A stretch of 61,267 nucleotides of DNA from a virus: positions 1-61,267 of IMG/VR virus record IMGVR_UViG_3300029915_000027; one strand, given 5' to 3'. Position 1 is the stretch's first letter. The number at the start of each line of letters is the position of its first letter. The notes beneath the pieces are model-generated. The model saw only the letters and a list, made by a program, of their open reading frames with translations. It did no database searches and was not told where the DNA came from. Position numbers and translations under genes: made by a program. This document shows, in pieces, positions 1-61,267 of the stretch.

Positions 1-340
1 TGTTTTCTTTAATACTTAACTTCAAGTATTTTTGCTTCGGTTTGTTAGCCTCTAGTCGCTCTTTATGAGCTTTAGTTACATTATAACAGAACTCGGCTAC
101 TTCTGTCAACTGTTCTATATCAAAAACGTTATTTAACGGAAAAAAAGAATAACCGTAATGTGTTCCAAACCACTGTATATAACCTAATAATGATCTATTA
201 GTACGGGAGTATACACTAAACTTCTTTGTCTTTCCTCCCATTACGGCTGGCCCCTCGTCTCGGTATGACATGCGCTTACCATCAACCCACGCTTTGTCTA
301 TCCTTGTAAAGGTAGGGACCAGCCGCTCTTTTAGATTCAT
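1..340 (-). CDS. conserved phage protein, 3' end cut by window edge
   Basis: An open frame starts at ATG 340 and stays open for 113 codons to the left edge, so the C-terminus is missing. It begins MNLKERLVPTFTRIDKAWVD and is followed by RMSYRDEGPAVMGGKTKKFSVYSRTN-type sequence (polar, with no membrane segment). It follows the HExxH gene by 21 nt and is probably the third gene of the DNA polymerase operon. I do not recognise a catalytic family. Similar short proteins occur beside phage replication genes, but that is a memory-based impression, not a search result. Confidence 0.7.
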   Translation of the reverse strand, partial: MNLKERLVPTFTRIDKAWVDGKRMSYRDEGPAVMGGKTKKFSVYSRTNRSLLGYIQWFGTHYGYSFFPLNNVFDIEQLTEVAEFCYNVTKAHKERLEANKPKQKYLKLSIKEN

Positions 341-361
341 CTTTCTCACTCACTAAGACCA

Positions 362-829
362 TTATACTATGATCTTTCCTCTCTTGTCAAGCTCTTTTTT
401 ACGCTTTTTAATACTTTTTATCACTTTTTTCGGAATTTTGAGGCGCTTTTTGTTGGGCTTAGGACATTTTTTATGAAATTTAAGTATCTCATTTACTATA
501 TACCCTAAAAGATAAGCCTCAGTTTCGTAGTCTTTTACATGATACCACGAACACATTCTCTGTACAACATGTAATGCCTCATGAACTACTTCGTCAATAT
601 TAGGATCATATCCAAAAAAAACAGTTGCTAACGAGTCTTCTGGATGTTTACTGTGTAAAGCCACTACACCCTGCATGTCGCCCCATTCATAATCTTCTGG
701 ATAAATGTCCTTAATCTTTTGTATAGAACCTTCTATACTAGTTGTAAATACTATAAACAACGTATACCCAAAAGGCTCTATAATAAGTTCCTTTTTATTT
801 TCTATCAACATTGTATAGGTGTCTTCCAT
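362..829 (-). CDS. putative HExxH zinc metallopeptidase-like protein (155 aa)
   Basis: The sequence shows an HEALH motif at residues 83-87, followed by acidic residues E102 and E104 in a helix-like stretch (YETEAYLLGYIVNEI). This is the pattern of zincin-type metallopeptidases (HExxH plus a downstream Glu). The C-terminal 40 residues are very rich in lysine, which suggests nucleic-acid contact. The gene lies 7 nt downstream of the DNA polymerase gene and is surely co-transcribed with it. Small SprT-like or ImmA-like zincins are common in phages. Whether this one is proteolytic, and what its substrate is, cannot be said from the sequence. Confidence 0.75.
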   Translation of the reverse strand: MEDTYTMLIENKKELIIEPFGYTLFIVFTTSIEGSIQKIKDIYPEDYEWGDMQGVVALHSKHPEDSLATVFFGYDPNIDEVVHEALHVVQRMCSWYHVKDYETEAYLLGYIVNEILKFHKKCPKPNKKRLKIPKKVIKSIKKRKKELDKRGKIIV

Positions 830-836
830 AGTTCCT

Positions 837-3488
837 TTATTTCTTCCAGCACGGCCCTAAATTATACTCCGATTCCATTATTACATATTTCATCTTAGTA
901 GCGGCTGCTCTGCGAAAAGCGTCTTGTACTAATTGAGCAACCTTTTCAGAGTGAAGTTTTGGTACAAGTATTACTAACTCATCGTGAACCATTTTTAGTA
1001 TTTTGGCTCCGTAAAGCGGTAAAGTATGCCACAAATAAGCTACTCCATTTTTATCAAATCCGCAACCCATTGCTAATTTAATGATAGTTGCATTACAAGA
1101 TTGAATTCTATGATTCTTTCCCTGCCTCTCTACGCTTCCTCGTAGCGACCACTTAGCACTATTGAGTTCTTTACTATTTGGCGCTCTATGCGTTAGTTCG
1201 TAAAGTTCTTCTTCTGTTGGTTTTCTATTAAACTCTTTATAGGAAGCCCCAGTATTTACTTTCTTACCCGTTAGTTCGTAAAGTTCTTCATCTATTAGTG
1301 GTATATCTTCATTAAACGCTTTATAGAAAGCCTCAATATTTGCCTTCTGACGATCTTCCGGCAGCAATAGAGGGTTTTCATCTTTTTTATCTTTTCCTTT
1401 TTGTATTGCTTTCTTGATTTGTGCTGCTCTGTCGTTGGGGTCAGGGAATATTCTTCTCCTTCCAAACATATCAAAGGATTTAAGAGTCTCTAATGCTTTT
1501 GCTCCCGATTCGTCGATATAGTCCCAAATGTACGGAAACAACTCTCGGTGTTTATCAAGTAGCTTTTTAGTTTCTAATAAAGACTTGTTAATCTGGACTG
1601 ATAGTTTTTCTGGACCGATGCCATAAGGAATACCGAAGTTTGTAGGCTTCATGGCGTTACGTAATTTGTTATGCTCTGGGCATTTACACTTTTTCTTAGC
1701 GAATTCTCCGTTTTCACTTTTCTTATAAAAGCTGCACCCTTCTACTGTGTATACCTTCCACAGAATATCATTTATTAATTCTGTACAAACCGAGTGAACG
1801 TCTTGATCTTTACTAAACGCTTCTATCCAAATAGGGTCATGCGCTTCCTCTGCTAAAATACGTAATTCCGCGCCCGACATATCAATTGTTAATAATTCGT
1901 AACCATCAGGAAAAATTTCATTGGGCGGGTCAGCCACAAAGCATGACCGAACGTTGGTGTCTTGTGGTAAATTTTGTGCGTTAGGTTGACTACTAGAACT
2001 TCTACCAGTAGCAGCATCGTATTGATTAAATCTACAGTGTAGTCTTCCGTCTCCGGGGTGTAACCATCCTTCTTCTTTGCAGGGATGGGTTTTCCATTGC
2101 ATTGCCCACTGATCGCCATACGTGCCAATAGACTTTGATAACCCATGGTATTTACGAATAGCTCCCATTACAGGAATAGTTTTTTCATATTCCTCAAGGG
2201 TTATGTCCTTCATGTTGTCAAGATTTGCTAACGACGGTATATGCTCTTTAAGAATATCACGCAATTGGGCATCCGAACCATAGTTGACAAGTGCTTCGCC
2301 TTCGCACTTATCAGCAAGGTTCTTTAACTTGGTTCTCTGCTTCTTCATATTAGAGCACAACTCTTTTAGAGGCTCTTTTTGTGATTTCCTAAGAAGTTCT
2401 TTTTCTAAGAGAGCTTTTTCTAATGCGTCATAGGGTATCTTTAGCTTTTTATGCTCTCTTATTTTTGCTTTTAATTCAAGTTCTTCGTCGGTTGGTATAT
2501 TATACGATTTCCAAAGTTGCTCCGCTTTGTTAATTTCTTCGTCAGAATACGTATTATATTTTGACCCTACCCACGGTAAAAAAACTGGGTCGAGTTCATT
2601 TTTAATTAGTTCTTCTAGTTCTGCCTTGGACTTATTGACATTATTTGTCCATTTGTCAGTATCTAGTAATTCTCCATGAACGTGCATATCCTGAAAAACA
2701 CCAACCGCGTCGTTTTCGATTTGGCAAATTTCTTCTAAATTGTCTCCTAGTATTCTTGGGTCTAGCCCTACTTTACGAAAATTATTATGATATTTACCAG
2801 AAATTATTATATCCTGATATGCTTTTAGGCTAATTGGTAGTCGTGTATCCAGCGCAGCGTAGTGTACTTGCTCTTGCGTTAAAGGTGTCACAAGGTCGAA
2901 TGAAGTCTGTAATGTCTTATCTACACTATAATTGAAGTAACGATTAACCATTTCATCCATGCTAAAAAACCCATAGTCTTTCAAACTATGGAGGCCAGCA
3001 TAGATACATCGTTCTACGACTGAGCAATCATAAAAGCCTAATGTGCGGATTCCAAAGTTCCAGTAAAACGTAATATACTCAAACGCGAGGTTAACGCCAA
3101 CTTTTTTACATTCATAGTTTGTAAGATATGGTATAAAAACATCTAGTACAGGTTTTAACTTATTAATGTTTTTACCGTATTCACCTTGCTCATTAAATAA
3201 TATATCAGAATCATAATCGCAAAAAGCAAGAAGGTCTACTACATATTGCTCTTGTTGGTTGCCAACTTGAATCGTCCTGCATTTGCGCCAGTAATAATCG
3301 TCCTTAACGTCGGTTTCAATATCCCACCCGAACACACTACCTGACCGGGCTAGAAAGTTTGACACTAGTTCTAGCTCGGTTGCGTCCGTCACGAATGTAA
3401 CGTTTAGGGGAGGGTTTAATACCAATGGAGGGTATTTTGTATTCGTCGTTACTAGATTTAAATCCGGTTCTTCAAAGTGGTAATCCAT
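837..3488 (-). CDS. DNA polymerase I, family A, with 3'-5' exonuclease domain
   Basis: This is the replicative polymerase (883 aa). The N-terminal part has the DEDD exonuclease signature DIETD (D56, E58). The C-terminal part has polymerase motif A (LLTIDMSGAELRI), motif B (RNAMKPTNFGIPYG, with the conserved Arg, Lys and Phe-Gly) and motif C (MVHDEL). Between FGRRRIFPDPN and the SVERQGKNHRIQ block there is an insertion of roughly 100 residues that is absent from typical Pol I proteins and contains a duplicated segment (listed separately). No 5'-3' exonuclease domain is present. The start ATG at 3488 is preceded by an AAAGGG Shine-Dalgarno-type sequence. The gene is first in a leftward operon driven by a consensus promoter at 3660-3688. 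Confidence 0.95.
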   Translation of the reverse strand: MDYHFEEPDLNLVTTNTKYPPLVLNPPLNVTFVTDATELELVSNFLARSGSVFGWDIETDVKDDYYWRKCRTIQVGNQQEQYVVDLLAFCDYDSDILFNEQGEYGKNINKLKPVLDVFIPYLTNYECKKVGVNLAFEYITFYWNFGIRTLGFYDCSVVERCIYAGLHSLKDYGFFSMDEMVNRYFNYSVDKTLQTSFDLVTPLTQEQVHYAALDTRLPISLKAYQDIIISGKYHNNFRKVGLDPRILGDNLEEICQIENDAVGVFQDMHVHGELLDTDKWTNNVNKSKAELEELIKNELDPVFLPWVGSKYNTYSDEEINKAEQLWKSYNIPTDEELELKAKIREHKKLKIPYDALEKALLEKELLRKSQKEPLKELCSNMKKQRTKLKNLADKCEGEALVNYGSDAQLRDILKEHIPSLANLDNMKDITLEEYEKTIPVMGAIRKYHGLSKSIGTYGDQWAMQWKTHPCKEEGWLHPGDGRLHCRFNQYDAATGRSSSSQPNAQNLPQDTNVRSCFVADPPNEIFPDGYELLTIDMSGAELRILAEEAHDPIWIEAFSKDQDVHSVCTELINDILWKVYTVEGCSFYKKSENGEFAKKKCKCPEHNKLRNAMKPTNFGIPYGIGPEKLSVQINKSLLETKKLLDKHRELFPYIWDYIDESGAKALETLKSFDMFGRRRIFPDPNDRAAQIKKAIQKGKDKKDENPLLLPEDRQKANIEAFYKAFNEDIPLIDEELYELTGKKVNTGASYKEFNRKPTEEELYELTHRAPNSKELNSAKWSLRGSVERQGKNHRIQSCNATIIKLAMGCGFDKNGVAYLWHTLPLYGAKILKMVHDELVILVPKLHSEKVAQLVQDAFRRAAATKMKYVIMESEYNLGPCWKK
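1191..1344 (-). repeat. imperfect tandem duplication inside the DNA polymerase gene
   Basis: Two adjacent copies (about 1191-1260 and 1269-1344) share a long identical stretch beginning CGTTAGTTCGTAAAG on the plus strand and then diverge. They encode related segments: one reads AFYKAFNEDIPLIDEELYELT, the other ASYKEFNRKPTEEELYELT. The copies differ by small in-frame indels, so the duplication is old enough to have drifted and stays in frame. It lies between polymerase motifs B and C. Confidence 0.85.
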
Positions 3489-3653
3489 TACTTTTTAATC
3501 CCTTTCTAAATTATTTGGGTGGCAATACCGCCACTCCGCATCTCGTTATCAAAGACTCTCAGTTTCGCGCTGACTGGTTTTCAGTGAGGTTGTTAAGAGT
3601 TTTTCACGATATTAAGCGAACACGAGATAACCCCATTCGCTACTTCCACCCAT
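3489..3653 (-). other. structured 5' leader of the DNA polymerase operon
   Basis: The predicted transcription start of the leftward promoter is near 3653, leaving a leader of about 165 nt before the polymerase ATG. On the transcript a GGGTGG near the 5' end (complement of 3646-3651) can pair with CCACCC (complement of 3517-3522). Nested inside it, ATCTCGT (complement of 3622-3628) pairs with ACGAGAT (complement of 3540-3546). A competing local hairpin, GTGGC-GGTATT-GCCAC, uses part of the outer stem, so two exclusive folds are possible. No open frame is convincing here. Confidence 0.45.
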
Positions 3654-3659
3654 AACCCT

Positions 3660-3688
3660 ATTATACCAAGTCTAAACTCTTTTGTCAA
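3660..3688 (-). promoter_or_regulatory. consensus sigma-70 promoter for the DNA polymerase operon
   Basis: On the minus strand the -35 box is TTGACA (3688-3683) and the -10 box is TATAAT (3665-3660), with an exact 17-bp spacer. Both hexamers match the consensus perfectly. It fires leftward into the polymerase leader. Confidence 0.85.
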
Positions 3689-3700
3689 CCCCTTGACAAA
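3681..3700. promoter_or_regulatory. palindrome shared by the divergent -35 boxes
   Basis: TTTGTCAA-CCCC-TTGACAAA is a perfect 8+8 inverted repeat with a 4-bp centre. Each arm holds the -35 hexamer of one of the two divergent promoters. It may simply reflect two abutting -35 boxes, or it may be an operator or activator site that controls both. Confidence 0.6.
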
Positions 3701-3721
3701 TATTTCATTCTGTGTTATCAT
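3693..3721 (+). promoter_or_regulatory. sigma-70 promoter for RNase H
   Basis: TTGACA (3693-3698), a 17-bp spacer, then TATCAT (3716-3721) preceded by TG (extended -10). The RNase H ATG lies only 6 nt after the -10 box, so the expected transcription start coincides with the start codon, giving a leaderless or nearly leaderless mRNA. Confidence 0.8.
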
Positions 3722-3727
3722 ACAAGT

Positions 3728-4180
3728 ATGAGGATGCTTAAATTACATTTTGATGGTTCCTGTTGGCCGAACCCCGGTGGAAAAGCCGGATATGGTTTCA
3801 TTGTATCGGAAAGTGGTGAAGTTGTCAAGTCCGAAACAGGATCGGTTGGTAATGGACCACGAATGACCAATAACCTTGCAGAATTCGAGGCGCTTTACAA
3901 AGGCTTAGAATGGATAAATATTCGATACGGCGCAAATTCCATTACAGGAACAGCTTTTCATAACCCCGACAAATACCTATTAAATGTTTATGGTGATTCT
4001 CAGCTTATCATAAATATAGCTAAAGGAAGGTATCGGGCCACTCCGGGTAAACTTTACTACCCCGCATACGAACGTGCTAATAATGTTTTGAAAGAAATGC
4101 GCCGTCAAAAGAACATTATTATTTTTGATTGGGTTCCACGAGCGCAAAACAAAGAAGCTGACAAAATTAGTAGAGTCTAA
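3728..4180 (+). CDS. rnhA: ribonuclease HI
   Basis: Cleaves the RNA strand of RNA-DNA hybrids, for example replication primers (150 aa). The four catalytic acidic residues of the family can be placed: D9 (HFDGSCWPNPGG), E52 (NNLAEFEALYKGL), D90 (YGDSQL) and D145 (KEADKIS). The length is typical for bacterial RNase HI. A second ATG at 3734 gives the family-like start MLKLHFDGS and could be used instead. The gene is divergent from DNA polymerase and stands alone before the long non-coding stretch. Confidence 0.93.
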   Translation: MRMLKLHFDGSCWPNPGGKAGYGFIVSESGEVVKSETGSVGNGPRMTNNLAEFEALYKGLEWINIRYGANSITGTAFHNPDKYLLNVYGDSQLIINIAKGRYRATPGKLYYPAYERANNVLKEMRRQKNIIIFDWVPRAQNKEADKISRV

Positions 4181-4208
4181 ATTATTTTAAAATATTTCTC
4201 AAAACCCC

Positions 4209-4237
4209 TTGACAAATTATTGATTGTTTGGTAGAAT
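4209..4237 (+). promoter_or_regulatory. sigma-70 promoter reading into the non-coding region
   Basis: TTGACA (4209-4214), a 17-bp spacer, then TAGAAT (4232-4237). The -35 box sits in the same context, CCCCTTGACAAAT, as other promoters of this phage. No gene lies downstream for about 800 bp, so its direct product is an untranslated RNA. Confidence 0.8.
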
Positions 4238-4243
4238 AGTATT

Positions 4244-4947
4244 AATCGTCTAGTTTGTACTATAGCGATACAGCAGTCAGTAATATTAAACGTCAAGAGG
4301 TTCTGGTTAAAACCAGTTTTCCCGGCAACGTGTAGGTTTGATCCTACGCTCCTATCAAACGGAGAGACGCAAGGGCTATTAAAACGTTCCGTAAAGGCGG
4401 AAGGCGGGCGTCCGGGTATAAATGTCTAAAAGGTAAAAACCTCACAAAACGGATATGATGATAACAATCCCGTTAACCCTATGCGTAGGATAATTGGGGG
4501 CTAGGCTCATATTGATATTGCTACCCAATAGGGGTATGTTCCTCTTATGGTCCCATTTAATAGACTATCTATATAAGAAATACATTAGATTATGCTATTC
4601 CTTTGGTTCCGTAAGACAAGACATAGGAAAGCCCTTAGTGTCTCTAAAAATAAGTATTAAGAAAAAGTAGTATAGTATTTCTAAATTCAAGATTTAAGGA
4701 AAGGCTTTTTGGGAAATTCTTTTAATTATTTATATACAATAGAATCAATAACTTACAATGCTTTAACACCATAAGTAGTATCAATAACTATTGACACCTA
4801 TGTTATACTGGTAACAGACATAGTGACTCGGAAACGATACTAAGAAAAGGGCGGTGGCCTCCTCCTATATGCTCCCGCATATACCACCGCTCCTAATTTA
4901 TGGAGTAGCATATTGTTAATTCCTTTCTTAATATGCTACTCCATTTT
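4244..4947 (+). ncRNA. candidate large structured non-coding RNA (about 700 nt)
   Basis: The 863 bp between RNase H and the JAMM gene hold no credible open frame, yet they start with a strong promoter and end in a strong hairpin. Many local stems are visible: GTGTAGG/CCTACGC (loop TTTGAT, about 4330-4349), CTCC/GGAG (about 4350-4365), TTCCG/CGGAA (about 4387-4402), AGGT/ACCT (about 4431-4442), AACGG/CCGTT (about 4448-4474), TACCC/GGGTA (about 4522-4536). At 4851-4890 there is a 14-bp hairpin GCGGTGG + TATATGC with a CCTCCTCC bulge. An extended -10 (TGTTATACT, 4801-4809) may start a second, shorter RNA. Large ornate RNAs such as GOLLD and ROOL are known from phages near tRNA genes. Membership here is only a hypothesis. 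Confidence 0.55.
4901..4947 (+). terminator. hairpin terminator of the candidate non-coding RNA
   Basis: A perfect 14-bp inverted repeat, TGGAGTAGCATATT (4901-4914) and AATATGCTACTCCA (4930-4943), with a 15-nt loop, is followed by TTTT. The short T tract makes it a moderately good intrinsic terminator. It could also be an RNA domain or processing site. Confidence 0.6.
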
Positions 4948-5004
4948 GAGGAGAATAGAGTTTTTGCACTACCTGTGTATTTAATACACTTAATAGAGTA
5001 GTAA

Positions 5005-5025
5005 TACCCCGAATGGGGTAATTTT
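5005..5025 (+). terminator. small hairpin with T tract before the JAMM gene
   Basis: TACCCC-GAAT-GGGGTA followed by ATTTT, 20 nt before the next start codon. It is a weak terminator or a leader hairpin. Its position so close to the ATG also allows a role in start-site access. Confidence 0.4.
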
Positions 5026-5043
5026 AAAATCGCTAGGATCATT

Positions 5044-5481
5044 ATGTCTTATACGGTATATAAAGTTCAAATAAAGAAATCTACTTTGGCATCTTTCCGC
5101 CGCAGAGCAATCCGTTCTAAAAAAGAAATTTTAGCATATTTGGTAGGGTATGTTAGTGATAATATATTTGTAGTAATAGAGGTAGCTTACACAAAGAAGT
5201 ATGAAATTTCTACGCCAGAAAATGTAAAGTGGTTTGACAAAGACTACTATAAAGTTTTAGCAGACGCCCAAAAACAAGATTTAGACATTATTGGAGACAT
5301 TCATTCCCACCCTAATTGCGATGCCATTATGAGTGAGGCTGACTATAACGGTACGGCTTTAGGAAACGTATGTGGAATATGTGCCGTCTATAAAACACCC
5401 AAAAACAACAATAGAAGTTTAATACGTTTTTGGGTTAAAAATAGCGCATTGTGCTGCGATTTAGAATATTTACAGGAATAG
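5044..5481 (+). CDS. JAMM/MPN-domain metalloprotease (JAB family)
   Basis: A 145-residue single-domain protein with the JAMM zinc motif: upstream E29, then H87-S-H89-P and a downstream S97-x-x-D100 (IHSHPNCDAIMSEADY). In the JAB1/MPN family these residues coordinate zinc and cleave isopeptide bonds or C-terminal extensions. In phages, MPN proteins sometimes occur as a domain of tail-assembly protein K. Here it is free-standing, with no NlpC/P60 partner nearby. The substrate is unknown. A weak AGGA ribosome site precedes the ATG. Confidence 0.85.
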   Translation: MSYTVYKVQIKKSTLASFRRRAIRSKKEILAYLVGYVSDNIFVVIEVAYTKKYEISTPENVKWFDKDYYKVLADAQKQDLDIIGDIHSHPNCDAIMSEADYNGTALGNVCGICAVYKTPKNNNRSLIRFWVKNSALCCDLEYLQE

Positions 5482-5520
5482 TAATATAACTACGATAACT
5501 CTGGAGGGAGTAAACAGTTA

Positions 5521-5865
5521 ATGGAAAAACAGGAAAAGATTAAAAATGCTCATTGGTATAAACGTGTGCTTAACCGAATATGCCTAGACGAGCGACTAAC
5601 ACCTAATAGACGTTTACTTGCTGCGATACTCGGTATGCACATGGATGCAATATCCCGCGAAGATAGAATGCTTTATACAGCAATCCTTCTTGGAGAGTTT
5701 GTTAGTAGAAACGGACTAAAGATTTACGACAGTGCGGATCAAAAGTTTGGACCCAATGAAAGAACAAACATAGAACTAGCCGCCGACGCCGCCATAAAGG
5801 ATGTTTTTAGTAGTTTGTTTAGTGGTGACGCTTTTAACGGAGAAAACGATGCAGCCACAGTTTAA
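5521..5865 (+). CDS. hypothetical protein (114 aa)
   Basis: Follows the JAMM gene with a GGAGGGAG Shine-Dalgarno sequence about 10 nt before the ATG. It looks soluble and mainly helical, with charged ends and no recognisable motif. It overlaps the next gene by 17 nt, suggesting translational coupling. Confidence 0.75.
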   Translation: MEKQEKIKNAHWYKRVLNRICLDERLTPNRRLLAAILGMHMDAISREDRMLYTAILLGEFVSRNGLKIYDSADQKFGPNERTNIELAADAAIKDVFSSLFSGDAFNGENDAATV

Positions 5866-6076
5866 AGTAGACTACACACAAACTAAAGGCTTTGCAGATG
5901 TATACACAGTAAATGGATTAGCAATTCCGATAACTCCCCCATATATCCAGTTTGCCACAGATTTTGCTAATATTGTACTAGCTAATTTTATAGCGCACGC
6001 GCAACGGGCCGCACAAATCGCAGCAGAGAAAAGAGTTATAGCGCAAGATAAAAAGCCTCTAATCATAGAGGGGTAA
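5849..6076 (+). CDS. hypothetical protein (75 aa)
   Basis: I place the start at ATG 5849 because GGAG lies 6-8 nt upstream. A longer reading from 5801 would overlap the previous gene by 65 nt with no ribosome site. The protein begins MQPQFKVDYTQTKGF and has a helical, alanine-rich second half. No family is recognised. Confidence 0.65.
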   Translation: MQPQFKVDYTQTKGFADVYTVNGLAIPITPPYIQFATDFANIVLANFIAHAQRAAQIAAEKRVIAQDKKPLIIEG

Positions 6077-6090
6077 TATGGTAACCAGAA

Positions 6091-6106
6091 GTGCTTTGCA
6101 AAGCAC
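6091..6106. promoter_or_regulatory. perfect 16-bp palindrome GTGCTTTGCAAAGCAC
   Basis: A perfect 8+8 inverted repeat without a spacer sits between two small genes, 15 nt before the next start codon and immediately upstream of its AGAAGGA ribosome site. It could be a protein-binding operator or a hairpin that affects translation. No promoter is evident next to it. Confidence 0.45.
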
Positions 6107-6121
6107 ATTAAGAAGGATAAG

Positions 6122-6349
6122 ATGCTCTATAGAGTATATTTTAATAGAAGTGCTGATTTCCCGCTAATATGGTCTTTCGACGAAGGGGATACTTCTACAG
6201 AAGTTTTAGTAACAGATTTTGTCATAGATAATTGTGTAGTTACTAGTGCTTACGATCCCAACGGAGATAACATAAACACCCCCAAAGGATACTTGAGGGT
6301 AGATGCTGAATTTATGTTAATAGAAGACGATATAGTATATTTTTATTAA
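6122..6349 (+). CDS. hypothetical protein (75 aa)
   Basis: A small acidic protein that looks beta-rich (MLYRVYFNRSADFPLIWSFD start, EDDIVYFY end) with an AGAAGGA ribosome site. It ends 2 nt before the tRNA-Ala gene. No family is recognised. Confidence 0.7.
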   Translation: MLYRVYFNRSADFPLIWSFDEGDTSTEVLVTDFVIDNCVVTSAYDPNGDNINTPKGYLRVDAEFMLIEDDIVYFY

Positions 6350-6351
6350 GT

Positions 6352-6427
6352 GGGCGGGTGTTCGGTAAGGGGAACCTTCTGCGCTTGCAACGCGGCGATG
6401 AGAGTTCGATTCTCTCCTTGTCCACCA
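6352..6427 (+). tRNA. tRNA-Ala (anticodon TGC)
   Basis: Acceptor GGGCGGG pairs with CTTGTCC (several G-U pairs), followed by discriminator A and an encoded CCA. The anticodon stem CTGCG/CGCGG encloses loop CTTGCAA, giving anticodon TGC. The T arm is GAGAG-TTCGATT-CTCTC. The D arm (GTTC/GAAC) is shifted by one position compared with the standard, so the gene is slightly irregular. Confidence 0.82.
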
Positions 6428-6435
6428 AATTATGT

Positions 6436-6509
6436 CTGTGTGTAGTGTAAAGGCTGCACCTGTGTTTTGGGAACATATAGTGGAGGTTCAAGTCCTCCCA
6501 CGCAGACCA
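6436..6509 (+). tRNA. tRNA-Pro (anticodon TGG)
   Basis: Acceptor CTGTGTG pairs with CACGCAG, then A and encoded CCA. C1-G72 is the typical first pair of bacterial tRNA-Pro. The anticodon stem TGTGT/ACATA encloses TTTGGGA, giving anticodon TGG. The T arm is GGAGG-TTCAAGT-CCTCC. It lies 8 nt after tRNA-Ala. Confidence 0.88.
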
Positions 6510-6531
6510 TTTAGACCATCTTAGGAGTGTA

Positions 6532-8757
6532 ATGCGTTTTCTTTATTTTATTCTTGCGTTTTTGCTTACAATTCCTTGCGCTGCACAAACATGGTCTGGA
6601 GTTATATCAACAGGTCGCGCAATTGATTGGTCAAATGCTGGAGTAAGTGGCGGAATTCCGTCCGGCTCTTGGACACAATGCGGCTCTACTATATCCGCAG
6701 GAGCATCGGCTTCTACTATAAATACTGCTATCGCTGCGTGTGGAACCAACCAATACGTTCTTTTAGGTGCTGGTACTTTTAACTTAACATCTGGTTTAAT
6801 ATTCGATGTGGTTAATAATGTTGCTCTAAGAGGAGCAGGAGCTAATCAAACTTTATTAGTTTTTACCGGCTCAGCGTCTTGTCAAGGTTTGACAGCTTTA
6901 ATTTGTTTTGAATCTTCCGATACTAATTATTATGGTGCTCCTTCCAATATTGCTAATTGGACAGCAGGGTATTCGGCGGGAAGCACAAGTTTAACTCTTT
7001 CTAGTACAACTAATTTAGCTGTAGGCAGTCCGATAACACTCGATCAACTCGATGATACTTCTGTGCTCTTAAACGTAAGTGGTAATTGGACGAATACATC
7101 GGGCAACGTTTGGCAAGTTACAGAGTCCACTATTACTCCCATACAGGTTGAGTTTAATGGAACTGTAGGAACATCTGTAGGCTCTATTGGTGCGGTTACG
7201 TCTACTAATGATTGGTACTATACGGGTACTACCTTATATGTTTACTCTACAAGCAACCCCGCATCAGCTTTTAGTAGTCCGGGTGTAGTAGCTACAACAG
7301 ACCCCGGAATGGGTGTTTTCGTATGTTATACTCCAACCGGCGTGTGTTCTACTGGGTCGGCTGGCGGAGCAGGTGATAACGGCGGTGGACCAAGAACAGG
7401 TAGGAGTCAACAGCAGTTAGTGACCGTTACTAGTATCTCTGGAAGTGGGCCTTATACAATAGGAATATCTCCCGGTCTATATATGCCAAACTGGGCTTCT
7501 GGAAAAACCCCTCAAGCTTGGTGGGCTACCCATCCCATATCCAATTCTGGCGTAGAGAATCTAAGTATTGATGGAACATCGGCTAGTGCTTCAATGAATG
7601 TACAGATATTCAATTGCAAAGGCTGTTGGGTTAAAGGCGTTAGGTCAATCGACCCCGGACGCTCCCATGTCCAGATGCTACAGTCTGTACACATAACAAT
7701 TCAAGATAGTTATTTTTATATAAACCAATCCGATGTTACAGCGGCTTACGGCATTGAGGCCATACCCGCTAGCGACTCATTGATTCAGAATAATATATTT
7801 GAAGCAGTAACGGCTCCTTATACTGCTAATGGTAGTTGCTCCGGTTGTGTTTTTGCTTATAACTTTGATGTTAATGAAAAATTCGACACAGTTGATAGTC
7901 CTACTTTTCAAAACCAATCTGGTTTTACTCACGCAGTAGGTGACGAAAATATACTATTTGAGGGAAACCAAGGTACCGGGTTTTACTCTGATAATTTCCA
8001 CGGAAGTCATCATTTTATTACATTTTTTAGAAACTCTTATAGCGGTTTTCAGCAAAATAATGGAACCATTACTACAAACCCTTTAACACCAATTATTATA
8101 AATGCCTTTAGTCGTTTTTATAATGTGATTGGAAATGTTCTAGGTTCTGTAGCTATATCAAATATTTACGAAAACACAACATCTGACGCCAATAGTGGAA
8201 ATGCTATTTATAGTGTAGGGTTTGGTGATTTAGTCCCAAACGACTCAAATACTACTTTAAGTTTAATGCGATGGGGTAACTACACCGCCATAACGCAATC
8301 CTCAGATACTCCTGCAAATTCTGGCATTAGGTTTGTTTCTTCTGAAGTTCCTAGTGGAATAACAGCTTACCCTAATTCTGTTCCTAGTAATAACACATTA
8401 CCTGCTAGTTTTTATTTATCATCCAAACCCGCATGGTGGCCTTCAGCTAAACCTTGGCCTTCGATTGGTCCAGATGTTACTAGCGGCAATTTATTAATGT
8501 GTACTAGTGGTACTTATAAAGGCGGGTTTGTACTTAGTAGTGGTTCGTGTACTAGCGGATCGGGATCAAATGCTTATAACGGCCACGCATATACAATTCC
8601 AGCGGCAGATTGTTATATTAGTACGATGGGAGGAAATCCCATAGGAACTAGCGGTTTGCTAACTTTTAATGCTAGCACTTGTTACACTGTAACTAGTGGC
8701 GCTGTTGGTATTACAGGAAATGTAACGTTTAGTGGAAAAGCGTCTATTACCAACTAA
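6532..8757 (+). CDS. secreted right-handed beta-helix protein, fibre or depolymerase-like
   Basis: A 741-residue protein with an N-terminal Sec signal peptide (MRFLYFILAFLLTIPCAAQ, cleavage after CAA). The mature part starts with the IDWSNAGVSGGIP...WTQCG block common to secreted beta-helix proteins and has many N-, S- and T-rich strands typical of pectate-lyase-like parallel beta-helices. It is Ser/Thr/Gly rich, with few charged residues. It follows the tRNA pair and precedes a phosphatase gene. A role as a tailspike-like polysaccharide binder or lyase is an inference. A signal peptide on a phage structural protein is unusual, so it could instead act on the host surface. Confidence 0.75.
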   Translation: MRFLYFILAFLLTIPCAAQTWSGVISTGRAIDWSNAGVSGGIPSGSWTQCGSTISAGASASTINTAIAACGTNQYVLLGAGTFNLTSGLIFDVVNNVALRGAGANQTLLVFTGSASCQGLTALICFESSDTNYYGAPSNIANWTAGYSAGSTSLTLSSTTNLAVGSPITLDQLDDTSVLLNVSGNWTNTSGNVWQVTESTITPIQVEFNGTVGTSVGSIGAVTSTNDWYYTGTTLYVYSTSNPASAFSSPGVVATTDPGMGVFVCYTPTGVCSTGSAGGAGDNGGGPRTGRSQQQLVTVTSISGSGPYTIGISPGLYMPNWASGKTPQAWWATHPISNSGVENLSIDGTSASASMNVQIFNCKGCWVKGVRSIDPGRSHVQMLQSVHITIQDSYFYINQSDVTAAYGIEAIPASDSLIQNNIFEAVTAPYTANGSCSGCVFAYNFDVNEKFDTVDSPTFQNQSGFTHAVGDENILFEGNQGTGFYSDNFHGSHHFITFFRNSYSGFQQNNGTITTNPLTPIIINAFSRFYNVIGNVLGSVAISNIYENTTSDANSGNAIYSVGFGDLVPNDSNTTLSLMRWGNYTAITQSSDTPANSGIRFVSSEVPSGITAYPNSVPSNNTLPASFYLSSKPAWWPSAKPWPSIGPDVTSGNLLMCTSGTYKGGFVLSSGSCTSGSGSNAYNGHAYTIPAADCYISTMGGNPIGTSGLLTFNASTCYTVTSGAVGITGNVTFSGKASITN

Positions 8758-8764
8758 GAGGATT

Positions 8765-9271
8765 ATGGTTGAAGTTCATGATAATATCTTTGTAGGTAGT
8801 GATTTAGATTTTACCAAAATAGCGCATAGAGACGGTTGGAGTTGTTTACGGTGTTGTAAGTTTGGACAAAGTGGACATAAAGAGTTACTAGGTTATTCTA
8901 CTCAAGCCGCACCGGAAGGACCAAATAAATTTGTAGTAGTTCGCGGTGATAGGCTAATGGCCCTTAATCTGTTGGACCTAGACGATCCTAATTATGTAAA
9001 TAAAGACATGATAAAGATAGGACTAGCGTTTATCAAATACAGGCTAGAGCAGGGTGATAAGGTTTTAGTTGCGTGTAATAAAGGACACAGTAGAGGACCA
9101 AGTGTTGCTCTAATGTTCTTAAGAAGTATTGGCGACATGCCTAGAGGCTTTATTCAAGCCGAGAAAGTATTTCGTACATTATACCCAGAGTATTCACCAA
9201 AATCAGGTATTAGACAGTTTTCAAGAGACGTGTGGGATGAAATAGCCCCTAAAGAATATACAGGAGAATAA
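8765..9271 (+). CDS. dual-specificity / tyrosine phosphatase-like protein
   Basis: A 168-aa protein with the Cys-phosphatase P-loop ACNKGHSRGPS (C104, R110), which matches C-x5-R. It is preceded by a helix and followed by the hydrophobic helix ALMFL, as in dual-specificity phosphatases. The general-acid Asp may be in LDLDDPN. The start at ATG 8765 is chosen because AAGAGG lies upstream. A longer frame from 8732 overlaps the previous gene. It removes phosphate from Ser, Thr or Tyr (or from RNA) by family precedent. The target is unknown. The genome also carries a kinase-like gene at 56537-57049. Confidence 0.85.
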   Translation: MVEVHDNIFVGSDLDFTKIAHRDGWSCLRCCKFGQSGHKELLGYSTQAAPEGPNKFVVVRGDRLMALNLLDLDDPNYVNKDMIKIGLAFIKYRLEQGDKVLVACNKGHSRGPSVALMFLRSIGDMPRGFIQAEKVFRTLYPEYSPKSGIRQFSRDVWDEIAPKEYTGE

Positions 9272-9640
9272 ATGGCAAAAGAAGATATTTATAAAGGTGC
9301 TACAAAGTCTTTAGGAGGCTCTAGCAAATCACCAAAGAAAGAAGTTCGTAGTATTCATACCGAAAAGGGTGCAAGTGGCGGATATATTCATACCCACTCT
9401 CATACTCATCCCGAACACCACCCTGACGAGAAGCACGTTTCTAAGAATCAGGACGATATGGTAGCTCACATGCTACAGCACATGGGAACGCCTAACCCCG
9501 GAGAAGACGCTACAAACGGCATAGAAGGAGCTACAGGCGCTACTCCTGACGCCAACCTTGGCGGTGGTGCTCCACAGGCTAGTCAGCCCACGCCGGGCGG
9601 TGCTCCTGCAACGGCTCCCCCAACACCCGCAGGAATTTAA
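9272..9640 (+). CDS. small His-rich, Pro/Ala/Gly-tailed protein
   Basis: 122 aa. The middle has a dense histidine cluster (YIHTHSHTHPEHHPDEKH) and the C-terminal third is a disordered G/A/P/T-rich tail. It immediately abuts the phosphatase stop codon. Metal binding through the histidines is plausible. No family is recognised. Confidence 0.75.
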   Translation: MAKEDIYKGATKSLGGSSKSPKKEVRSIHTEKGASGGYIHTHSHTHPEHHPDEKHVSKNQDDMVAHMLQHMGTPNPGEDATNGIEGATGATPDANLGGGAPQASQPTPGGAPATAPPTPAGI

Positions 9641-9641
9641 T

Positions 9642-9848
9642 ATGGCTAAAGAACCTGAGCATAAAGAATCTGATATGTCATTTCACCGTTCAATGGCCGG
9701 ACTGAAAAAAGGCGGCTTGCATCGTGCGTTAGGCATTGACCCCAACGAAAAGATTCCTAAAGATAGAATAAAAGAGGCTAAAAATAGCGATAACCCGCAT
9801 GTACGGTCAATGGCTGTTATGGCAGATAATATGTCACATTGGAAGTAA
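9642..9848 (+). CDS. small hypothetical protein (68 aa)
   Basis: Starts at ATG 9642, 1 nt after the previous stop, and begins MAKEPEHKESDMSFHRSMAG. It is basic and polar. A longer reading from 9558 overlaps the previous gene and lacks a ribosome site. It sits between the His-rich protein and TerL. Function is unknown. Confidence 0.7.
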   Translation: MAKEPEHKESDMSFHRSMAGLKKGGLHRALGIDPNEKIPKDRIKEAKNSDNPHVRSMAVMADNMSHWK

Positions 9849-9862
9849 CGTGGTGAGGGATA

Positions 9863-11908
9863 ATGCGAATTGAAAAACTCAGAAATTTATACAACAGTTG
9901 CAGAGCTAACGCGCATTATCAGTTTCGTGAACTTTCCGAAGCAGACTTACTAATATCAGCAAAAAAAGCCTTTTCTAAATTAACAGAAAAACAAAAAGAA
10001 ACAGTTGCTAAAAGTTGGCACAGTTATCTTGTGAGAATAGGGGAAAAACCAACCCAAGATAGTGCCGATGAACTTCTAAAACTCCGTTACCTCGCACAAA
10101 CTAATTTATATTTTTTGTGCCATTTGTTAGAAAAATACTCACAAACTACAGCGTTTACTCATGAAGAGATATGTAATGATTTCTTCACTAGAAAAGACCC
10201 TACTTACTTAACTTTTGAACAATTCGCCAACAGTTACACAGACCTCAAGGAGAAGCTATTACTTGTCCCTAGAGGCGGATTTAAATCCAGTATTGATATG
10301 GCAGATTGTATTCAGTGGTTTATATGCTTTCCTTCCATTACAGTTTTAATTCTTACAGGCGTTTACCGTCTAGCTAGGGATTTCGTAGGTGAGGTTAGAA
10401 AGCATTGTACTTTAGAAGAAACCGGAGAACTGTTACCAAATGGTAAACCCGCTTACGGACCCGCTAAGCTACAAGATAAAGAAACCGGAGAATGGTCTGA
10501 TAGTTGTTTCCAAGTATTGTTTCCAGAACATTGCATTAAACCCGGAGAAGGCACAGAGCTAGAGTTTCAAACCCCTGCCGCCGATGACGATAAAGAACCT
10601 ACAATCCAAGCCGGTTCTATTGAACAGGCTCTAGTTGGTTCTCACTATTGTGTAATGAAGTTAGATGACGTTGTTACTAACGAAAACAGTAAAAACATAA
10701 ATCGTATTAAAGACGTAAACAAGCAGATAAGTATTAATAAAGCTATGTTGCATCCGTTTGGGTTCTTTGATGTTATAGGAACTTGGTACGATGAAAATGA
10801 TTTTTATGGATCGACCATTAAGCGTGAAGAAAAGTTTGCTATTAAGAATGGCTATACTGATAACATTAAAGGTAGTGTAGATAGCGGAAGATTTAACAGT
10901 AGCGTACAATTTAAGGTTTATCTTAGGGCTTGTTGGTGGCCTAACGAAGCGGCTATTGCGGCTGGTAAAATTGAAGAGGAACTGAAAAAAGAGGATTATG
11001 TTCTTTGGTTTCCTGAGAGACTTAATTATGAGTTTCTTATTAAAGAACAAATGAACGATACCGACGAAGACCAAGACGGAGATACCGGCTACTTCGCTAT
11101 TAAGTATCTTAATAATCCCAGAAAGATAAACAAGGTTAAGTTTCCTAAAGAATTACTGCTTCGTAGAACCATTCCGCATAGAGAGTTTCCGGGTCAAGGA
11201 ATTATGGTGACAACAATTGACACCGCGTACTCTACAAAAGCATGGGCAGATTATACAGTTATATTAACTGCTTTGATTCATGGTGGTAGATTCTATATTG
11301 TAAACATGGTTCGTGGAAGATTTAACGAGTTTGAACTTCCATCTGTTATTGCAAATACGGCTTTTAAGTGGAAGCCACGTAGAATTGCCATAGAAGATTC
11401 TGTAGGCGTTAAGTGGATGTCTCGTGAACTGCGTCGGGAAATGGATAAGCTTCGTATAAGTATTCCAGTAGAGTTTTGTTCTCTCGGATTTGGAAGTAAG
11501 CTGCGATCCAAGATGTTAAAAGCTAAACCTGTTCTTAGGTTACTAGGCGACGAGCGTATGTATTTTCTTAATTCCTGCGAAGGGTTAGAAGAAATATACA
11601 ATGAAATGGAAAAGTTTACAGGAACTAGTGACGATGCCCATGATGACATTGTTAGTGCGCTATCATTGATGACAGAGCAATTTGGCGGTTATGCTGATAT
11701 GGACGCTAGAGTTAATTCTGTAAACATGGAATACATAGCCAGTAGGCAGGACCAAGCGCGTCATGATCTTATATATGGCTTAGGAAAGTATTCAAGGTAC
11801 AATAGTAATAATAGTATAGATGAAAATCCTGTAACTACTTTTGAAAGGGAGCAATCAAGCTATTCACAAGCTCCTCCATATAACGACCCGTTTAGGGATT
11901 TGTTTTAG
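9863..11908 (+). CDS. terL: terminase large subunit
   Basis: The DNA-packaging motor ATPase and headful or cos nuclease (681 aa). The Walker A-like motif LVPRGGFKSS is at 134-143 and Walker B VMKLDD is at 264-269. The RNase-H-like nuclease part has D453 (TTIDTAYS), E511-D512 (AIEDSVG) and D594-D595 (DAHDDIVSAL). It precedes the portal gene, as usual. No clear small terminase is visible upstream. The small genes at 9272-9848 do not look like TerS. Confidence 0.93.
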   Translation: MRIEKLRNLYNSCRANAHYQFRELSEADLLISAKKAFSKLTEKQKETVAKSWHSYLVRIGEKPTQDSADELLKLRYLAQTNLYFLCHLLEKYSQTTAFTHEEICNDFFTRKDPTYLTFEQFANSYTDLKEKLLLVPRGGFKSSIDMADCIQWFICFPSITVLILTGVYRLARDFVGEVRKHCTLEETGELLPNGKPAYGPAKLQDKETGEWSDSCFQVLFPEHCIKPGEGTELEFQTPAADDDKEPTIQAGSIEQALVGSHYCVMKLDDVVTNENSKNINRIKDVNKQISINKAMLHPFGFFDVIGTWYDENDFYGSTIKREEKFAIKNGYTDNIKGSVDSGRFNSSVQFKVYLRACWWPNEAAIAAGKIEEELKKEDYVLWFPERLNYEFLIKEQMNDTDEDQDGDTGYFAIKYLNNPRKINKVKFPKELLLRRTIPHREFPGQGIMVTTIDTAYSTKAWADYTVILTALIHGGRFYIVNMVRGRFNEFELPSVIANTAFKWKPRRIAIEDSVGVKWMSRELRREMDKLRISIPVEFCSLGFGSKLRSKMLKAKPVLRLLGDERMYFLNSCEGLEEIYNEMEKFTGTSDDAHDDIVSALSLMTEQFGGYADMDARVNSVNMEYIASRQDQARHDLIYGLGKYSRYNSNNSIDENPVTTFEREQSSYSQAPPYNDPFRDLF

Positions 11909-11954
11909 TAACTCATTTTTTGTGCGTCATGGACGCACGTTTGGAGGTATTCAT

Positions 11955-12131
11955 GTGCCAATTAAAAGCTATGAAGATTACCGCAAAACTATTTGTGACA
12001 ATTTTTTAGTGGGTTTTCCAGAAGAAGTTTTGTTTTCAAGAGCCTTCGCAGAATGGTTACTAGATGAGCATTGTAAACTGCTAGAGCGTTACGCTCTATA
12101 TCAGTTGTTTAAGAAAGAGGTTTACTATTAG
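11955..12131 (+). CDS. small hypothetical protein between TerL and portal (58 aa)
   Basis: The GTG start at 11955 is chosen because a strong GGAGG lies at 11943-11947. The open frame extends further upstream into terL but has no ribosome site there. The product begins MPIKSYEDYRKTICDNFLVG and is acidic and aromatic rich. Function is unknown. Confidence 0.7.
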   Translation: MPIKSYEDYRKTICDNFLVGFPEEVLFSRAFAEWLLDEHCKLLERYALYQLFKKEVYY

Positions 12132-12160
12132 GAGAAACACTATGAAGTTACAAAAGGGGG

Positions 12161-14272
12161 ATGATGGCTCTATTAACAGAGAATAGTGGAAATCCTTTTA
12201 GAACACTAGACCCACAAGACTATAAAAGCGATGGGCAATTAAAGACCCTTGGTGCGGAACTGGCTCTTGTAGTAGGAAGTGCTGCTAAGTCCGAAGCCTT
12301 CATTCAAGATAAACAGTGGTCGCTTTTGTGGAGAGATGCCGACCTTTTGTTTCAAAGCCCTAGACCTATGACAGTGTTTGAAAATACCTACATACTTGAA
12401 CCAAACGTCAGCAGGTTTACAGTAGCAAAGGTGGTTAACAGTATTGTGCCACAGCTTTATAAGGGTTTGTTTTATCAAGACCCTCCAATGATAATTCGTC
12501 CTAGGCCCGGAACATCTCAAGAAATAACAGATGCTAAGACTTTTTTGTTTTCTTCAGTTTTGGATTCTGCTAACTTTAAAGAAGAGACTAAAATTGGACT
12601 AGAACAAATGGCTCATTTGGGCACAGGTATATGGAAATGGGGTATTAGATACGAAGAAATCATTACTAGAAAGCGTGTAGCGACTGTTAGTAAAATAACA
12701 GCAGGTCCAGTAGGTGCTCAAGAAACGGCTCTATTACCTACCGATTCTCCCCCAAGTATTCAAACAAGTACGAGAATAGCTCCTAGAGTGTACTTTGAAA
12801 GCCGCGAAGTTAGCAAAGTTTTAATTGATCCTCATACCCCCGTAGGAGATATTCGTAAGTCTTCTTATGTTATAGATATTCGTTATATGGATTTCTATGA
12901 GATGAAGATTTTACGAGACGCTATAAAAGAACTACCAGAGGGTCATCCCGAAAAAGAAGGATGGGATTTACCACAAACGGATAGTGAACTAATGTCTTGG
13001 TGGATGCCTCCGGTAGAAGATACCCCCGTTCTTAGTACAGACCAAGCCACATATTCAGAGGGTGTTGTTCACCATTCAGAAAAGTTACAAGTTAATACTT
13101 CTCCTGATTTGCTTTTTAAGAAATTAGAAGTGTTAGAGTATTGGGACAAACGCAAACAAGTTCATGTTGTAGCTCGCAAAAAAGTAATAAAGTCTGGTAA
13201 AAATCCTTATGGAGTTACGCCATTCTTATCCTCTAATTGGTGGAATCGTCCCAAATCTTTCTACGGAATGGGACTAGGGTTAATTGTTGGACAGAACCAG
13301 CGCGTAGATCAGGGTACTATTAATGCCATTCTAAAGATTTTGTCATTTGGTGTCAACCCTATTTATCTCCGTAAGCGAGACTCAAACACACCCACACAAA
13401 TGATAGGAACAGGGATAGGTAAGATATTAACAGTTGATACTGAGGTTGATAAGAGCTACAAACTCTTAGATATGCCGAAAGTTCCTGCCGAAGTTTGGAG
13501 TGCGTTAGCCGAATCTGAAAAAGCTACAGAAAGTAGCTCAGGTGCCGACCAAACACTAGTACAAGGTTCTACTGCTGGACCGCGAACCTCTATGGGTCGA
13601 ACAGCCGGTGGTGCTGCTCAGTTAGGCGCTGCCAGTGCAACCCGCTTAGACGGCCCGTTAGATAATTTTATAGAACAAGTATTTAAGCCATTCTTGTACA
13701 TCCTTGATATGCTTATTTTTACTTATTTCTCCGATTACGAGATATTCACTATTCTTGGCGAAGAAGTCGGCAAAGACTTTGAAATGGATTTCCAACAGTA
13801 TCACGATGCTGTGTTTACCTATGAAGTTCTTGCAGGAGCTAGTTTAGCTGCTAAACGTACTATGAGTCAGTCAATGACTCTTATTGAGCAAATCTTCACC
13901 AATCCTAATATTCAGGAAATGCTTGCAGATATAAACCAAGAATACGTAGACATTAAAGTTATTCTTAAAATGTGGATGGAAGCCTCAGAGTGGAAGAACG
14001 TTCAAGACATTATTAAACCCATGACCGAGCAAATGAAGCAAAGAAGGCAAGCACAGTCGCAAGCTGCTCAACAGAATAGTAAGTTTTCACAACAGAGTCA
14101 GCTTTTGAATCAAAAGGCACAATTAACTGCTGCCCAAAAACAACAAGACGCTCAAGACAGGTTCCAGAGAGACATTGTTGTAAAGGCTTTGTTAAATAAT
14201 GGAGAGTCTGAATCATCTGAAGGACAGCCTAATACAACAGGGTTAGATGCCTCAGAACCAACAGTTGAATAG
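12161..14272 (+). CDS. portal protein
   Basis: 703 aa. The large portal core includes a GLIVGQNQRVDQGTINAIL-like stretch and a following region on nucleic-acid path and assembly, with a glutamine-rich, helical C-terminus (from about residue 620). Position between TerL and the scaffold supports the call. Tandem ATGs (12161 and 12164) follow AAAAGGGGG with almost no spacing. A 14-codon reading frame starting at 12142 overlaps this start and may provide translational coupling. Confidence 0.9.
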   Translation: MMALLTENSGNPFRTLDPQDYKSDGQLKTLGAELALVVGSAAKSEAFIQDKQWSLLWRDADLLFQSPRPMTVFENTYILEPNVSRFTVAKVVNSIVPQLYKGLFYQDPPMIIRPRPGTSQEITDAKTFLFSSVLDSANFKEETKIGLEQMAHLGTGIWKWGIRYEEIITRKRVATVSKITAGPVGAQETALLPTDSPPSIQTSTRIAPRVYFESREVSKVLIDPHTPVGDIRKSSYVIDIRYMDFYEMKILRDAIKELPEGHPEKEGWDLPQTDSELMSWWMPPVEDTPVLSTDQATYSEGVVHHSEKLQVNTSPDLLFKKLEVLEYWDKRKQVHVVARKKVIKSGKNPYGVTPFLSSNWWNRPKSFYGMGLGLIVGQNQRVDQGTINAILKILSFGVNPIYLRKRDSNTPTQMIGTGIGKILTVDTEVDKSYKLLDMPKVPAEVWSALAESEKATESSSGADQTLVQGSTAGPRTSMGRTAGGAAQLGAASATRLDGPLDNFIEQVFKPFLYILDMLIFTYFSDYEIFTILGEEVGKDFEMDFQQYHDAVFTYEVLAGASLAAKRTMSQSMTLIEQIFTNPNIQEMLADINQEYVDIKVILKMWMEASEWKNVQDIIKPMTEQMKQRRQAQSQAAQQNSKFSQQSQLLNQKAQLTAAQKQQDAQDRFQRDIVVKALLNNGESESSEGQPNTTGLDASEPTVE

Positions 14273-14289
14273 CGTCAGAGGAGGCGTGA

Positions 14290-14652
14290 TTGTCAGATAG
14301 CTTTGCACCAGATACAACCTTAAATAGCCGGGAACGACAAGAGTTAGCAATGATTATTGCTCAACCCGGCTTTAAAGTTATGCAGAATTTGTGGAAATCT
14401 TGTGTATCATCTTTTAACTTAGCTCTTATAAATACACCAGAAGATTCTACAGATTTGATAGTAGCTAGGCATAGGTCCGCTAAAGTAGCAGCACAACTAT
14501 ATACGTTGTTTGTTAATAGAATAAACGAAGAAGTTTTTAATATAAATAATGCACCCAGACCTTATGATAAGCCATTAGATATTTCTAATGACTTAGATAT
14601 AGGGGAATACACTAAGTATGGCGCAGACATAGAGGAAGAGGAGCCTTTTTAA
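14290..14652 (+). CDS. hypothetical protein (120 aa), TTG start
   Basis: The TTG start at 14290 is preceded by GAGGAGG at the proper distance. The product begins MSDSFAPDTTLNSRERQELA, looks helical and ends in an acidic tail (GADIEEEEPF). It overlaps the scaffold-like gene by 1 nt (TAATG). It is possibly a small head-assembly protein by position. No family is recognised. Confidence 0.75.
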   Translation: MSDSFAPDTTLNSRERQELAMIIAQPGFKVMQNLWKSCVSSFNLALINTPEDSTDLIVARHRSAKVAAQLYTLFVNRINEEVFNINNAPRPYDKPLDISNDLDIGEYTKYGADIEEEEPF

Positions 14653-15602
14653 TGAGCGACGAGTTGAGCGTACAAAATACACCAGAAACACCAGTTGAAT
14701 TACCAGAATTAGTCTATACCTATCAGCCTGAAGACGAGGATGGATTTCCTTTAGGCGGAAGGCAAGTTATTAAATATCGTACACAAGAGGAATTAGCGGA
14801 TAAATTACGAGATCAAAATGTTCTATTAGTTAGGCGTTTACGTGCCGAAACTCGTAAGAATCGTTTAGGTACTAACGATGTTGAAAACATTCCACAAGAG
14901 GCACAAAGATACACTGGCCCTGTTGAGTTTAAACCTCGTGAGTTGTCTCAGGACGAGATTACGCAGTTATCTCATGAACTTTTAGACCCTACTACAGCCG
15001 TTGCCGCACAGCGTAAGATATTTGAAGCATCGGTAGGAGTTAGTCCAGAAACACTTAGCACTACTTTACAGAAGATACAAGAAGACAACTTACGTAATCG
15101 TGCTCGGTTAGAGGCCGATGCTTTTATTCTTGATAATCCCGATTATGTTAGATGCGACAAAAATACACAGGCTTTGATTCAGTGGTTACTTCGTTACGAT
15201 TTGGACCCTATTAGGGAGAATTTCCAAAGAGCTTATGATACATTGAAGTCTCAAGACCCGCCTATTATTGTTTTGAGAAAAAACATAAATCCTACAGACC
15301 CGCCTAGCGCGTATGTAGCCACGCAACCCGTACAACAGCCTACACAAAGTATTCCTGTTATTCCTGTTAGTCTTCATAATGGTAACTCTTCTAATTCTGG
15401 GACTCAGCCTACAGTTGCCGACCAAATTGTTTATAAGAAAGTTGTCAATGGTAAAGAAATGGTATTTACGGGTTTTGCCGCTATAGAAGTTATGCCTAGT
15501 GAAGAATATAAGCATAGAATCAACCATGACCCTGTTTTTGTTAAAGCAGTTAATAAACTGTATAGCAATGTTCCACGTGCTGTTCAAGTGCTTCCGGTGT
15601 AA
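14652..15602 (+). CDS. capsid scaffold-like protein
   Basis: 316 aa, acidic at the N-terminus, helical and Gln/Glu-rich in the middle, with a low-complexity P/T/Q/S linker and a basic C-terminal part. It lies between portal and major capsid, the usual place for a scaffolding protein. No protease motif is visible. The call rests on composition and order, not on a recognised motif. Confidence 0.65.
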   Translation: MSDELSVQNTPETPVELPELVYTYQPEDEDGFPLGGRQVIKYRTQEELADKLRDQNVLLVRRLRAETRKNRLGTNDVENIPQEAQRYTGPVEFKPRELSQDEITQLSHELLDPTTAVAAQRKIFEASVGVSPETLSTTLQKIQEDNLRNRARLEADAFILDNPDYVRCDKNTQALIQWLLRYDLDPIRENFQRAYDTLKSQDPPIIVLRKNINPTDPPSAYVATQPVQQPTQSIPVIPVSLHNGNSSNSGTQPTVADQIVYKKVVNGKEMVFTGFAAIEVMPSEEYKHRINHDPVFVKAVNKLYSNVPRAVQVLPV

Positions 15603-15603
15603 C

Positions 15604-16071
15604 ATGAACTCAGACGAATTTATAATAGAGGAGTTTACAGGTACGGACGAAAGTATTAATCTTCTTAGAGGTATAGAGTACATTTGTCATGGTGAGACTG
15701 GTGCTCCTAAAGCATGGCTTAAAGAGAAAGCATCAAAAGGCAAGACTTGGGTTATTAAGAGATACGGCATCATAGTAGGGTTTCTAATAAGCGGTATTAA
15801 AAGTCCTTTAGGAGGCGGTTTTTATCCTTATGTAGAAGATATAGCTGTACTACCTGATTATCAATATAGAGGTCTTGGTAAAAGACTATTAGATACTTTT
15901 GAGAAACATTACGTCGAACGCGGGTTTACGAGCGTATGGTTACAGGTTAATGTAGAAAATCCTGCACAAACTTTATATTTTAAACAAGGGTATAGGGTAA
16001 TAAATTTTAATGCTAACCTATACGGTCATGGACACGACGGGTTAGATATGTATAAAAACATTTACAAGTAA
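15604..16071 (+). CDS. GNAT-family N-acetyltransferase
   Basis: 155 aa from ATG 15604. It has the GNAT core: beta-4 strand EDIAVLPDYQ, then the acetyl-CoA loop YRGLGKRLLDTFEKH (Q/R-x-x-G-x-G/A pattern), then NPAQTLYFKQGYRVI. It starts 1 nt after the scaffold-like stop and precedes the capsid gene, so it is produced with head proteins. It could acetylate a capsid or host protein. The substrate is unknown. Confidence 0.88.
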   Translation: MNSDEFIIEEFTGTDESINLLRGIEYICHGETGAPKAWLKEKASKGKTWVIKRYGIIVGFLISGIKSPLGGGFYPYVEDIAVLPDYQYRGLGKRLLDTFEKHYVERGFTSVWLQVNVENPAQTLYFKQGYRVINFNANLYGHGHDGLDMYKNIYK

Positions 16072-16084
16072 GTTTTAAAGGATA

Positions 16085-16190
16085 GCAGTCGGATTACTGC
16101 AATGCCGCCAACAATGCGTGAGGTAACTCTTGTGGAAGTCCCGCAAGAGTCAGTAAATATATAGTCGGATTACTATAGATAGCTGGCGCA
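16085..16190 (+). promoter_or_regulatory. structured leader of the capsid gene with two same-loop hairpins
   Basis: Two hairpins share the identical 12-mer AGTCGGATTACT: GCAGT-CGGATT-ACTGC (16085-16100) and TATAGT-CGGATT-ACTATA (16160-16177). Between them ACTCTTG (16126-16132) pairs with CAAGAGT (16144-16150). A stem joining TGC-CGCCA (about 16102-16109) with TGGCGCA (about 16183-16189) could close the second and third hairpins into a three-way junction. The major capsid ATG is at 16258. This may be a regulatory or stabilising RNA element. Confidence 0.5.
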
Positions 16191-16257
16191 ATAGGACTGT
16201 AATAATGTCTAGTCTATTTGGAGGAATAGTTAGGATATTCTATAAGGAGAATAAAAA

Positions 16258-19161
16258 ATGGCTGGATATAGTCCTGCAAGTAATAGTCAGAGTAATTTAC
16301 CACAGTCCACGGTGCGATACTATGACAAAAAGTTCCGCGAAAATTTGAAGGCTTAAGGTACTGGGTCTTCTAAAACTTGACTAAATCGGTGAACATCTGT
16401 TATAATATGAATATGATAGAAAATACCGAGGAAAATAATTTGAAAGAAACGCGATTTGCTTATGCAGCCGGACTGATAGATGCTGATGGAAGTTTATATA
16501 TTTCCAAATGTATACGTAAAGACGGTTATACCAGCTACGATCCAACTTTAATGATTCGCTCTACGCACCTACCTACTATGAAATGGTTTGTTAGCGTGTT
16601 TGGAGGAACCTATGATAAAACTGTCTGGAAAGATAAGAATTATAAGGACTATTACCGTTGGAAATATAGTAGTGACATACATGCAGCGCGCTTCCTTGAT
16701 AAGATTATTCCTTATTTGTGGATAAAACAAAAACAAGCTTCTTTGCTTAAACAATACTTTGAAATGCGGTATGTAAATGATAAGCAACAAAGAGAAGCTA
16801 TTTATCAACAAATGGGAGAATTAAATCAGAATTACTCCTTAACGACTAATACGCCAAGTTTACCATTAAAGGATAACCTTCGTAACGCATACTTTGCTGG
16901 TATGTTTGACGGAGAAGGTAGTTCATATATAATTCGAGGAAAGCAAGGTAAGCAGAGTCGTGGTAAAGGCTTTTATTATAGAGCTTGTGTGTGTTTAGGT
17001 AATACTTTTTTACCTGTTATTCAGGAATTAAAGAAAACATACGGAGGTTTTACTAGAGAAAGACCGCCCCACAACGGCAAACTTATGATGCACGAATGGG
17101 ATTTAAAAGATAATCCTCTAAAAGAGCGATTTCTTTTATCCGTACTTCCTTATCTAAAAATAAAAATAGAGCAATCAAAAATTGTTCTAAATTTTGTTAG
17201 GATGAATGGAGAAGTTAATCCCGAAAAACGAAAAGCTATGTGGCTGGCTTGTTCTGAATTAAATGGTAAAAAGATAGAGTCTGATCTTATAGGTGACTAT
17301 AAGAGTGCTACTGTGGTGACATAGATAGCCTAAACAATAATACAAACACCTTTCATTGCGTGCTCGGAACGCCTCGACCTTCCTACGAAGTCGGGTAACC
17401 AGTATGAAATGTTCATGTACGTGCCTTTCGCCGCTAATACTGCTCAGACTACCGAGGGTACAGTTGGTAGTGGCATTGCTGTTAACGTTCTTAATAACAC
17501 ATCAACAATCGGAGAATATGCTGATTATGCTAACTTCTCTAGTTTGTCTCTGGCTACAGCCATAGACTCGACTGTTGAAAATGTTGCGCGTGAACTTGCT
17601 TATCGTCTTGGTGAGTCGCTTAGCGCATTAGTTCGTGCTACTGCTGATGGTGCAAACGCTGTTGATTCTAGCGTTTTAACACAGCTTGGCGCAACTTCTA
17701 CTAGTTCTTTCACAACCCTGAGTTTAACTCAGATTCGTAATTCTGTCCAGAGTCTTGCTGGTCGTTCGGTTCGTCCGTTCGATGAGTCCAGTAAGTCCTT
17801 TATTGGTGTGATTCATCCTTTTGCATTAGGTGATGTTCTTGCTGATACTAGCAACGATGCTCCTATCGACATTTTGAAGCACACTCCAGTAGGCCTTGCT
17901 CGTATGGAAGATTTAATCTCTACTGATTTAACAGAGATGATCGAACTTCCTAGCTCTGGTGTTCATTTCTTCCAGACAAATCAGGTCACTCAGACTACTA
18001 ATTATAAGGGCGTTACAGGCTTAACCGCTCTGCGAACTTACATTTTTGGTCGTGACGGCATCTTTAGCATTAAGCTTGGTGCTCAGGGTGATACGGGTTT
18101 TGGTGATGGAGAATGGCGCAATATAAAATGCAACATTATGCAAAATGTTGAGCCAACGGTCGCTGATCCTGAAGGTTTAATTCCGGGGTGGACTTCCTAA
18201 ACAATAACCTATAATTATTATAGGTACTATGGGCTGACCCTTGAAAAAGGATATCAGTAATCTTCTTTAATTGACTTGAAATCTGAAATGACAACAAGGC
18301 GGAAGAAAAGACTTGACAAAGCTTTTCACCGTGAGAGACTAAATAAGAAGACAACCTAAAAGGTTGAAGCGATAGTCCGATCTTATGGGAATAACAACCA
18401 TAAGAGATTGATAGAAATATTCAATCCAGTATCTCCCAAGGTATGTATAAACATGAAAGCAATAGATAAAAACACAAAAGAAAAGGTTCTTGAATTATTA
18501 CAAGCACAAAGAAGTCAGAAAGAAATTTCTACTAGGACTGGCGTGTGTATAGGAACAATCCAAGATTGGGCCGCAGAATGGAGAAAAACCGGACTGTTGG
18601 TGAGCTACAAAAGACCGGGAATGGCTTTTACAAATCAAGCTAAAAGTGTGTCTAATGGATACTACAAAAGTATTAGAAAAAGATACTTAGGTATGCAGTG
18701 GACCGATAAACTTGAGAAACGTATATTTGGTTTTAATAACCCTACAGAAGCGATTCATTATTATCTCGATAGTAATGGCGATCCGAGGGTGTGTGCGTAT
18801 TGTGGCATAAAACCTAAAAACGGTAAAGTATGGGGATTAGATAGAATAGACTCCTCTATAGGACATATTCCGGGTAACCTTGTTCCTTGTTGTTCTACCA
18901 ATGAAGAAAATAGATTTTTATCTTGTCAGACAAGCAAATCAAATTTTAATCTGAATGCTTGGATGACTGCTAGTATGTTTCGTGCATACGGTAAACCACT
19001 TCCAGAACAGGTGGTTTTAAATAGACTAGAAGAAGTTTATAGTCTAGCAAAAGAACTAAAAGATACTGTAACAGTTTGATAGAGTTCATTTCACAACGTC
19101 GCTCGGCCCTGATACTACAATTCGTATTCGGGAAATAGACGCTGCATCGGCCATTTCTTGA
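16258..19161 (+). CDS. major capsid protein, gene interrupted by two group I introns
   Basis: The coding sequence is split: exon 1 16258-16353 (MAGYSPASNSQS...RYYDKKFRENLKA, 32 codons ending exactly before an in-frame TAA), exon 2 about 17343-18198 (QTPFIACSERLDLP...GLIPGWTS), exon 3 19085-19161 (HFTTSLGPDTT...IDAASAIS). The joined frame is open, about 342 aa. The N-terminal YYDK-F-NLKA-TPF block and the C-terminal AASAIS match the HK97-like major capsid proteins of short-tailed phages that I know. A strong AAGGAGA ribosome site precedes exon 1. The structured leader upstream and a terminator downstream fit a highly expressed gene. Confidence 0.82.
16377..16406 (+). promoter_or_regulatory. 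promoter inside intron 1 for the homing endonuclease
   Basis: TTGACT (16377-16382), an 18-bp spacer, then TATAAT (16401-16406). An ATG lies 6 nt after the -10 box, so the expected transcript is leaderless. The motif overlaps the intron core sequence. Confidence 0.55.
16413..17324 (+). CDS. LAGLIDADG homing endonuclease, intron 1
   Basis: About 303 aa with two LAGLIDADG helices, AYAAGLIDADGSLY near residues 17-30 and AYFAGMFDGEGSS in the second half, so a monomeric double-motif enzyme. It cuts an intronless capsid allele and drives intron spread. The start is chosen at ATG 16413. ATG 16407 in frame is also possible, and no Shine-Dalgarno sequence is seen for either. The stop lies 18 nt before the proposed exon 2. 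Confidence 0.9.
   Translation: MIENTEENNLKETRFAYAAGLIDADGSLYISKCIRKDGYTSYDPTLMIRSTHLPTMKWFVSVFGGTYDKTVWKDKNYKDYYRWKYSSDIHAARFLDKIIPYLWIKQKQASLLKQYFEMRYVNDKQQREAIYQQMGELNQNYSLTTNTPSLPLKDNLRNAYFAGMFDGEGSSYIIRGKQGKQSRGKGFYYRACVCLGNTFLPVIQELKKTYGGFTRERPPHNGKLMMHEWDLKDNPLKERFLLSVLPYLKIKIEQSKIVLNFVRMNGEVNPEKRKAMWLACSELNGKKIESDLIGDYKSATVVT
17343..18198 (+). CDS. major capsid protein, central exon
   Basis: This is the body of the capsid protein (about 285 codons), read from QTPFIACSERLDLPTKSGNQ. An internal ATG at 17409 (MFMYVPFAANTAQ) has no ribosome site and would give a protein lacking the conserved N-arm, so it is not a plausible independent start. The exon ends at T18198, where the following in-frame TAA belongs to intron 2. 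It shows the mixed alpha/beta, Ala/Thr/Ser-rich composition of HK97-fold capsids. Confidence 0.8.
18199..19084 (+). other. group I intron 2 in the capsid gene
   Basis: The catalytic core is readable: P7 GACTA (18337-18341) with TAGTC (18373-18377), P8 AACCT/AGGTT (18353-18365), P9 CTTATGG/CCATAAG (18382-18404), P5 AAAAG/CTTTT around 18306-18327. The preceding T18198 and the terminal G19084 fit group I rules, and splicing joins TCC-T to TT-CAT, keeping the capsid frame. The HNH gene sits downstream of P9. I could not find a convincing guide sequence for P1. Confidence 0.78.
18453..19079 (+). CDS. HNH homing endonuclease, intron 2
   Basis: 208 aa. The N-terminal part is a helix-turn-helix (KEISTRTGVCIGTIQDWAAEW), probably for target recognition. 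The C-terminal half has an HNH zinc-binding nuclease of the VCAYCG...WGLDRIDSSIGHIPGNLVPCC type (two CxxC-like pairs and an LDRID metal-site strand). The stop lies 5 nt before the intron end. It is unrelated to the LAGLIDADG enzyme of intron 1, so the two introns arrived separately. The start ATG 18453 has a weak AAGG upstream. Confidence 0.88.
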   Translation: MKAIDKNTKEKVLELLQAQRSQKEISTRTGVCIGTIQDWAAEWRKTGLLVSYKRPGMAFTNQAKSVSNGYYKSIRKRYLGMQWTDKLEKRIFGFNNPTEAIHYYLDSNGDPRVCAYCGIKPKNGKVWGLDRIDSSIGHIPGNLVPCCSTNEENRFLSCQTSKSNFNLNAWMTASMFRAYGKPLPEQVVLNRLEEVYSLAKELKDTVTV

Positions 19162-19168
19162 TTAAGAA

Positions 19169-19206
19169 CATAAGGGGGTATAAAAACCCTCTTATGCTGG
19201 TTTTTT
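19169..19206 (+). terminator. intrinsic terminator after the capsid gene
   Basis: CATAAGGGGGT (19169-19179) pairs with ACCCTCTTATG (19186-19196), 11 bp with one G-U pair, loop of 6 nt, followed by CTGG and TTTTTT. It begins 7 nt after the capsid stop and also overlaps the 3' end of the minus-strand HNH fragment. Confidence 0.8.
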
Positions 19207-19359
19207 ATGCCAGCGTCTATTACGCTGGTTTGCTTTTTGTTCAATAGGGTTAGACCATCTTACATTGTTTGGTTCATAGTTACCGTTGTTATCTATGCGA
19301 TCAAATTCTGTAACAACACAATTGGTAAATCGTTGTGTTAATAGGTTTAGTTTATTCAT
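19192..19359 (-). pseudogene. HNH endonuclease fragment (55 aa), antisense to the capsid cluster
   Basis: The minus strand encodes MNKLNLLTQRFTNCVVTEFD, then RIDNNGNYEPNNVRW and an N/R/K-rich tail, the C-terminal half of an HNH endonuclease (D-R-I-D-N-N-G-x-Y-x-P-x-N-x-R-W block). An in-frame TAA directly before the ATG shows the N-terminal zinc-binding half is missing. It has its own promoter. It is either a decayed free-standing homing gene or a minimal HNH peptide. It lies between the capsid and the next structural gene. Confidence 0.75.
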
Positions 19360-19368
19360 ACTTTAATC

Positions 19369-19397
19369 AGTATAACACAAGAAGCATCAAAAGTCAA
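19369..19397 (-). promoter_or_regulatory. promoter of the HNH fragment
   Basis: On the minus strand, TTGACT (19397-19392), a 17-bp spacer and TATACT (19374-19369) with an upstream TG. The ATG is 9 nt beyond the -10 box, so the leader would be about 3 nt. Confidence 0.6.
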
Positions 19398-19420
19398 GAA
19401 ATAAATACGGAGAAAACAAA

Positions 19421-19942
19421 ATGAGTTTTAATTCAGTTTTTCATGCTGAACCTACTTTGACAGCACAGGCTTCCCCTTCTTTAGCTCCTGCTCTAGGTGT
19501 TGACACATCTACAGGCAATCTAAAGGTAAATTTGGGGTCCGGTTCTAGCTCAGGATGGGTTCCTGCTAATATTGCGGTTGCTAATATAGCGTTACTAGCA
19601 CAAACTGCTAACGTTGCTAATGTTTTAACATACGCTGTTCCTTCTAACGCTGCTGGACAGTGGTTAGTAACATTGTATGAGACAGCTAGTAACACACCTA
19701 CAGGTGCTACATTACCTGCTGTGACAGTTACTTACACAGATAGGGACACAAGTGCAAGCATTACACAGACAGTAGCCTCAGTTGGTTCTGTTAGTGCTAA
19801 TACTACAGTTTCACAAGCAACCCTTGTGATTAACCCTGCTGTGTCTACTAATATTGTTATTGCAACTACTAGTTATGCTGCGGGTAGTGGTACTGCCCTT
19901 GCATATAATATCAAGGCTCGAATCGTTCCTTTGGGCTTTTAA
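19421..19942 (+). CDS. virion structural protein, possible capsid decoration (173 aa)
   Basis: Ser/Thr/Ala/Val-rich, predicted all-beta with almost no charged residues (begins MSFNSVFHAEPTLTAQASPS). It lies directly after the capsid gene with an ACGGAGAAAA ribosome site. Decoration proteins commonly sit here. Assignment is by context and composition. Confidence 0.6.
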   Translation: MSFNSVFHAEPTLTAQASPSLAPALGVDTSTGNLKVNLGSGSSSGWVPANIAVANIALLAQTANVANVLTYAVPSNAAGQWLVTLYETASNTPTGATLPAVTVTYTDRDTSASITQTVASVGSVSANTTVSQATLVINPAVSTNIVIATTSYAAGSGTALAYNIKARIVPLGF

Positions 19943-19957
19943 TAAGGAGAAAATAAA

Positions 19958-20878
19958 ATGGCTTATCAAGCAACTACAGGTTTAGGTACACCTACCAAAC
20001 TTGTTGTTACGGGCAATGGGGGTACTACAAAGAATCCAGCCGTAACTTTATCTTTATCCGCTAATACTTGGCCTACTACGTTTCAGCTAGAGACACAGAT
20101 TCAGGATGTTTCAGGTGCGGAGCAAATTGCTGGTACAGCGTTTACGCTTACCGCTGCTGCTAATGCTTCGTCTCCTGCCGACCTTACTCTCAGTGCTGTT
20201 GCTACTTCGGCTGCTGGTGTTGCGGTGTATACGGGTACGATTACAGGTGGTGGTTCAAATGCTTACGCGGGTGCTACTTTTGTTGTGGCTGGTTTCGCTA
20301 CCAATGCTTCTAACAACGGTACTTTCCAGTGTACAGCTAGTACGACTACTACACTTACGCTTAACAACATTGCTGCAATCGCAGAGACACATGCTGCTAC
20401 TGCTCAGGATCAGGCTAGTGTGACGGTGTATACGGGTACAATTACAGGTGGCGGATCAAACGCTTTTGCTGGTTTTACGTTCACGGTTACTGGTTTCGCT
20501 ACCAATGCTTCTAACAACGGTACTTTCCAGTGTACAGCATCTAATACGACTACGTTGACTCTTACCAACCCTAACGGCGTTGCGGAGACACACGCTGCTA
20601 CCGCTACACAGCAAGAAACAACTGCTCTTACTTATGTTGCATACGGGTCTAAGACTCTTAGTGGAAATACTTATATCCCATCTGGTACTTCACAGCATGT
20701 GGCTACGGTGTCCGCTACAGGACTTATTACAGGTGTTGCGGCTGGTGGTATTGAGATTGAGGTTTCGTATCCAACGTTTAATAACACAATTGGTGATATT
20801 GTTTCTAGTGGTAACATTATGAACGGTCTTCCAATTAACAAAATCTATAAATCTGTTGATGTGCAGGTGCTTCCGTAA
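19958..20878 (+). CDS. virion protein with tandem beta modules and Big2-like end (306 aa)
   Basis: After an N-terminal Ig-like part, two copies of a 67-residue module (VYTGTITGGGSNA...GFATNASNNGTFQC...ETHAAT) follow each other. The C-terminus (YIPSGTSQHVATVSATGLIT, then GVAAGGIEIEV) resembles bacterial Ig-like group 2 domains. It is probably a capsid-surface or fibre-like decoration that binds cells or polysaccharide. The same module recurs in the large tail protein at 33931-37815. Confidence 0.65.
   Translation: MAYQATTGLGTPTKLVVTGNGGTTKNPAVTLSLSANTWPTTFQLETQIQDVSGAEQIAGTAFTLTAAANASSPADLTLSAVATSAAGVAVYTGTITGGGSNAYAGATFVVAGFATNASNNGTFQCTASTTTTLTLNNIAAIAETHAATAQDQASVTVYTGTITGGGSNAFAGFTFTVTGFATNASNNGTFQCTASNTTTLTLTNPNGVAETHAATATQQETTALTYVAYGSKTLSGNTYIPSGTSQHVATVSATGLITGVAAGGIEIEVSYPTFNNTIGDIVSSGNIMNGLPINKIYKSVDVQVLP
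20225..20626 (+). repeat. two 201-bp tandem repeats
   Basis: The units run 20225-20425 and 20426-20626. A central block (starting GGTTTCGCTACCAATGCTTC) is identical at the DNA level while flanks differ, which suggests recent recombination or gene conversion between the copies. Period 201 bp (67 codons) keeps the frame. Confidence 0.85.
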
Positions 20879-20909
20879 TTAAATAGTTGAGCGAAAGAGG
20901 AGACGCGCA

Positions 20910-21221
20910 ATGTCACAATACGAAGATAACACAGATGAGGACGCGCTTGTAAGCGTTCTTAGACACCAAAATCGAGCGCAGCGTAGTCTGGTTAAACAGC
21001 TACGCCGCCTTCGCAAAGAAGAAAAAGAGCACTCACATGAATTGTTTGAGGCTCTATTAGATACTGACCCACAAGCGGAAGCTGCGTTTAGGGAACTTTG
21101 GATGCGTGGTGAGTTTGATTGCAGTCCATCGGATTACCAAATGGTAGTCGAGGAATGTCTTAGAGCTTTAGCAGTCTATAGACGAATTTCAACCCACATT
21201 CCTGCGCTAGAGTCCGATTGA
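20910..21221 (+). CDS. hypothetical helical protein (103 aa)
   Basis: Highly charged and helical (DEDALVSVLRHQNRAQRSLV, then KQLRRLRKEEKEHSHELFEAL), a probable coiled coil. An AAAGAGGAGA ribosome site precedes the ATG. It may be a head-completion or assembly factor by position. No family is recognised. Confidence 0.7.
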   Translation: MSQYEDNTDEDALVSVLRHQNRAQRSLVKQLRRLRKEEKEHSHELFEALLDTDPQAEAAFRELWMRGEFDCSPSDYQMVVEECLRALAVYRRISTHIPALESD

Positions 21222-21325
21222 TTTAAAAAGTTTTATACTAATATATGTCAAAATATGGTGGATTACCGGATATAGACTACTATTAGTTTTAGTAACTAGT
21301 TAGCACGGCCATGCGCTTAGTTACA

Positions 21326-21374
21326 CTGCTATATAATAGGTAACGTTCATTAGCTAAACGTTTTTATATAGCAG
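21326..21374 (+). other. perfect 11-bp inverted repeat in an intergenic leader
   Basis: CTGCTATATAA (21326-21336) and TTATATAGCAG (21364-21374) flank a 27-nt loop that itself contains two AACGTT palindromes. It lies in a 179-nt gap before the next gene, 14 nt upstream of its ribosome site. No T tract follows, so it looks like a leader hairpin or mRNA stabiliser rather than a terminator. Confidence 0.5.
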
Positions 21375-21400
21375 AAGCATTATTAGTGAGGAGACTAAAG

Positions 21401-22051
21401 GTGCCAACAGCACAAGAAATACAAAGTTTACAAGGTACTCGATTAGAGGAAACGCCACCTTGGATGAGCTATGCGGCTGAAATGGGCGATAACATGTCTC
21501 CCGAATTAGCAGCACAAGTTGAAGAATACTCCCAAAAACATTACACAGATGCCCCGATTAGCTCACAGACTCAAGAGGAATTATGCAGACTACAAGAGGC
21601 TAATCAAGAATCTGCCAAAGAGTATCAGTGGCTAACACCAGAAGAATATGAAAACGTGGAAGCTAGAACGGGAACAGTAATTGACCATGCAGAGTTTATT
21701 CGTAGACTCCGAAAGCATGGAATAGTTTGTTTCTATAAGCAGCACCCACATCACGATAAGGCTGTATTATGGGTTTCTAAAAACGGACTAGGAGAGCCTG
21801 AAGTTGCTTGTTGGGTACAAGTAGGCCCAATGCCTGAGTTATCTATCATGAACTTCGATGCTCAAGGTATTCCTTTAGCAGAAAGGCGCAGAGGTTGGCG
21901 TACATGTCTTTTGCAGATCATACTAAAAGGTATTATCTCTGAGGATGACGCTAATAAGCTATTTGGCTACCCAAAGTATACAGAGCAGTTCGATAGATAT
22001 AATTACACATTACACATGTTTAGAAATGCGGGTGGCAAGCTAAGTGAATAA
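21401..22051 (+). CDS. hypothetical protein (216 aa), GTG start
   Basis: GTG 21401 is preferred because GAGGAG lies 7 nt upstream. A GTG at 21386 in the same frame is less well placed. The protein (begins MPTAQEIQSLQGTRLEETPP) is acidic at the N-terminus and contains GIVCFYKQHPHHDKAVLWVS. It has no recognisable motif. It is possibly a neck or packaging-related protein by position between head and tail genes. Confidence 0.7.
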   Translation: MPTAQEIQSLQGTRLEETPPWMSYAAEMGDNMSPELAAQVEEYSQKHYTDAPISSQTQEELCRLQEANQESAKEYQWLTPEEYENVEARTGTVIDHAEFIRRLRKHGIVCFYKQHPHHDKAVLWVSKNGLGEPEVACWVQVGPMPELSIMNFDAQGIPLAERRRGWRTCLLQIILKGIISEDDANKLFGYPKYTEQFDRYNYTLHMFRNAGGKLSE

Positions 22052-22075
22052 TTAAAAATCAGGAGGAGATAATTA

Positions 22076-22705
22076 GTGAGTAAAGGTTTAAGCGGTGAAG
22101 AGTCTTCAAATATAACAGGTGTGTTACATAAGACTCAAGAAGTAGATACAAATAAAAATAAGTTAGCTGCTTTAGAAGTTGAAGCTAAAGAGCTTGAGTT
22201 AAAATCGGCTAGACTTCGTTTATTGGAACAAGAGGCCAATCTTCAAGATATTCAGGAGCGACTAGCAGAGCGTCAATTAAAACGTGAAACAAAGCAATCT
22301 CGTAGTATTATCAACGGGCACACATTACGGCAGCTAGCAGACACAGACAAGGCTGTACAGGCTCGATGTAACCACCACAAAGGCGGTGACGGCGCTCAGG
22401 GCGTTGTTTATGGACAAGGACAAGACCCTCAATATGCTGTTCTTAAACATATTATGAGTAATGGCGATACATGGGTGCGGTGTCTACGTTGTGGGAAAAC
22501 TTGGAAACCACCTATTCGAGATGCTAGGAACTATGATGGTACACCTCGCTATAAGACCGAAGAAGTTTATATAGAAGCTTTTATAGAGTATAAAACAGCT
22601 TGTGCGTTTCCTACTAGAAATCATACTAGTAGTTCTGGTCAGTTTAAATGGTCTGATAATGGTGAGTATTTCCGTGAAATGATGGATCAAGTTACCCTTC
22701 GTTAA
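22076..22705 (+). CDS. coiled-coil zinc-ribbon protein (209 aa)
   Basis: GTG start after AGGAGGAGA. The N-terminal half is a long Leu/Glu/Lys coiled coil. The C-terminal half has C-N-H-H (about residue 97) and CLRCGKTW, which could form a zinc site. No family is recognised. It is co-transcribed with the previous gene and precedes tail genes. Confidence 0.7.
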   Translation: MSKGLSGEESSNITGVLHKTQEVDTNKNKLAALEVEAKELELKSARLRLLEQEANLQDIQERLAERQLKRETKQSRSIINGHTLRQLADTDKAVQARCNHHKGGDGAQGVVYGQGQDPQYAVLKHIMSNGDTWVRCLRCGKTWKPPIRDARNYDGTPRYKTEEVYIEAFIEYKTACAFPTRNHTSSSGQFKWSDNGEYFREMMDQVTLR

Positions 22706-22720
22706 TAATTTGGAGACAAT

Positions 22721-24076
22721 ATGCCTTCTAGTGTTTCAGTCTTTTTTACTACAACGGCTCCGGGTAATTTCACCTTACCTCATAATCTAGGTGCAATACC
22801 CGGATCAGTTATTTTTGAGTATATTACTGGAGGACAAGTTTGGTTTCAATCTACTAGATATGATGCTAACAATTTATATCTAGTAGCATCTGATACCGGA
22901 GTTGAGTTTTATGCTTTAATTTATGTAAGTGTAACTCCTATAACACCGAGCGCCAGTGTTCCGGCCAACTCTACTATAAGATTACAAGAGGTAGTAAATG
23001 ATGCTTCCTCGTTAGGCGACGTTTCTCCTGCTCTAGCAACTGGCGGGTTATCACAAGCCCCTGCTCTATCAATTGCTAACGACGTTATGCAAGCGTTGAT
23101 AAACGGTGGTCCGGCTGGACAGCCTTATAATTGGAAATGGAATAGATTTAATATACCGCCGTTCCCCACCATTAGTTTGCAGCAAGATTATTTCATACCC
23201 GGTTTGGTAAATCTTGGATGGCTAGAAAGTGCATGGGCAGTTAATATAAACCAAACATGTATATCAAAGTCTAAGAATCAGTTAGAGGTTAGAAAAGACT
23301 TACAAGTTACTAACTTTCAAACTAGCGGTGGCGGAAAGATTTGTTGGTTACCCAATGACCAATTAATGACAGGAACTTGGGGCGCGGCACCATTAGGCCC
23401 AACAGCAGGGTTTCCTTCAGGTCAAACGACCGTAGCAGGTCCAAACCAAACGGGACAACAGAATCCGGGTCCGGGTGTTATTTATACCAACCCCTTACAG
23501 ACGTTAGCAACACCTATTAATGCTTCTACGTGTATAGCCGATCAGTATGGTAATCTATGGGCATTAACGACTTATGGAACTTGTGGAAACACGCAACCCG
23601 CATGGACACAGTTTCCTACTTACCCTACGTTTAGAAATCCTTTAGCTACTGCTACTACAGTAACAGACGGCTCATGTGTCTGGACAGCAGTTAACCCTAA
23701 AGGACAAGGTATTAGATTAAACCCTATACCTCCACAAAACGGGGTAGTGTGGCTTATTCAGCCTATAGGACAAATGAGAGCACCAAGGTTCTTTAACCTT
23801 ACGCAGTATCTTAATCCTATACCAGATGATTTTGAATGGGCGTTTAAGCAAGGGTTCTTCGCAGAATGTTATCGTAGAAACCCCGATGCAAAAGTTAGAG
23901 CGCGTTACCCACAAGAACGACAAATATGGTTAGAAGCCCTAGACCACGCTGTTAGACAATCTGATAGAGAAATGGACGATTACGGCTTTTATCCGAGTTC
24001 TATCATTATGGATACTGGATACGCTATTAATCAAATTACTCCGGCGCAACCTTTTGGACCGTGGAGTGGTTGGTAA
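22721..24076 (+). CDS. tail or neck structural protein, paralogue-like to the next gene
   Basis: 451 aa. The N-terminal part is beta-rich. The middle has YNWKWNRFNIPPF and a LAALTT-type insertion with the NLWALTTYGTCGNTQPAWTQ and TDGSCVWT blocks of a shuffled module. The C-terminus (DFEWAFKQGFFAECYRRNPD) is helical. The gene at 24147 has the same order (WRWNR block, module, DEYSRLYTWGF, FQLANQKF), so the two look like diverged copies of a head-tail adaptor or tail component. Confidence 0.65.
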   Translation: MPSSVSVFFTTTAPGNFTLPHNLGAIPGSVIFEYITGGQVWFQSTRYDANNLYLVASDTGVEFYALIYVSVTPITPSASVPANSTIRLQEVVNDASSLGDVSPALATGGLSQAPALSIANDVMQALINGGPAGQPYNWKWNRFNIPPFPTISLQQDYFIPGLVNLGWLESAWAVNINQTCISKSKNQLEVRKDLQVTNFQTSGGGKICWLPNDQLMTGTWGAAPLGPTAGFPSGQTTVAGPNQTGQQNPGPGVIYTNPLQTLATPINASTCIADQYGNLWALTTYGTCGNTQPAWTQFPTYPTFRNPLATATTVTDGSCVWTAVNPKGQGIRLNPIPPQNGVVWLIQPIGQMRAPRFFNLTQYLNPIPDDFEWAFKQGFFAECYRRNPDAKVRARYPQERQIWLEALDHAVRQSDREMDDYGFYPSSIIMDTGYAINQITPAQPFGPWSGW

Positions 24077-24095
24077 ATAATTTAGAAGTTACAAG

Positions 24096-24131
24096 ACGGG
24101 GAGTATTCTTTATGAGTATTCCCCGTTTTTT
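24096..24131 (+). terminator. strong intrinsic terminator
   Basis: ACGGGGAGTATTC (24096-24108) pairs with GAGTATTCCCCGT (24114-24126), 13 bp with two G-U pairs and loop TTTAT, followed by a T tract to 24131. It separates two related tail genes, so downstream genes probably have lower or separate expression. Confidence 0.88.
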
Positions 24132-24146
24132 GTTTTAGGAGATTAC

Positions 24147-25070
24147 ATGGCTTCTTCGAGCACTATACAGCTAAAAGATACAATACAATGGGCTAAGAGG
24201 TTTATATTCCAGCGGTCCACAACCTATGGTAATAATTTAGAACCTGCCATGACAAGTGCCAATTTAGTTCTACAGACGATTTTAGGAGCACCCTTTGCTT
24301 GGAGATGGAATCGTAAAGTTACTGGTTTTATAACAACACAGGGGCAGCAAGACTATACAATATTTAATTGGACAGCAACGTTTGCTGTTTCTACAGGTTG
24401 GGTATTAGTCGATTCTAATGGAAACTGTCAGAGTGTTACCACAGCCGGGACCACAGGTTCTACTATTCCTACATTTAATGCTACCAAAGGGAGTACGACT
24501 ACCGATGGATCAGCAGTTTGGACTAATTTAGGGTCTATAAATACTCCCGTAAGTACAACATACAATTTTGATTGGATTGAAACTACATCAATTCAATTAC
24601 TAAATCCTAACACACAAAGTCCTTATTGGAAAGAAATCCCTTCTAAGCTGTGCCTTAGTTTAGATTCGGCACAATCTCCCCCTAATTATATATCTGCACA
24701 ATCAGACGATGGAAACGGTAATGTCACTTTTAGACTAATGCCCGTTCCCGATATGTCTTATCCAGTAGCTATAACCATACAGCAAAAACCCCCAATACTA
24801 GATAGTGTTAATGCTACTTGGACACCAATACCAGATGAATACTCGCGCTTGTATACTTGGGGATTCGTAGCGTTGATGTTATTTTTTGGTGATGATGTTT
24901 CTAGGTTTCAGTTGGCTAACCAAAAATTCATAGCTTCTTTGTTAGGAGCTAGTCAAGGGCTTAGTCAAACACAAATTAATATATTTCTTCAAGGATGGTC
25001 CGCTATTACAGGACAGCCGATAGTTAATGAAGATAGGGTACAACAAGGTACACAAGCAAGAGGAGTATAA
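24147..25070 (+). CDS. tail or neck structural protein (307 aa)
   Basis: Begins MASSSTIQLKDTIQWAKRFI. Residues about 80-130 hold a shuffled module (VDSNGNCQSVTTAGTTGSTI then TDGSAVWTN) inserted between the WRWNR block and the C-terminal helical part (DEYSRLYTWGFVALMLFFGD). This fits a podovirus-type adaptor or tubular protein with an added surface domain. It has a TTTAGGAG ribosome site directly after the terminator T tract. Confidence 0.65.
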   Translation: MASSSTIQLKDTIQWAKRFIFQRSTTYGNNLEPAMTSANLVLQTILGAPFAWRWNRKVTGFITTQGQQDYTIFNWTATFAVSTGWVLVDSNGNCQSVTTAGTTGSTIPTFNATKGSTTTDGSAVWTNLGSINTPVSTTYNFDWIETTSIQLLNPNTQSPYWKEIPSKLCLSLDSAQSPPNYISAQSDDGNGNVTFRLMPVPDMSYPVAITIQQKPPILDSVNATWTPIPDEYSRLYTWGFVALMLFFGDDVSRFQLANQKFIASLLGASQGLSQTQINIFLQGWSAITGQPIVNEDRVQQGTQARGV

Positions 25071-25079
25071 GTTTATTTT

Positions 25080-28000
25080 ATGAACATTTTTAAACATATT
25101 ATAGGGATAGCTTTAATTTTGGCGTCTTTCTGTACGTATGCTCAGCAGCCACAAGCTACTAATGGACAGCCTTTGTATGCAGTTAATGCAAAATATACAA
25201 ATGGTGTCGCTCCCGGTTATATGCCTTTGGCTGGACCTTTGTCTACTCCTGCTAGCGGAGCACTCACTATTACGTTAGGAGGCGGTACAGCGAATTGTGG
25301 AAGTATAGTACAATACCCCGGTTACCCTACTAGCCCGGCTTTAACATTAGCTGCTAATACTACCAACTACATATACTTAGATACAACAAACAGTTGCATA
25401 CCAACGGTTAGTCAATCTGTTTTTACTGGTTCGCAAATTCCTATTGCAAAAGTTGTTACAAATGGATCGGGAATTGCCACAAATGGTATAACCGATGTAA
25501 GAACTATATTTAACTGGATTCACGGTAGTTCCACGCCGGGAGGCGCTAATGGTTCTATACAATACAACAATGCAGGTGCCTTCGGGGGATTGACCCCAGA
25601 CAACACATTATACGAGGATGCGCCCGGTATTTTGGAAAACCATCCCACGCTTAATGCTTCTCAGGGCGGCGCTGTGACGATGGGCGATTCTAACTCAGCA
25701 GGTTTGGGGTTAGTTTATACGCAGCTTGGTCCTTACATTCTCGGCTCATGGGCGCAATACGTATGTTTTGACCTTAATGTTCCAGAGTCAGCTTGTTCCA
25801 CGACACCTTACGGTCAGATTGCTACTAACGTAGCGGGAGATAGATCGGGAGACTGGGCTAATCGTGCGTTCTCTGGCTTCGCACCTTCAGACCAAGCTAA
25901 CCCTGTTGTCGTGGCTCAGTATAACACTAACAATTTGGATGCGGAAACTAATGTAACTCCGCCATTGTCGCACCAATATTCTTTCGTTTCTCAAAGTCGT
26001 GCAGCAATGGTGCATATCGCAACTCCGATGCAAGATAAGTATCTGCCAATAGCTCAGGCTGTAACCCAGTCTGGACAAGCTATCTCTCTCGGTGCTAATC
26101 AGGCGGTAGTTACTATCGCCAACAATTATGTCCCGCACCAGAGATTGTTAGTAAGCGGATGCACTACACTGACTGGCCTTAACACCGTGGGTTGGGTAGA
26201 ACTTACAGCCGCCACTTCCACAACGATCACTTTTCCTTATTTTAACCTAAATGCTACACAGTCGATTTCTTCCGATACCTGCGCGTTCACCCCAACTAAC
26301 GTTTGGGCGTTAGGTTCGGGCTGGTCACCTTATCAGGTACTTGGTACGCCTAGCACACTCCCCGGAGCAACACAGGGCATATTTTACCAGACAGGTAATA
26401 TCCTGACGTTTTCATGCTCGACTCAAAACGTGACTTTTGTTCCCACCGTTTACAGTGCGGGTGCAACAGGCATGACTGCCACTATTACAGTTAGCGGAGG
26501 AGTAGTCCAGACAGTCACACTTAATGCTTCTGGTAACTTTCAGCTTGTTAATGGCACATATCTTCAGATCGGCTCTGGTAACGCTATTGTCCAGACGGTT
26601 AACAGTCCCGGTACATACGTCACCACAGGGTTAACATTAATTTCCGGGGGAACAGGATACACGGCCACTTCTAGTGCGGTTATTAACGCTAGTGGGCAGA
26701 TTGAACTTCCATTCACGATTACTCAGTTCGGTGCTGGATGCACATCTTCCACTACCCCGGTATCAGTAAGTTGTAGCAATGGAACAGCTTCCTCATGCGG
26801 TCAGTTCGCACAGGCTAGCTTCTCAGCTAACCCACAATTAGAGGTTACATCTTCAGCCTCCACCACAATGACTCTATCGGGTATATATGTGGGTGCTGGA
26901 GGAGATATAGAAGTCATCTATCCAGCAGGACCGGGCTTTGGCGGGTCGTGGCAAATCACCGCCGACGGTGGTAGTCCATTAACCGACACAGTGTTTGGCA
27001 CATCGACAATATCCGAAAGCTATGCAGGAAATGATGGCTATCGGTACGGACCCGCTAACTTCGGCGGTACAACATCGCTTCAAGCTGCCCATTTCAAGGT
27101 AACCCCCAGTGCTACACACACTTTTGTCATCACTGCGACTAACTCAGGAGGTTCTAACGTAGCCATTGCGGAATTAGCTGTCCCTACGGCAACTCACAAT
27201 GCTGGTGTTAATCCACCTAACGTGGTTGCAGGTGGGGCGTTACCGAACCAAAACTCTGGTGCTCCTACTTGCGGACTTACAACTCCAGCATTGGCAGGGT
27301 GTCAAGTTGTCTATTCTGACTGGCTTTCCACACTAGTTAATCAACTTAACGGAGAGGGCATGGTCGTTAAGTATTACGACAATCAAAACATTGACCCTGT
27401 TTCCGGTTATTTTAATTCTAGTCCGAATAACAGTCTTCAAAACAATATCGTGACTAACGCTAACAACGGGTTGCACATGAGCAGTTCCGGTCATAGTCAA
27501 GTTGCGGGTAATGCCCTAGCTGCGGCTAATGCAGCACCGGCTACCTCGCAGTTCGTGCAAGCCCATCAAGGTATCGAGTATGCACATAACAGTGCCTCCA
27601 ATGGCTACTGGATAGGTTCGTACTATGGCAATCAATTTAGTGGAGCACCGACCTTTGGTAATTATGAGACACAGGGCTTGGTTAACGTCTATCCTCAGAC
27701 GTGGGGCGATTGGTTCTGTCAACTTGCCAACCCTAACACCACTTCGCTTATCCCGCCAGTTGGTAACTACGCCATAACGCCGGATTGCGGATTTGGCTTT
27801 GAGGAGAACCAAGACTTCCAATCAGGCGGGTCGTCGTCAGGAGTATTACACAGTCTTTCTCTGCCACTAGTTTCGTCTCAGACCGCAACTAGTCACCCTA
27901 TCGAGTTATCAGGCACGTATGGCAACCTCGGTGTGTACGTTGTCTCTTACACACAAGGTACGGGGTATACAGGCACCCCTGTTTTTACTTGGGTTTCAGA

Positions 28001-30266
28001 TGGTAGCTGCTCTACTTATCCCGTCGTTGAGGCTTACTTACGAAGTAGCTCGGTTTCGATCACACTGCTAACGCAGGGTGTATGCGCTACAGGAGTTCCT
28101 TCTTATACACTAACTGGCATATCGGGCGGCTCAGGATTCACCTTTGTTGTAGCTAGGGCTGGTGCGGTATCTATCTCTAGCCAAATGCCGGGTGCATACA
28201 CAGGTTCGGGCAGCGTAACTCTGACCGGAGGCCAATGCTCAGTCACACCGACATTGACAACATCGCTTAGCGGCGGTGGTATTGTGGCATCCATTAACAA
28301 TGCGGGTAACTGCTGGATAGCTCCAACCGGCTTTACGGTTAGTGGCTATACTGGTTCTGGATTCACCATCACCACAGCGTTGCCTACGGGCGGTGACACA
28401 TCTTCACGCTGGCAGATGCTCGTTAACGGTAACAACCTAACTTTGATGGAGCGTAACGCCCTAACAGGTGTTGCTTTACCTCAGTTTCAGGTGCTTGATT
28501 TATCAGGTGGAGGTTTTAAGGTTAACTTAGGCAACACACAAGGAATACAAGTAGGGTATGCCTATACCTTGGACGCTTCTTTACTAACTGCGAACATCAC
28601 TGGCGTTCCGATGACGACTCTTACGACAACCGGAAGCGGTGCGGCAACATACACGGCAGGTACAGGTATCCTCAACATTCCGAATAACGGAACTGGTTTA
28701 TCTGGAATGACCGCAACTCAAGTTGCAATAGCGGGGTCAGCATCAACCGTGACAAGCAGCAAGGCTATCCAAGGTACGGATACTAACATCTTATCTTCAG
28801 GTACTATTTCAGGTACAGGGGCATCTCTTTGTACCGATGCCAACGGTGGAGCTACTACTAGCGGTTGCACCAGCGGATCGGGCACTGTTACCGGGTCTGG
28901 TACTACGGGTAAGTTAACGGAATGGACAAGCAGTTCCGCCGTCGGTAATGCTCCCATAACAGACAGCGGAACAGCGTTGACCGTAACTGAAAATACTACG
29001 TTTTCAGGGAGCGGGGCTTCTAATATTGCTATAGGAGCAGACGGAAGTGCGGCTGGTACTATTAACCTATCAAATGGGTCAGCTAGCGCACATTCTATTT
29101 TAGGCAGTGCGGCAACTACAACTAATACTATACTATTTCCTGCAACAGTAATTGCTAACGGTGACTTAGTAACATGTACTACTTCGGGAACTACATGCAC
29201 TCTGACCGATGGCGGTGCTCCTTCTACAGGCACAGTAAGTAGTGTCGGATTAACACTTCCCTCGTGGTTAACTGTTACTGGTAGTCCGATAACCGGAAGC
29301 GGAACATTGGCCGTTACAGGTACTAGTGAAACTGCTAATTTCTTCTTAGCTGCGCCCAATGGTTCGGCAGGAGCAATGACACCCAGACTTATAGTTACCG
29401 CCGATTTACCAACAGGTATACCTATCGCTAATATAGGATCGTCAGGACTTAGTGGTGCATCTCCAATAGCTATTTCGTCTTCGGGTGCTATATCTATTAG
29501 TGGTGTTGCCGGAGAAGTTCCAAACGGGACTTCTGGTACATTTACAGCTACTCCTACATTAGGTGCTTCTGGTACGCTAGGGTCACTTACATTTGGAAAT
29601 GCTACTAGTGGTACTTTAACACTTCAAACTGTTACAGGTGCTTTAGGTACAGTTACAGCGTCTTTACCTGCTAATACAGGCACCATAGCGGAACTAAATT
29701 TAGCTCAAACCTTTAGTGCAAATCAGATAGTTAATTCAGCGTTCGGTGTCGAAGAAAGTTCGGTAATTGCCAATGCAGCCTTGTCGATTGGCACAGTTGC
29801 ATGGGGCAGTTCTCCGACAAATGCTTACGCAATTTATGCTTTAGCTCCAACAGGCGCTACTAATAACTATCTAATTAATTTGTTTAATTCTGGCGGCTCT
29901 ACTAGTGAGTTCAACGTTACTAGTGCTGGTGCTGGCACATTTAATGGAAACGTTACTGCTTCAAATGTCGTAGCTTCTTCTGGCACAGGCACATTCTTAA
30001 ATGTGTCGCTTACTGGTATTATGACTTCTAAAACCATAGACCAACATGCTGCAAATAACTTTGGTGGAACATGTTCAATGTCCTCTAGCACAAGTTGCAC
30101 TATAACACTAGGTACAACATACACAACTCCTGTTTGTGTAGCTACGGTACAAAGTACAACGGTTATAGCAGCAGGGTGTACAGTTAGCGGTACAACAGTA
30201 ACGATCACAGCGGCTAGTAGTAACTCAGCAACATGGGGCGCGTTTGTGTTTGGCGACCCTACATAA
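25080..30266 (+). CDS. giant secreted fibre protein with GDSL/SGNH hydrolase domain
   Basis: 1728 aa. A Sec signal peptide (MNIFKHIIGIALILASFCTYAQ) is followed by Ser/Thr/Gly-rich repeats. A hydrolase domain spans about residues 200-810: block I MGDSNSAG (near 202) with the nucleophile Ser, and block V GLHMSSSGH (near 800) with the catalytic His. The C-terminal third is beta-rich, with G-x-V-T-S-V-G style fibre repeats and ends in a compact AWGAFVFGDPT tip. It probably deacetylates or cleaves surface polysaccharide. The hydrolase region is visibly richer in G+C than its flanks, hinting at transfer. Confidence 0.75.
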   Translation: MNIFKHIIGIALILASFCTYAQQPQATNGQPLYAVNAKYTNGVAPGYMPLAGPLSTPASGALTITLGGGTANCGSIVQYPGYPTSPALTLAANTTNYIYLDTTNSCIPTVSQSVFTGSQIPIAKVVTNGSGIATNGITDVRTIFNWIHGSSTPGGANGSIQYNNAGAFGGLTPDNTLYEDAPGILENHPTLNASQGGAVTMGDSNSAGLGLVYTQLGPYILGSWAQYVCFDLNVPESACSTTPYGQIATNVAGDRSGDWANRAFSGFAPSDQANPVVVAQYNTNNLDAETNVTPPLSHQYSFVSQSRAAMVHIATPMQDKYLPIAQAVTQSGQAISLGANQAVVTIANNYVPHQRLLVSGCTTLTGLNTVGWVELTAATSTTITFPYFNLNATQSISSDTCAFTPTNVWALGSGWSPYQVLGTPSTLPGATQGIFYQTGNILTFSCSTQNVTFVPTVYSAGATGMTATITVSGGVVQTVTLNASGNFQLVNGTYLQIGSGNAIVQTVNSPGTYVTTGLTLISGGTGYTATSSAVINASGQIELPFTITQFGAGCTSSTTPVSVSCSNGTASSCGQFAQASFSANPQLEVTSSASTTMTLSGIYVGAGGDIEVIYPAGPGFGGSWQITADGGSPLTDTVFGTSTISESYAGNDGYRYGPANFGGTTSLQAAHFKVTPSATHTFVITATNSGGSNVAIAELAVPTATHNAGVNPPNVVAGGALPNQNSGAPTCGLTTPALAGCQVVYSDWLSTLVNQLNGEGMVVKYYDNQNIDPVSGYFNSSPNNSLQNNIVTNANNGLHMSSSGHSQVAGNALAAANAAPATSQFVQAHQGIEYAHNSASNGYWIGSYYGNQFSGAPTFGNYETQGLVNVYPQTWGDWFCQLANPNTTSLIPPVGNYAITPDCGFGFEENQDFQSGGSSSGVLHSLSLPLVSSQTATSHPIELSGTYGNLGVYVVSYTQGTGYTGTPVFTWVSDGSCSTYPVVEAYLRSSSVSITLLTQGVCATGVPSYTLTGISGGSGFTFVVARAGAVSISSQMPGAYTGSGSVTLTGGQCSVTPTLTTSLSGGGIVASINNAGNCWIAPTGFTVSGYTGSGFTITTALPTGGDTSSRWQMLVNGNNLTLMERNALTGVALPQFQVLDLSGGGFKVNLGNTQGIQVGYAYTLDASLLTANITGVPMTTLTTTGSGAATYTAGTGILNIPNNGTGLSGMTATQVAIAGSASTVTSSKAIQGTDTNILSSGTISGTGASLCTDANGGATTSGCTSGSGTVTGSGTTGKLTEWTSSSAVGNAPITDSGTALTVTENTTFSGSGASNIAIGADGSAAGTINLSNGSASAHSILGSAATTTNTILFPATVIANGDLVTCTTSGTTCTLTDGGAPSTGTVSSVGLTLPSWLTVTGSPITGSGTLAVTGTSETANFFLAAPNGSAGAMTPRLIVTADLPTGIPIANIGSSGLSGASPIAISSSGAISISGVAGEVPNGTSGTFTATPTLGASGTLGSLTFGNATSGTLTLQTVTGALGTVTASLPANTGTIAELNLAQTFSANQIVNSAFGVEESSVIANAALSIGTVAWGSSPTNAYAIYALAPTGATNNYLINLFNSGGSTSEFNVTSAGAGTFNGNVTASNVVASSGTGTFLNVSLTGIMTSKTIDQHAANNFGGTCSMSSSTSCTITLGTTYTTPVCVATVQSTTVIAAGCTVSGTTVTITAASSNSATWGAFVFGDPT

Positions 30267-30274
30267 GGAGTATT

Positions 30275-30544
30275 ATGAACTTTTTTTCATGGTTAAAAAG
30301 TACGTTTAGTGAGCCTCTTCCCGATGGATCAGGCTCATGCTCCCGTATTTTAATAACTGCTATTATCTTTTTTACTTTAGGGTGGGGAACTGCCATAGCA
30401 AGTAAAATACATACAAACATAACCGTTGCAGATTTAAATAGTTTTATGGGCGCGGCTGGAATGTTTATCACAACTACTGTTACACCTTTATATCTCATTA
30501 ATAAAGGAAGTAATGTTATTAATGCTAAAACAACTAAGGAGTAA
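30275..30544 (+). CDS. small membrane protein, possible holin (89 aa)
   Basis: Start ATG 30275 with AAGGAG upstream. Two hydrophobic segments (about residues 24-42 and 58-77, the latter preceded by DLNSFMGAAG) are separated by a short polar loop. A short charged C-terminus follows. Size and topology fit a two-segment holin, but it lies between fibre genes. A fibre-associated membrane role is equally possible. Confidence 0.55.
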   Translation: MNFFSWLKSTFSEPLPDGSGSCSRILITAIIFFTLGWGTAIASKIHTNITVADLNSFMGAAGMFITTTVTPLYLINKGSNVINAKTTKE

Positions 30545-30545
30545 G

Positions 30546-31709
30546 ATGAAGAAACTTTTATTGTGGTTTGCTTTTATACTGGCTGCTGCATTACCTAGTA
30601 CGGCGCAAAACACTTGGTACTTTGTAAACAATGCTCCTTCGGGCACTTGTCAATCTGGAACTGCTGGACAAATAACTATAACTACTGGACTTCTTTACAC
30701 TTGCCAGAGCGGAACATGGGCACAAACTGGAGGCGGAGGCGGAGGTTCGGGCACTGTAACTAGTGTTGCTTTGAAGAGCACAACAGCCAATTTGTTTAGC
30801 AGCGTGGCCGGTACAGCGGTAACAACTAACGGGTTTCTTGACCCAGACGCGCAGTTAGCATTACAGGCCGCAAATTGTCATGTACTAGGTCCAGCATCAG
30901 GCTCTCCTGCGGCTCCCACATGCCGAGCAACAGTTAATGCAGATTTCCCAACCTCACTAGCTCCTACTTTTAGTGCGGCCAATCTAACAAATTTTCCAAC
31001 ATTTAACCAGAATACTACTGGAACTGCTGCTAACATAACAGCAACGTCTAACGGTACTTTAACTACTCTTTCTGTACTATCATTACCATATACACAACTT
31101 ACAGGAACTCCTACGGTCCCAACATCTTCAAGTTGGCCTAATGCTGGAACTTGTACATCCGGTCAGTATGTGTCAGCATTAGTTAACGGTACTGTTCCTA
31201 CTTGCGCCGTAGTTCAATACTCGCAACTAGGCGGCACAGTTACTACATGGAATCAAAACACTACAGGCAATGCTGCAACAGCTACAAACATTAGCACTAA
31301 TGGAAGTGCTAACCAAGTTTGGGGAATGAATAGCGGCGGTAGCGCACAAGGCTGGCAAACAGTTAGTGGAGGAGGCTCTACTGGATCGTTAACAGGCTCA
31401 GGACTAACTACAGGAGATGTTTACTATGTAAATAGTAGCGGAGTTTTGACATTAGCTGAAGCTAATGCTTCTACAACTGTTCCCGGTGTTTGTGTGGCGT
31501 CTAGTGCTACTGTATGCGTGTATAGCGGTGTTGTTACAAACGGTTCATGGACAGCAGGGGGTATTATTTATGTGTCAGATGGTACTGCCGGTCTATTAAC
31601 ACAAACAGAACCATCTACAAGTGGTCATTACGTACAGATTATAGGTGTTGCAACGTCTACCTCGGCATTTCTTGTAATGCCTTCGCTTAACGTTGGGGGA
31701 ATACAATAA
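30546..31709 (+). CDS. secreted fibre-like protein (387 aa)
   Basis: Start ATG 30546, 1 nt after the previous stop, following AAGGAG. A signal peptide (MKKLLLWFAFILAAALPSTA) is followed by QNTWYFVNN. The rest is Thr/Ser/Ala/Gly-rich with a Gly linker and short tail-fibre-like repeats (FNQNTTGTAANITATSNG and WNQNTTGNAATAT). It overlaps the next gene in TAATG. It is likely an exported or virion-surface fibre. Confidence 0.65.
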   Translation: MKKLLLWFAFILAAALPSTAQNTWYFVNNAPSGTCQSGTAGQITITTGLLYTCQSGTWAQTGGGGGGSGTVTSVALKSTTANLFSSVAGTAVTTNGFLDPDAQLALQAANCHVLGPASGSPAAPTCRATVNADFPTSLAPTFSAANLTNFPTFNQNTTGTAANITATSNGTLTTLSVLSLPYTQLTGTPTVPTSSSWPNAGTCTSGQYVSALVNGTVPTCAVVQYSQLGGTVTTWNQNTTGNAATATNISTNGSANQVWGMNSGGSAQGWQTVSGGGSTGSLTGSGLTTGDVYYVNSSGVLTLAEANASTTVPGVCVASSATVCVYSGVVTNGSWTAGGIIYVSDGTAGLLTQTEPSTSGHYVQIIGVATSTSAFLVMPSLNVGGIQ

Positions 31710-33556
31710 TGAAAAAATTAGCACTGTTTATAGTATTAGTGGCAGCGTTGTTCTGTCATAAGGCTTCGGCACAACCTGTAGTTGCTAATCAGTGCAATGG
31801 TACATCTTTTGCTAACACAACTACAACATGTTCTTATGGCAGTAACATAACGGCTGGACATGTTTTGTTAGTATTTGGCTCTGGTAATGCTGGTGCCTTT
31901 ACAGGTACAATATCAGGTTGTGGATTAACTTGGACACAAGCAAAACAAGATGCTACTAATGGTTATGTTAAAGCGTATGCTTTGGTAACAAGTACAACAT
32001 CTTGTACGCTTACTTTAACTGAAAGTTCGACTCCTGCCGGATCAATGAAGCTAAACGGATTTGAACTTTCTGGAGTAACGACACCTACTGATTGTCAAGC
32101 GTATAGTACGAGCACAGGTGGAACTGCTGCTTACAATACTCCATCGTGTACTACAACATCTAGCGGTGACCTTGTTATAGCTTCTTTACAAATGGTTAGC
32201 AATAACGCACCCGGAACTATAACGGTTAACTCTCCTTTTACTGCTGTAACAATATCAGCAGATGTTAACGGGGCGTTAGCCTATGATGTACAATCTTCAG
32301 CAGGAGCAATAAATGCTACCTTTAATTTTGCTTCTTATGGAACGTTTGCTTTAGAAACAACAGCCTTCCCTAACTCGACTCCAGCAGTAGGAACGCCCAC
32401 AGCTAGTATAGCGGCGGGTACATACACATATAGTTTACCTTTGAGTGTAACGCTAACAAGTGTTACATCTGGTGCTACGTTATGTTATACAACCAATGGA
32501 ACTACTCCAGCCGCAACTACACCGGGAACATGTTCCACAGGAAGTACACTAACTAATGGTAGTTCAATAACAGTAAGTGTTTCACAAACCGTACAAGTGT
32601 TAGGTACTAAGAGTGGAGATACTAACTCTTCGGTAGCATCTTTTAGCTACGTGATTTCTCCAACATTCGCTAAATGGAACAACGTTTCGGTTGGTCAAGT
32701 TAAAGGTGGTATAAGCACTATAGATAGTAAAACTATAGGGCAAACTACTGGAAATTATAACGGATGGAACACACTAACACCGTGTCCCAATTTTTATCCA
32801 GTAGATTTTATTATAACAGGCAACGGCGTTACTCAAGGCACAGCGGTAACTACTAGTAACTTGGCTACAATGACCCTTGGAACTTATACGGCGTGGACCC
32901 AAGCAGCTACCCATCAAACAGTAGGCGCGACACAAGGACCAATTCCAGCTAATGTGGGAATTAACGGGACTACGGGACTTACTTGTATAACACCTACACA
33001 ATCTTTAGCTCAAGATAACACCTTCGCTGGAGGTAACCCAGAAATCTCTATTGCAACTTTTACTACAAGTGCAACAATAGCTGTTATATCAGGTTTTATG
33101 ACACCGGGACCGTTAAACGGAACTGTCGGTCAGACAGGCTCACTATTTGATGCTGTAGTTATTCTTGGTAACACTGCTTTGTATGCTGTCGTGCAATTAG
33201 ATAGCGGATCAAGTGGGCTATCCTGCGGAAATATTTATGCTTATACTATAGAAACCGGCCCAACATCGGTTACACACTCAGGCTGTATAACAGTTACTTC
33301 TCAGGTACGAATTTGGTATACGATGAAGTTTGATATGACTTCTAATAAACTAGCAAGTTTAAATATATATGCTGTTAATGGGAGAACCTTTACACAAATA
33401 GGGTCAACGGTCACTATTGCTCTCGCTAACACTGATACACTTTCTCAAATTTGGGTTGGTAACCACGAGGCTGGAACATCTGCGGGGCAAACGACTTATA
33501 TCGAGGATTTGATGGTGGACTACACAAACCACGTCTTTCCTAATATACCACATTAA
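31709..33556 (+). CDS. secreted multi-domain beta protein with FN3/chitobiase-like domain
   Basis: 615 aa. Signal peptide MKKLALFIVLVAALFCHKASAQ. A middle domain (PTASIAAGTYTYSLPLSVTL, then SGATLCYTTNGTTPA) resembles the Fn3-like/CHB_HEX_C domain used for polysaccharide-binding proteins. A C-terminal lectin-like (LamG-type) part follows. It may bind glycans of the host envelope. It starts inside the TAATG overlap with the previous gene. No catalytic residues are recognisable. Confidence 0.65.
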   Translation: MKKLALFIVLVAALFCHKASAQPVVANQCNGTSFANTTTTCSYGSNITAGHVLLVFGSGNAGAFTGTISGCGLTWTQAKQDATNGYVKAYALVTSTTSCTLTLTESSTPAGSMKLNGFELSGVTTPTDCQAYSTSTGGTAAYNTPSCTTTSSGDLVIASLQMVSNNAPGTITVNSPFTAVTISADVNGALAYDVQSSAGAINATFNFASYGTFALETTAFPNSTPAVGTPTASIAAGTYTYSLPLSVTLTSVTSGATLCYTTNGTTPAATTPGTCSTGSTLTNGSSITVSVSQTVQVLGTKSGDTNSSVASFSYVISPTFAKWNNVSVGQVKGGISTIDSKTIGQTTGNYNGWNTLTPCPNFYPVDFIITGNGVTQGTAVTTSNLATMTLGTYTAWTQAATHQTVGATQGPIPANVGINGTTGLTCITPTQSLAQDNTFAGGNPEISIATFTTSATIAVISGFMTPGPLNGTVGQTGSLFDAVVILGNTALYAVVQLDSGSSGLSCGNIYAYTIETGPTSVTHSGCITVTSQVRIWYTMKFDMTSNKLASLNIYAVNGRTFTQIGSTVTIALANTDTLSQIWVGNHEAGTSAGQTTYIEDLMVDYTNHVFPNIPH

Positions 33557-33568
33557 TAAGGAGTAATA

Positions 33569-33916
33569 ATGGCAACTGTTAATCAAATAATTGGAGGTAG
33601 CTTTCAAGATAGCGAGGGTAATACCTTAGCACTAGGTTATCTTAAAATAAGACTAAGCCAAGACGCGCAGGCTAACGGAAATTCTCAAGTAGGGTCTTTG
33701 TATGATTTACAAATAAACCTAGATAGTTCCGGTAATGTTCCATCGTCTCCCGAAGTTTCTCTTTGGCCTAATTCTGCTCTATTGCCTAGCGGAACAACTT
33801 ATACAATATCGGCCTACACTTCGGAGGGTCAATTAGTTTGGGGTCCAAATTCTCAATCTATTCCAACATCTCCAAGCCCCTTTAATTTAGGGGCTTGGAT
33901 TCCAAATCAGTCTTAA
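33569..33916 (+). CDS. virion fibre-associated protein (115 aa)
   Basis: Begins MATVNQIIGGSFQDSEGNTL and has a beta-rich YTISAYTSEGQLVWGPNSQS core typical of short tail-fibre or collar modules. A strong AAGGAG ribosome site is present. It precedes the large tail protein, with which it may assemble. Confidence 0.6.
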   Translation: MATVNQIIGGSFQDSEGNTLALGYLKIRLSQDAQANGNSQVGSLYDLQINLDSSGNVPSSPEVSLWPNSALLPSGTTYTISAYTSEGQLVWGPNSQSIPTSPSPFNLGAWIPNQS

Positions 33917-33930
33917 TTAAGGAGTAATAA

Positions 33931-36900
33931 ATGCCTAATATCATTGGACTAGCGGGTGGTCAACCTCAGAAACCTACAAGATGGGAGCCTATATATACAG
34001 GACGTTGGAGTAGTGGTATATGGACTAATAGAAGTCCCTTACGTGACGCTGTTACTACACGTATCGTTGAGAAGTTTTATGGCGCGGCTGGAGATGCCCT
34101 TATAGATGGCTCAAATGTAGAAATATCTAACAAGCTCACATTAGTTCGTAGGCCGGGAACTTGTGTAGCAGATAGTAACTCTTATACTAGTCCAGATAGG
34201 TTTTATGATTTTAGGTTGTCTAGCCCTGCTTTAGAACAAATAGATGTTATGGTAGATCAGGCTAATGCTTTGTATTCATTGTATAATGGAACAAAAAGTC
34301 TAGTGTTTACTAAAAGCACAAACTCCGATCAATCTTATATGCAGTCTGTAGGTAATACTTTATATTTTGCGGACGGAATAGATAACAAGAAATGGCTTCA
34401 AAGCTTAGTAACTTGGTCTGCTAACGAAGCGTGGGGAGCAAATGGTAGTGAATTTTTTACTACCTTTTTAATAGACCCTAATAACAATATTCAACAGCTA
34501 ATAGGTACGTCTCTTGTAGTTACTGGAATAACGATTGTTAATAATGTATTAACCGTTACTACTTCTACAACACTTACCAATTTACTGTCAGACGATGATA
34601 TTGTTACGTTTCCTGCAACAATGACTGCTACTTTTCTTGAAAAACAAAGTGTAACTATTACAGGAGTGACTACTAATACATTTACAGCAGCCTTTACGAA
34701 TGCTAATTACAGCGGATCGGAATCCTCTATTAGAGCAGCAGCTATAAATGGCGGAACACCTATATCAGGCGGTACAGTTCCTACTTGGGGAACAACTGTT
34801 CCCAGTTCTAGCAATAATTTTCAAGGTAGTATAACGTATGACGGTTCTGCTATATGGGTCAATCGAGGACAAACTGTAGAAAACTGGGGCATAGCTCCTC
34901 CCACAACAGTTTTAACTCCTACTTTAGGAAAAGCGTTCGCGTCTAATTGGATAGCAATGACTTCCTATTCTTTGGCAGGAGCTATTATAGATTCTAACGG
35001 CAATCTACAGCAAGTTTCAACAGCAGGTACTAGCGGCAGTGCTACACCAACTTGGAATACTACGCCATTTGGTACTACTACAGATAACACAGTAACTTGG
35101 ACACTTATCCAAACTGCGGCTCAACTTGTTTGGCAACCCAGTTATAACTATGTTTCTCCGCTTTCTCTGACGCAATGCGCGGCTGCTTCTGGCGGAACTA
35201 CTGTGTATACTGGTTTAATTCTTGGAGGAGCTAGTAACGCCCTTGCAGGAAATACTTATTTAGTAACGGGTTTTGCAGAGTTAGCAAATAATGGAATATT
35301 TACTTGCAGCGCATCTACTACTACTACGTTGACTTTATCTAATACAGGCGGTTTGGCAGAGGATGCTACAAGTACAGCCACCGCTTCAAAACAAGGTACT
35401 ATACAATATGTAATAGGAAATGCGGCAGGTGTAAACTGTTTGTTTAAGTTAACCCCCGTTTCACAGCCAACCATATCCGGTAACGTTAGTGCTTATTTAT
35501 ACCCTGCTTCCCATATTATAGGCGTCGGGTCAGTCCAGCTACAATATCCAACTACGACCGGAAGTGCAGCAGCTAGTTACACTACTCTTAATAGTTTAAG
35601 TGCGTATGGTGACCCGCCCGGCTTTTTTAATCAAACAATATTATGGAACATTGTTAACGGGGCAGGAAGTATAGTAGGCACCGTTAATCCTTTTCCGTCC
35701 TATATGGGTGACGTTAACCTAGCAGTTCTCGGTAACCTCAGCTTCCCCGTAGCAGGTAATTATACAATCACTATCGTTCACCAAGATGGTATTGTCTGGG
35801 GAATGGGAGGCGGTGCTACTTTAGTAAGTGGACCCAATAATAACCAATCAGGTCAAACAGCTACAGTTATTAATGGATACCCTTTATTTGGGGGGAATAA
35901 CCAATCTGGTCCTTTTACGGATACTTTTGTTATAAATATACCAACACCGGGTACTTATCCATTTGAGTTTGATTATGCGTACTGGTACCACCCCGGTCAA
36001 ATATTTACAGTAACTTGCAATGGTAACACACTAGCAAACGGAGCCACAGAGAGCGGAACGGTTCAACCTAGTTGGCCGGGTTTCTCAACTTCTTATGCAC
36101 CGGCTTATGCTAATGTATCAGAAGCAGCCGGTAGTCTATTATGGAGTAACATCGGCCCGGTATCCGATTTCGTTTGGAGTAAGAGTGTAGGATATACACT
36201 ACCAAATACTATGATTGTGGATACCAACGGTTACACCGAAGCTCCTTTTAGATCAGGTGTCAGCGGAACCACACAACCTATATGGTTAACAGGAGAGTAT
36301 AATCTTACAAACGATAACCCAAATTTAATATGGATTAATGAGGGTGGGGGGTCATCTTTACCATCGGGTAGTTTAAGTACGTTTAATGGAGGATGGCAAT
36401 ATTGTATAGCTCTTGTTAATACGCTAGATAATACAGTCTCTAATTGTACACCTTTATCAGTGGCTACGGGTAACTTTGTAGGAGTCGAAAGCGTTACAAT
36501 AGCAGCGGGTCAAGGACTACCAGCACCGTCTAATATAGACCCTCAATCAGACTATGTAGCTATATTTAGAACTACAGACGGTCAAGCTATACCTTTCCTT
36601 ATACCGGGTGTATCGACTACTTATACATTGACACTACACGATTATTTGTTAAACGGTTACTCTGATACTACTCCAGATACAGGACTTAATAACTTGATTC
36701 AAGGAGCGATTCTTGGAGAAAATACTCCTCCTGCAACGGGTTCTAAGAATTTAACATATCACTTAGGTAGAATATTCTATAGTGTAGCAAACACTGTTAA
36801 ATGGACTACAGGTGCCGAGACTCCCGTTGGTAACGGTATTAATGGCTCAGCACCCTTGAACTATGATACAGTTCCTTCTTTAGTCAAAAGACTTGTACCT

Positions 36901-37815
36901 GTTAGTAGTGGTTTATTAGTGTTTACTGTATCTGACGTGTATTTAATACAAGGACTAGGAACGTCTTCTAATCCTATACAAAATGCTGTTCCTGTTTTAC
37001 CCGGAATAGGACTAGCTAGTTATAATGCTTTAGATACAAATGGTCCTATTATCGGTATGTTCACAACAGATAACGAATTCTTAATCCTTGATCCTTCGCA
37101 AGGAGAAGATGATGGAGGGTTTCCTATTGGTGATAGACTTAGACTAAATAATGGAAATCCGGGTCAAACTTGGAATCCGGCAAATGTTTATGTTGCGTGG
37201 CATGTACAAGGCGAAGATAAAGCATGGTATGTGTGCGATGGAGAATTTGGTTGGTATAAACTAATGCCCACTCCTTCCCCTGAGTCCGGGTATACATGGT
37301 GCCCCTTTGCTTCTATAACAAATGGTGCTAAAGCAGTGCAAAGTATAGAGCTTACACCGGGTAAACACAGATTGTTAATCGGTCCTACGGGAACTGGTGA
37401 ATTGCTACAAAGAGATTTATCAGCATTTTCTGACGTGGGTACTCCTTATCCTGCTTGGGCCGTTATAGGATCAGCCGTATTAGCACAACCGGGACAAGTA
37501 GCAGAAGTAGCATTTATAAATACAGAATGTACTAAAGTTGGTACCCCAGTTACTTTGGGCATTCTTATAGATGAAGCACTACCGTATTATACAGGACCAA
37601 TTGACATACTGAAACAATGGGTGAACGATCCTCCAAATACTAAAGTAAGACCTAGTAGATCGTTCTGGGCACAAAGATTCTATTTAGCTCAGAACCAAGA
37701 AGATGCAGCAGCTATGCGTCATTGTCAAATTATTGTGTATTTCTCTCCAACAGATACAGTCCAAAACGAGATGCACACCTTGACAGTATTTGGTGCTTAT
37801 AGCCAAGAGATGTAA
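33931..37815 (+). CDS. large tail protein, nozzle-like, with inserted modules
   Basis: 1294 aa. The N-terminus (RDAVTTRIVEKFYGAAGDAL, IDGSNVEISNKLTLVRRPG) resembles tail nozzle / tubular B proteins of short-tailed phages. The C-terminal third (after about residue 960) resumes this core with GLGTSSNPIQNAVPVLPGIG. Between are inserted modules, including one like the 67-residue repeat of the gene at 19958 (35196-35400) and several DSNGNLQQVSTAGTSG-type units. It probably forms the tail tube end with added surface domains. Confidence 0.7.
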   Translation: MPNIIGLAGGQPQKPTRWEPIYTGRWSSGIWTNRSPLRDAVTTRIVEKFYGAAGDALIDGSNVEISNKLTLVRRPGTCVADSNSYTSPDRFYDFRLSSPALEQIDVMVDQANALYSLYNGTKSLVFTKSTNSDQSYMQSVGNTLYFADGIDNKKWLQSLVTWSANEAWGANGSEFFTTFLIDPNNNIQQLIGTSLVVTGITIVNNVLTVTTSTTLTNLLSDDDIVTFPATMTATFLEKQSVTITGVTTNTFTAAFTNANYSGSESSIRAAAINGGTPISGGTVPTWGTTVPSSSNNFQGSITYDGSAIWVNRGQTVENWGIAPPTTVLTPTLGKAFASNWIAMTSYSLAGAIIDSNGNLQQVSTAGTSGSATPTWNTTPFGTTTDNTVTWTLIQTAAQLVWQPSYNYVSPLSLTQCAAASGGTTVYTGLILGGASNALAGNTYLVTGFAELANNGIFTCSASTTTTLTLSNTGGLAEDATSTATASKQGTIQYVIGNAAGVNCLFKLTPVSQPTISGNVSAYLYPASHIIGVGSVQLQYPTTTGSAAASYTTLNSLSAYGDPPGFFNQTILWNIVNGAGSIVGTVNPFPSYMGDVNLAVLGNLSFPVAGNYTITIVHQDGIVWGMGGGATLVSGPNNNQSGQTATVINGYPLFGGNNQSGPFTDTFVINIPTPGTYPFEFDYAYWYHPGQIFTVTCNGNTLANGATESGTVQPSWPGFSTSYAPAYANVSEAAGSLLWSNIGPVSDFVWSKSVGYTLPNTMIVDTNGYTEAPFRSGVSGTTQPIWLTGEYNLTNDNPNLIWINEGGGSSLPSGSLSTFNGGWQYCIALVNTLDNTVSNCTPLSVATGNFVGVESVTIAAGQGLPAPSNIDPQSDYVAIFRTTDGQAIPFLIPGVSTTYTLTLHDYLLNGYSDTTPDTGLNNLIQGAILGENTPPATGSKNLTYHLGRIFYSVANTVKWTTGAETPVGNGINGSAPLNYDTVPSLVKRLVPVSSGLLVFTVSDVYLIQGLGTSSNPIQNAVPVLPGIGLASYNALDTNGPIIGMFTTDNEFLILDPSQGEDDGGFPIGDRLRLNNGNPGQTWNPANVYVAWHVQGEDKAWYVCDGEFGWYKLMPTPSPESGYTWCPFASITNGAKAVQSIELTPGKHRLLIGPTGTGELLQRDLSAFSDVGTPYPAWAVIGSAVLAQPGQVAEVAFINTECTKVGTPVTLGILIDEALPYYTGPIDILKQWVNDPPNTKVRPSRSFWAQRFYLAQNQEDAAAMRHCQIIVYFSPTDTVQNEMHTLTVFGAYSQEM

Positions 37816-37824
37816 GGAGTTTAC

Positions 37825-38544
37825 ATGCCGTCGTTAAGTGATGCAATATCTACTTATAAGGAAAATAAAGAAATGGCTGGATATAAAAGTATTCAGCCAT
37901 TTAAACCTAGCCCTGATTCTGGAGCTACCGGAACTTCTACTTTAAGTAGAAGTGTATTCCTTCGGTGTCCTTTACCTGTTGTACTTACAGGTGCTACTGA
38001 CTCTTCAAGACAATATTACAGAAATGGTGTTGTACCTCAGTTTCGTTGGGTAAGTCCTCAATCTGTTCCTATAAACAGTTCTGGCGTTACGAGTGCTACG
38101 ACAATTGGTGGAGGCGGAGGCGGTGGTTCTAGTTCGGGTGGTTCGGGTGGCGGATCAACTACGCCGTCAACATTACAGCAAGTTTCTATAACTACACCAT
38201 CTCTAAGTGCTAATAAACAGTTTGTTAGTTCTTTCTTAGTTAGTCCTTCTTTTCAATTGATAAATTTATCTGCTACTAAGGGATGCCGTGTAAGGCTGTA
38301 CGGAACACAAACCGCGCAAAACGGAGACTTAGGAAGAGGATTAGACGTTCCTCCAGCAGCAGGAACCACTCAAAATTTAATAACTGATTTCGTATTCGAT
38401 ACAAGCCCTTTCCAGTGGACCTATCAAAGTAGGACAGGAGCTAACGGGGATAAACCGTCGTCTTCTAAAATCTATATAACAGTTACTAACATAGAAACAA
38501 CTAGCAGTGTTATAGTAGTTACTTTAGGTTATGTTCCTACATAA
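37825..38544 (+). CDS. virion protein with poly-Gly/Ser linker (239 aa)
   Basis: A helical N-terminus (MPSLSDAISTYKENKEMAGY) is joined by a GGGGGGGSSSGGSGGGST linker to a beta-rich C-terminal domain of about 120 residues. It looks like an anchored appendage with a flexible arm. An AAGGAG ribosome site is present. Function is not recognised. Confidence 0.65.
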   Translation: MPSLSDAISTYKENKEMAGYKSIQPFKPSPDSGATGTSTLSRSVFLRCPLPVVLTGATDSSRQYYRNGVVPQFRWVSPQSVPINSSGVTSATTIGGGGGGGSSSGGSGGGSTTPSTLQQVSITTPSLSANKQFVSSFLVSPSFQLINLSATKGCRVRLYGTQTAQNGDLGRGLDVPPAAGTTQNLITDFVFDTSPFQWTYQSRTGANGDKPSSSKIYITVTNIETTSSVIVVTLGYVPT

Positions 38545-38564
38545 CTTGACAAGGATGATATAAT

Positions 38565-38846
38565 ATGAATAGAGAAATAGCAGGTGGGGGAGGCGCGACA
38601 CTTTATCCTCTTACAGGTGACGTAGACTCTAATGCGGGTAGTAATAGTGTTTCTGTTGTGGGTTTGAATAATACGCCACTACAAACCTCACAATTATCTT
38701 CGGGGTCCAAATTACAATATATAGCAAATGCTAATGCTTGGGTTTCTACATTAGTTGCTACTGTTCAAGTAAATGGGATTACAATATCAGATGATCCTAC
38801 TATTACTGTAAATGTGAATAGGCCAATTAAAGTAAATGGAGTATAA
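38565..38846 (+). CDS. small virion protein (93 aa)
   Basis: Begins MNREIAGGGGATLYPLTGDV, then fibre-like GLNNTPLQTSQLSSG. It resembles the head-binding or shaft part of tail-fibre proteins. AAGGATG precedes the ATG. The TTGACA/TATAAT-like bases just upstream are badly spaced and are not a promoter. Confidence 0.6.
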   Translation: MNREIAGGGGATLYPLTGDVDSNAGSNSVSVVGLNNTPLQTSQLSSGSKLQYIANANAWVSTLVATVQVNGITISDDPTITVNVNRPIKVNGV

Positions 38847-39254
38847 ATGGCAACAAATTTAAATAACACAACTCCTGCCGCACCTAGCGGAGGCGTTAAC
38901 GTATTGTGGCAGCAAGACGGCTCAGGTAACACTAGTGCATATTTGCCGCTTACAGGCACTAAGACTACAGTAGCTCCGGTAGCGGGAGTATTGACAATAA
39001 ATGCTACTCTAGGTAACAGCTTTTTAATAACAGTTAACGCGGCAATTACTAGTATGTCTATTAGTGGTCCCACAGACGGCCAAGAGATAACACTTTTGTT
39101 TGCTCAGGATTCAACGGGTCATGCTGTTACGTTAGCTGCTAATATAGCAGGTGCTACAGCAGTTAGTACAACGGCTAACACACATTCAGTTATGAAACTT
39201 ACATATAATGTAGGTAATACTATTTGGTATAATATACCAAGTAACGGGGTCTAA
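38847..39254 (+). CDS. fibre-like virion protein (135 aa)
   Basis: Starts immediately after the previous stop codon. It contains a WQQDGSGNTSAYLPLTG and VAPVAGVLTIN pattern and the GPTDGQEITLLFAQDSTGHA block typical of tail-fibre C-terminal domains. It is likely a second part of a split fibre made together with the 93-aa protein. Confidence 0.65.
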   Translation: MATNLNNTTPAAPSGGVNVLWQQDGSGNTSAYLPLTGTKTTVAPVAGVLTINATLGNSFLITVNAAITSMSISGPTDGQEITLLFAQDSTGHAVTLAANIAGATAVSTTANTHSVMKLTYNVGNTIWYNIPSNGV

Positions 39255-39667
39255 TGGTAACTAATAGATATTTGGAGTACGCTGATTTACCTTTATTGAA
39301 AGAGAGCCTTGAAAAAGATGAACATCATAAGAACACTCCGGTAGAATTCTTTTACGAACTAAACACGGTCGCATCTGTTTATGAAGACGAAGACGGTATA
39401 GTATTATTTGTTAGAGGCGAAGCCTTATTGATAGAAAACTATAAAGTGCTAAAACTTGATATACAATTCGTAGATAACAATAATGCTAGACGTAATATGC
39501 GGTGTATGCTAGAAGGCTTTCCTATATTAGCAGAAAAGGCCAAGCAAAATGGGTTTGAAATAGTAGTCTTTTTTAGCGACGTAGACATATTAAAAAGATT
39601 CTGCAAAAAGCATTTAGGCTTTGAGGAAGCAGAAGGTATTTACAATTGGCTCCTAAAGGTGGTATAA
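39254..39667 (+). CDS. hypothetical protein, possibly GNAT-like fold (137 aa)
   Basis: Begins MVTNRYLEYADLPLLKESLE in a TAATG overlap. Segments such as DEDGIVLFVRGEALLI and LKRFCKKHLGFEEAEG, with strand-helix order, resemble GNAT-type proteins but lack a clear acetyl-CoA loop. The function is uncertain. It overlaps the next start by 1 nt. Confidence 0.6.
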   Translation: MVTNRYLEYADLPLLKESLEKDEHHKNTPVEFFYELNTVASVYEDEDGIVLFVRGEALLIENYKVLKLDIQFVDNNNARRNMRCMLEGFPILAEKAKQNGFEIVVFFSDVDILKRFCKKHLGFEEAEGIYNWLLKVV

Positions 39668-40524
39668 TGAGTATGAAAGTTTATAGAGAACTTCGGTTCC
39701 AATGGGACGGCCACAAATACATAAAGATTTATGAAGATGCTTTTATGTATGAAGGAGAAGTTGAATTAGCATGTGGCGCTAGCTCAGGACAAAAAGCAAT
39801 AGGTCAGCAACAGTCTAATTTTTATAATCAGGTAACGACTCAGGCTGGATCAGTTTTTGGAAACTCTAGCACTGTTTTTCAAGATTTGTTAAACACTTTT
39901 GCACCAACCGTTGCGGCTGGACCTAACCAACAAGGATTTTCCCCTACAGAGTTATCGAACTTAAATTCGCAAGCCATAACACAAACTGGGCAAGCATATA
40001 GAAACGCTAAAGCCGCTGTTGGAGATGCTGAAAGTGCTCAAAATGGTGGTAACGCTTCGTTACCCGGTGGCGGTAACTTAGGTGTAAACGCTCAACTAGC
40101 AGAAAGTGCTGCTAACCAAACAGCAGGAGAGCTATCTAATATTACACAGCAAAACTACGCAGTTGGGAGGCAAAACTATGATGTGGCTGTTCAAGGTTTG
40201 GCAAACGCTCCTAGCGTGTTTAACACAGCATCGGGATTCGACAACGCCGCAACCGGCGCAGGTAGTGCGGCAGCTAATACGCAAAATCAAATCTCGCAAC
40301 AGAATAATTCGTGGATAAGTGCCGTAACAGGTGCCCTTGGTCAAGTAGGAGGGGCTGCGGCTGGTGCCCTATTGGGGGGTAATTCGGACTCTGGTTCTGG
40401 GGATCAGAACCAGAGTCCTAACAATGGAGACGCTTATAACCCTACTCCCGCATCGGGACTTTCTTGGAATGGTGGTGGTACGGATGGCACGAGTTCTAGC
40501 GCCCCGTTCGGAACACAGTGGTAA
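39667..40524 (+). CDS. internal virion-like protein (285 aa)
   Basis: Start ATG 39667, in a TAATG overlap. It has a short basic N-terminus, then a cysteine (LACGASSGQKAIG), and long Gln/Asn/Ala-rich helical sequence. A Gly/Ala hydrophobic stretch (VTGALGQVGGAAAGALLGG) lies near the end. This composition matches small ejection proteins (T7 gp14 type). The following two genes look like the larger ejection partners. Confidence 0.65.
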   Translation: MSMKVYRELRFQWDGHKYIKIYEDAFMYEGEVELACGASSGQKAIGQQQSNFYNQVTTQAGSVFGNSSTVFQDLLNTFAPTVAAGPNQQGFSPTELSNLNSQAITQTGQAYRNAKAAVGDAESAQNGGNASLPGGGNLGVNAQLAESAANQTAGELSNITQQNYAVGRQNYDVAVQGLANAPSVFNTASGFDNAATGAGSAAANTQNQISQQNNSWISAVTGALGQVGGAAAGALLGGNSDSGSGDQNQSPNNGDAYNPTPASGLSWNGGGTDGTSSSAPFGTQW

Positions 40525-40533
40525 AATTAAGTA

Positions 40534-40560
40534 AATGTTAAAGAATAATCCTTTAACATT
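40534..40560 (+). other. 10-bp hairpin between ejection-protein genes
   Basis: AATGTTAAAG (40534-40543), loop AATAATC, CTTTAACATT (40551-40560). The sequence that follows is AAAAAGG, not a T tract, so it is no rightward terminator. It stands directly before the ribosome site of the next gene and may tune translation or protect the mRNA. Confidence 0.5.
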
Positions 40561-40575
40561 AAAAAGGATAAACAA

Positions 40576-43413
40576 ATGCCAGATGAAAGCACAATAACAA
40601 CAGATAATAGTAGTACATCTCCTTACGAAGGTGTATCTACGCCTCCAAACGGCGGTCAAGTATCGGCTACAGGCGATGCACCTAGCAGTGAGATGCAAAC
40701 CCCACAGACGGCTCAAACATTATCTACCAATGCTCCAGCACCACAGCAACCAAGCGCAGAAGCTACGCAATCGCAATCTAATAGCGGCCAACCGGCTATG
40801 CCTAAAACACCACCTAGCCCTCAAAGTCCTCAAAGCAACCAAACTACCGAGCCAGTCCATCCTAGTGTTCAACGTGCTGGAATTGTAAAAGAAATTGCTC
40901 AAACTCTAGCAGGTGGACAAAGATATACTTATAGTGTTGATCCTAACACAGGAACTATGAATAAAATTCCTGTTCCTATGAGTAATACTAAAATAGGATT
41001 AGCAATTGCGTTAGAAGCTATATCGGGAGCATTAACAGGGCTTTCTCAGCAAGGGCCAAATGCGAGTGCTCGCGGTGCTGCCCAAGCGTTTCAAGCTGGT
41101 GAGAAAAATGCCGTAGCACAGCAAGACAAACAAAAACAACAGGCTCAAGAGGATTACACACGTCACGCCCAAATTCTCGAAACTAACATGCGTATGAGAA
41201 CCAACGCTATGCAGGTTGGTAAACTGGATGAAGAGTCTAACGAAAAGTATGTAGGGCAATTCAAAGATTTAGCAGATAAGCTACAAAATGATTATCCGAC
41301 CGCTATCAAAGGTTTTGTAAATTATAGTGATTTCGGTAAGTATAATGTTACTACTGATAACGCTATCCCGTATGCGGTTGTTCCTCGTTTAGATAAAGAC
41401 GGTAAGCGTGTAACAGATAGTAGCGGAATTCCTTTATCAGATATTAACTATATGGTACTTGATCCTAACATGAAAGCTACAGGACTAATAACACCTGAAG
41501 AACAGGCGGCTGAAAAGAAGTATAATATACAAGGTAGCGATAACCCTGCTTTAGGTTCTTATCCTATGTCTTTACGCATGAGCCTAAACCGTAAGACACA
41601 AGTACAGTCTTTGATGCTGCTTGATAATGAGTTACAAAATTATAGTAAAGCTGTAAACGAATCTAGTGCTCAGCCACAATATCAGTTAGAAGAACCTACC
41701 ATTGACAACGACGAAATTAACAGTGCGGTAGATAAGGCAGCTAAGACATATACTAATGTTCCGAAAGCCCTTATTAAGGGGGTCATATTAGGAGAGGACG
41801 GTAAACTAGACCCTAAAGCAACTAGTCCCAAAGGTGCGGTTGGACTTATGCAGCTTTTACCAAATACTGCTACTCAGTTAGGCGTTACCGACCCTACTAA
41901 CGTAGAGCAAAACATTCTTGGTGGTACTCATTATCTATCACAGCAAATGCAGAGATATAATGGTAATATTCCATTAGCGTTAGCAGCATACAACGCTGGA
42001 CCGGGAAATGTTACAGACCATGTGCCGGATAACGGGGAAACAAAACAGTATGTAGATGGTATTACAAGTCGTATTAAATATGACCCCAACGCAGTAACTC
42101 AACCTGACACAACAAAGCAACTAACTATTGATCTTCCTAAGTTACTAAAAGAAGACCCAACATTAGCTCCTACACTAGCAAAGTTTCAGGCGGCACTAAT
42201 GGCTACAGGACAAGGAGATGATATGACTTCTTATGGTAGAGCCATACAGTCGTTAGCTAAGACTGACCCAACAGCCGCTAATAGAATGACAAATTTGTTA
42301 GGTGGGTTGGACAACATTAATAAGTATGATTTGAACCAGCACATAAACGTAAAAATAAAAAATGACGAAGAAGCTAATAAAGCAGCGGAGACAAGAAAGC
42401 TACAAGAGGCTAAAGACACTAAAGCACTTGCTAATGAAAGTATTCAAGCAATGTCGAAGGCTTTAGAAGAACCGCCAAATTGGAATCCAAGTGTTATCAC
42501 TGGTTTTGAAAGTCGTAATGAACTCAAAAGTATTCTTCAAAAAGCTGGTGTACAAACTAGTGAAGTAGGAGGCCCGGATAGAGCGGGTGTTCCTTTTGAT
42601 ACTCTTTATGCTATTGGACATTATGATTTAAACCCAAAGACTACTGCCCCGCCAAAAGTTTATAACAACGGAAAGCAATATGAAATGGATGCTCAAACCA
42701 TGTTGGATTATATTCGTAAGTTTGTTAATCCTAATTATAATGATGGAGATTACGATCAAATACATAAAGCTAGAGTCGCATTGGGTGATCCTAAGAGTCC
42801 TGCTGGTATTGCTACACAAGCTGTTGGTACTGCTTTGCAGCATTTGGGTAATTTGGATACAGCAATTGACCAACTTAATAATCATGGTAATTATGCTCCT
42901 TTGAACGCTTTAGCAAATCTTTATAATGTAAACGTTGGTGATACTCCAATAACAACGTTTAAGGCGATTGCTCCGAAGGTTGCCGACGAAGTTTCTAAAG
43001 CTGCTATGGCTGGCGGTACTCCTTATCAGGGCCAGATCGAAGAAGGTCGAGATACCATGAGTGCTAATTTAAGCCCACAGCAACAACATGCTGTTACTCG
43101 TGCTTGGAGAGGACTCATTAGCGAACGCTTTAATACTCTTGATGGTATTGCTATGGCAACTGCTAAAGAACATATTAAAGTTCCACCTGAAGTTGGCGCG
43201 GAATTACGTAAATATGGGTTTGAAACACGTTGGGACAATAACAGTAGTCCTGCAAGTCCGCAAAGTAATGTACAAAATACACAAAATCAGACCGTAGATT
43301 GGACTAAAGACCCTAATTATAGTAAAGTTCCAAACGGGGCTACTCCTCTGCAAAAGAATAATAAAATAGTTGGGTATGTTGATGCTCAAGGTAAGCGTGT
43401 GCCGATTCAATAA
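40576..43413 (+). CDS. internal virion protein with lytic transglycosylase domain
   Basis: 945 aa. The N-terminal 120 residues are P/Q/S/T-rich and disordered. A goose-lysozyme-like SLT domain lies at about residues 390-480: GEDGKLDPKATSP (catalytic Glu near 408), GAVGLMQLLPNTA and LALAAYNAGPGNV. The rest is helical. It opens peptidoglycan for DNA passage at infection, as T7 gp16 does. Flanking genes are the other probable ejection proteins. Confidence 0.85.
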   Translation: MPDESTITTDNSSTSPYEGVSTPPNGGQVSATGDAPSSEMQTPQTAQTLSTNAPAPQQPSAEATQSQSNSGQPAMPKTPPSPQSPQSNQTTEPVHPSVQRAGIVKEIAQTLAGGQRYTYSVDPNTGTMNKIPVPMSNTKIGLAIALEAISGALTGLSQQGPNASARGAAQAFQAGEKNAVAQQDKQKQQAQEDYTRHAQILETNMRMRTNAMQVGKLDEESNEKYVGQFKDLADKLQNDYPTAIKGFVNYSDFGKYNVTTDNAIPYAVVPRLDKDGKRVTDSSGIPLSDINYMVLDPNMKATGLITPEEQAAEKKYNIQGSDNPALGSYPMSLRMSLNRKTQVQSLMLLDNELQNYSKAVNESSAQPQYQLEEPTIDNDEINSAVDKAAKTYTNVPKALIKGVILGEDGKLDPKATSPKGAVGLMQLLPNTATQLGVTDPTNVEQNILGGTHYLSQQMQRYNGNIPLALAAYNAGPGNVTDHVPDNGETKQYVDGITSRIKYDPNAVTQPDTTKQLTIDLPKLLKEDPTLAPTLAKFQAALMATGQGDDMTSYGRAIQSLAKTDPTAANRMTNLLGGLDNINKYDLNQHINVKIKNDEEANKAAETRKLQEAKDTKALANESIQAMSKALEEPPNWNPSVITGFESRNELKSILQKAGVQTSEVGGPDRAGVPFDTLYAIGHYDLNPKTTAPPKVYNNGKQYEMDAQTMLDYIRKFVNPNYNDGDYDQIHKARVALGDPKSPAGIATQAVGTALQHLGNLDTAIDQLNNHGNYAPLNALANLYNVNVGDTPITTFKAIAPKVADEVSKAAMAGGTPYQGQIEEGRDTMSANLSPQQQHAVTRAWRGLISERFNTLDGIAMATAKEHIKVPPEVGAELRKYGFETRWDNNSSPASPQSNVQNTQNQTVDWTKDPNYSKVPNGATPLQKNNKIVGYVDAQGKRVPIQ

Positions 43414-43422
43414 GAGGTAATA

Positions 43423-46400
43423 ATGTTAGATCAAAACGTAGGGGGAGCGGTTAGTTCCGTTTCCCCACAAAACACTCAAAGTGATCCATTAGAAGGTGCT
43501 ACACCTGTTACAATGCATACGCAGTCCTCACAGACTACGCAGCAAAGTAGTGATCCTTTAGACGGTGCTACGCCTATTGGCGGTCCTAAGAAAGTAGATA
43601 GCCCTTTAATAGGCAGTGACAACGATAATCTTCCGACCATGTTAGGTAAGGCTGTAGCCGCACCTTTTGCTGGATTCGGAGCAGGGCTTCTTAGTACGGC
43701 TGCTGGTGCTTCTGATATAGTTCATGCTCCGCAAGGCGTTAGAGATACTTTACATGAGTATGCAGGAGATAATGAGAACACCTCTATAGGCGAGAAGTTT
43801 GGGTATGGTGGCGAGACTCTAGTAGAATTTCTATTAGGAGATGAGGCACTAAAAGGTTTATCACAATCTGACAAACTTAAAAAGATTTCAGATATTATGA
43901 AAACTCTTGAGAACTCTCCTATAACGCTATATGCTCTAAAAACAGGTGTCGAAGCATTAAAGGCTGGAGGCATACAAGGCGTACAAACTCTTATTCGCTC
44001 TGGTGGAGACACTGGACAAGCTGCTAAAGACGCCGGTGCAATGGCAAGAGCAAGTGCTGTTCTTGGACCAATAGGTGAAGAAGTAGGTTTATTAATAAAT
44101 AAGAGTGGCATATTAACAAAAGCCGCCGATACTTACAAGGCTTTATCAGATGTTAGTAAACAAAACGTAGCAGATACCGTGTCAAATGCTGTTAAAGGTA
44201 TCAAAGATAAGATTGATAGTATCTTTGACTGGCACAACGGCGCGGCTGAAGCACAAACAAAACAAGCCGCAACAGATTTACAAAAAGCTAAAGAGCAAGC
44301 CGCAACAGAAGCAGCACAAAGACAACGTGAACTAGAGGAACAACTAAAAGCTCACGAAGGAAGCTCGGCAGATAAGGCTAAACTAGCTAAGCAAGCTGCA
44401 CAAGAGGAAGCAGAACAGCGTAAACTAATAGCGGATCAACAGCGTACTAGAAGCGAAACACAAGCTGAAAAGTTGTTAAAGGCTCGTAACGATGCTGCTG
44501 AGAAAGCTAAAACCGATGCTACGCAAGCTGTGCATCAAGACTTAGCAACTAATTTACAAAAAAATGCTCCCGATTTGCCCGAAGGTGTAAAAGGTCCAGA
44601 AGATATAGCTGGTAATTTAAGCACTTTAATAAACACTGCTAAAGAAAATAATCACAAAGCTTATGACACAATGATTGAAGACGTTACTAGTAAACTAGAA
44701 GGACAAACAATCCCTAGAGATAATAGTAATACTTCTAATGCTGCTATTGAAGCATTAGGCAAACCTTCTCCCGCCGATACTCCTATACAAGCAGCGGCTA
44801 AAGCTGCTCGTAACGAAACACTAGAGCAAAGGACTAAGGAGCTTTTAGAGACGGCTGCTTATGGCGGTCCTTTAGAAAACGCAGAGAAGGGTGCCATTGG
44901 TCCTGCTGCTATAGTTAACAAAACCCCAGACGCAACTATTCAGGATTTATTAAACGAAAGAAAAGACGTAAGAGCCACGGCGCAAGCTATGGGTGAGAAG
45001 CATGGATGGCATGATCCAAATTATACTACTCTGCGAGATTTAATCAAAGGTATAGATGATGATGTAACTGCAATGGCGCAGCACACTAATAACCCCGAAG
45101 TAATACAACAAGTTGCAGATGCAAGAAAAGCCTATTTCGATAATAGTAGAGATTTAGAAACCACTACAGGCGAAAAATTAAACATAAATCCTAAAAACAA
45201 GGACAAAGCATTAGATGATGCTACTAAGTATGTAATAAATTCTCCTAACGCATTGGCTAGGATTGAACTTATTAGTCGTTTGGGAAAAACTGCTGGAATA
45301 GACGGTATAACCCCAATAGTATCTACTAAAATACGTCAACTTGCGGATTTAGCACAAGATAATCCAAAAGCTGCTTTAACTAGTTGGAACGCCATTAAGG
45401 ATGCTGTAAAAGATAGGCTATTTGGTCCCGAACTAAGAGCTAAAATAGACGGCATATTTGATGCACACTCTCAAGGGTTGGCTCACGTTGAAGATGCCTA
45501 TCAGAAAGCATTAGATGATGCAAAGGCCGAAAGAACATCTTCAACAGCTATAAACACACAAGCACGAACTAATACATTAGAAGATGCGGAAGCACGTCAA
45601 AGTGCAGCTAACCAAGGTGCGGATACAGAACATGCTACTACATTAGCCGATACTACTAAACAAAGAGAGATAGCAAAAATCACTAACCCTTTGATACAAG
45701 CACAGGACGTTGCACATGCTCAAACTGATTATGATGATGCTATGGCCCGTATTAATGATAAATTAGAACAAGCTAGAACCACACAAAAAGAAGACACAGC
45801 TAGTATTACTCCTAGATTCATGCAAGGTATAGAAGACGGAGCTACTAATCCTAACTTTCTACAAGGTGATATTCCTCTTGATGCTATCCGAAAAGCTAAA
45901 AGTGTTGCTGGTGACGATTGGCAAACTATAGCAGATGGTATCCACCAAAAGGTAATTCAAAATAGTAGTCCCGGTGGTAGATTTGATCCTGCTAAATACT
46001 TAGATTGGTACGAAAAAGTCAAACCAGATGTGTTTAATGAAGTGTTTAGCACACGCGATCCTGCTAGTTTACAAAAAGTCCAAAGTATAGTAAATGATAT
46101 TAAGGATACTGCTAGTGTTAAGAAATTAGCAAAAGCTGGTATCTATATTGGTACAGGTTTAGGCGGTGCTACATTAGGTGTCGGTGGCGGTGCCTTAGCT
46201 GGTTCTATAGCTAATACTGCTTTGCCGGGCAGTGCTGCTTTTGTAGCTCCTGCTATAAGCCGTGGTTTTGAAACTATTGTAGGAGCCATTGGTTTAACAG
46301 CAGGTCTTAAAGGTGTTAAGGACTTTGTGGAGTATGCTGCTAATCACCCTACCACTTGGAAGATAATTGGCGGCATCGGTAAGGCTGGTGAAGCTGCTTC

Positions 46401-46530
46401 TAAAGTAGTTAATAGTGATACTGGCAAAGCTATAGGAAAAGCTGCTAAAGTCTACGCTGGAGAACCTAGTAGGAAAGATTACCGAAGTAGCATCTATGCA
46501 GGAGCTGCAAGCGCGTTAGGGGGTAAGTGA
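43423..46530 (+). CDS. large internal virion / ejection protein (1035 aa)
   Basis: Mostly alpha-helical, rich in Ala, Lys, Glu and Gln, with a long coiled coil near residues 280-380 and several hydrophobic Gly/Ala segments near 70-110 and 905-960. No catalytic motif is seen. It follows the transglycosylase gene and probably forms part of the periplasmic ejection tunnel. The stop codon lies within a GGGGTAA-GTGA-TTACCCC hairpin (46520-46537). Confidence 0.75.
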   Translation: MLDQNVGGAVSSVSPQNTQSDPLEGATPVTMHTQSSQTTQQSSDPLDGATPIGGPKKVDSPLIGSDNDNLPTMLGKAVAAPFAGFGAGLLSTAAGASDIVHAPQGVRDTLHEYAGDNENTSIGEKFGYGGETLVEFLLGDEALKGLSQSDKLKKISDIMKTLENSPITLYALKTGVEALKAGGIQGVQTLIRSGGDTGQAAKDAGAMARASAVLGPIGEEVGLLINKSGILTKAADTYKALSDVSKQNVADTVSNAVKGIKDKIDSIFDWHNGAAEAQTKQAATDLQKAKEQAATEAAQRQRELEEQLKAHEGSSADKAKLAKQAAQEEAEQRKLIADQQRTRSETQAEKLLKARNDAAEKAKTDATQAVHQDLATNLQKNAPDLPEGVKGPEDIAGNLSTLINTAKENNHKAYDTMIEDVTSKLEGQTIPRDNSNTSNAAIEALGKPSPADTPIQAAAKAARNETLEQRTKELLETAAYGGPLENAEKGAIGPAAIVNKTPDATIQDLLNERKDVRATAQAMGEKHGWHDPNYTTLRDLIKGIDDDVTAMAQHTNNPEVIQQVADARKAYFDNSRDLETTTGEKLNINPKNKDKALDDATKYVINSPNALARIELISRLGKTAGIDGITPIVSTKIRQLADLAQDNPKAALTSWNAIKDAVKDRLFGPELRAKIDGIFDAHSQGLAHVEDAYQKALDDAKAERTSSTAINTQARTNTLEDAEARQSAANQGADTEHATTLADTTKQREIAKITNPLIQAQDVAHAQTDYDDAMARINDKLEQARTTQKEDTASITPRFMQGIEDGATNPNFLQGDIPLDAIRKAKSVAGDDWQTIADGIHQKVIQNSSPGGRFDPAKYLDWYEKVKPDVFNEVFSTRDPASLQKVQSIVNDIKDTASVKKLAKAGIYIGTGLGGATLGVGGGALAGSIANTALPGSAAFVAPAISRGFETIVGAIGLTAGLKGVKDFVEYAANHPTTWKIIGGIGKAGEAASKVVNSDTGKAIGKAAKVYAGEPSRKDYRSSIYAGAASALGGK

Positions 46531-46537
46531 TTACCCC

Positions 46538-46566
46538 TTGACAAATCTAATAGAGTTTGATATAAT
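46538..46566 (+). promoter_or_regulatory. consensus sigma-70 promoter for the wall-hydrolase gene
   Basis: TTGACA (46538-46543), 17-bp spacer, TATAAT (46561-46566), in the CCCCTTGACAAAT context. The ATG follows 8 nt after the -10 box. The GGAG ribosome site (46567-46570) lies upstream of the expected start, so it works only in read-through mRNA, not in transcripts from this promoter. The hairpin of the previous gene's end abuts the -35 box. Confidence 0.82.
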
Positions 46567-46574
46567 GGAGAAGT

Positions 46575-46979
46575 ATGTTAAGGCCCGATGATTTTCTTAA
46601 AGGACAACTTGTATTACAAGGCTGGAGATATGGACAAGAATACGGCGGTCATTTAGGACCGTGTTTAATAATGTCTTGTCTGGCTAACCGTCAACGTTTA
46701 GGTTGGGGTAGCTGGTTAGATATTATAGATAATATTCCTAAATACTCAGCAGAGCTAATACAGCCTATTGGCACACCCTCAGTATGGGAACCAAACTTTA
46801 CTCGTCTACTGCAAGAGGTAGACGCCATATATGATGGTACTAAAGACTATGCCAAGGGCGGAGTCTATTGGGCAGATAGTCGTAGAATAACAAATCATTG
46901 GTTTGTTGATAAGATTATAGGAAACCCCGATCAGCATCCACGAATAGGTGATATGAACACTCTATTCATTTATAAATAA
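46575..46979 (+). CDS. cell wall hydrolase, SleB-like
   Basis: 134 aa. The sequence GGHLGPCLIMSCLANRQRLG and YWADSRRITNHWFVDKIIGN, ending HPRIGDMNTLFIY, resembles phage SleB-like hydrolases. It probably cleaves peptidoglycan for lysis. It has its own strong promoter, and membrane genes follow. A second lysis enzyme (T4-type lysozyme) is on the minus strand at 53464. Confidence 0.65.
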   Translation: MLRPDDFLKGQLVLQGWRYGQEYGGHLGPCLIMSCLANRQRLGWGSWLDIIDNIPKYSAELIQPIGTPSVWEPNFTRLLQEVDAIYDGTKDYAKGGVYWADSRRITNHWFVDKIIGNPDQHPRIGDMNTLFIYK

Positions 46980-47001
46980 TGCAAAGCGCATAAGGAGTAT
47001 T

Positions 47002-47334
47002 ATGTTGGTAGAAATAGGCGTAGCTATAACAATGGCCTCAGTATACACTGAGGTTAAGTTTTGGCTACCGTTGCTTACAATTTTAGGAGTCTTATACAAG
47101 GGTTTCAAATGGCTTCAAACCAAGGCTTCCAAGCTAGAAGAGATTCACATTGGTGTTAGTGAGCTAAAAGGTGCGGTCAACCTACAAACGGCTCAAATTG
47201 TAACAGAAATCAAAGAACAGCGTAGTGATTTTAGGGCGTTTATCGCACCGATGTACGCTGTACAACTAGCTAAAGCCCGTCCTACTAGACCACGTAAAGA
47301 TACTAAGAGCACCAAAGACGCTTCAAACCCTTGA
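47002..47334 (+). CDS. small membrane protein, possible holin or spanin (110 aa)
   Basis: One clear hydrophobic segment (about residues 20-38, FWLPLLTILGVLYKGFKWL), then a helical amphipathic part and a basic tail. AAGGAG ribosome site. The position next to the wall hydrolase suggests a lysis role. The -35 box of the next promoter overlaps its stop codon. Confidence 0.65.
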   Translation: MLVEIGVAITMASVYTEVKFWLPLLTILGVLYKGFKWLQTKASKLEEIHIGVSELKGAVNLQTAQIVTEIKEQRSDFRAFIAPMYAVQLAKARPTRPRKDTKSTKDASNP

Positions 47335-47359
47335 CAAGTGGTTTAGTATGTGTTACAAT
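47331..47359 (+). promoter_or_regulatory. sigma-70 promoter for the metallophosphoesterase gene
   Basis: TTGACA (47331-47336), 17-bp spacer, TACAAT (47354-47359). A leader of about 20 nt with GGAGGGG precedes the ATG, so here, unlike several others, the start is an ordinary ribosome-site start. Confidence 0.78.
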
Positions 47360-47385
47360 ATGTTTAGAAGTAAAAATGGAGGGGA

Positions 47386-48684
47386 ATGTCAGATACAATA
47401 AACACATTAAGATATGATATAATTCAAGATGCCCGACGCTTACAAGGAATTACTGGTAACATACTTACCAGAGACTATTATAGAAAACATAGCAAGTTCG
47501 GCCCTCAAGAATGGACTAAATACTTCTCAACCTTTTCTGAGTTTTTAGAAGCTGTTAACCCGGCTGAGGTTCCTAATACTACTGAAGAAACAAAAATAGA
47601 ATACACACAAGACAAGTGTATTATCAGTTTGCCAAAAACTAACATACATACGCTAGACGAATTGTTAGCATATTGCGAAGTCGATAAGTCCTTATGGGAA
47701 GTTGATAGATTTATTTGCAATAAATGGGACATGGGTTACAAAGATGCTACCGGAACGGCTCAAGTACAACCGTTGTGGCAAGTAAAGGCGTTCTTACATA
47801 AGAAACAATATGTAGAAGATATTCGTAAAGAGATAGAAGATTTAAAAAACGAAGCTAAGGAGGCTGCTAAATGGCCTATTATTTGGAACGATTGTGCTAT
47901 TACAACACCTAGCGGTAATATGCTAGAACTTCTTATTCCCGATTTACATATTGGAAAGTTTGCTTGGTCGAAAGAAACAGGCTGGAAAGACTACGATACC
48001 GAGATAGCAGAAGAGACTTATATTCGTGCAGTAGAATCACTAATAGCGTCTACTAAAAACTACAAATTTGATGTGATAGTTTTAGGTGTTGGTAATGATC
48101 TACTACAAACTGATAACTTCAGAAGTGAAACATATAAAGGAACAATAGTAAGTTCGGATACTAGGTATCAAAAGGTTTATAAGACTGCTCGTAAAATGCT
48201 TTGTAGGACCATAGAAAGGCTAAGGGAATTTGCTCCTGTAATTGTTAAGGTGATACCGGGAAATCACGATACACAAACAGCTTTTACATTAGGCGACTCT
48301 CTTGAATGCTACTTTCATAACTATGGAGATGTAACTGTTGATAACGAGCCTACTCCACATAAGTTTATCAAGTGGGGAGACGTTCTGTTACTTCTGACGC
48401 ACGGTGACAAAGGTAAGAAAGACGATTACGGCATTTGGATGGCTACAGAAGACCCTATAGCTTTTGGAAATTCAAAGTTCCGTGAAATTCATATAGGACA
48501 CACGCATAAAACAAAGTTAGACGAAAAGTACGGCATACGTGTTAGAACTCTATCAGCGTTATGTCCGCCCGATGCTTGGCACAGCGAGAACCATTTTACC
48601 GGAAATCTTCGAGTTGCTGAGGCATTAGTCTGGAATAAAACAAAAGGGTTAATAGCACAGTTTTATCATACGGAGGTAGATTAG
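47386..48684 (+). CDS. calcineurin-like metallophosphoesterase (432 aa)
   Basis: The two-metal phosphoesterase motifs are in order: D186-x-H188 (IPDLHIG), G-N237-D238 (GVGNDLL), GNHD 292-295, H339-G-D (LLTHGDK) and GHTH 371-374. About 170 N-terminal residues form a separate helical part (RDYYRKHSKFGPQEWTKYFS) that may bind DNA. Related phage enzymes act as nucleases or phosphatases. The substrate is unknown. It has its own promoter. Confidence 0.88.
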   Translation: MSDTINTLRYDIIQDARRLQGITGNILTRDYYRKHSKFGPQEWTKYFSTFSEFLEAVNPAEVPNTTEETKIEYTQDKCIISLPKTNIHTLDELLAYCEVDKSLWEVDRFICNKWDMGYKDATGTAQVQPLWQVKAFLHKKQYVEDIRKEIEDLKNEAKEAAKWPIIWNDCAITTPSGNMLELLIPDLHIGKFAWSKETGWKDYDTEIAEETYIRAVESLIASTKNYKFDVIVLGVGNDLLQTDNFRSETYKGTIVSSDTRYQKVYKTARKMLCRTIERLREFAPVIVKVIPGNHDTQTAFTLGDSLECYFHNYGDVTVDNEPTPHKFIKWGDVLLLLTHGDKGKKDDYGIWMATEDPIAFGNSKFREIHIGHTHKTKLDEKYGIRVRTLSALCPPDAWHSENHFTGNLRVAEALVWNKTKGLIAQFYHTEVD

Positions 48685-48734
48685 TGGCAGTCAAAACTAC
48701 AATTAGCGTTCGGTAACGGCGAGAAAGGATTAAA

Positions 48735-48938
48735 ATGTTACGTGTTCCTGCAACAATGTACAACTCACACATTTGTGTTGGTGACGTGCTCAAAGGGGAT
48801 AATGGTAAATTATATATTATGCTAAAACGTGATCCTTGGAGTATATATGTATGTAGATACTACTGGTGGGATGAACTGTTTAATAAGATATTGTCAGTTT
48901 TTATGAGGAGAAAAGGTGACAACGGAAGCAACAAGTAA
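48735..48938 (+). CDS. small hypothetical protein (67 aa)
   Basis: Begins MLRVPATMYNSHICVGDVLK and has an aromatic middle (YVCRYYWWDELF) and a basic C-terminus. AGGA ribosome site. It overlaps the next gene by 23 nt. Function is unknown. Confidence 0.65.
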   Translation: MLRVPATMYNSHICVGDVLKGDNGKLYIMLKRDPWSIYVCRYYWWDELFNKILSVFMRRKGDNGSNK

Positions 48939-49317
48939 AGCAGACACAACAAACCCTAAAGATTTATTAGGTGCTCAAAAAGTAGACCTAAGCCAAGTTC
49001 TTCCCGTAGCGATGGCCCATGAAGCCCTTGCTATGATGGATGGTACGAGAAAGTATGGTTTTCGTAACTTTAGAGCAAAGAAAGTTCAAGCAAGGATATA
49101 TGTTGCGGCTGCTATGCGGCACATAACGGCATGGTTAGAAGGTGAAGACTTAGCGCAAGATTCAGGTATTCACCATTTAGGACACGCAAGGGCGTGTTTA
49201 GGAATCATTCTTGATTCAGAAGAGAATGGTACATTAATAGACGACAGAGTAAAGGGACCGTTTCCAGAAGTATTAGAACGGCTAAATAAGCAAATAAAAA
49301 ATACACAGGAGAAATAA
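48916..49317 (+). CDS. dATP/dGTP diphosphohydrolase N-terminal-like (DUF5664) protein
   Basis: 133 aa from GTG 48916 (AGGAGAAAAG upstream). The block NPKDLLGAQKVDLSQVLPVA...AMMDGTRKYGFRNFR...HLGHARACLGIILD is the DUF5664 pattern found in many phages, related to the N-terminal part of a dATP/dGTP diphosphohydrolase. It could adjust nucleotide pools. Function of the isolated domain is not established. A MazG-like enzyme is also encoded (52568). Confidence 0.75.
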   Translation: MTTEATSKADTTNPKDLLGAQKVDLSQVLPVAMAHEALAMMDGTRKYGFRNFRAKKVQARIYVAAAMRHITAWLEGEDLAQDSGIHHLGHARACLGIILDSEENGTLIDDRVKGPFPEVLERLNKQIKNTQEK

Positions 49318-49418
49318 TGGCTAAGAAAGAAGAGAAGAAAATGCCCTTTGGCAAAGAAAAGAAAGAAGACAAGAAAGAGATGAAGGGTAAAGAAAAAAAG
49401 AAAGAAAAGAAGAAGTAA
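49317..49418 (+). CDS. 33-aa lysine/glutamate-rich peptide
   Basis: ATG 49317 overlaps the previous stop codon (TAATG) after GGAGAAA. The product has only K, E, M, G, D, A, P and F (starts MAKKEEKKMPFGKEKKEDKK). Very small, and the composition could be chance in a purine-rich stretch, but the coupling and the ribosome site argue for translation. Function is unknown; it could bind nucleic acid. Confidence 0.5.
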   Translation: MAKKEEKKMPFGKEKKEDKKEMKGKEKKKEKKK

Positions 49419-49448
49419 CTATGGCTACACCTATACAATGGAGTAAAA

Positions 49449-49640
49449 ATGGCTCAAGTAGAGAAGTCTACAAAACCAAAAGTTAAAGAGTCGGAACAAC
49501 CGGAACGGCCATGCGGCTGCTCCGGTTGGAGCCAATTCGAGGATTGGGCCGGTATGAATTGGTTTCAATCCGAACCGCTTCAAGACGTTCCACAAAACAA
49601 GGGGGAGAATGGAAAACGATCTAAAAGGAGTGCAGACTGA
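49449..49640 (+). CDS. small hypothetical protein (63 aa)
   Basis: GGAG precedes ATG 49449. It begins MAQVEKSTKPKVKESEQPER, then PCGCSGWSQFEDWAGMNWFQ, and overlaps the next gene by 32 nt. A 21-codon frame at 49421 overlaps its start and may couple translation. Function is unknown. Confidence 0.55.
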   Translation: MAQVEKSTKPKVKESEQPERPCGCSGWSQFEDWAGMNWFQSEPLQDVPQNKGENGKRSKRSAD

Positions 49641-50334
49641 TTTATTAAAAACCGAATCTTGGCTTAAACAGCATGAGAAACTAATTATAGTTGTATTGAT
49701 CCTTTTAAGCAGTATATTTGTTGTGAATAAAGGTTTTAATATAATTGATAAGCATTGGGTTGATAAGACGAAAGCTGCACAAACTACACTACAAACACAA
49801 GAAAATACTAACAAAACGTTAGCGGAACAAGTACAAAGTGCTACCGAAAATTATCAGAATCAAGTGGCAGCTTTAACCGCACAGAACCAAATATTAGAAA
49901 ATGGAATCGTTTCTCGTGACAGTGGGCTAAAGGTACAGCAATTAAAAGACCAATCTGATACTATCCAACAGTTAACCAATAGAGTGAATCAGTTAGAAAC
50001 ACAAGGCAATGCTGTTGTTAGTAATGGAGGCATTACTTTAGATGCTACCCAAGCAAAAGAAACGGTAACTGATTTAGAAAATGTTCCAGTTCTTAAAAAA
50101 GACTTAGCAGACACGAATACCGAATTAACTGATAGACAGTATGAACTACAACTTTCGAGCGCATTGGTTAAAAACCAAGCCGCTTTAATTACTGGACTAG
50201 ATAATCAATTAGCAGACCAAACCAAAGAGTGTAAAGATGAAGTATCTACTATTAAGGCTCAAGCACGAAAGAGCAAGTTTAAATGGTTTGGTGCTGGCGT
50301 AATTGTTGGTTTCATTGCAGGTCATGTGTGGTAA
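49609..50334 (+). CDS. bitopic coiled-coil membrane protein, possible spanin (241 aa)
   Basis: A hydrophobic segment at about 24-43 (KLIIVVLILLSSIFVVNKG), a long periplasmic-type coiled coil (Gln/Asn/Leu-rich, about 55-215), and a second hydrophobic segment at the extreme C-terminus (WFGAGVIVGFIAGHVW). This topology could bridge two membranes like a unimolecular spanin, although it lacks a lipoprotein signal. GGGGGAG ribosome site. Confidence 0.6.
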   Translation: MENDLKGVQTDLLKTESWLKQHEKLIIVVLILLSSIFVVNKGFNIIDKHWVDKTKAAQTTLQTQENTNKTLAEQVQSATENYQNQVAALTAQNQILENGIVSRDSGLKVQQLKDQSDTIQQLTNRVNQLETQGNAVVSNGGITLDATQAKETVTDLENVPVLKKDLADTNTELTDRQYELQLSSALVKNQAALITGLDNQLADQTKECKDEVSTIKAQARKSKFKWFGAGVIVGFIAGHVW

Positions 50335-50342
50335 ATAGATTA

Positions 50343-50418
50343 GCCGCTGTAGCTCAGTTGGTAGAGCCTCGGTTTTGTAAACCGAATGTCGGGGGTTCGA
50401 GTCCCTCCAGCGGCTCCA
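50343..50418 (+). tRNA. tRNA-Thr (anticodon TGT)
   Basis: Standard cloverleaf: acceptor GCCGCTG/CAGCGGC, discriminator T, encoded CCA; D arm GCTC-AGTTGGTA-GAGC; anticodon stem TCGGT/ACCGA with loop TTTGTAA; T arm GGGGG-TTCGAGT-CCCTC. Confidence 0.95.
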
Positions 50419-50426
50419 TATAAATA

Positions 50427-50501
50427 GGGTTGGAAGCCAAACGGCGAGGCGTATGACTGTGGATCATACTTTAGTAGGTTCGACCCCTACCCTTCCCTCC
50501 A
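50427..50501 (+). tRNA. tRNA-His (anticodon GTG)
   Basis: Anticodon stem TATGA/TCATA with loop CTGTGGA gives GTG. T arm GTAGG-TTCGACC-CCTAC, encoded CCA. The acceptor GGGTTGG/CCTTCCC has two central T-T mismatches and there is no clear G-1, so it may be degenerate. Located 8 nt after tRNA-Thr. Confidence 0.75.
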
Positions 50502-50593
50502 ATTTAGTTATGAATATATTAACTAATCTGTGCCATTAGAAACGTTAGCGAAAGCTTCCACTAGTGACTACCATAATCGCGGTAGTATTTGTA

Positions 50594-50623
50594 GGGCATA
50601 CTTCGGTATGCCCATCATTTTTT
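50594..50623 (+). terminator. intrinsic terminator after the tRNA pair
   Basis: GGGCATAC-TTCG-GTATGCCC (8 bp, very stable TTCG tetraloop) followed by ATCATTTTTT. It ends the tRNA transcript. A smaller hairpin ACTACC/GGTAGT lies just upstream (about 50567-50587). Confidence 0.93.
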
Positions 50624-50652
50624 AGCTCTAAAATAGGAGAATAATATACATT

Positions 50653-52326
50653 ATGAGGTCAATAGACCCAAAGTTACTTACATTCGGATCGTTAGCTACG
50701 AGTGTAATAAATCAAAAATACGCACAATACCCTGAAAAAGGAGACAAACAAACATGGCCGGAAATTGCAAAACGAGTTGCTACAAACGTATTAAATGCTG
50801 TACCCGGAATAGAGCCAAGTTATAGAAAACAACTTATAGAGGAACTTACTTATCGTATAACTATTAGACAGATCATCCCCGGAGGCCGGTACCTGTACGC
50901 GGCTGGCAGACCCTACCACCAAGTCCAGAACTGTTTACTAATGCGTCCTGAAGACTCTAGGGAAGGATGGGCGCAAACCATGCAAGACTCTACCATGGCT
51001 CTAATGAGTGGGGCTGGCATAGGGAACGAATATTCGTTAATCCGCGAACGTGGGGCGCTAATTAAGAAGACGGGCGGGGAAGCTACAGGGCCATTGGCTC
51101 TAATGCAGATGGTTAACGAATCAGGGAGGTTTATTATGCAAGGCGGAAGTAGACGCAGTGCTATATGGGCTGGACTGGGTTGGGATCATCCTGATATAAT
51201 GGAGTTCATCCATGTTAAAGACTGGACACCAGAAGTAAGAGCACTAAAGGCAAAAGATTTCAATTTCCCTGCTACGCTAGACGGTACGAATGTTAGTGTG
51301 CGACTAGATGATAACTTTTTCTTAGCATACCATGATAAATCTCATCCAAAGCACGAATTAGCACAAAAAGTTTATTGGGAAACTATTAAGCAGATGCTAA
51401 AGACTGGCGAACCGGGCTTTAGTATCGACACTGGCGAGAACGCAGGTGAAACATTGCGGAATGCATGTACTGAAGTTACCAGTTATGATGATAGTGATAT
51501 ATGTAATCTAGGTAGTATAAACATGGCTCGTATAGACTCTCTACAAGATATGAGACAGTGCGTGTTCTTGGCAACTATGATGCTTGTAGCAGGTACATTA
51601 TACTCAGATATTCCTTATGCAAAAGTAGATTTGATTAGGACAAAAAATCGCCGTCTAGGACTTGGTTTAATGGGTATACATGAGTGGCTAATCACTCACG
51701 GAAAGCCCTATGGCCCTGACTCAGACCTCCAAGAATACCTCAAAATTTACGAAGAAAGTACGTCTTATGCTCATGCAATTGAAGACGATTGGGGCTTATC
51801 ACATTCTGTCAAAACAAGAGCCATAGCGCCTACGGGAACTATCGGTATCGTGGCAGAGACTACTACGGGCTGTGAACCGCTGTTCTGCGTAGCCTTTAAG
51901 CGTAGGTATTTGAACGGTCGCACATGGAACTATCAGTATGTTATTGAGACGGCTGCAAAGCGTCTAGTAGAAGAGAATGGGATCAATCCCGATTCAATTG
52001 AGGATGCCTATAGTATCTCTCCAGAGCGGCGTGTGGCATTTCAGGCATGGTTACAGCAATACGTTGACCACGGCATTAGCTCGACTATCAACTTACCCGC
52101 GTGGGGAAGTGAGGCAAATAATGAGGATAAGGTAAAAGAATTTGGTACAATGCTTCTTACATATTTACCAAAATTACGAGGAATTACTTGTTATCCCGAT
52201 GGTGCTCGGAGTGGACAACCCTTAACAGCCGTTAGTTATAAAACAGCTATGAAGCATACCGGACAAATATTTGTAGAATCTCAGGATATTTGTGATATTA
52301 GTCGTGGTGGATCGTGCGGAAGTTAA
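50653..52326 (+). CDS. nrdJ: ribonucleotide reductase, class II (adenosylcobalamin-dependent)
   Basis: 557 aa. Reduces ribonucleotides to deoxyribonucleotides for replication. Redox and radical residues fit the family: C94 (QNCLLMRPEDSR), C284 (SDICNLGSIN), and N270-A-C272-T-E274 around the radical site. RAIAPTGTIG and SSTINLPA are conserved barrel strands. The C-terminus has a single Cys (GGSCGS), a shortened version of the usual tail pair. No class I small subunit or class III activase is near, consistent with class II. No promoter is obvious upstream; a ribosome site TAGGAGA precedes the ATG. Confidence 0.92.
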   Translation: MRSIDPKLLTFGSLATSVINQKYAQYPEKGDKQTWPEIAKRVATNVLNAVPGIEPSYRKQLIEELTYRITIRQIIPGGRYLYAAGRPYHQVQNCLLMRPEDSREGWAQTMQDSTMALMSGAGIGNEYSLIRERGALIKKTGGEATGPLALMQMVNESGRFIMQGGSRRSAIWAGLGWDHPDIMEFIHVKDWTPEVRALKAKDFNFPATLDGTNVSVRLDDNFFLAYHDKSHPKHELAQKVYWETIKQMLKTGEPGFSIDTGENAGETLRNACTEVTSYDDSDICNLGSINMARIDSLQDMRQCVFLATMMLVAGTLYSDIPYAKVDLIRTKNRRLGLGLMGIHEWLITHGKPYGPDSDLQEYLKIYEESTSYAHAIEDDWGLSHSVKTRAIAPTGTIGIVAETTTGCEPLFCVAFKRRYLNGRTWNYQYVIETAAKRLVEENGINPDSIEDAYSISPERRVAFQAWLQQYVDHGISSTINLPAWGSEANNEDKVKEFGTMLLTYLPKLRGITCYPDGARSGQPLTAVSYKTAMKHTGQIFVESQDICDISRGGSCGS

Positions 52327-52340
52327 AATAGACCAAGAAA

Positions 52341-52370
52341 AAGCCCCCTAAATTGGGGGCTTTATTTTTA
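52341..52370. terminator. bidirectional terminator between converging operons
   Basis: AAGCCCCC (52341-52348), loop TAAATT, GGGGGCTT (52355-52362), with a T-rich run to 52370 on the plus strand and, on the minus strand, TTTTT from the AAAAA before the stem. It ends nrdJ rightward and the minus-strand operon leftward. It contains the stop codon of the minus gene. Confidence 0.93.
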
Positions 52371-52587
52371 GTATGTGAGTGTCATTAAACACACTTTGTT
52401 TTGTTAGAAATTCTATGTCAAACTCATCGTCTAATTTAGTAACAGATTGGTAATAGGGATTCCATAACAAATCTCCTACCCTAAATTTAGTATCTTTTGT
52501 TATAAGCTCCCACCGCATAGTCTCTTCTTCTAGCGGTGGACCCATACTACCATCCATGCTAAAATGATTATCGGTTGTCTCCTTCAC
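52348..52587 (-). CDS. hypothetical protein (79 aa)
   Basis: Last gene of the leftward operon. It begins MKETTDNHFSMDGSMGPPLE, overlaps the MazG-like gene by 20 nt and stops within the terminator hairpin. Acidic, with a beta-like C-terminal half. Function is unknown. Confidence 0.65.
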   Translation of the reverse strand: MKETTDNHFSMDGSMGPPLEEETMRWELITKDTKFRVGDLLWNPYYQSVTKLDDEFDIEFLTKQSVFNDTHILKIKPPI

Positions 52588-52918
52588 TCTTGATTACTCC
52601 TCTATTGTGTCTGTCTTGAAGCTTCTCAATATTCATTAGAGCTACTTCCTCAAGAGTAAAGCCTAGCTCCTTAGCGTACATAGCGGCGTACCAAAGCACA
52701 TCGCCAATCTCTTTTGCAAACTCTTTCTTTTGTAATTGTGTTAGGTTAGCTGCTCCCATTTCACCAGTATTCCGCCAATGCTTCTTAGCCTTGTCGCAAG
52801 CTTCTCCAGCTTCTCCAGCTAGACCCATCGCCGGGTACACCATATTGTTTCCTACATCAGGATAATTAGCCGTATATTCCGCAAATACCTGATAAGCGTT
52901 GAATCCTAAATTTTCCAT
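52568..52918 (-). CDS. MazG-like nucleoside triphosphate pyrophosphohydrolase
   Basis: 116 aa. The family's metal-binding helices are present: GLAGEAGEACDK (E36, E39) and KEIGDVLWY (E70, D73), followed by the ILEVA-type helix and an RHNRGVIKSEGDNR tail typical of phage MazG-like proteins. It hydrolyses NTPs or (d)NTPs to monophosphates and may balance pools or prevent stringent signals. Ribosome site AAAAGGGG. Follows the small TTG-start gene by 20 nt. Confidence 0.9.
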   Translation of the reverse strand: MENLGFNAYQVFAEYTANYPDVGNNMVYPAMGLAGEAGEACDKAKKHWRNTGEMGAANLTQLQKKEFAKEIGDVLWYAAMYAKELGFTLEEVALMNIEKLQDRHNRGVIKSEGDNR

Positions 52919-52937
52919 TAAATCGCCCCTTTTTCTC

Positions 52938-53111
52938 TCATGCTATTATGTCCTCAATTTGTGCTGCTAAATCGGTCAGTGATTCGTGAAGGTTATCTCC
53001 TCGACCCTCTAATTCATCATACAATACTGACCCATTTATGTCAACTGTTGCTACAATCCTAAAAGAGTCGTCGCTATCGTAGCGGATTTTGATAGTTCCT
53101 ATGTCCTTCAA
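52938..53111 (-). CDS. small hypothetical protein with TTG start (57 aa)
   Basis: TTG 53111 overlaps the stop codon of the upstream gene (TTGA) and is preceded by GGGAGGG. The product reads (M)KDIGTIKIRYDSDDSFRIV and ATVDINGSVLYDELEGRGDN, a beta-strand-like start and helical end. Operon position between the 119-aa gene and MazG-like gene. Function is unknown. Confidence 0.7.
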   Translation of the reverse strand: MKDIGTIKIRYDSDDSFRIVATVDINGSVLYDELEGRGDNLHESLTDLAAQIEDIIA

Positions 53112-53467
53112 AAACCCTCCCTTTGGCTTACAGTATCGGGAAGAGAGTACATAGTCTCTCTGTTTAACGGTGTCCCTCTCCCGCCCTCGATCATTAAAGG
53201 ATTCTTTGGTAAAGATAAAATAGTCCTTCTCAAATCAAACATTTTTCTATCCATATCTGCCACACTTTCTAACACCTTTCTTAGCAGTTTAATGGCATAT
53301 TTCAGTTCGTAGACTTGTGCAGATTCTTCTTGACTCCTAACAGGTTTACCCATTAGAATCTCGTAAGCGCACTCATACAATTCTAATAAATCATATAAAT
53401 GCTCATATCGAGTTCCTACATCTTGGAGGCTAAAGTTCCTTTTAAATACTTCTTGCGCCGCGTTCAT
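53108..53467 (-). CDS. hypothetical helical protein (119 aa)
   Basis: Begins MNAAQEVFKRNFSLQDVGTR. Helix-rich with many Leu and Glu, and a conserved-looking LKYAIKLLRKVLESVADMD helix. It overlaps the lysozyme stop by 4 nt. No family is recognised. Confidence 0.7.
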   Translation of the reverse strand: MNAAQEVFKRNFSLQDVGTRYEHLYDLLELYECAYEILMGKPVRSQEESAQVYELKYAIKLLRKVLESVADMDRKMFDLRRTILSLPKNPLMIEGGRGTPLNRETMYSLPDTVSQREGF

Positions 53468-53925
53468 ATCGTCTCCGGTGTTAAGAATAAAGTTTGTTCG
53501 TACTCCCTGCGCCGTAATAGTGGTGTAGAAACAACTGCCCCTGCATGATCGTACTCTACAAAGTATTGTGCTGCTAAATTGTATAAACCTTTGTTGAGTG
53601 CTGCTAACAACTCAGACTTAATAAAATGACCATCTCCTACGTTAAAAACGAAAGACACAAGTGCATCAAATTGGTTTTGATTAAGGTCTACTATAACAAA
53701 ATGTTTAATAATTTCTTCTGTATTATAAATATCTTGTCTAAGGTATTCTAACTCTTGTTCAAGTGTAATAGGTTGGTCTTCATGTGTAATCGGCCCCTTA
53801 TGTAATAAGTGACCAACACCGATAGTTGTCCAATTTCTTACGTCAACATAGGGCTTTAAGCGTGATCCTTCTTCTTGTATAATATACTCAAGAATAGCCT
53901 TACTCGCTTTGAGGTTGTTCAACAT
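53464..53925 (-). CDS. T4-type lysozyme (endolysin, GH24)
   Basis: 153 aa. The catalytic pattern of the family is visible: E-E-G (E18/E19), D28 (YVDVRN) and T34 in TTIGVGHL. The C-terminal helical part contains FNVGDG. It hydrolyses the glycan strands of peptidoglycan. It has no signal peptide, so it needs a holin. It lies inside the replication operon rather than with the other lysis genes on the plus strand. Confidence 0.9.
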   Translation of the reverse strand: MLNNLKASKAILEYIIQEEGSRLKPYVDVRNWTTIGVGHLLHKGPITHEDQPITLEQELEYLRQDIYNTEEIIKHFVIVDLNQNQFDALVSFVFNVGDGHFIKSELLAALNKGLYNLAAQYFVEYDHAGAVVSTPLLRRREYEQTLFLTPETI

Positions 53926-54133
53926 TGTCCTCCTTTTTGTACTTACTACGAGTTACTTTGCATTTTTGGCTGCATTTTACACACTTCCATTTGCCCAATG
54001 AGGAGTCTGCTTTATCAGACTTAGCACAAGCTGCTTTAGTTGCAGGAGCGTTGCAGCATATTGACGTGTAGTTAAATATATTGTTAATTAGATTACTAAT
54101 ACTACTTGGTGCTTTCTTACTCTTGTTTGCCAT
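53900..54133 (-). CDS. small Cys-rich putative zinc-binding protein (77 aa)
   Basis: Basic, with Cys clusters ICCNAPATKAAC and KCVKCSQKC that may make a small zinc site. It overlaps the lysozyme gene by 26 nt. AAGGAAA ribosome site. Not assigned to a family. Confidence 0.65.
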   Translation of the reverse strand: MANKSKKAPSSISNLINNIFNYTSICCNAPATKAACAKSDKADSSLGKWKCVKCSQKCKVTRSKYKKEDNVEQPQSE

Positions 54134-54150
54134 TACTTTTCCTTTCTGTA

Positions 54151-55230
54151 CTAAACTAATTTAGCATAAATACTTGATCGTAATTTTGGATCATTTTTTA
54201 TAACGTCTATAACAGCAGCTTCTCCTTGTCCGAGAGTTACACCATTAAACTTAAACCACGGTCCAGCTTTTTCTATTACGTTTAGTGATATGGCATATCG
54301 GATTAAATCGGCTTCCTTGTCTATACCGACTCCATATATTAAATCTACTAGAGTCTCGCGCATTGGACTGCCAACTTTGTTCTTGACGGCTTTGATTTTA
54401 AGTACATGCCCAATAGGATGCTCTTTATCTCCGATAACATCTTTGCGTCTAACATCTAGTCGCAAACTAGCAAAGAACTTTAATGCCCTCCCGCCCGTTG
54501 TAGTCTCAGGGCTTCCAAACATTACACCAATCTTTTCTCGTATTTGGTTAATAAATATAAGTGTTACTCCGTTGTTGTTTGCTTTCCCTCGAAGCTTACG
54601 CATAGCTTGGGACATAAGACGGGCTTGTAGACCCATTGCGGAGTCGCCCATCTCCCCGTCAAGCTCAGCCTGTGGGACAAGAGCCGCCACACTATCAATG
54701 ACTATCAAACTAACTGCTTTGGACTCGATAAGAGCCTCCGCTGTTTCTAGTGCTTGCTCTCCGCTATCCGGTTGGCTAATCAAAAGTTCATTAACATTTA
54801 CTCCAAGTTTAGATGCGTAGGTAACATCTAAAGCGTGTTCTGCATCAATTAGAGCACAAAGATTATCAGTATTTTTTTGTTCTTCCGCTATAATGTGGAG
54901 CGCAAGGCTTGTTTTGCCACTCGATTCTGGACCAAATATTTCAACGATTCGCCCTCTAGGAATACCTCCACATTGTATAACATCGTTGTCTAGGCTGGCT
55001 ATGTTCGTTGAGATAGAGGGGATTTGTACTCCGACGTTGGCTCCCATCCGAACGATTGTAGAATCAACCTTGAACTGTGTGTTAAGAACCTTGTTAAGAC
55101 CTTCTATTAGTTTAAACCTTTCTGCTTTAGAAGGTGGTATAATTTCTTCTTTTTCTTTCTTTTTAGGCTTGGCTTGCGTGGAGTTACCGTCGCCAACCAA
55201 ACCCTTAAGAGTGTCTAATACATCTGTCAT
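54151..55230 (-). CDS. recA: RecA recombinase
   Basis: 359 aa, of normal bacterial RecA length and similar throughout. Walker A GPESSGKTS is at 100-108, Walker B LIVIDSVAAL near 160-170, and the L1/L2 loops (QARLMSQAMRKL, GVMFGSPETTTGGRAL) and FINQIREKIG block are intact. An extra Lys-rich stretch precedes the core. The enzyme pairs homologous DNA in replication and repair. It overlaps the upstream gene by 4 nt. Confidence 0.95.
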   Translation of the reverse strand: MTDVLDTLKGLVGDGNSTQAKPKKKEKEEIIPPSKAERFKLIEGLNKVLNTQFKVDSTIVRMGANVGVQIPSISTNIASLDNDVIQCGGIPRGRIVEIFGPESSGKTSLALHIIAEEQKNTDNLCALIDAEHALDVTYASKLGVNVNELLISQPDSGEQALETAEALIESKAVSLIVIDSVAALVPQAELDGEMGDSAMGLQARLMSQAMRKLRGKANNNGVTLIFINQIREKIGVMFGSPETTTGGRALKFFASLRLDVRRKDVIGDKEHPIGHVLKIKAVKNKVGSPMRETLVDLIYGVGIDKEADLIRYAISLNVIEKAGPWFKFNGVTLGQGEAAVIDVIKNDPKLRSSIYAKLV

Positions 55231-55553
55231 TCTGCTTCCTTTTTGAACCGTTCTATTGTCGCCATGAATTGCTTAAACCTATGAAGGAACTTCTTACCTT
55301 GTGATCTAACTATAGCACCTTCTCCGTGAGTTGTCAACACTTCATCGAGTTTTGTTACTAAATCTCCGTTGCCCTGAAAAAACGCAAACCAACAGCATTC
55401 ACAGTTAATCTTTTTAGGAATATTAGTTTTTGGTAGTTTATGATTGCATATAGTAACTCTATCATGTTGAACGGTTACATATAGTTTTCGTGCTTTACCT
55501 ACCTCGGTCGGCGTCAAAATTGGTGTTTCTCGGAACCCAACTATATCATTCAT
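55227..55553 (-). CDS. hypothetical protein (108 aa)
   Basis: Begins MNDIVGFRETPILTPTEVGK and has an NCECCWFAFFQGNGDLV block with three cysteines and a helical, Lys/Phe-rich end. No known family. It overlaps recA by 4 nt and the upstream small gene by 8 nt. Confidence 0.7.
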   Translation of the reverse strand: MNDIVGFRETPILTPTEVGKARKLYVTVQHDRVTICNHKLPKTNIPKKINCECCWFAFFQGNGDLVTKLDEVLTTHGEGAIVRSQGKKFLHRFKQFMATIERFKKEAE

Positions 55554-55725
55554 CGTTTAGTGCCTCTGCCTCTGCCTCTTCTATAAGTTTGTCTATATCT
55601 TCTTTTTTAATGTATAGACCGTATTTTAAGAAAATAATACTAATGGTTAACGGATCGGGTTTTTTCAAATCTTTAACCTCTTCTGTTGCTTGTTGTATTA
55701 ACGATTTATTAGATAGTGTGCTCAA
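55546..55725 (-). CDS. small hypothetical protein with TTG start (59 aa)
   Basis: TTG 55725 follows GGGAGG at proper spacing and lies just after the stop of the 147-aa gene. It reads (M)STLSNKSLIQQATEEVKDL and KKPDPLTISIIFLKYGLYIK and ends in an EEAEAEALNDE acidic helix. It overlaps the next start by 8 nt. Function is unknown. Confidence 0.7.
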   Translation of the reverse strand: MSTLSNKSLIQQATEEVKDLKKPDPLTISIIFLKYGLYIKKEDIDKLIEEAEAEALNDE

Positions 55726-55726
55726 T

Positions 55727-56170
55727 TTACCTCCCGTTTTTACGCCTAATGGCTGTAAAGTATTTTGATACTGGACTAATGTTTCTTGCTATAAAGATTT
55801 GTCCAATAATTTGTTCTAGTGTTGCTCGTTCTTGCTGTTTGAAAGCTTCTTCTGTTTGTATGATATACGTTTTTACAAAATAAGGAAATACGTCTCTTTC
55901 TCCGTAAAAATCTTTCCTAAACCTCATTAAGCCGTCATCTATTGCGCTCTCTACATCACAAATAAAATCCATCAAATTTGGTTTTGCTGCATTTTTGGTA
56001 GATGGTCCTGTTGCATCGTAATTGCTAACACTTTTTAAAGAGCTACTAGTTCTAGCTGTTATATATTGTCCGGGTAGGTCTTCCTTGCTATAAGGATCAC
56101 CAATAATCTCATCAAATGCTTTTTTGTTTGCGGCAAGTCTTTCTCGCTTGCTTACTTTTTGTTTTGTCAT
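55727..56170 (-). CDS. hypothetical protein (147 aa)
   Basis: Basic N-terminus (MTKQKVSKRERLAANKKAFD), then a mixed region and a helical part (FVKTYIIQTEEAFKQQERAT). It overlaps the endonuclease VII gene by 59 nt, a large but coding-dense overlap. No family is recognised; a DNA-binding role is only suggested by the charge. Confidence 0.65.
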   Translation of the reverse strand: MTKQKVSKRERLAANKKAFDEIIGDPYSKEDLPGQYITARTSSSLKSVSNYDATGPSTKNAAKPNLMDFICDVESAIDDGLMRFRKDFYGERDVFPYFVKTYIIQTEEAFKQQERATLEQIIGQIFIARNISPVSKYFTAIRRKNGR

Positions 56171-56537
56171 TCATACCTTTGATTTTCTTTTTTCTCGATT
56201 TAGTTTTTATACCGCCCGGTAGCGTTTTGTGTTCTCTTCCTAACGCAATAGTAGCTGGAGGTTGTGTAACATATTGCGCTGCATTTATAACCTGTTGGTC
56301 GTTGTCCCGAAACTTTCCTAATGCTCTGTTACATGTCATACAGAGTAGACCACGAACAAGCCCCGTAATATGGTCGTGGTCTACTGCTAACGCCATCCTA
56401 AACATACTAACATGTTTTTTGCATATTGCACAAGATGAATGTTGGAATGCAAGAATTATGTTATAGTCTTTTAGGGTAATTCCGTAAATTCTTTGTAGCC
56501 TTTTGTCTTTTGCTTTTTCTTGTGTTGTATATGTCAT
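56112..56537 (-). CDS. recombination endonuclease VII
   Basis: 141 aa. The zinc site C36-x2-C39 and C66-x2-C69, and the His-Asp block D53-H-D-H56 with N70, match the T4 endonuclease VII (gp49) fold (HNH-type), which resolves Holliday junctions and branched DNA before packaging. The C-terminus is very basic. It sits after the kinase-like gene with a 1-nt overlap. Confidence 0.92.
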   Translation of the reverse strand: MTYTTQEKAKDKRLQRIYGITLKDYNIILAFQHSSCAICKKHVSMFRMALAVDHDHITGLVRGLLCMTCNRALGKFRDNDQQVINAAQYVTQPPATIALGREHKTLPGGIKTKSRKKKIKGMNDKTKSKQARKTCRKQKSI

Positions 56538-57049
56538 TATATTCTAATGTTGCCAAGGTCAATAATTACTAACTTTCCGTCATACTCTCTAACGTTGTCT
56601 CCTCGTACATCATGGGTATGCGTGTCTACAGCGTCTGCAACTAACCTAACTAAGGGACCGAGCCTTGTGTCACTCTCCTTCATTCCATGCTGGTAATAAC
56701 GCATTAAAGTAATCGCAAACCCCGGTTTATCATCAGTTGGTTCCTCTTGTTGAAAATAGTAAATTTCTGGAAGATGCTTTTTTATCGGATATAAAGGACT
56801 ATCAAAATCACTTTCAATGATTTTTTTATATACTTTATATTCATTATAAGAATGTTGTTGGTGTTTGGTTACGTAATTGTCAATTTTAATAACTAAAGGA
56901 AAATCTAAAAGCCTGTACGCATGCCTATAGCTTCCGCTGTCCAGATATTCCGTATCTAATCCAATCTTTTTAAAGTCTTCATAATCTTTATAGCGTATTG
57001 GATTAGCTTGTAACTTATCTATTACATTTTGTATGTCTTCGTTGGTCAT
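56537..57049 (-). CDS. small protein-kinase-like protein (170 aa)
   Basis: Has a compact kinase-like order: glycine-loop-like LDSGSYRHAYR (36-46), a lysine strand VIKID (K55), a Glu helix (E70), catalytic-loop-like H146-D-V-R-G-D-N152, and the metal-loop I-I-D164-L-G. The whole N- and C-lobe are shortened. This could be an active atypical kinase or a pseudokinase. It overlaps the primase-helicase by 4 nt. Confidence 0.75.
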   Translation of the reverse strand: MTNEDIQNVIDKLQANPIRYKDYEDFKKIGLDTEYLDSGSYRHAYRLLDFPLVIKIDNYVTKHQQHSYNEYKVYKKIIESDFDSPLYPIKKHLPEIYYFQQEEPTDDKPGFAITLMRYYQHGMKESDTRLGPLVRLVADAVDTHTHDVRGDNVREYDGKLVIIDLGNIRI

Positions 57050-59034
57050 GGGTTTATCTCCTGTTGTGAATATTTGCTCAATGTTTCCAATGTGTTTTGT
57101 AGATCACCTTTTCCGGCTTGCATACTTTTAGCTTTCATAGCCGCTACCTTACCTTCGGCTTGTTCATAAATAGAACTAGTTGCTCCTTCGTAGTATAGCG
57201 TTGTTGATCCTCCTGCTGAATACCGACTTAATCCGACACCTACATAAAAGTCGTTACCAAACGTTCCTTCTGTTTGTACAAAGGCTCCCTCTTGCAGAGT
57301 ATCTTTTTCTAACTCATTTAGTCTAGCACGATTGGCTACTAACATGCAATCACAATCTTTAGCAATTTGAGAAGAACCATCTACGTTGTCTGAGGTAGCC
57401 ACTTTACCAGCCGCTATCCGGTGAGGTTGTAGAATTCTTAACATCTGTATGTTATAGTCTTTGCCGATTTTTGCCAAACTTTTACTGATTTCTGATAAAT
57501 ATTGTGTCCTACTGCGTGTTCCGATAGTAGCATCACATAGAAGTTGAAGGTTATCAATCATAACCCATTTGACACCATAACGTCTAATACAAGCTACAAT
57601 TAAGTTGTAAATATCTTCGGCTGATTTGTACTTGGGATAACAGAAGTACAAATTACCTTCTCTGTTTGCCGCCATTTGCTTAACACTAGGTATAGCCTGT
57701 TTGAAGGCGCTAGTAAGTGCTTTTTCCTCTTCAATCGTAGTAGCGAGTACATCGGGTATTCCTGTCTTGTGGCACAGCCATTTACGGGCCATTCTTGCTC
57801 GTGTCATTTCTAAGCATATTATAACACCATCTTCCCCATAGGTGTCAACCATAAATTCCATGATATTTAGGCCCATTGTTGTCTTGCCTATTTTCTCAGG
57901 AGCTATAATGTCGATAATGTCGCCTTCGTCGAATCTGACAATTTTACTCAAACTAGGCCAAGGTGTAGCATACTTTTGTCCTGATCCTTTACCGTCTAGT
58001 TCATCCTCAAACTCTTCTAGGGCATCTGCGCTGCTGCTAACACCGTCTACATCGAACAGGTCAGCGTCTTGTTTAAGCTGCTCGAACGCCTCTAGGGTGC
58101 CTCCGTTTTTAAACCACTCGTTTAAATCCTTACCAATTTTACCATCTAGTGTAGTAAAAGCTGGTAGTTGTATTTTATAACACCGTTCAATGCCGATTTT
58201 AACTGCTAGTGTTTGTGCTGCTTTTTGACCTACTTTGTCAGAATCGTAGCATATATAAATCTTTTCTAATCCAATACTATCAATTTTGTCTATCCATTCA
58301 GCTTTACGGATGTTGGCTCCGGGTACGCCGCACACATTGAGTATACCATTATCGAGAGCGCAAATGGTATCCATTTCTCCTTCAACGAATACTACCTCTT
58401 TGAGTCCTTCTTTTAGAATGTGCCCATTATATAGAACAGCGTCATATCCACGAGGACTATTAAATGCTTTCTCTACTTTAGTTAGATCGTTAGGGTCTGG
58501 TAAAGAACGAAAGTGAGCAAATACTGTGTTACCATTGATAAGATACGGAAAGACTAGTGCTCTTATTTCTCCTAGCCCCTTAAAAAAGTGTTTCTCTTTT
58601 AGTCCTAGTTTTTGCTGCTCGATTACCTTTCTACTAAACCCTCTTATGTTCATGAGGTAATCCATAGCATCAGCGTCAGCTAATAACAGTTCGTGACAAG
58701 CCTCAACATTTGGCAATGCATCAATTTTAGTTTCCGAACTAGCCCAGTCTTTCGTAGAGCCTACTTCTGCTGTAGATAATCCTAAATGTTGTTTAAGGGT
58801 ATGAAGATTTCCACTTTTTCCGCACTTTTGGCAAAGAAATAAACCGTCTCGGTTTCGTCGTTCGCTAGTGGTCCCATGAATCTCTTGATAAAAGTGTCCG
58901 TACCCAGACTTCTTACAAAACGGGCACACTTCAAGTTCAATATTCGGATCATTAGAGTTTTTCCAATTCCATCCCTTACTTACAATAAGTTGGAGAGCAT
59001 TGCTGCCCTCCATACTGTTATTTATCGTTCCCAT
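57046..59034 (-). CDS. primase-helicase, T7 gp4/Twinkle type
   Basis: 662 aa. The N-terminal zinc site uses C37, C40, C68, C71; the TOPRIM part shows E218-G-E220 and D264-S-D266; the RecA-type helicase follows with the P-loop APEKIGKTT (379-387) and a later LQPHRIAAGK region. It makes primers and unwinds the fork with Pol A. The Walker A lacks the usual first Gly. Ribosome site GGGAG before ATG 59034. Confidence 0.92.
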   Translation of the reverse strand: MGTINNSMEGSNALQLIVSKGWNWKNSNDPNIELEVCPFCKKSGYGHFYQEIHGTTSERRNRDGLFLCQKCGKSGNLHTLKQHLGLSTAEVGSTKDWASSETKIDALPNVEACHELLLADADAMDYLMNIRGFSRKVIEQQKLGLKEKHFFKGLGEIRALVFPYLINGNTVFAHFRSLPDPNDLTKVEKAFNSPRGYDAVLYNGHILKEGLKEVVFVEGEMDTICALDNGILNVCGVPGANIRKAEWIDKIDSIGLEKIYICYDSDKVGQKAAQTLAVKIGIERCYKIQLPAFTTLDGKIGKDLNEWFKNGGTLEAFEQLKQDADLFDVDGVSSSADALEEFEDELDGKGSGQKYATPWPSLSKIVRFDEGDIIDIIAPEKIGKTTMGLNIMEFMVDTYGEDGVIICLEMTRARMARKWLCHKTGIPDVLATTIEEEKALTSAFKQAIPSVKQMAANREGNLYFCYPKYKSAEDIYNLIVACIRRYGVKWVMIDNLQLLCDATIGTRSRTQYLSEISKSLAKIGKDYNIQMLRILQPHRIAAGKVATSDNVDGSSQIAKDCDCMLVANRARLNELEKDTLQEGAFVQTEGTFGNDFYVGVGLSRYSAGGSTTLYYEGATSSIYEQAEGKVAAMKAKSMQAGKGDLQNTLETLSKYSQQEINP

Positions 59035-59047
59035 TTTCTCCCATTAC

Positions 59048-61267
59048 CTACTTACTATCTTTCTCAAGAAAAGAATTTGATACTATTTTAAGCTGCGGCC
59101 TACCAAGTCCTCTAACAGTACGATCATCTAAAGCAGTGATAACAATTCCTTCACGAACGTGGTTTGCCCCCGTTGCACTCTTACCGTCTACTATACCCTT
59201 AATAACATCGTAGTCGTAAGGTCCGTCATAGAGAACAGGAACGAAACGTCCTCCGTAGTTGTCTATAAGATGCCATGCTATATTTTTAGGTTCCCATTCA
59301 CCCTTTGGTGTCCTAACATCAAAAGCAAAAAATTGAATCTTTCCTTTTTGATTAGGACTAGTTATATAATCAAAACCGCCTTGCGTAGGTGTAATTTCAC
59401 CCCAAAGCACATAACCGGGATTGTTCCTACAAAACTCTCCAATCCAAGGGTTGTCAACTAATGCTCGTCTCCATGCACAATTACTATCAGCCGCTTTCCA
59501 AAGGTTACGGCTTCCAGCGTATTGCGCACCGTCAAGATATAGATACCTAGCGTTCGAGTTGTGTACAAGAATGTTATTAGCAAAGTAGTTATGTGTTTCT
59601 GTTTCTAAATCATACTTCTTAGAGGTTATTGTAGGAGCGCTTTCTATACTTGTAATAGAAACTGATACTAACTCTGGTTTATAAACAGATTCAGTGTTTG
59701 GTAACCATCCTTCCCCTCCTCTGTAGCGTTCAGGCAGTTTCCTTTGCATACATTTTGGTATATAAGGAGCAATTAATAAAAACAATCGTTCTGCGTTTTC
59801 AGTATTTAACACAATTCTATTATAATCGTGTTGTGACACTTCAGCTTCTACGCCTAACCTTGCTAACGCTTTAATTAAAATAGTACAACTTTTATAGTCG
59901 AATCCGCAAGTAGCGAAAGATGCTCGGTCTTCTTGCCCATCACTATGACATAGGCTACCATCATCCATATACCAAAAAGCTAGAGACAATGGTGTTAATT
60001 CACTTTCTACCCAAAAAGGAACTTGTTTCTTGTCTCCTTCATAAAAACATTCAAATTCTTGTTTAAGATAGCCCGTTCCTATAGAACTTCCTCTAAACAT
60101 ATTAGTTCCGTAGCCACTAACATAATTATCGGTTCTATGATTTGCTAAGTTCCCTAATCCTTTTAAAGTCCAGTTTAGGTAATCTTTGTCTTTTTCCCTA
60201 TGCCCGAAGTGAAGTGCAGAGGTACTAACTGCTGTTGCAAGATGCCCATCTCCTAACAGTTTCCCTAAAACTACTTGGTATTGAACGGGCGTTAGACTTA
60301 AATCAGTTCTAAGTGTTAGTACATGTTCGCCTATACTAAGGCTTTTTGCTTCTACAAATTCTTGCTTTTCAACTACCCAAAACTTATGCTCAGGTGTGCA
60401 GTATACTGCGAAGAAACTGTTACCTCGTCCTGCCAATCCTTCACGTTTACCGGACACACGCAACCATTGTTCTGTCTTTCCGTTGTTGTATGTTTTAACA
60501 ACCTTGCTAGAGGATACACTTCCTGCTTTATTTACTCCTGTAACAACATCTCCTATTTCTATATCTCTTATAAACTTTCTAGTCCCATTTGCCATTCTAA
60601 CTTTGGTTGAGCCTATTACACATCCATGTATCTTCTCTGTCACAAAGACATGTTCGCCGTCCTTAAACACGTTAGGATAATTCTTAAACCCCTCTACATC
60701 GTATGTTGGTACATGAAAACTAACGGTTTCTGAAAAGTTCTTCTCGTCCCTTCGTAGACGTAATTTATGAAGCAGAAAGAAAAACCAACCCTTCAACGTA
60801 GTAGGATACTTACGTTTTAGTTTAGGAGCACCTTTTATTACCTTTTCGTTATCGCCAGTGCTACCGCGTCCAGTATCAGGGTCGTAGTGAGTGATACCGA
60901 GGAGGTCTGATACGTCTGTTCCAACAGGATAGTCTGACTCTACAAAATGATTTGTTAGTACACTATCAAGTAATTGTGGAAAATCAAACACTGGTAATAG
61001 CAACCCCTCAGACCATTCCTTACGAAACTTCCTAACAGTAATGCGTAAATACTTAGTCGGTACTACTCCATTAATATCTTCATGACCTTCCCATAAAAAC
61101 TTAAAAGTCTCACTTTTAGGTACTATGCTATCCGGCTGGATATAAACCCCTAAATCGCCTACTTTAAACTGGCCCTTACGAGTAACTACTTGAAAACCTC
61201 CGATAGGAATTATTTCAAGATTATCCGCGTTAGTATGCGGTAAGATTTCCTCAATGCGTATGACATT
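59048..61267 (-). CDS. RNA ligase (Rnl5-like, OB domain) with intein, 5' end beyond the window
   Basis: The frame runs to the right edge (739 residues visible), so the start lies outside; a TTG at 61003 is internal. The N-part (VIRIEEILPHTNADNLEIIP, then GGFQVV and KGQFKVGDLG) is an OB-like domain as in the DRB0094/Rnl5 ligase family. The adenylation motif KIHG-SNA is split by the intein after Gly. Later motifs FFAFD, EGIVI and LKIV complete the nucleotidyltransferase core. It seals RNA ends, possibly in repair of host-cleaved tRNA. Confidence 0.85.
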   Translation of the reverse strand, partial: NVIRIEEILPHTNADNLEIIPIGGFQVVTRKGQFKVGDLGVYIQPDSIVPKSETFKFLWEGHEDINGVVPTKYLRITVRKFRKEWSEGLLLPVFDFPQLLDSVLTNHFVESDYPVGTDVSDLLGITHYDPDTGRGSTGDNEKVIKGAPKLKRKYPTTLKGWFFFLLHKLRLRRDEKNFSETVSFHVPTYDVEGFKNYPNVFKDGEHVFVTEKIHGCVIGSTKVRMANGTRKFIRDIEIGDVVTGVNKAGSVSSSKVVKTYNNGKTEQWLRVSGKREGLAGRGNSFFAVYCTPEHKFWVVEKQEFVEAKSLSIGEHVLTLRTDLSLTPVQYQVVLGKLLGDGHLATAVSTSALHFGHREKDKDYLNWTLKGLGNLANHRTDNYVSGYGTNMFRGSSIGTGYLKQEFECFYEGDKKQVPFWVESELTPLSLAFWYMDDGSLCHSDGQEDRASFATCGFDYKSCTILIKALARLGVEAEVSQHDYNRIVLNTENAERLFLLIAPYIPKCMQRKLPERYRGGEGWLPNTESVYKPELVSVSITSIESAPTITSKKYDLETETHNYFANNILVHNSNARYLYLDGAQYAGSRNLWKAADSNCAWRRALVDNPWIGEFCRNNPGYVLWGEITPTQGGFDYITSPNQKGKIQFFAFDVRTPKGEWEPKNIAWHLIDNYGGRFVPVLYDGPYDYDVIKGIVDGKSATGANHVREGIVITALDDRTVRGLGRPQLKIVSNSFLEKDSK
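59558..60622 (-). other. intein with LAGLIDADG endonuclease in the RNA ligase
   Basis: 355 residues. It begins with Cys1 (CVIGSTKVRM), has block B T-P-E-H (YCTPEHKFWV), two LAGLIDADG-like helices (LGKLLGDGHLA and LAFWYMDDGSL), and ends in block F/G YDLETETHNYFANNILVHN with the next extein residue Ser. These are the residues needed for protein splicing (Cys1, His-Asn, +1 Ser). Removal joins KIHG to SNAR, restoring motif I. Confidence 0.92.

Follow-up and report, generated by a model that had tools for sequence, protein, structure and literature searches.

What occupies positions 4181-5043 of the window, by which we mean the whole 61,267-nt stretch of viral DNA analysed here, between an RNase H gene on its 5' side (3728-4180, + strand; PF00075) and a JAB-domain gene on its 3' side (5044-5481, + strand; PF14464)? 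The first-pass annotation had called this stretch gene-free, and we indeed found no credible reading frame in it, the longest frames opening with ATG, GTG or TTG being 58 and 49 aa. Using the RNase H gene as query, we obtained relatives at 36-47% protein identity; a search with the JAB-domain neighbour returned nothing but the identical contig. A homologous noncoding element lies 3' of RNase H on the same strand in L003, L004, L005, L012, L015, L016 and L080, and is divergent, on the other side of RNase H, in L011 and in the cultured phage Tunturi_3 (L096). Across nine syntenic homologous regions neither a conserved nor a consistently matching frame was found, and the tblastn matches were weak and scattered; thus, we rejected a protein-coding reading of 4181-5043. 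A DNA_pol_A gene (PF00476) as well as the RNase H gene lies beside the core RNA in the window, and two divergent near-perfect promoters (12/12 matches on the - strand and 11/12 on the + strand) are located between the polymerase and RNase H genes (3660-3721).

Extent of the transcript and the second RNA element

The near-consensus promoter of the first-pass annotation is borne out: the sigma70-type site TTGACA-17-TAGAAT (4209-4237, + strand) has 11 of 12 matches and a TG before the -10, and we infer from the sequence a start of transcription at 4244. When the upstream DNA was shuffled 300 times, three of the shuffles scored as high. Moreover, a sigma70-like promoter precedes the RNA in all syntenic relatives of the window clade, and the distance from the -10 end to the core is kept at 83-89 nt in 8 of 10 clade members. 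Homology and covariation indicate that the conserved part of the transcript is about 410 nt (4244-4650, + strand), its 3' end being placed tentatively, and the fold of 4244-4950 is more stable than those of shuffled sequences (z = -3.5; none of 20 shuffles as stable). The earlier claim of a single 860-nt RNA does not hold, given this length of the conserved RNA and a minimal core of 165-200 nt in relatives; rather, the comparative data resolve 4181-5043 into two separate RNA elements: the core RNA at ~4244-4650 and, at 4850-4947, a bulged hairpin with a terminator.

No clear or strong terminator was found directly 3' of the core. The 14-bp hairpin with a T tract that had been proposed as the end of the RNA (4901-4947, + strand) stands as a hairpin (4901-4943), but the T run is short (TTTT), and the hairpin falls outside the terminator scan because its loop is long; we regard it as a probable weak terminator. 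A terminator-like hairpin with TTTTG occurs at the equivalent place in two relatives (L015 and L080), where it is followed by a gene with a strong ribosome-binding site. A second promoter-like -10 (TATACT, 4804-4809, + strand) was read from the sequence, with irregular spacing in the window, and several relatives have a TTGAC-16-TATAAT-like site at this position. We also noted a motif, AGAATCAAYARSTT, repeated next to tRNA genes and ahead of the second promoter (L009 at 6637, 6954 and 7043; window at 4742-4755; L005 at 5977), which is not repeated elsewhere in the window.

The second element (4850-4891, + strand), which is supported by covariation, is a hairpin with an exact 8-nt bulge, CCUCCUCC (4858-4865), and UA..UA; in the window, the 4901-4947 hairpin comes next. 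We identified it in the window and in L003, L004, L005, L009, L011, L012, L014, L015, L080 and L096. Across 11 relatives, pairing holds in 84 of 88 stem cells, and none of 100,000 swaps is as good; the stems were counted directly, the MAFFT alignment having shifted the window row. The bulge, on the 5' side of the hairpin, is exactly CCUCCUCC except in L004, L009 and L015, where it is CUCCUCC. In most clade members a promoter-like site and then the bulged hairpin follow some 150-200 nt after the core, and the element, often with its own promoter and terminator, lies upstream of the first virion-arm gene. The bulge sequence is complementary to Shine-Dalgarno sequences, and the hairpin may restrain ribosomes on the following gene or respond to them, or may act as a small RNA.

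Fold and covariation of the core RNA

The core (4321-4646, + strand, as are all of its parts) has a fixed order: the 5' strand of helix X, hairpin H, the 5' strand of helix PK, the 3' strand of X, a variable domain closed by helix P5, a purine joint and the 3' strand of PK. As helices X and PK interleave, they form a pseudoknot. In the window, the 5' strand of X is CCCGG-CA-ACG with the CA bulged (4321-4330) and its 3' strand is CGT-CCGGG (4409-4416), both supported by covariation; H is GTAGG-TTTGAT-CCTAC (4332-4347), with a loop that is mostly UANUNGAU in relatives; and the strands of PK are AAGGGCT (4371-4377) and AGCCCTT (4630-4636). P5 (ATGTCT, 4422-4427, with AGACAT, 4619-4624) closes the variable domain (4428-4618), the size of which differs widely among relatives (98-236 nt for the whole V segment). 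The purine-rich joint AGGAA (4625-4629; mostly GGGAW in relatives) precedes the last PK strand, and the conserved tail AGTGTCTCTA (4637-4646; consensus nGUGUAYCU) follows it. A further hairpin, P2 (CTGGTT-AA-AACCAG, 4303-4316, + strand), has three pairs with two-sided changes and conserved TTCTG..CAGTTT, and is absent from some compact relatives. Core length ranges from about 165 to 340 nt across the family. The letters of the helices change with their pairing kept: for X, CCCGG/CCGGG in the window stands against CCGGG/CCCGG, CTAGG/CCTAG and CCTGG/CCAGG in relatives, and the window keeps X, H, PK and P5 with compensated letters of its own (X additionally ACG/CGT).

Covariation in the homologous regions is strong for X, H and P2. 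In the 15-sequence alignment of the 5' domain, the 19 pairs of these three helices are 92.6% paired, 10 of them have changed on both sides, and the covariation score is 0.391 versus 0.117 for shuffled data (0 of 500 as high) and at most 0.10 for slid controls. For hairpin H, 64 sequences gave 304 Watson-Crick and 6 G-U pairs out of 320 cells. The pseudoknot was spotted by reading, the linker before the second X strand being complementary to a site just before the conserved tail. In a partner-swap test on 22 sequences, native PK strands reached -12.5 kcal/mol versus -8.2 kcal/mol for swapped ones (0 of 100,000 permutations as good). Since some 3' sites in this set had been chosen by eye, we ran the test again on a separate set of 45 phage sequences, in which the motif RGGGAH alone determined the 3' site, and none of 100,000 was as good for either PK (native -11.7 versus swapped -6.9 kcal/mol) or P5 (-13.3 versus -8.1 kcal/mol); a subset of 16 sequences with the tail motif gave the same outcome. 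A wobble-pair strand test was mixed, PK favouring the + strand and P5 the - strand, and was not used. Finally, a covariance model (R2) from whose construction the window, L004 and L012 were left out has a single match in the 61 kb window, at 4294-4422 (49.3 bits, E 9e-11), and also recovers the other left-out members and bacterial copies. With its own promoter, covarying helices and this leave-out match, the structured RNA gene proposed in the first-pass annotation is well supported.

Distribution and genomic setting of the family

Scanning with a pattern of the 5' domain gave eight viral contigs, two of which lack RNase H at the locus, and ten bacterial contigs, of which three are real (Granulicella, Pirellula and a Planctomycetia MAG); the other seven (L086, L087, L090, L091 and L093-L095) were dropped as chance matches because the rest of the core is absent. 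With another model, R1, a search of 399 genomes from the Granulicella class added six copies, and one of 392 genomes from the Pirellula phylum added two; in one of these eight (L099), X and H are present and the PK partner was not found. A compact core pattern recovered 58 viral stretches, 48 of them distinct. The relatives found, about 70 in number, belong to phages, all environmental apart from the cultured Tunturi_3, and to integrated elements scattered over Acidobacteriota and Planctomycetota; they were counted as distinct sequences rather than independent lineages, some of the 48 viral sequences possibly being close kin. Among cultured phages, the RNA was found in Tunturi_3 only, where it is unannotated. 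This phage was reached through its polymerase and RNase H, not by blastn of the RNA; blastn of the window or of the consensus core against cultured phages and plasmids gave chance matches only. A term search of the Tunturi_3 paper (PMC11924767) turned up no noncoding RNA. As five bacterial loci share an integrase family (Pfam Phage_integrase for one) and ParB-like genes adjoin others, the bacterial copies of the RNA look like integrated elements. One Pirellula contig (L092/L117) carries 15 tRNA genes and an HNH-like ORF at 4338-7330, with the RNA and a ParB-like gene some kb away; this cluster looks like a mobile tRNA array. On one phage contig (L190; G813) there are two RNA model matches on opposite strands (37935-38021, -, and 13310-13390, +).

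Neighbour genes, identified from naive frames with a small number of Pfam scans, vary by phage and include RNase H, helicase, HNH, ParB-like, integrase, portal-like and unassigned genes. In the window clade, the RNA lies at the divergent junction of the replication arm and the virion arm (the latter carrying terminase and portal genes in the window), where it is the first or a near-first virion-arm element in 6 of 6 phages, and the cumulative T-A skew has its maximum at or near the RNA in all six genomes. Such a placement at a junction or skew extremum was not seen in ten genomes of other clades, which suggests that the window clade may put the RNA to use at an origin or in a late operon without this being the role of the family. 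A ribosome-binding site and gene start occur within 120 nt after the core in 22 of 43 relatives, versus 19% at random sites. In L160, L172, L191, L192 and L016, a small HNH endonuclease gene starts no more than about 40 nt from the core. A different endonuclease segment, of the LAGLIDADG type, lies inside an RNA ligase frame elsewhere in the window (59048-61003, - strand; PHROG residues 237-416, the ligase match being 460-651), and is possibly an intein.

The first-pass annotation had also stressed the proximity of tRNA genes. This is correct for the window clade, with tRNA-Ala (6352-6427) and tRNA-Pro (6436-6509) together some 1.3-1.5 kb downstream of the RNA region in the window, and for a few integrated copies (L092 and L104), but only a handful of 57 further viral stretches have a tRNA gene within the DNA examined, so tRNA proximity is probably not a family trait, and a tRNA-array RNA was rejected as the defining description. 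Permuted tmRNA genes occur in several relatives (L005:1414-1669, -; L009:166-410, -; L012:853-1201, -; all above threshold for Rfam RF04321); ARAGORN calls one in L051 too, and none was detected in the window.

Identity and role of the core RNA

We compared the RNA with the 4227 models of Rfam 15, searching the window at curated thresholds, 4100-5100 at E ≤ 10 and the relatives at E ≤ 1-2. The window gave tRNAs only, 4100-5100 gave chance matches only, and the relatives gave tRNAs, permuted tmRNAs and chance matches, none of them on the element. The first-pass annotation had found the dimensions of the region to fit the class of GOLLD and ROOL, large ornate RNAs of phages and bacteria (PMC12286853). 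The likeness consists in a phage-encoded, noncoding, strongly structured RNA of some size with tRNA genes nearby in the window clade; however, the core is 165-340 nt, in contrast to the many domains of those RNAs, and tRNA proximity does not seem general. As the models of GOLLD, ROOL, OLE and HEARO, and of every other Rfam family, were all negative on the window region and the relatives, these families were rejected, and membership in one of the known large RNAs is highly improbable. HEARO and IscB-type guide RNAs likewise resemble our RNA in being structured and sometimes followed by an HNH gene, but the adjoining HNH proteins are small (~130 aa) and clade-specific, and no IscB, IsrB or TnpB gene was noticed among the selected neighbours scanned by Pfam. 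The suggestion that this may be a new family thus holds for Rfam 15, and the promoter-driven, pseudoknotted noncoding RNA, which recurs in dozens of other environmental phages and also in certain bacterial genomes, probably represents a new family of phage RNAs. It could instead be a motif published outside Rfam: a 2010 list (PMC2864571) includes Soil-1, Solibacter-1 and Rhodopirellula-1, motifs from soil, an Acidobacterium and Planctomycetes for which its table gives no Rfam accession. We consider this very unlikely; nothing in the main text of that paper links them to the core. A ribozyme, either a reduced, non-splicing relative of group I introns or a self-cleaving RNA, is also quite unlikely. 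The order X-H-PK-X-P5-J-PK does reproduce the group I order P3-(P4-P6)-P7-P3-P8-P7, with X and PK interleaving as in the P3-P7 pseudoknot, P5 in the place of P8 and a purine-rich joint before the last strand, and HNH genes lie downstream of some copies (L016 and L160). The likeness is one of topology only, however: a 5-bp hairpin stands in place of the P4-P6 domain, the PK sequence is fully variable whereas group I P7 is conserved with its guanosine site, no interrupted gene was seen, and no group I covariance model in Rfam matches the window RNA.

With regard to its role, we lean with middling confidence to 4244-~4650 being a stand-alone structured noncoding RNA outside Rfam, for which action in trans is the most likely role. 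Host RNA polymerase would transcribe it from the sigma70 promoter at 4209-4237, the transcript would fold into the compact pseudoknotted core shown by covariation (helix X, hairpin H, PK and the P5-closed variable domain), and the folded RNA, or an RNA-protein particle, would, as we infer, act on a target in trans during infection. We favour a trans role because the structure is kept rather than any linked gene, because the neighbour genes differ from phage to phage, and because the RNA also rides on integrated elements. The 22 of 43 close gene starts also suit a cis-acting leader, and we do not explain them away. Such a leader, the 5' part of the virion-arm transcript controlling it through RNA-based antitermination or translation of the next gene, is the main rival, possible though doubtful: it would fit an RNA at the strand switch and skew maximum in all six clade phages and the absence of a strong terminator right after the core, but the RNA is not at the junction in other clades, the downstream genes are unrelated, and a second promoter-like site separates RNA and next gene in most clade members. 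A single-pathway riboswitch was rejected, the downstream genes being too diverse. A role like that of ColE1 RNA II, in which the phage RNase H would process the RNA and the adjacent family A DNA polymerase would extend it as a replication primer, seems unlikely to us. The two systems share a structured RNA beside these genes, RNase H adjoins the RNA in 6 of 8 contigs of the unbiased pattern scan, and the skew switches at the RNA in 6 of 6 window-clade genomes; yet the RNase H/polymerase association is restricted to one phage clade, the RNA in other clades is off the skew extremum and mostly has no RNase H nearby, and this RNase H was absent from the DNA checked for integrated copies. A replication-origin RNA was rejected as the family-wide role, the skew evidence being positive in the window clade and negative elsewhere.

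Returning to the trans-acting RNA, we give about even weight to the broader reading that it represents a widespread, undescribed class of phage noncoding RNA with a pseudoknot core, which would act in trans as a particle, decoy or ribozyme during infection of poorly studied phyla and would pass among phages and integrated elements as an independent module. Large structured RNAs without an assigned job belong to the few parts of phage genomes that still lack an explanation, and here there are about 70 distinct relatives, a firm pseudoknotted secondary structure and one cultured pair, Tunturi_3 on Tunturiibacter psychrotolerans X5P2, which opens the expression, structure and necessity of the RNA to laboratory tests. 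These results suggest that whole RNA families in environmental phages of Acidobacteriota and their relatives were overlooked, because almost no cultured phage carries them.
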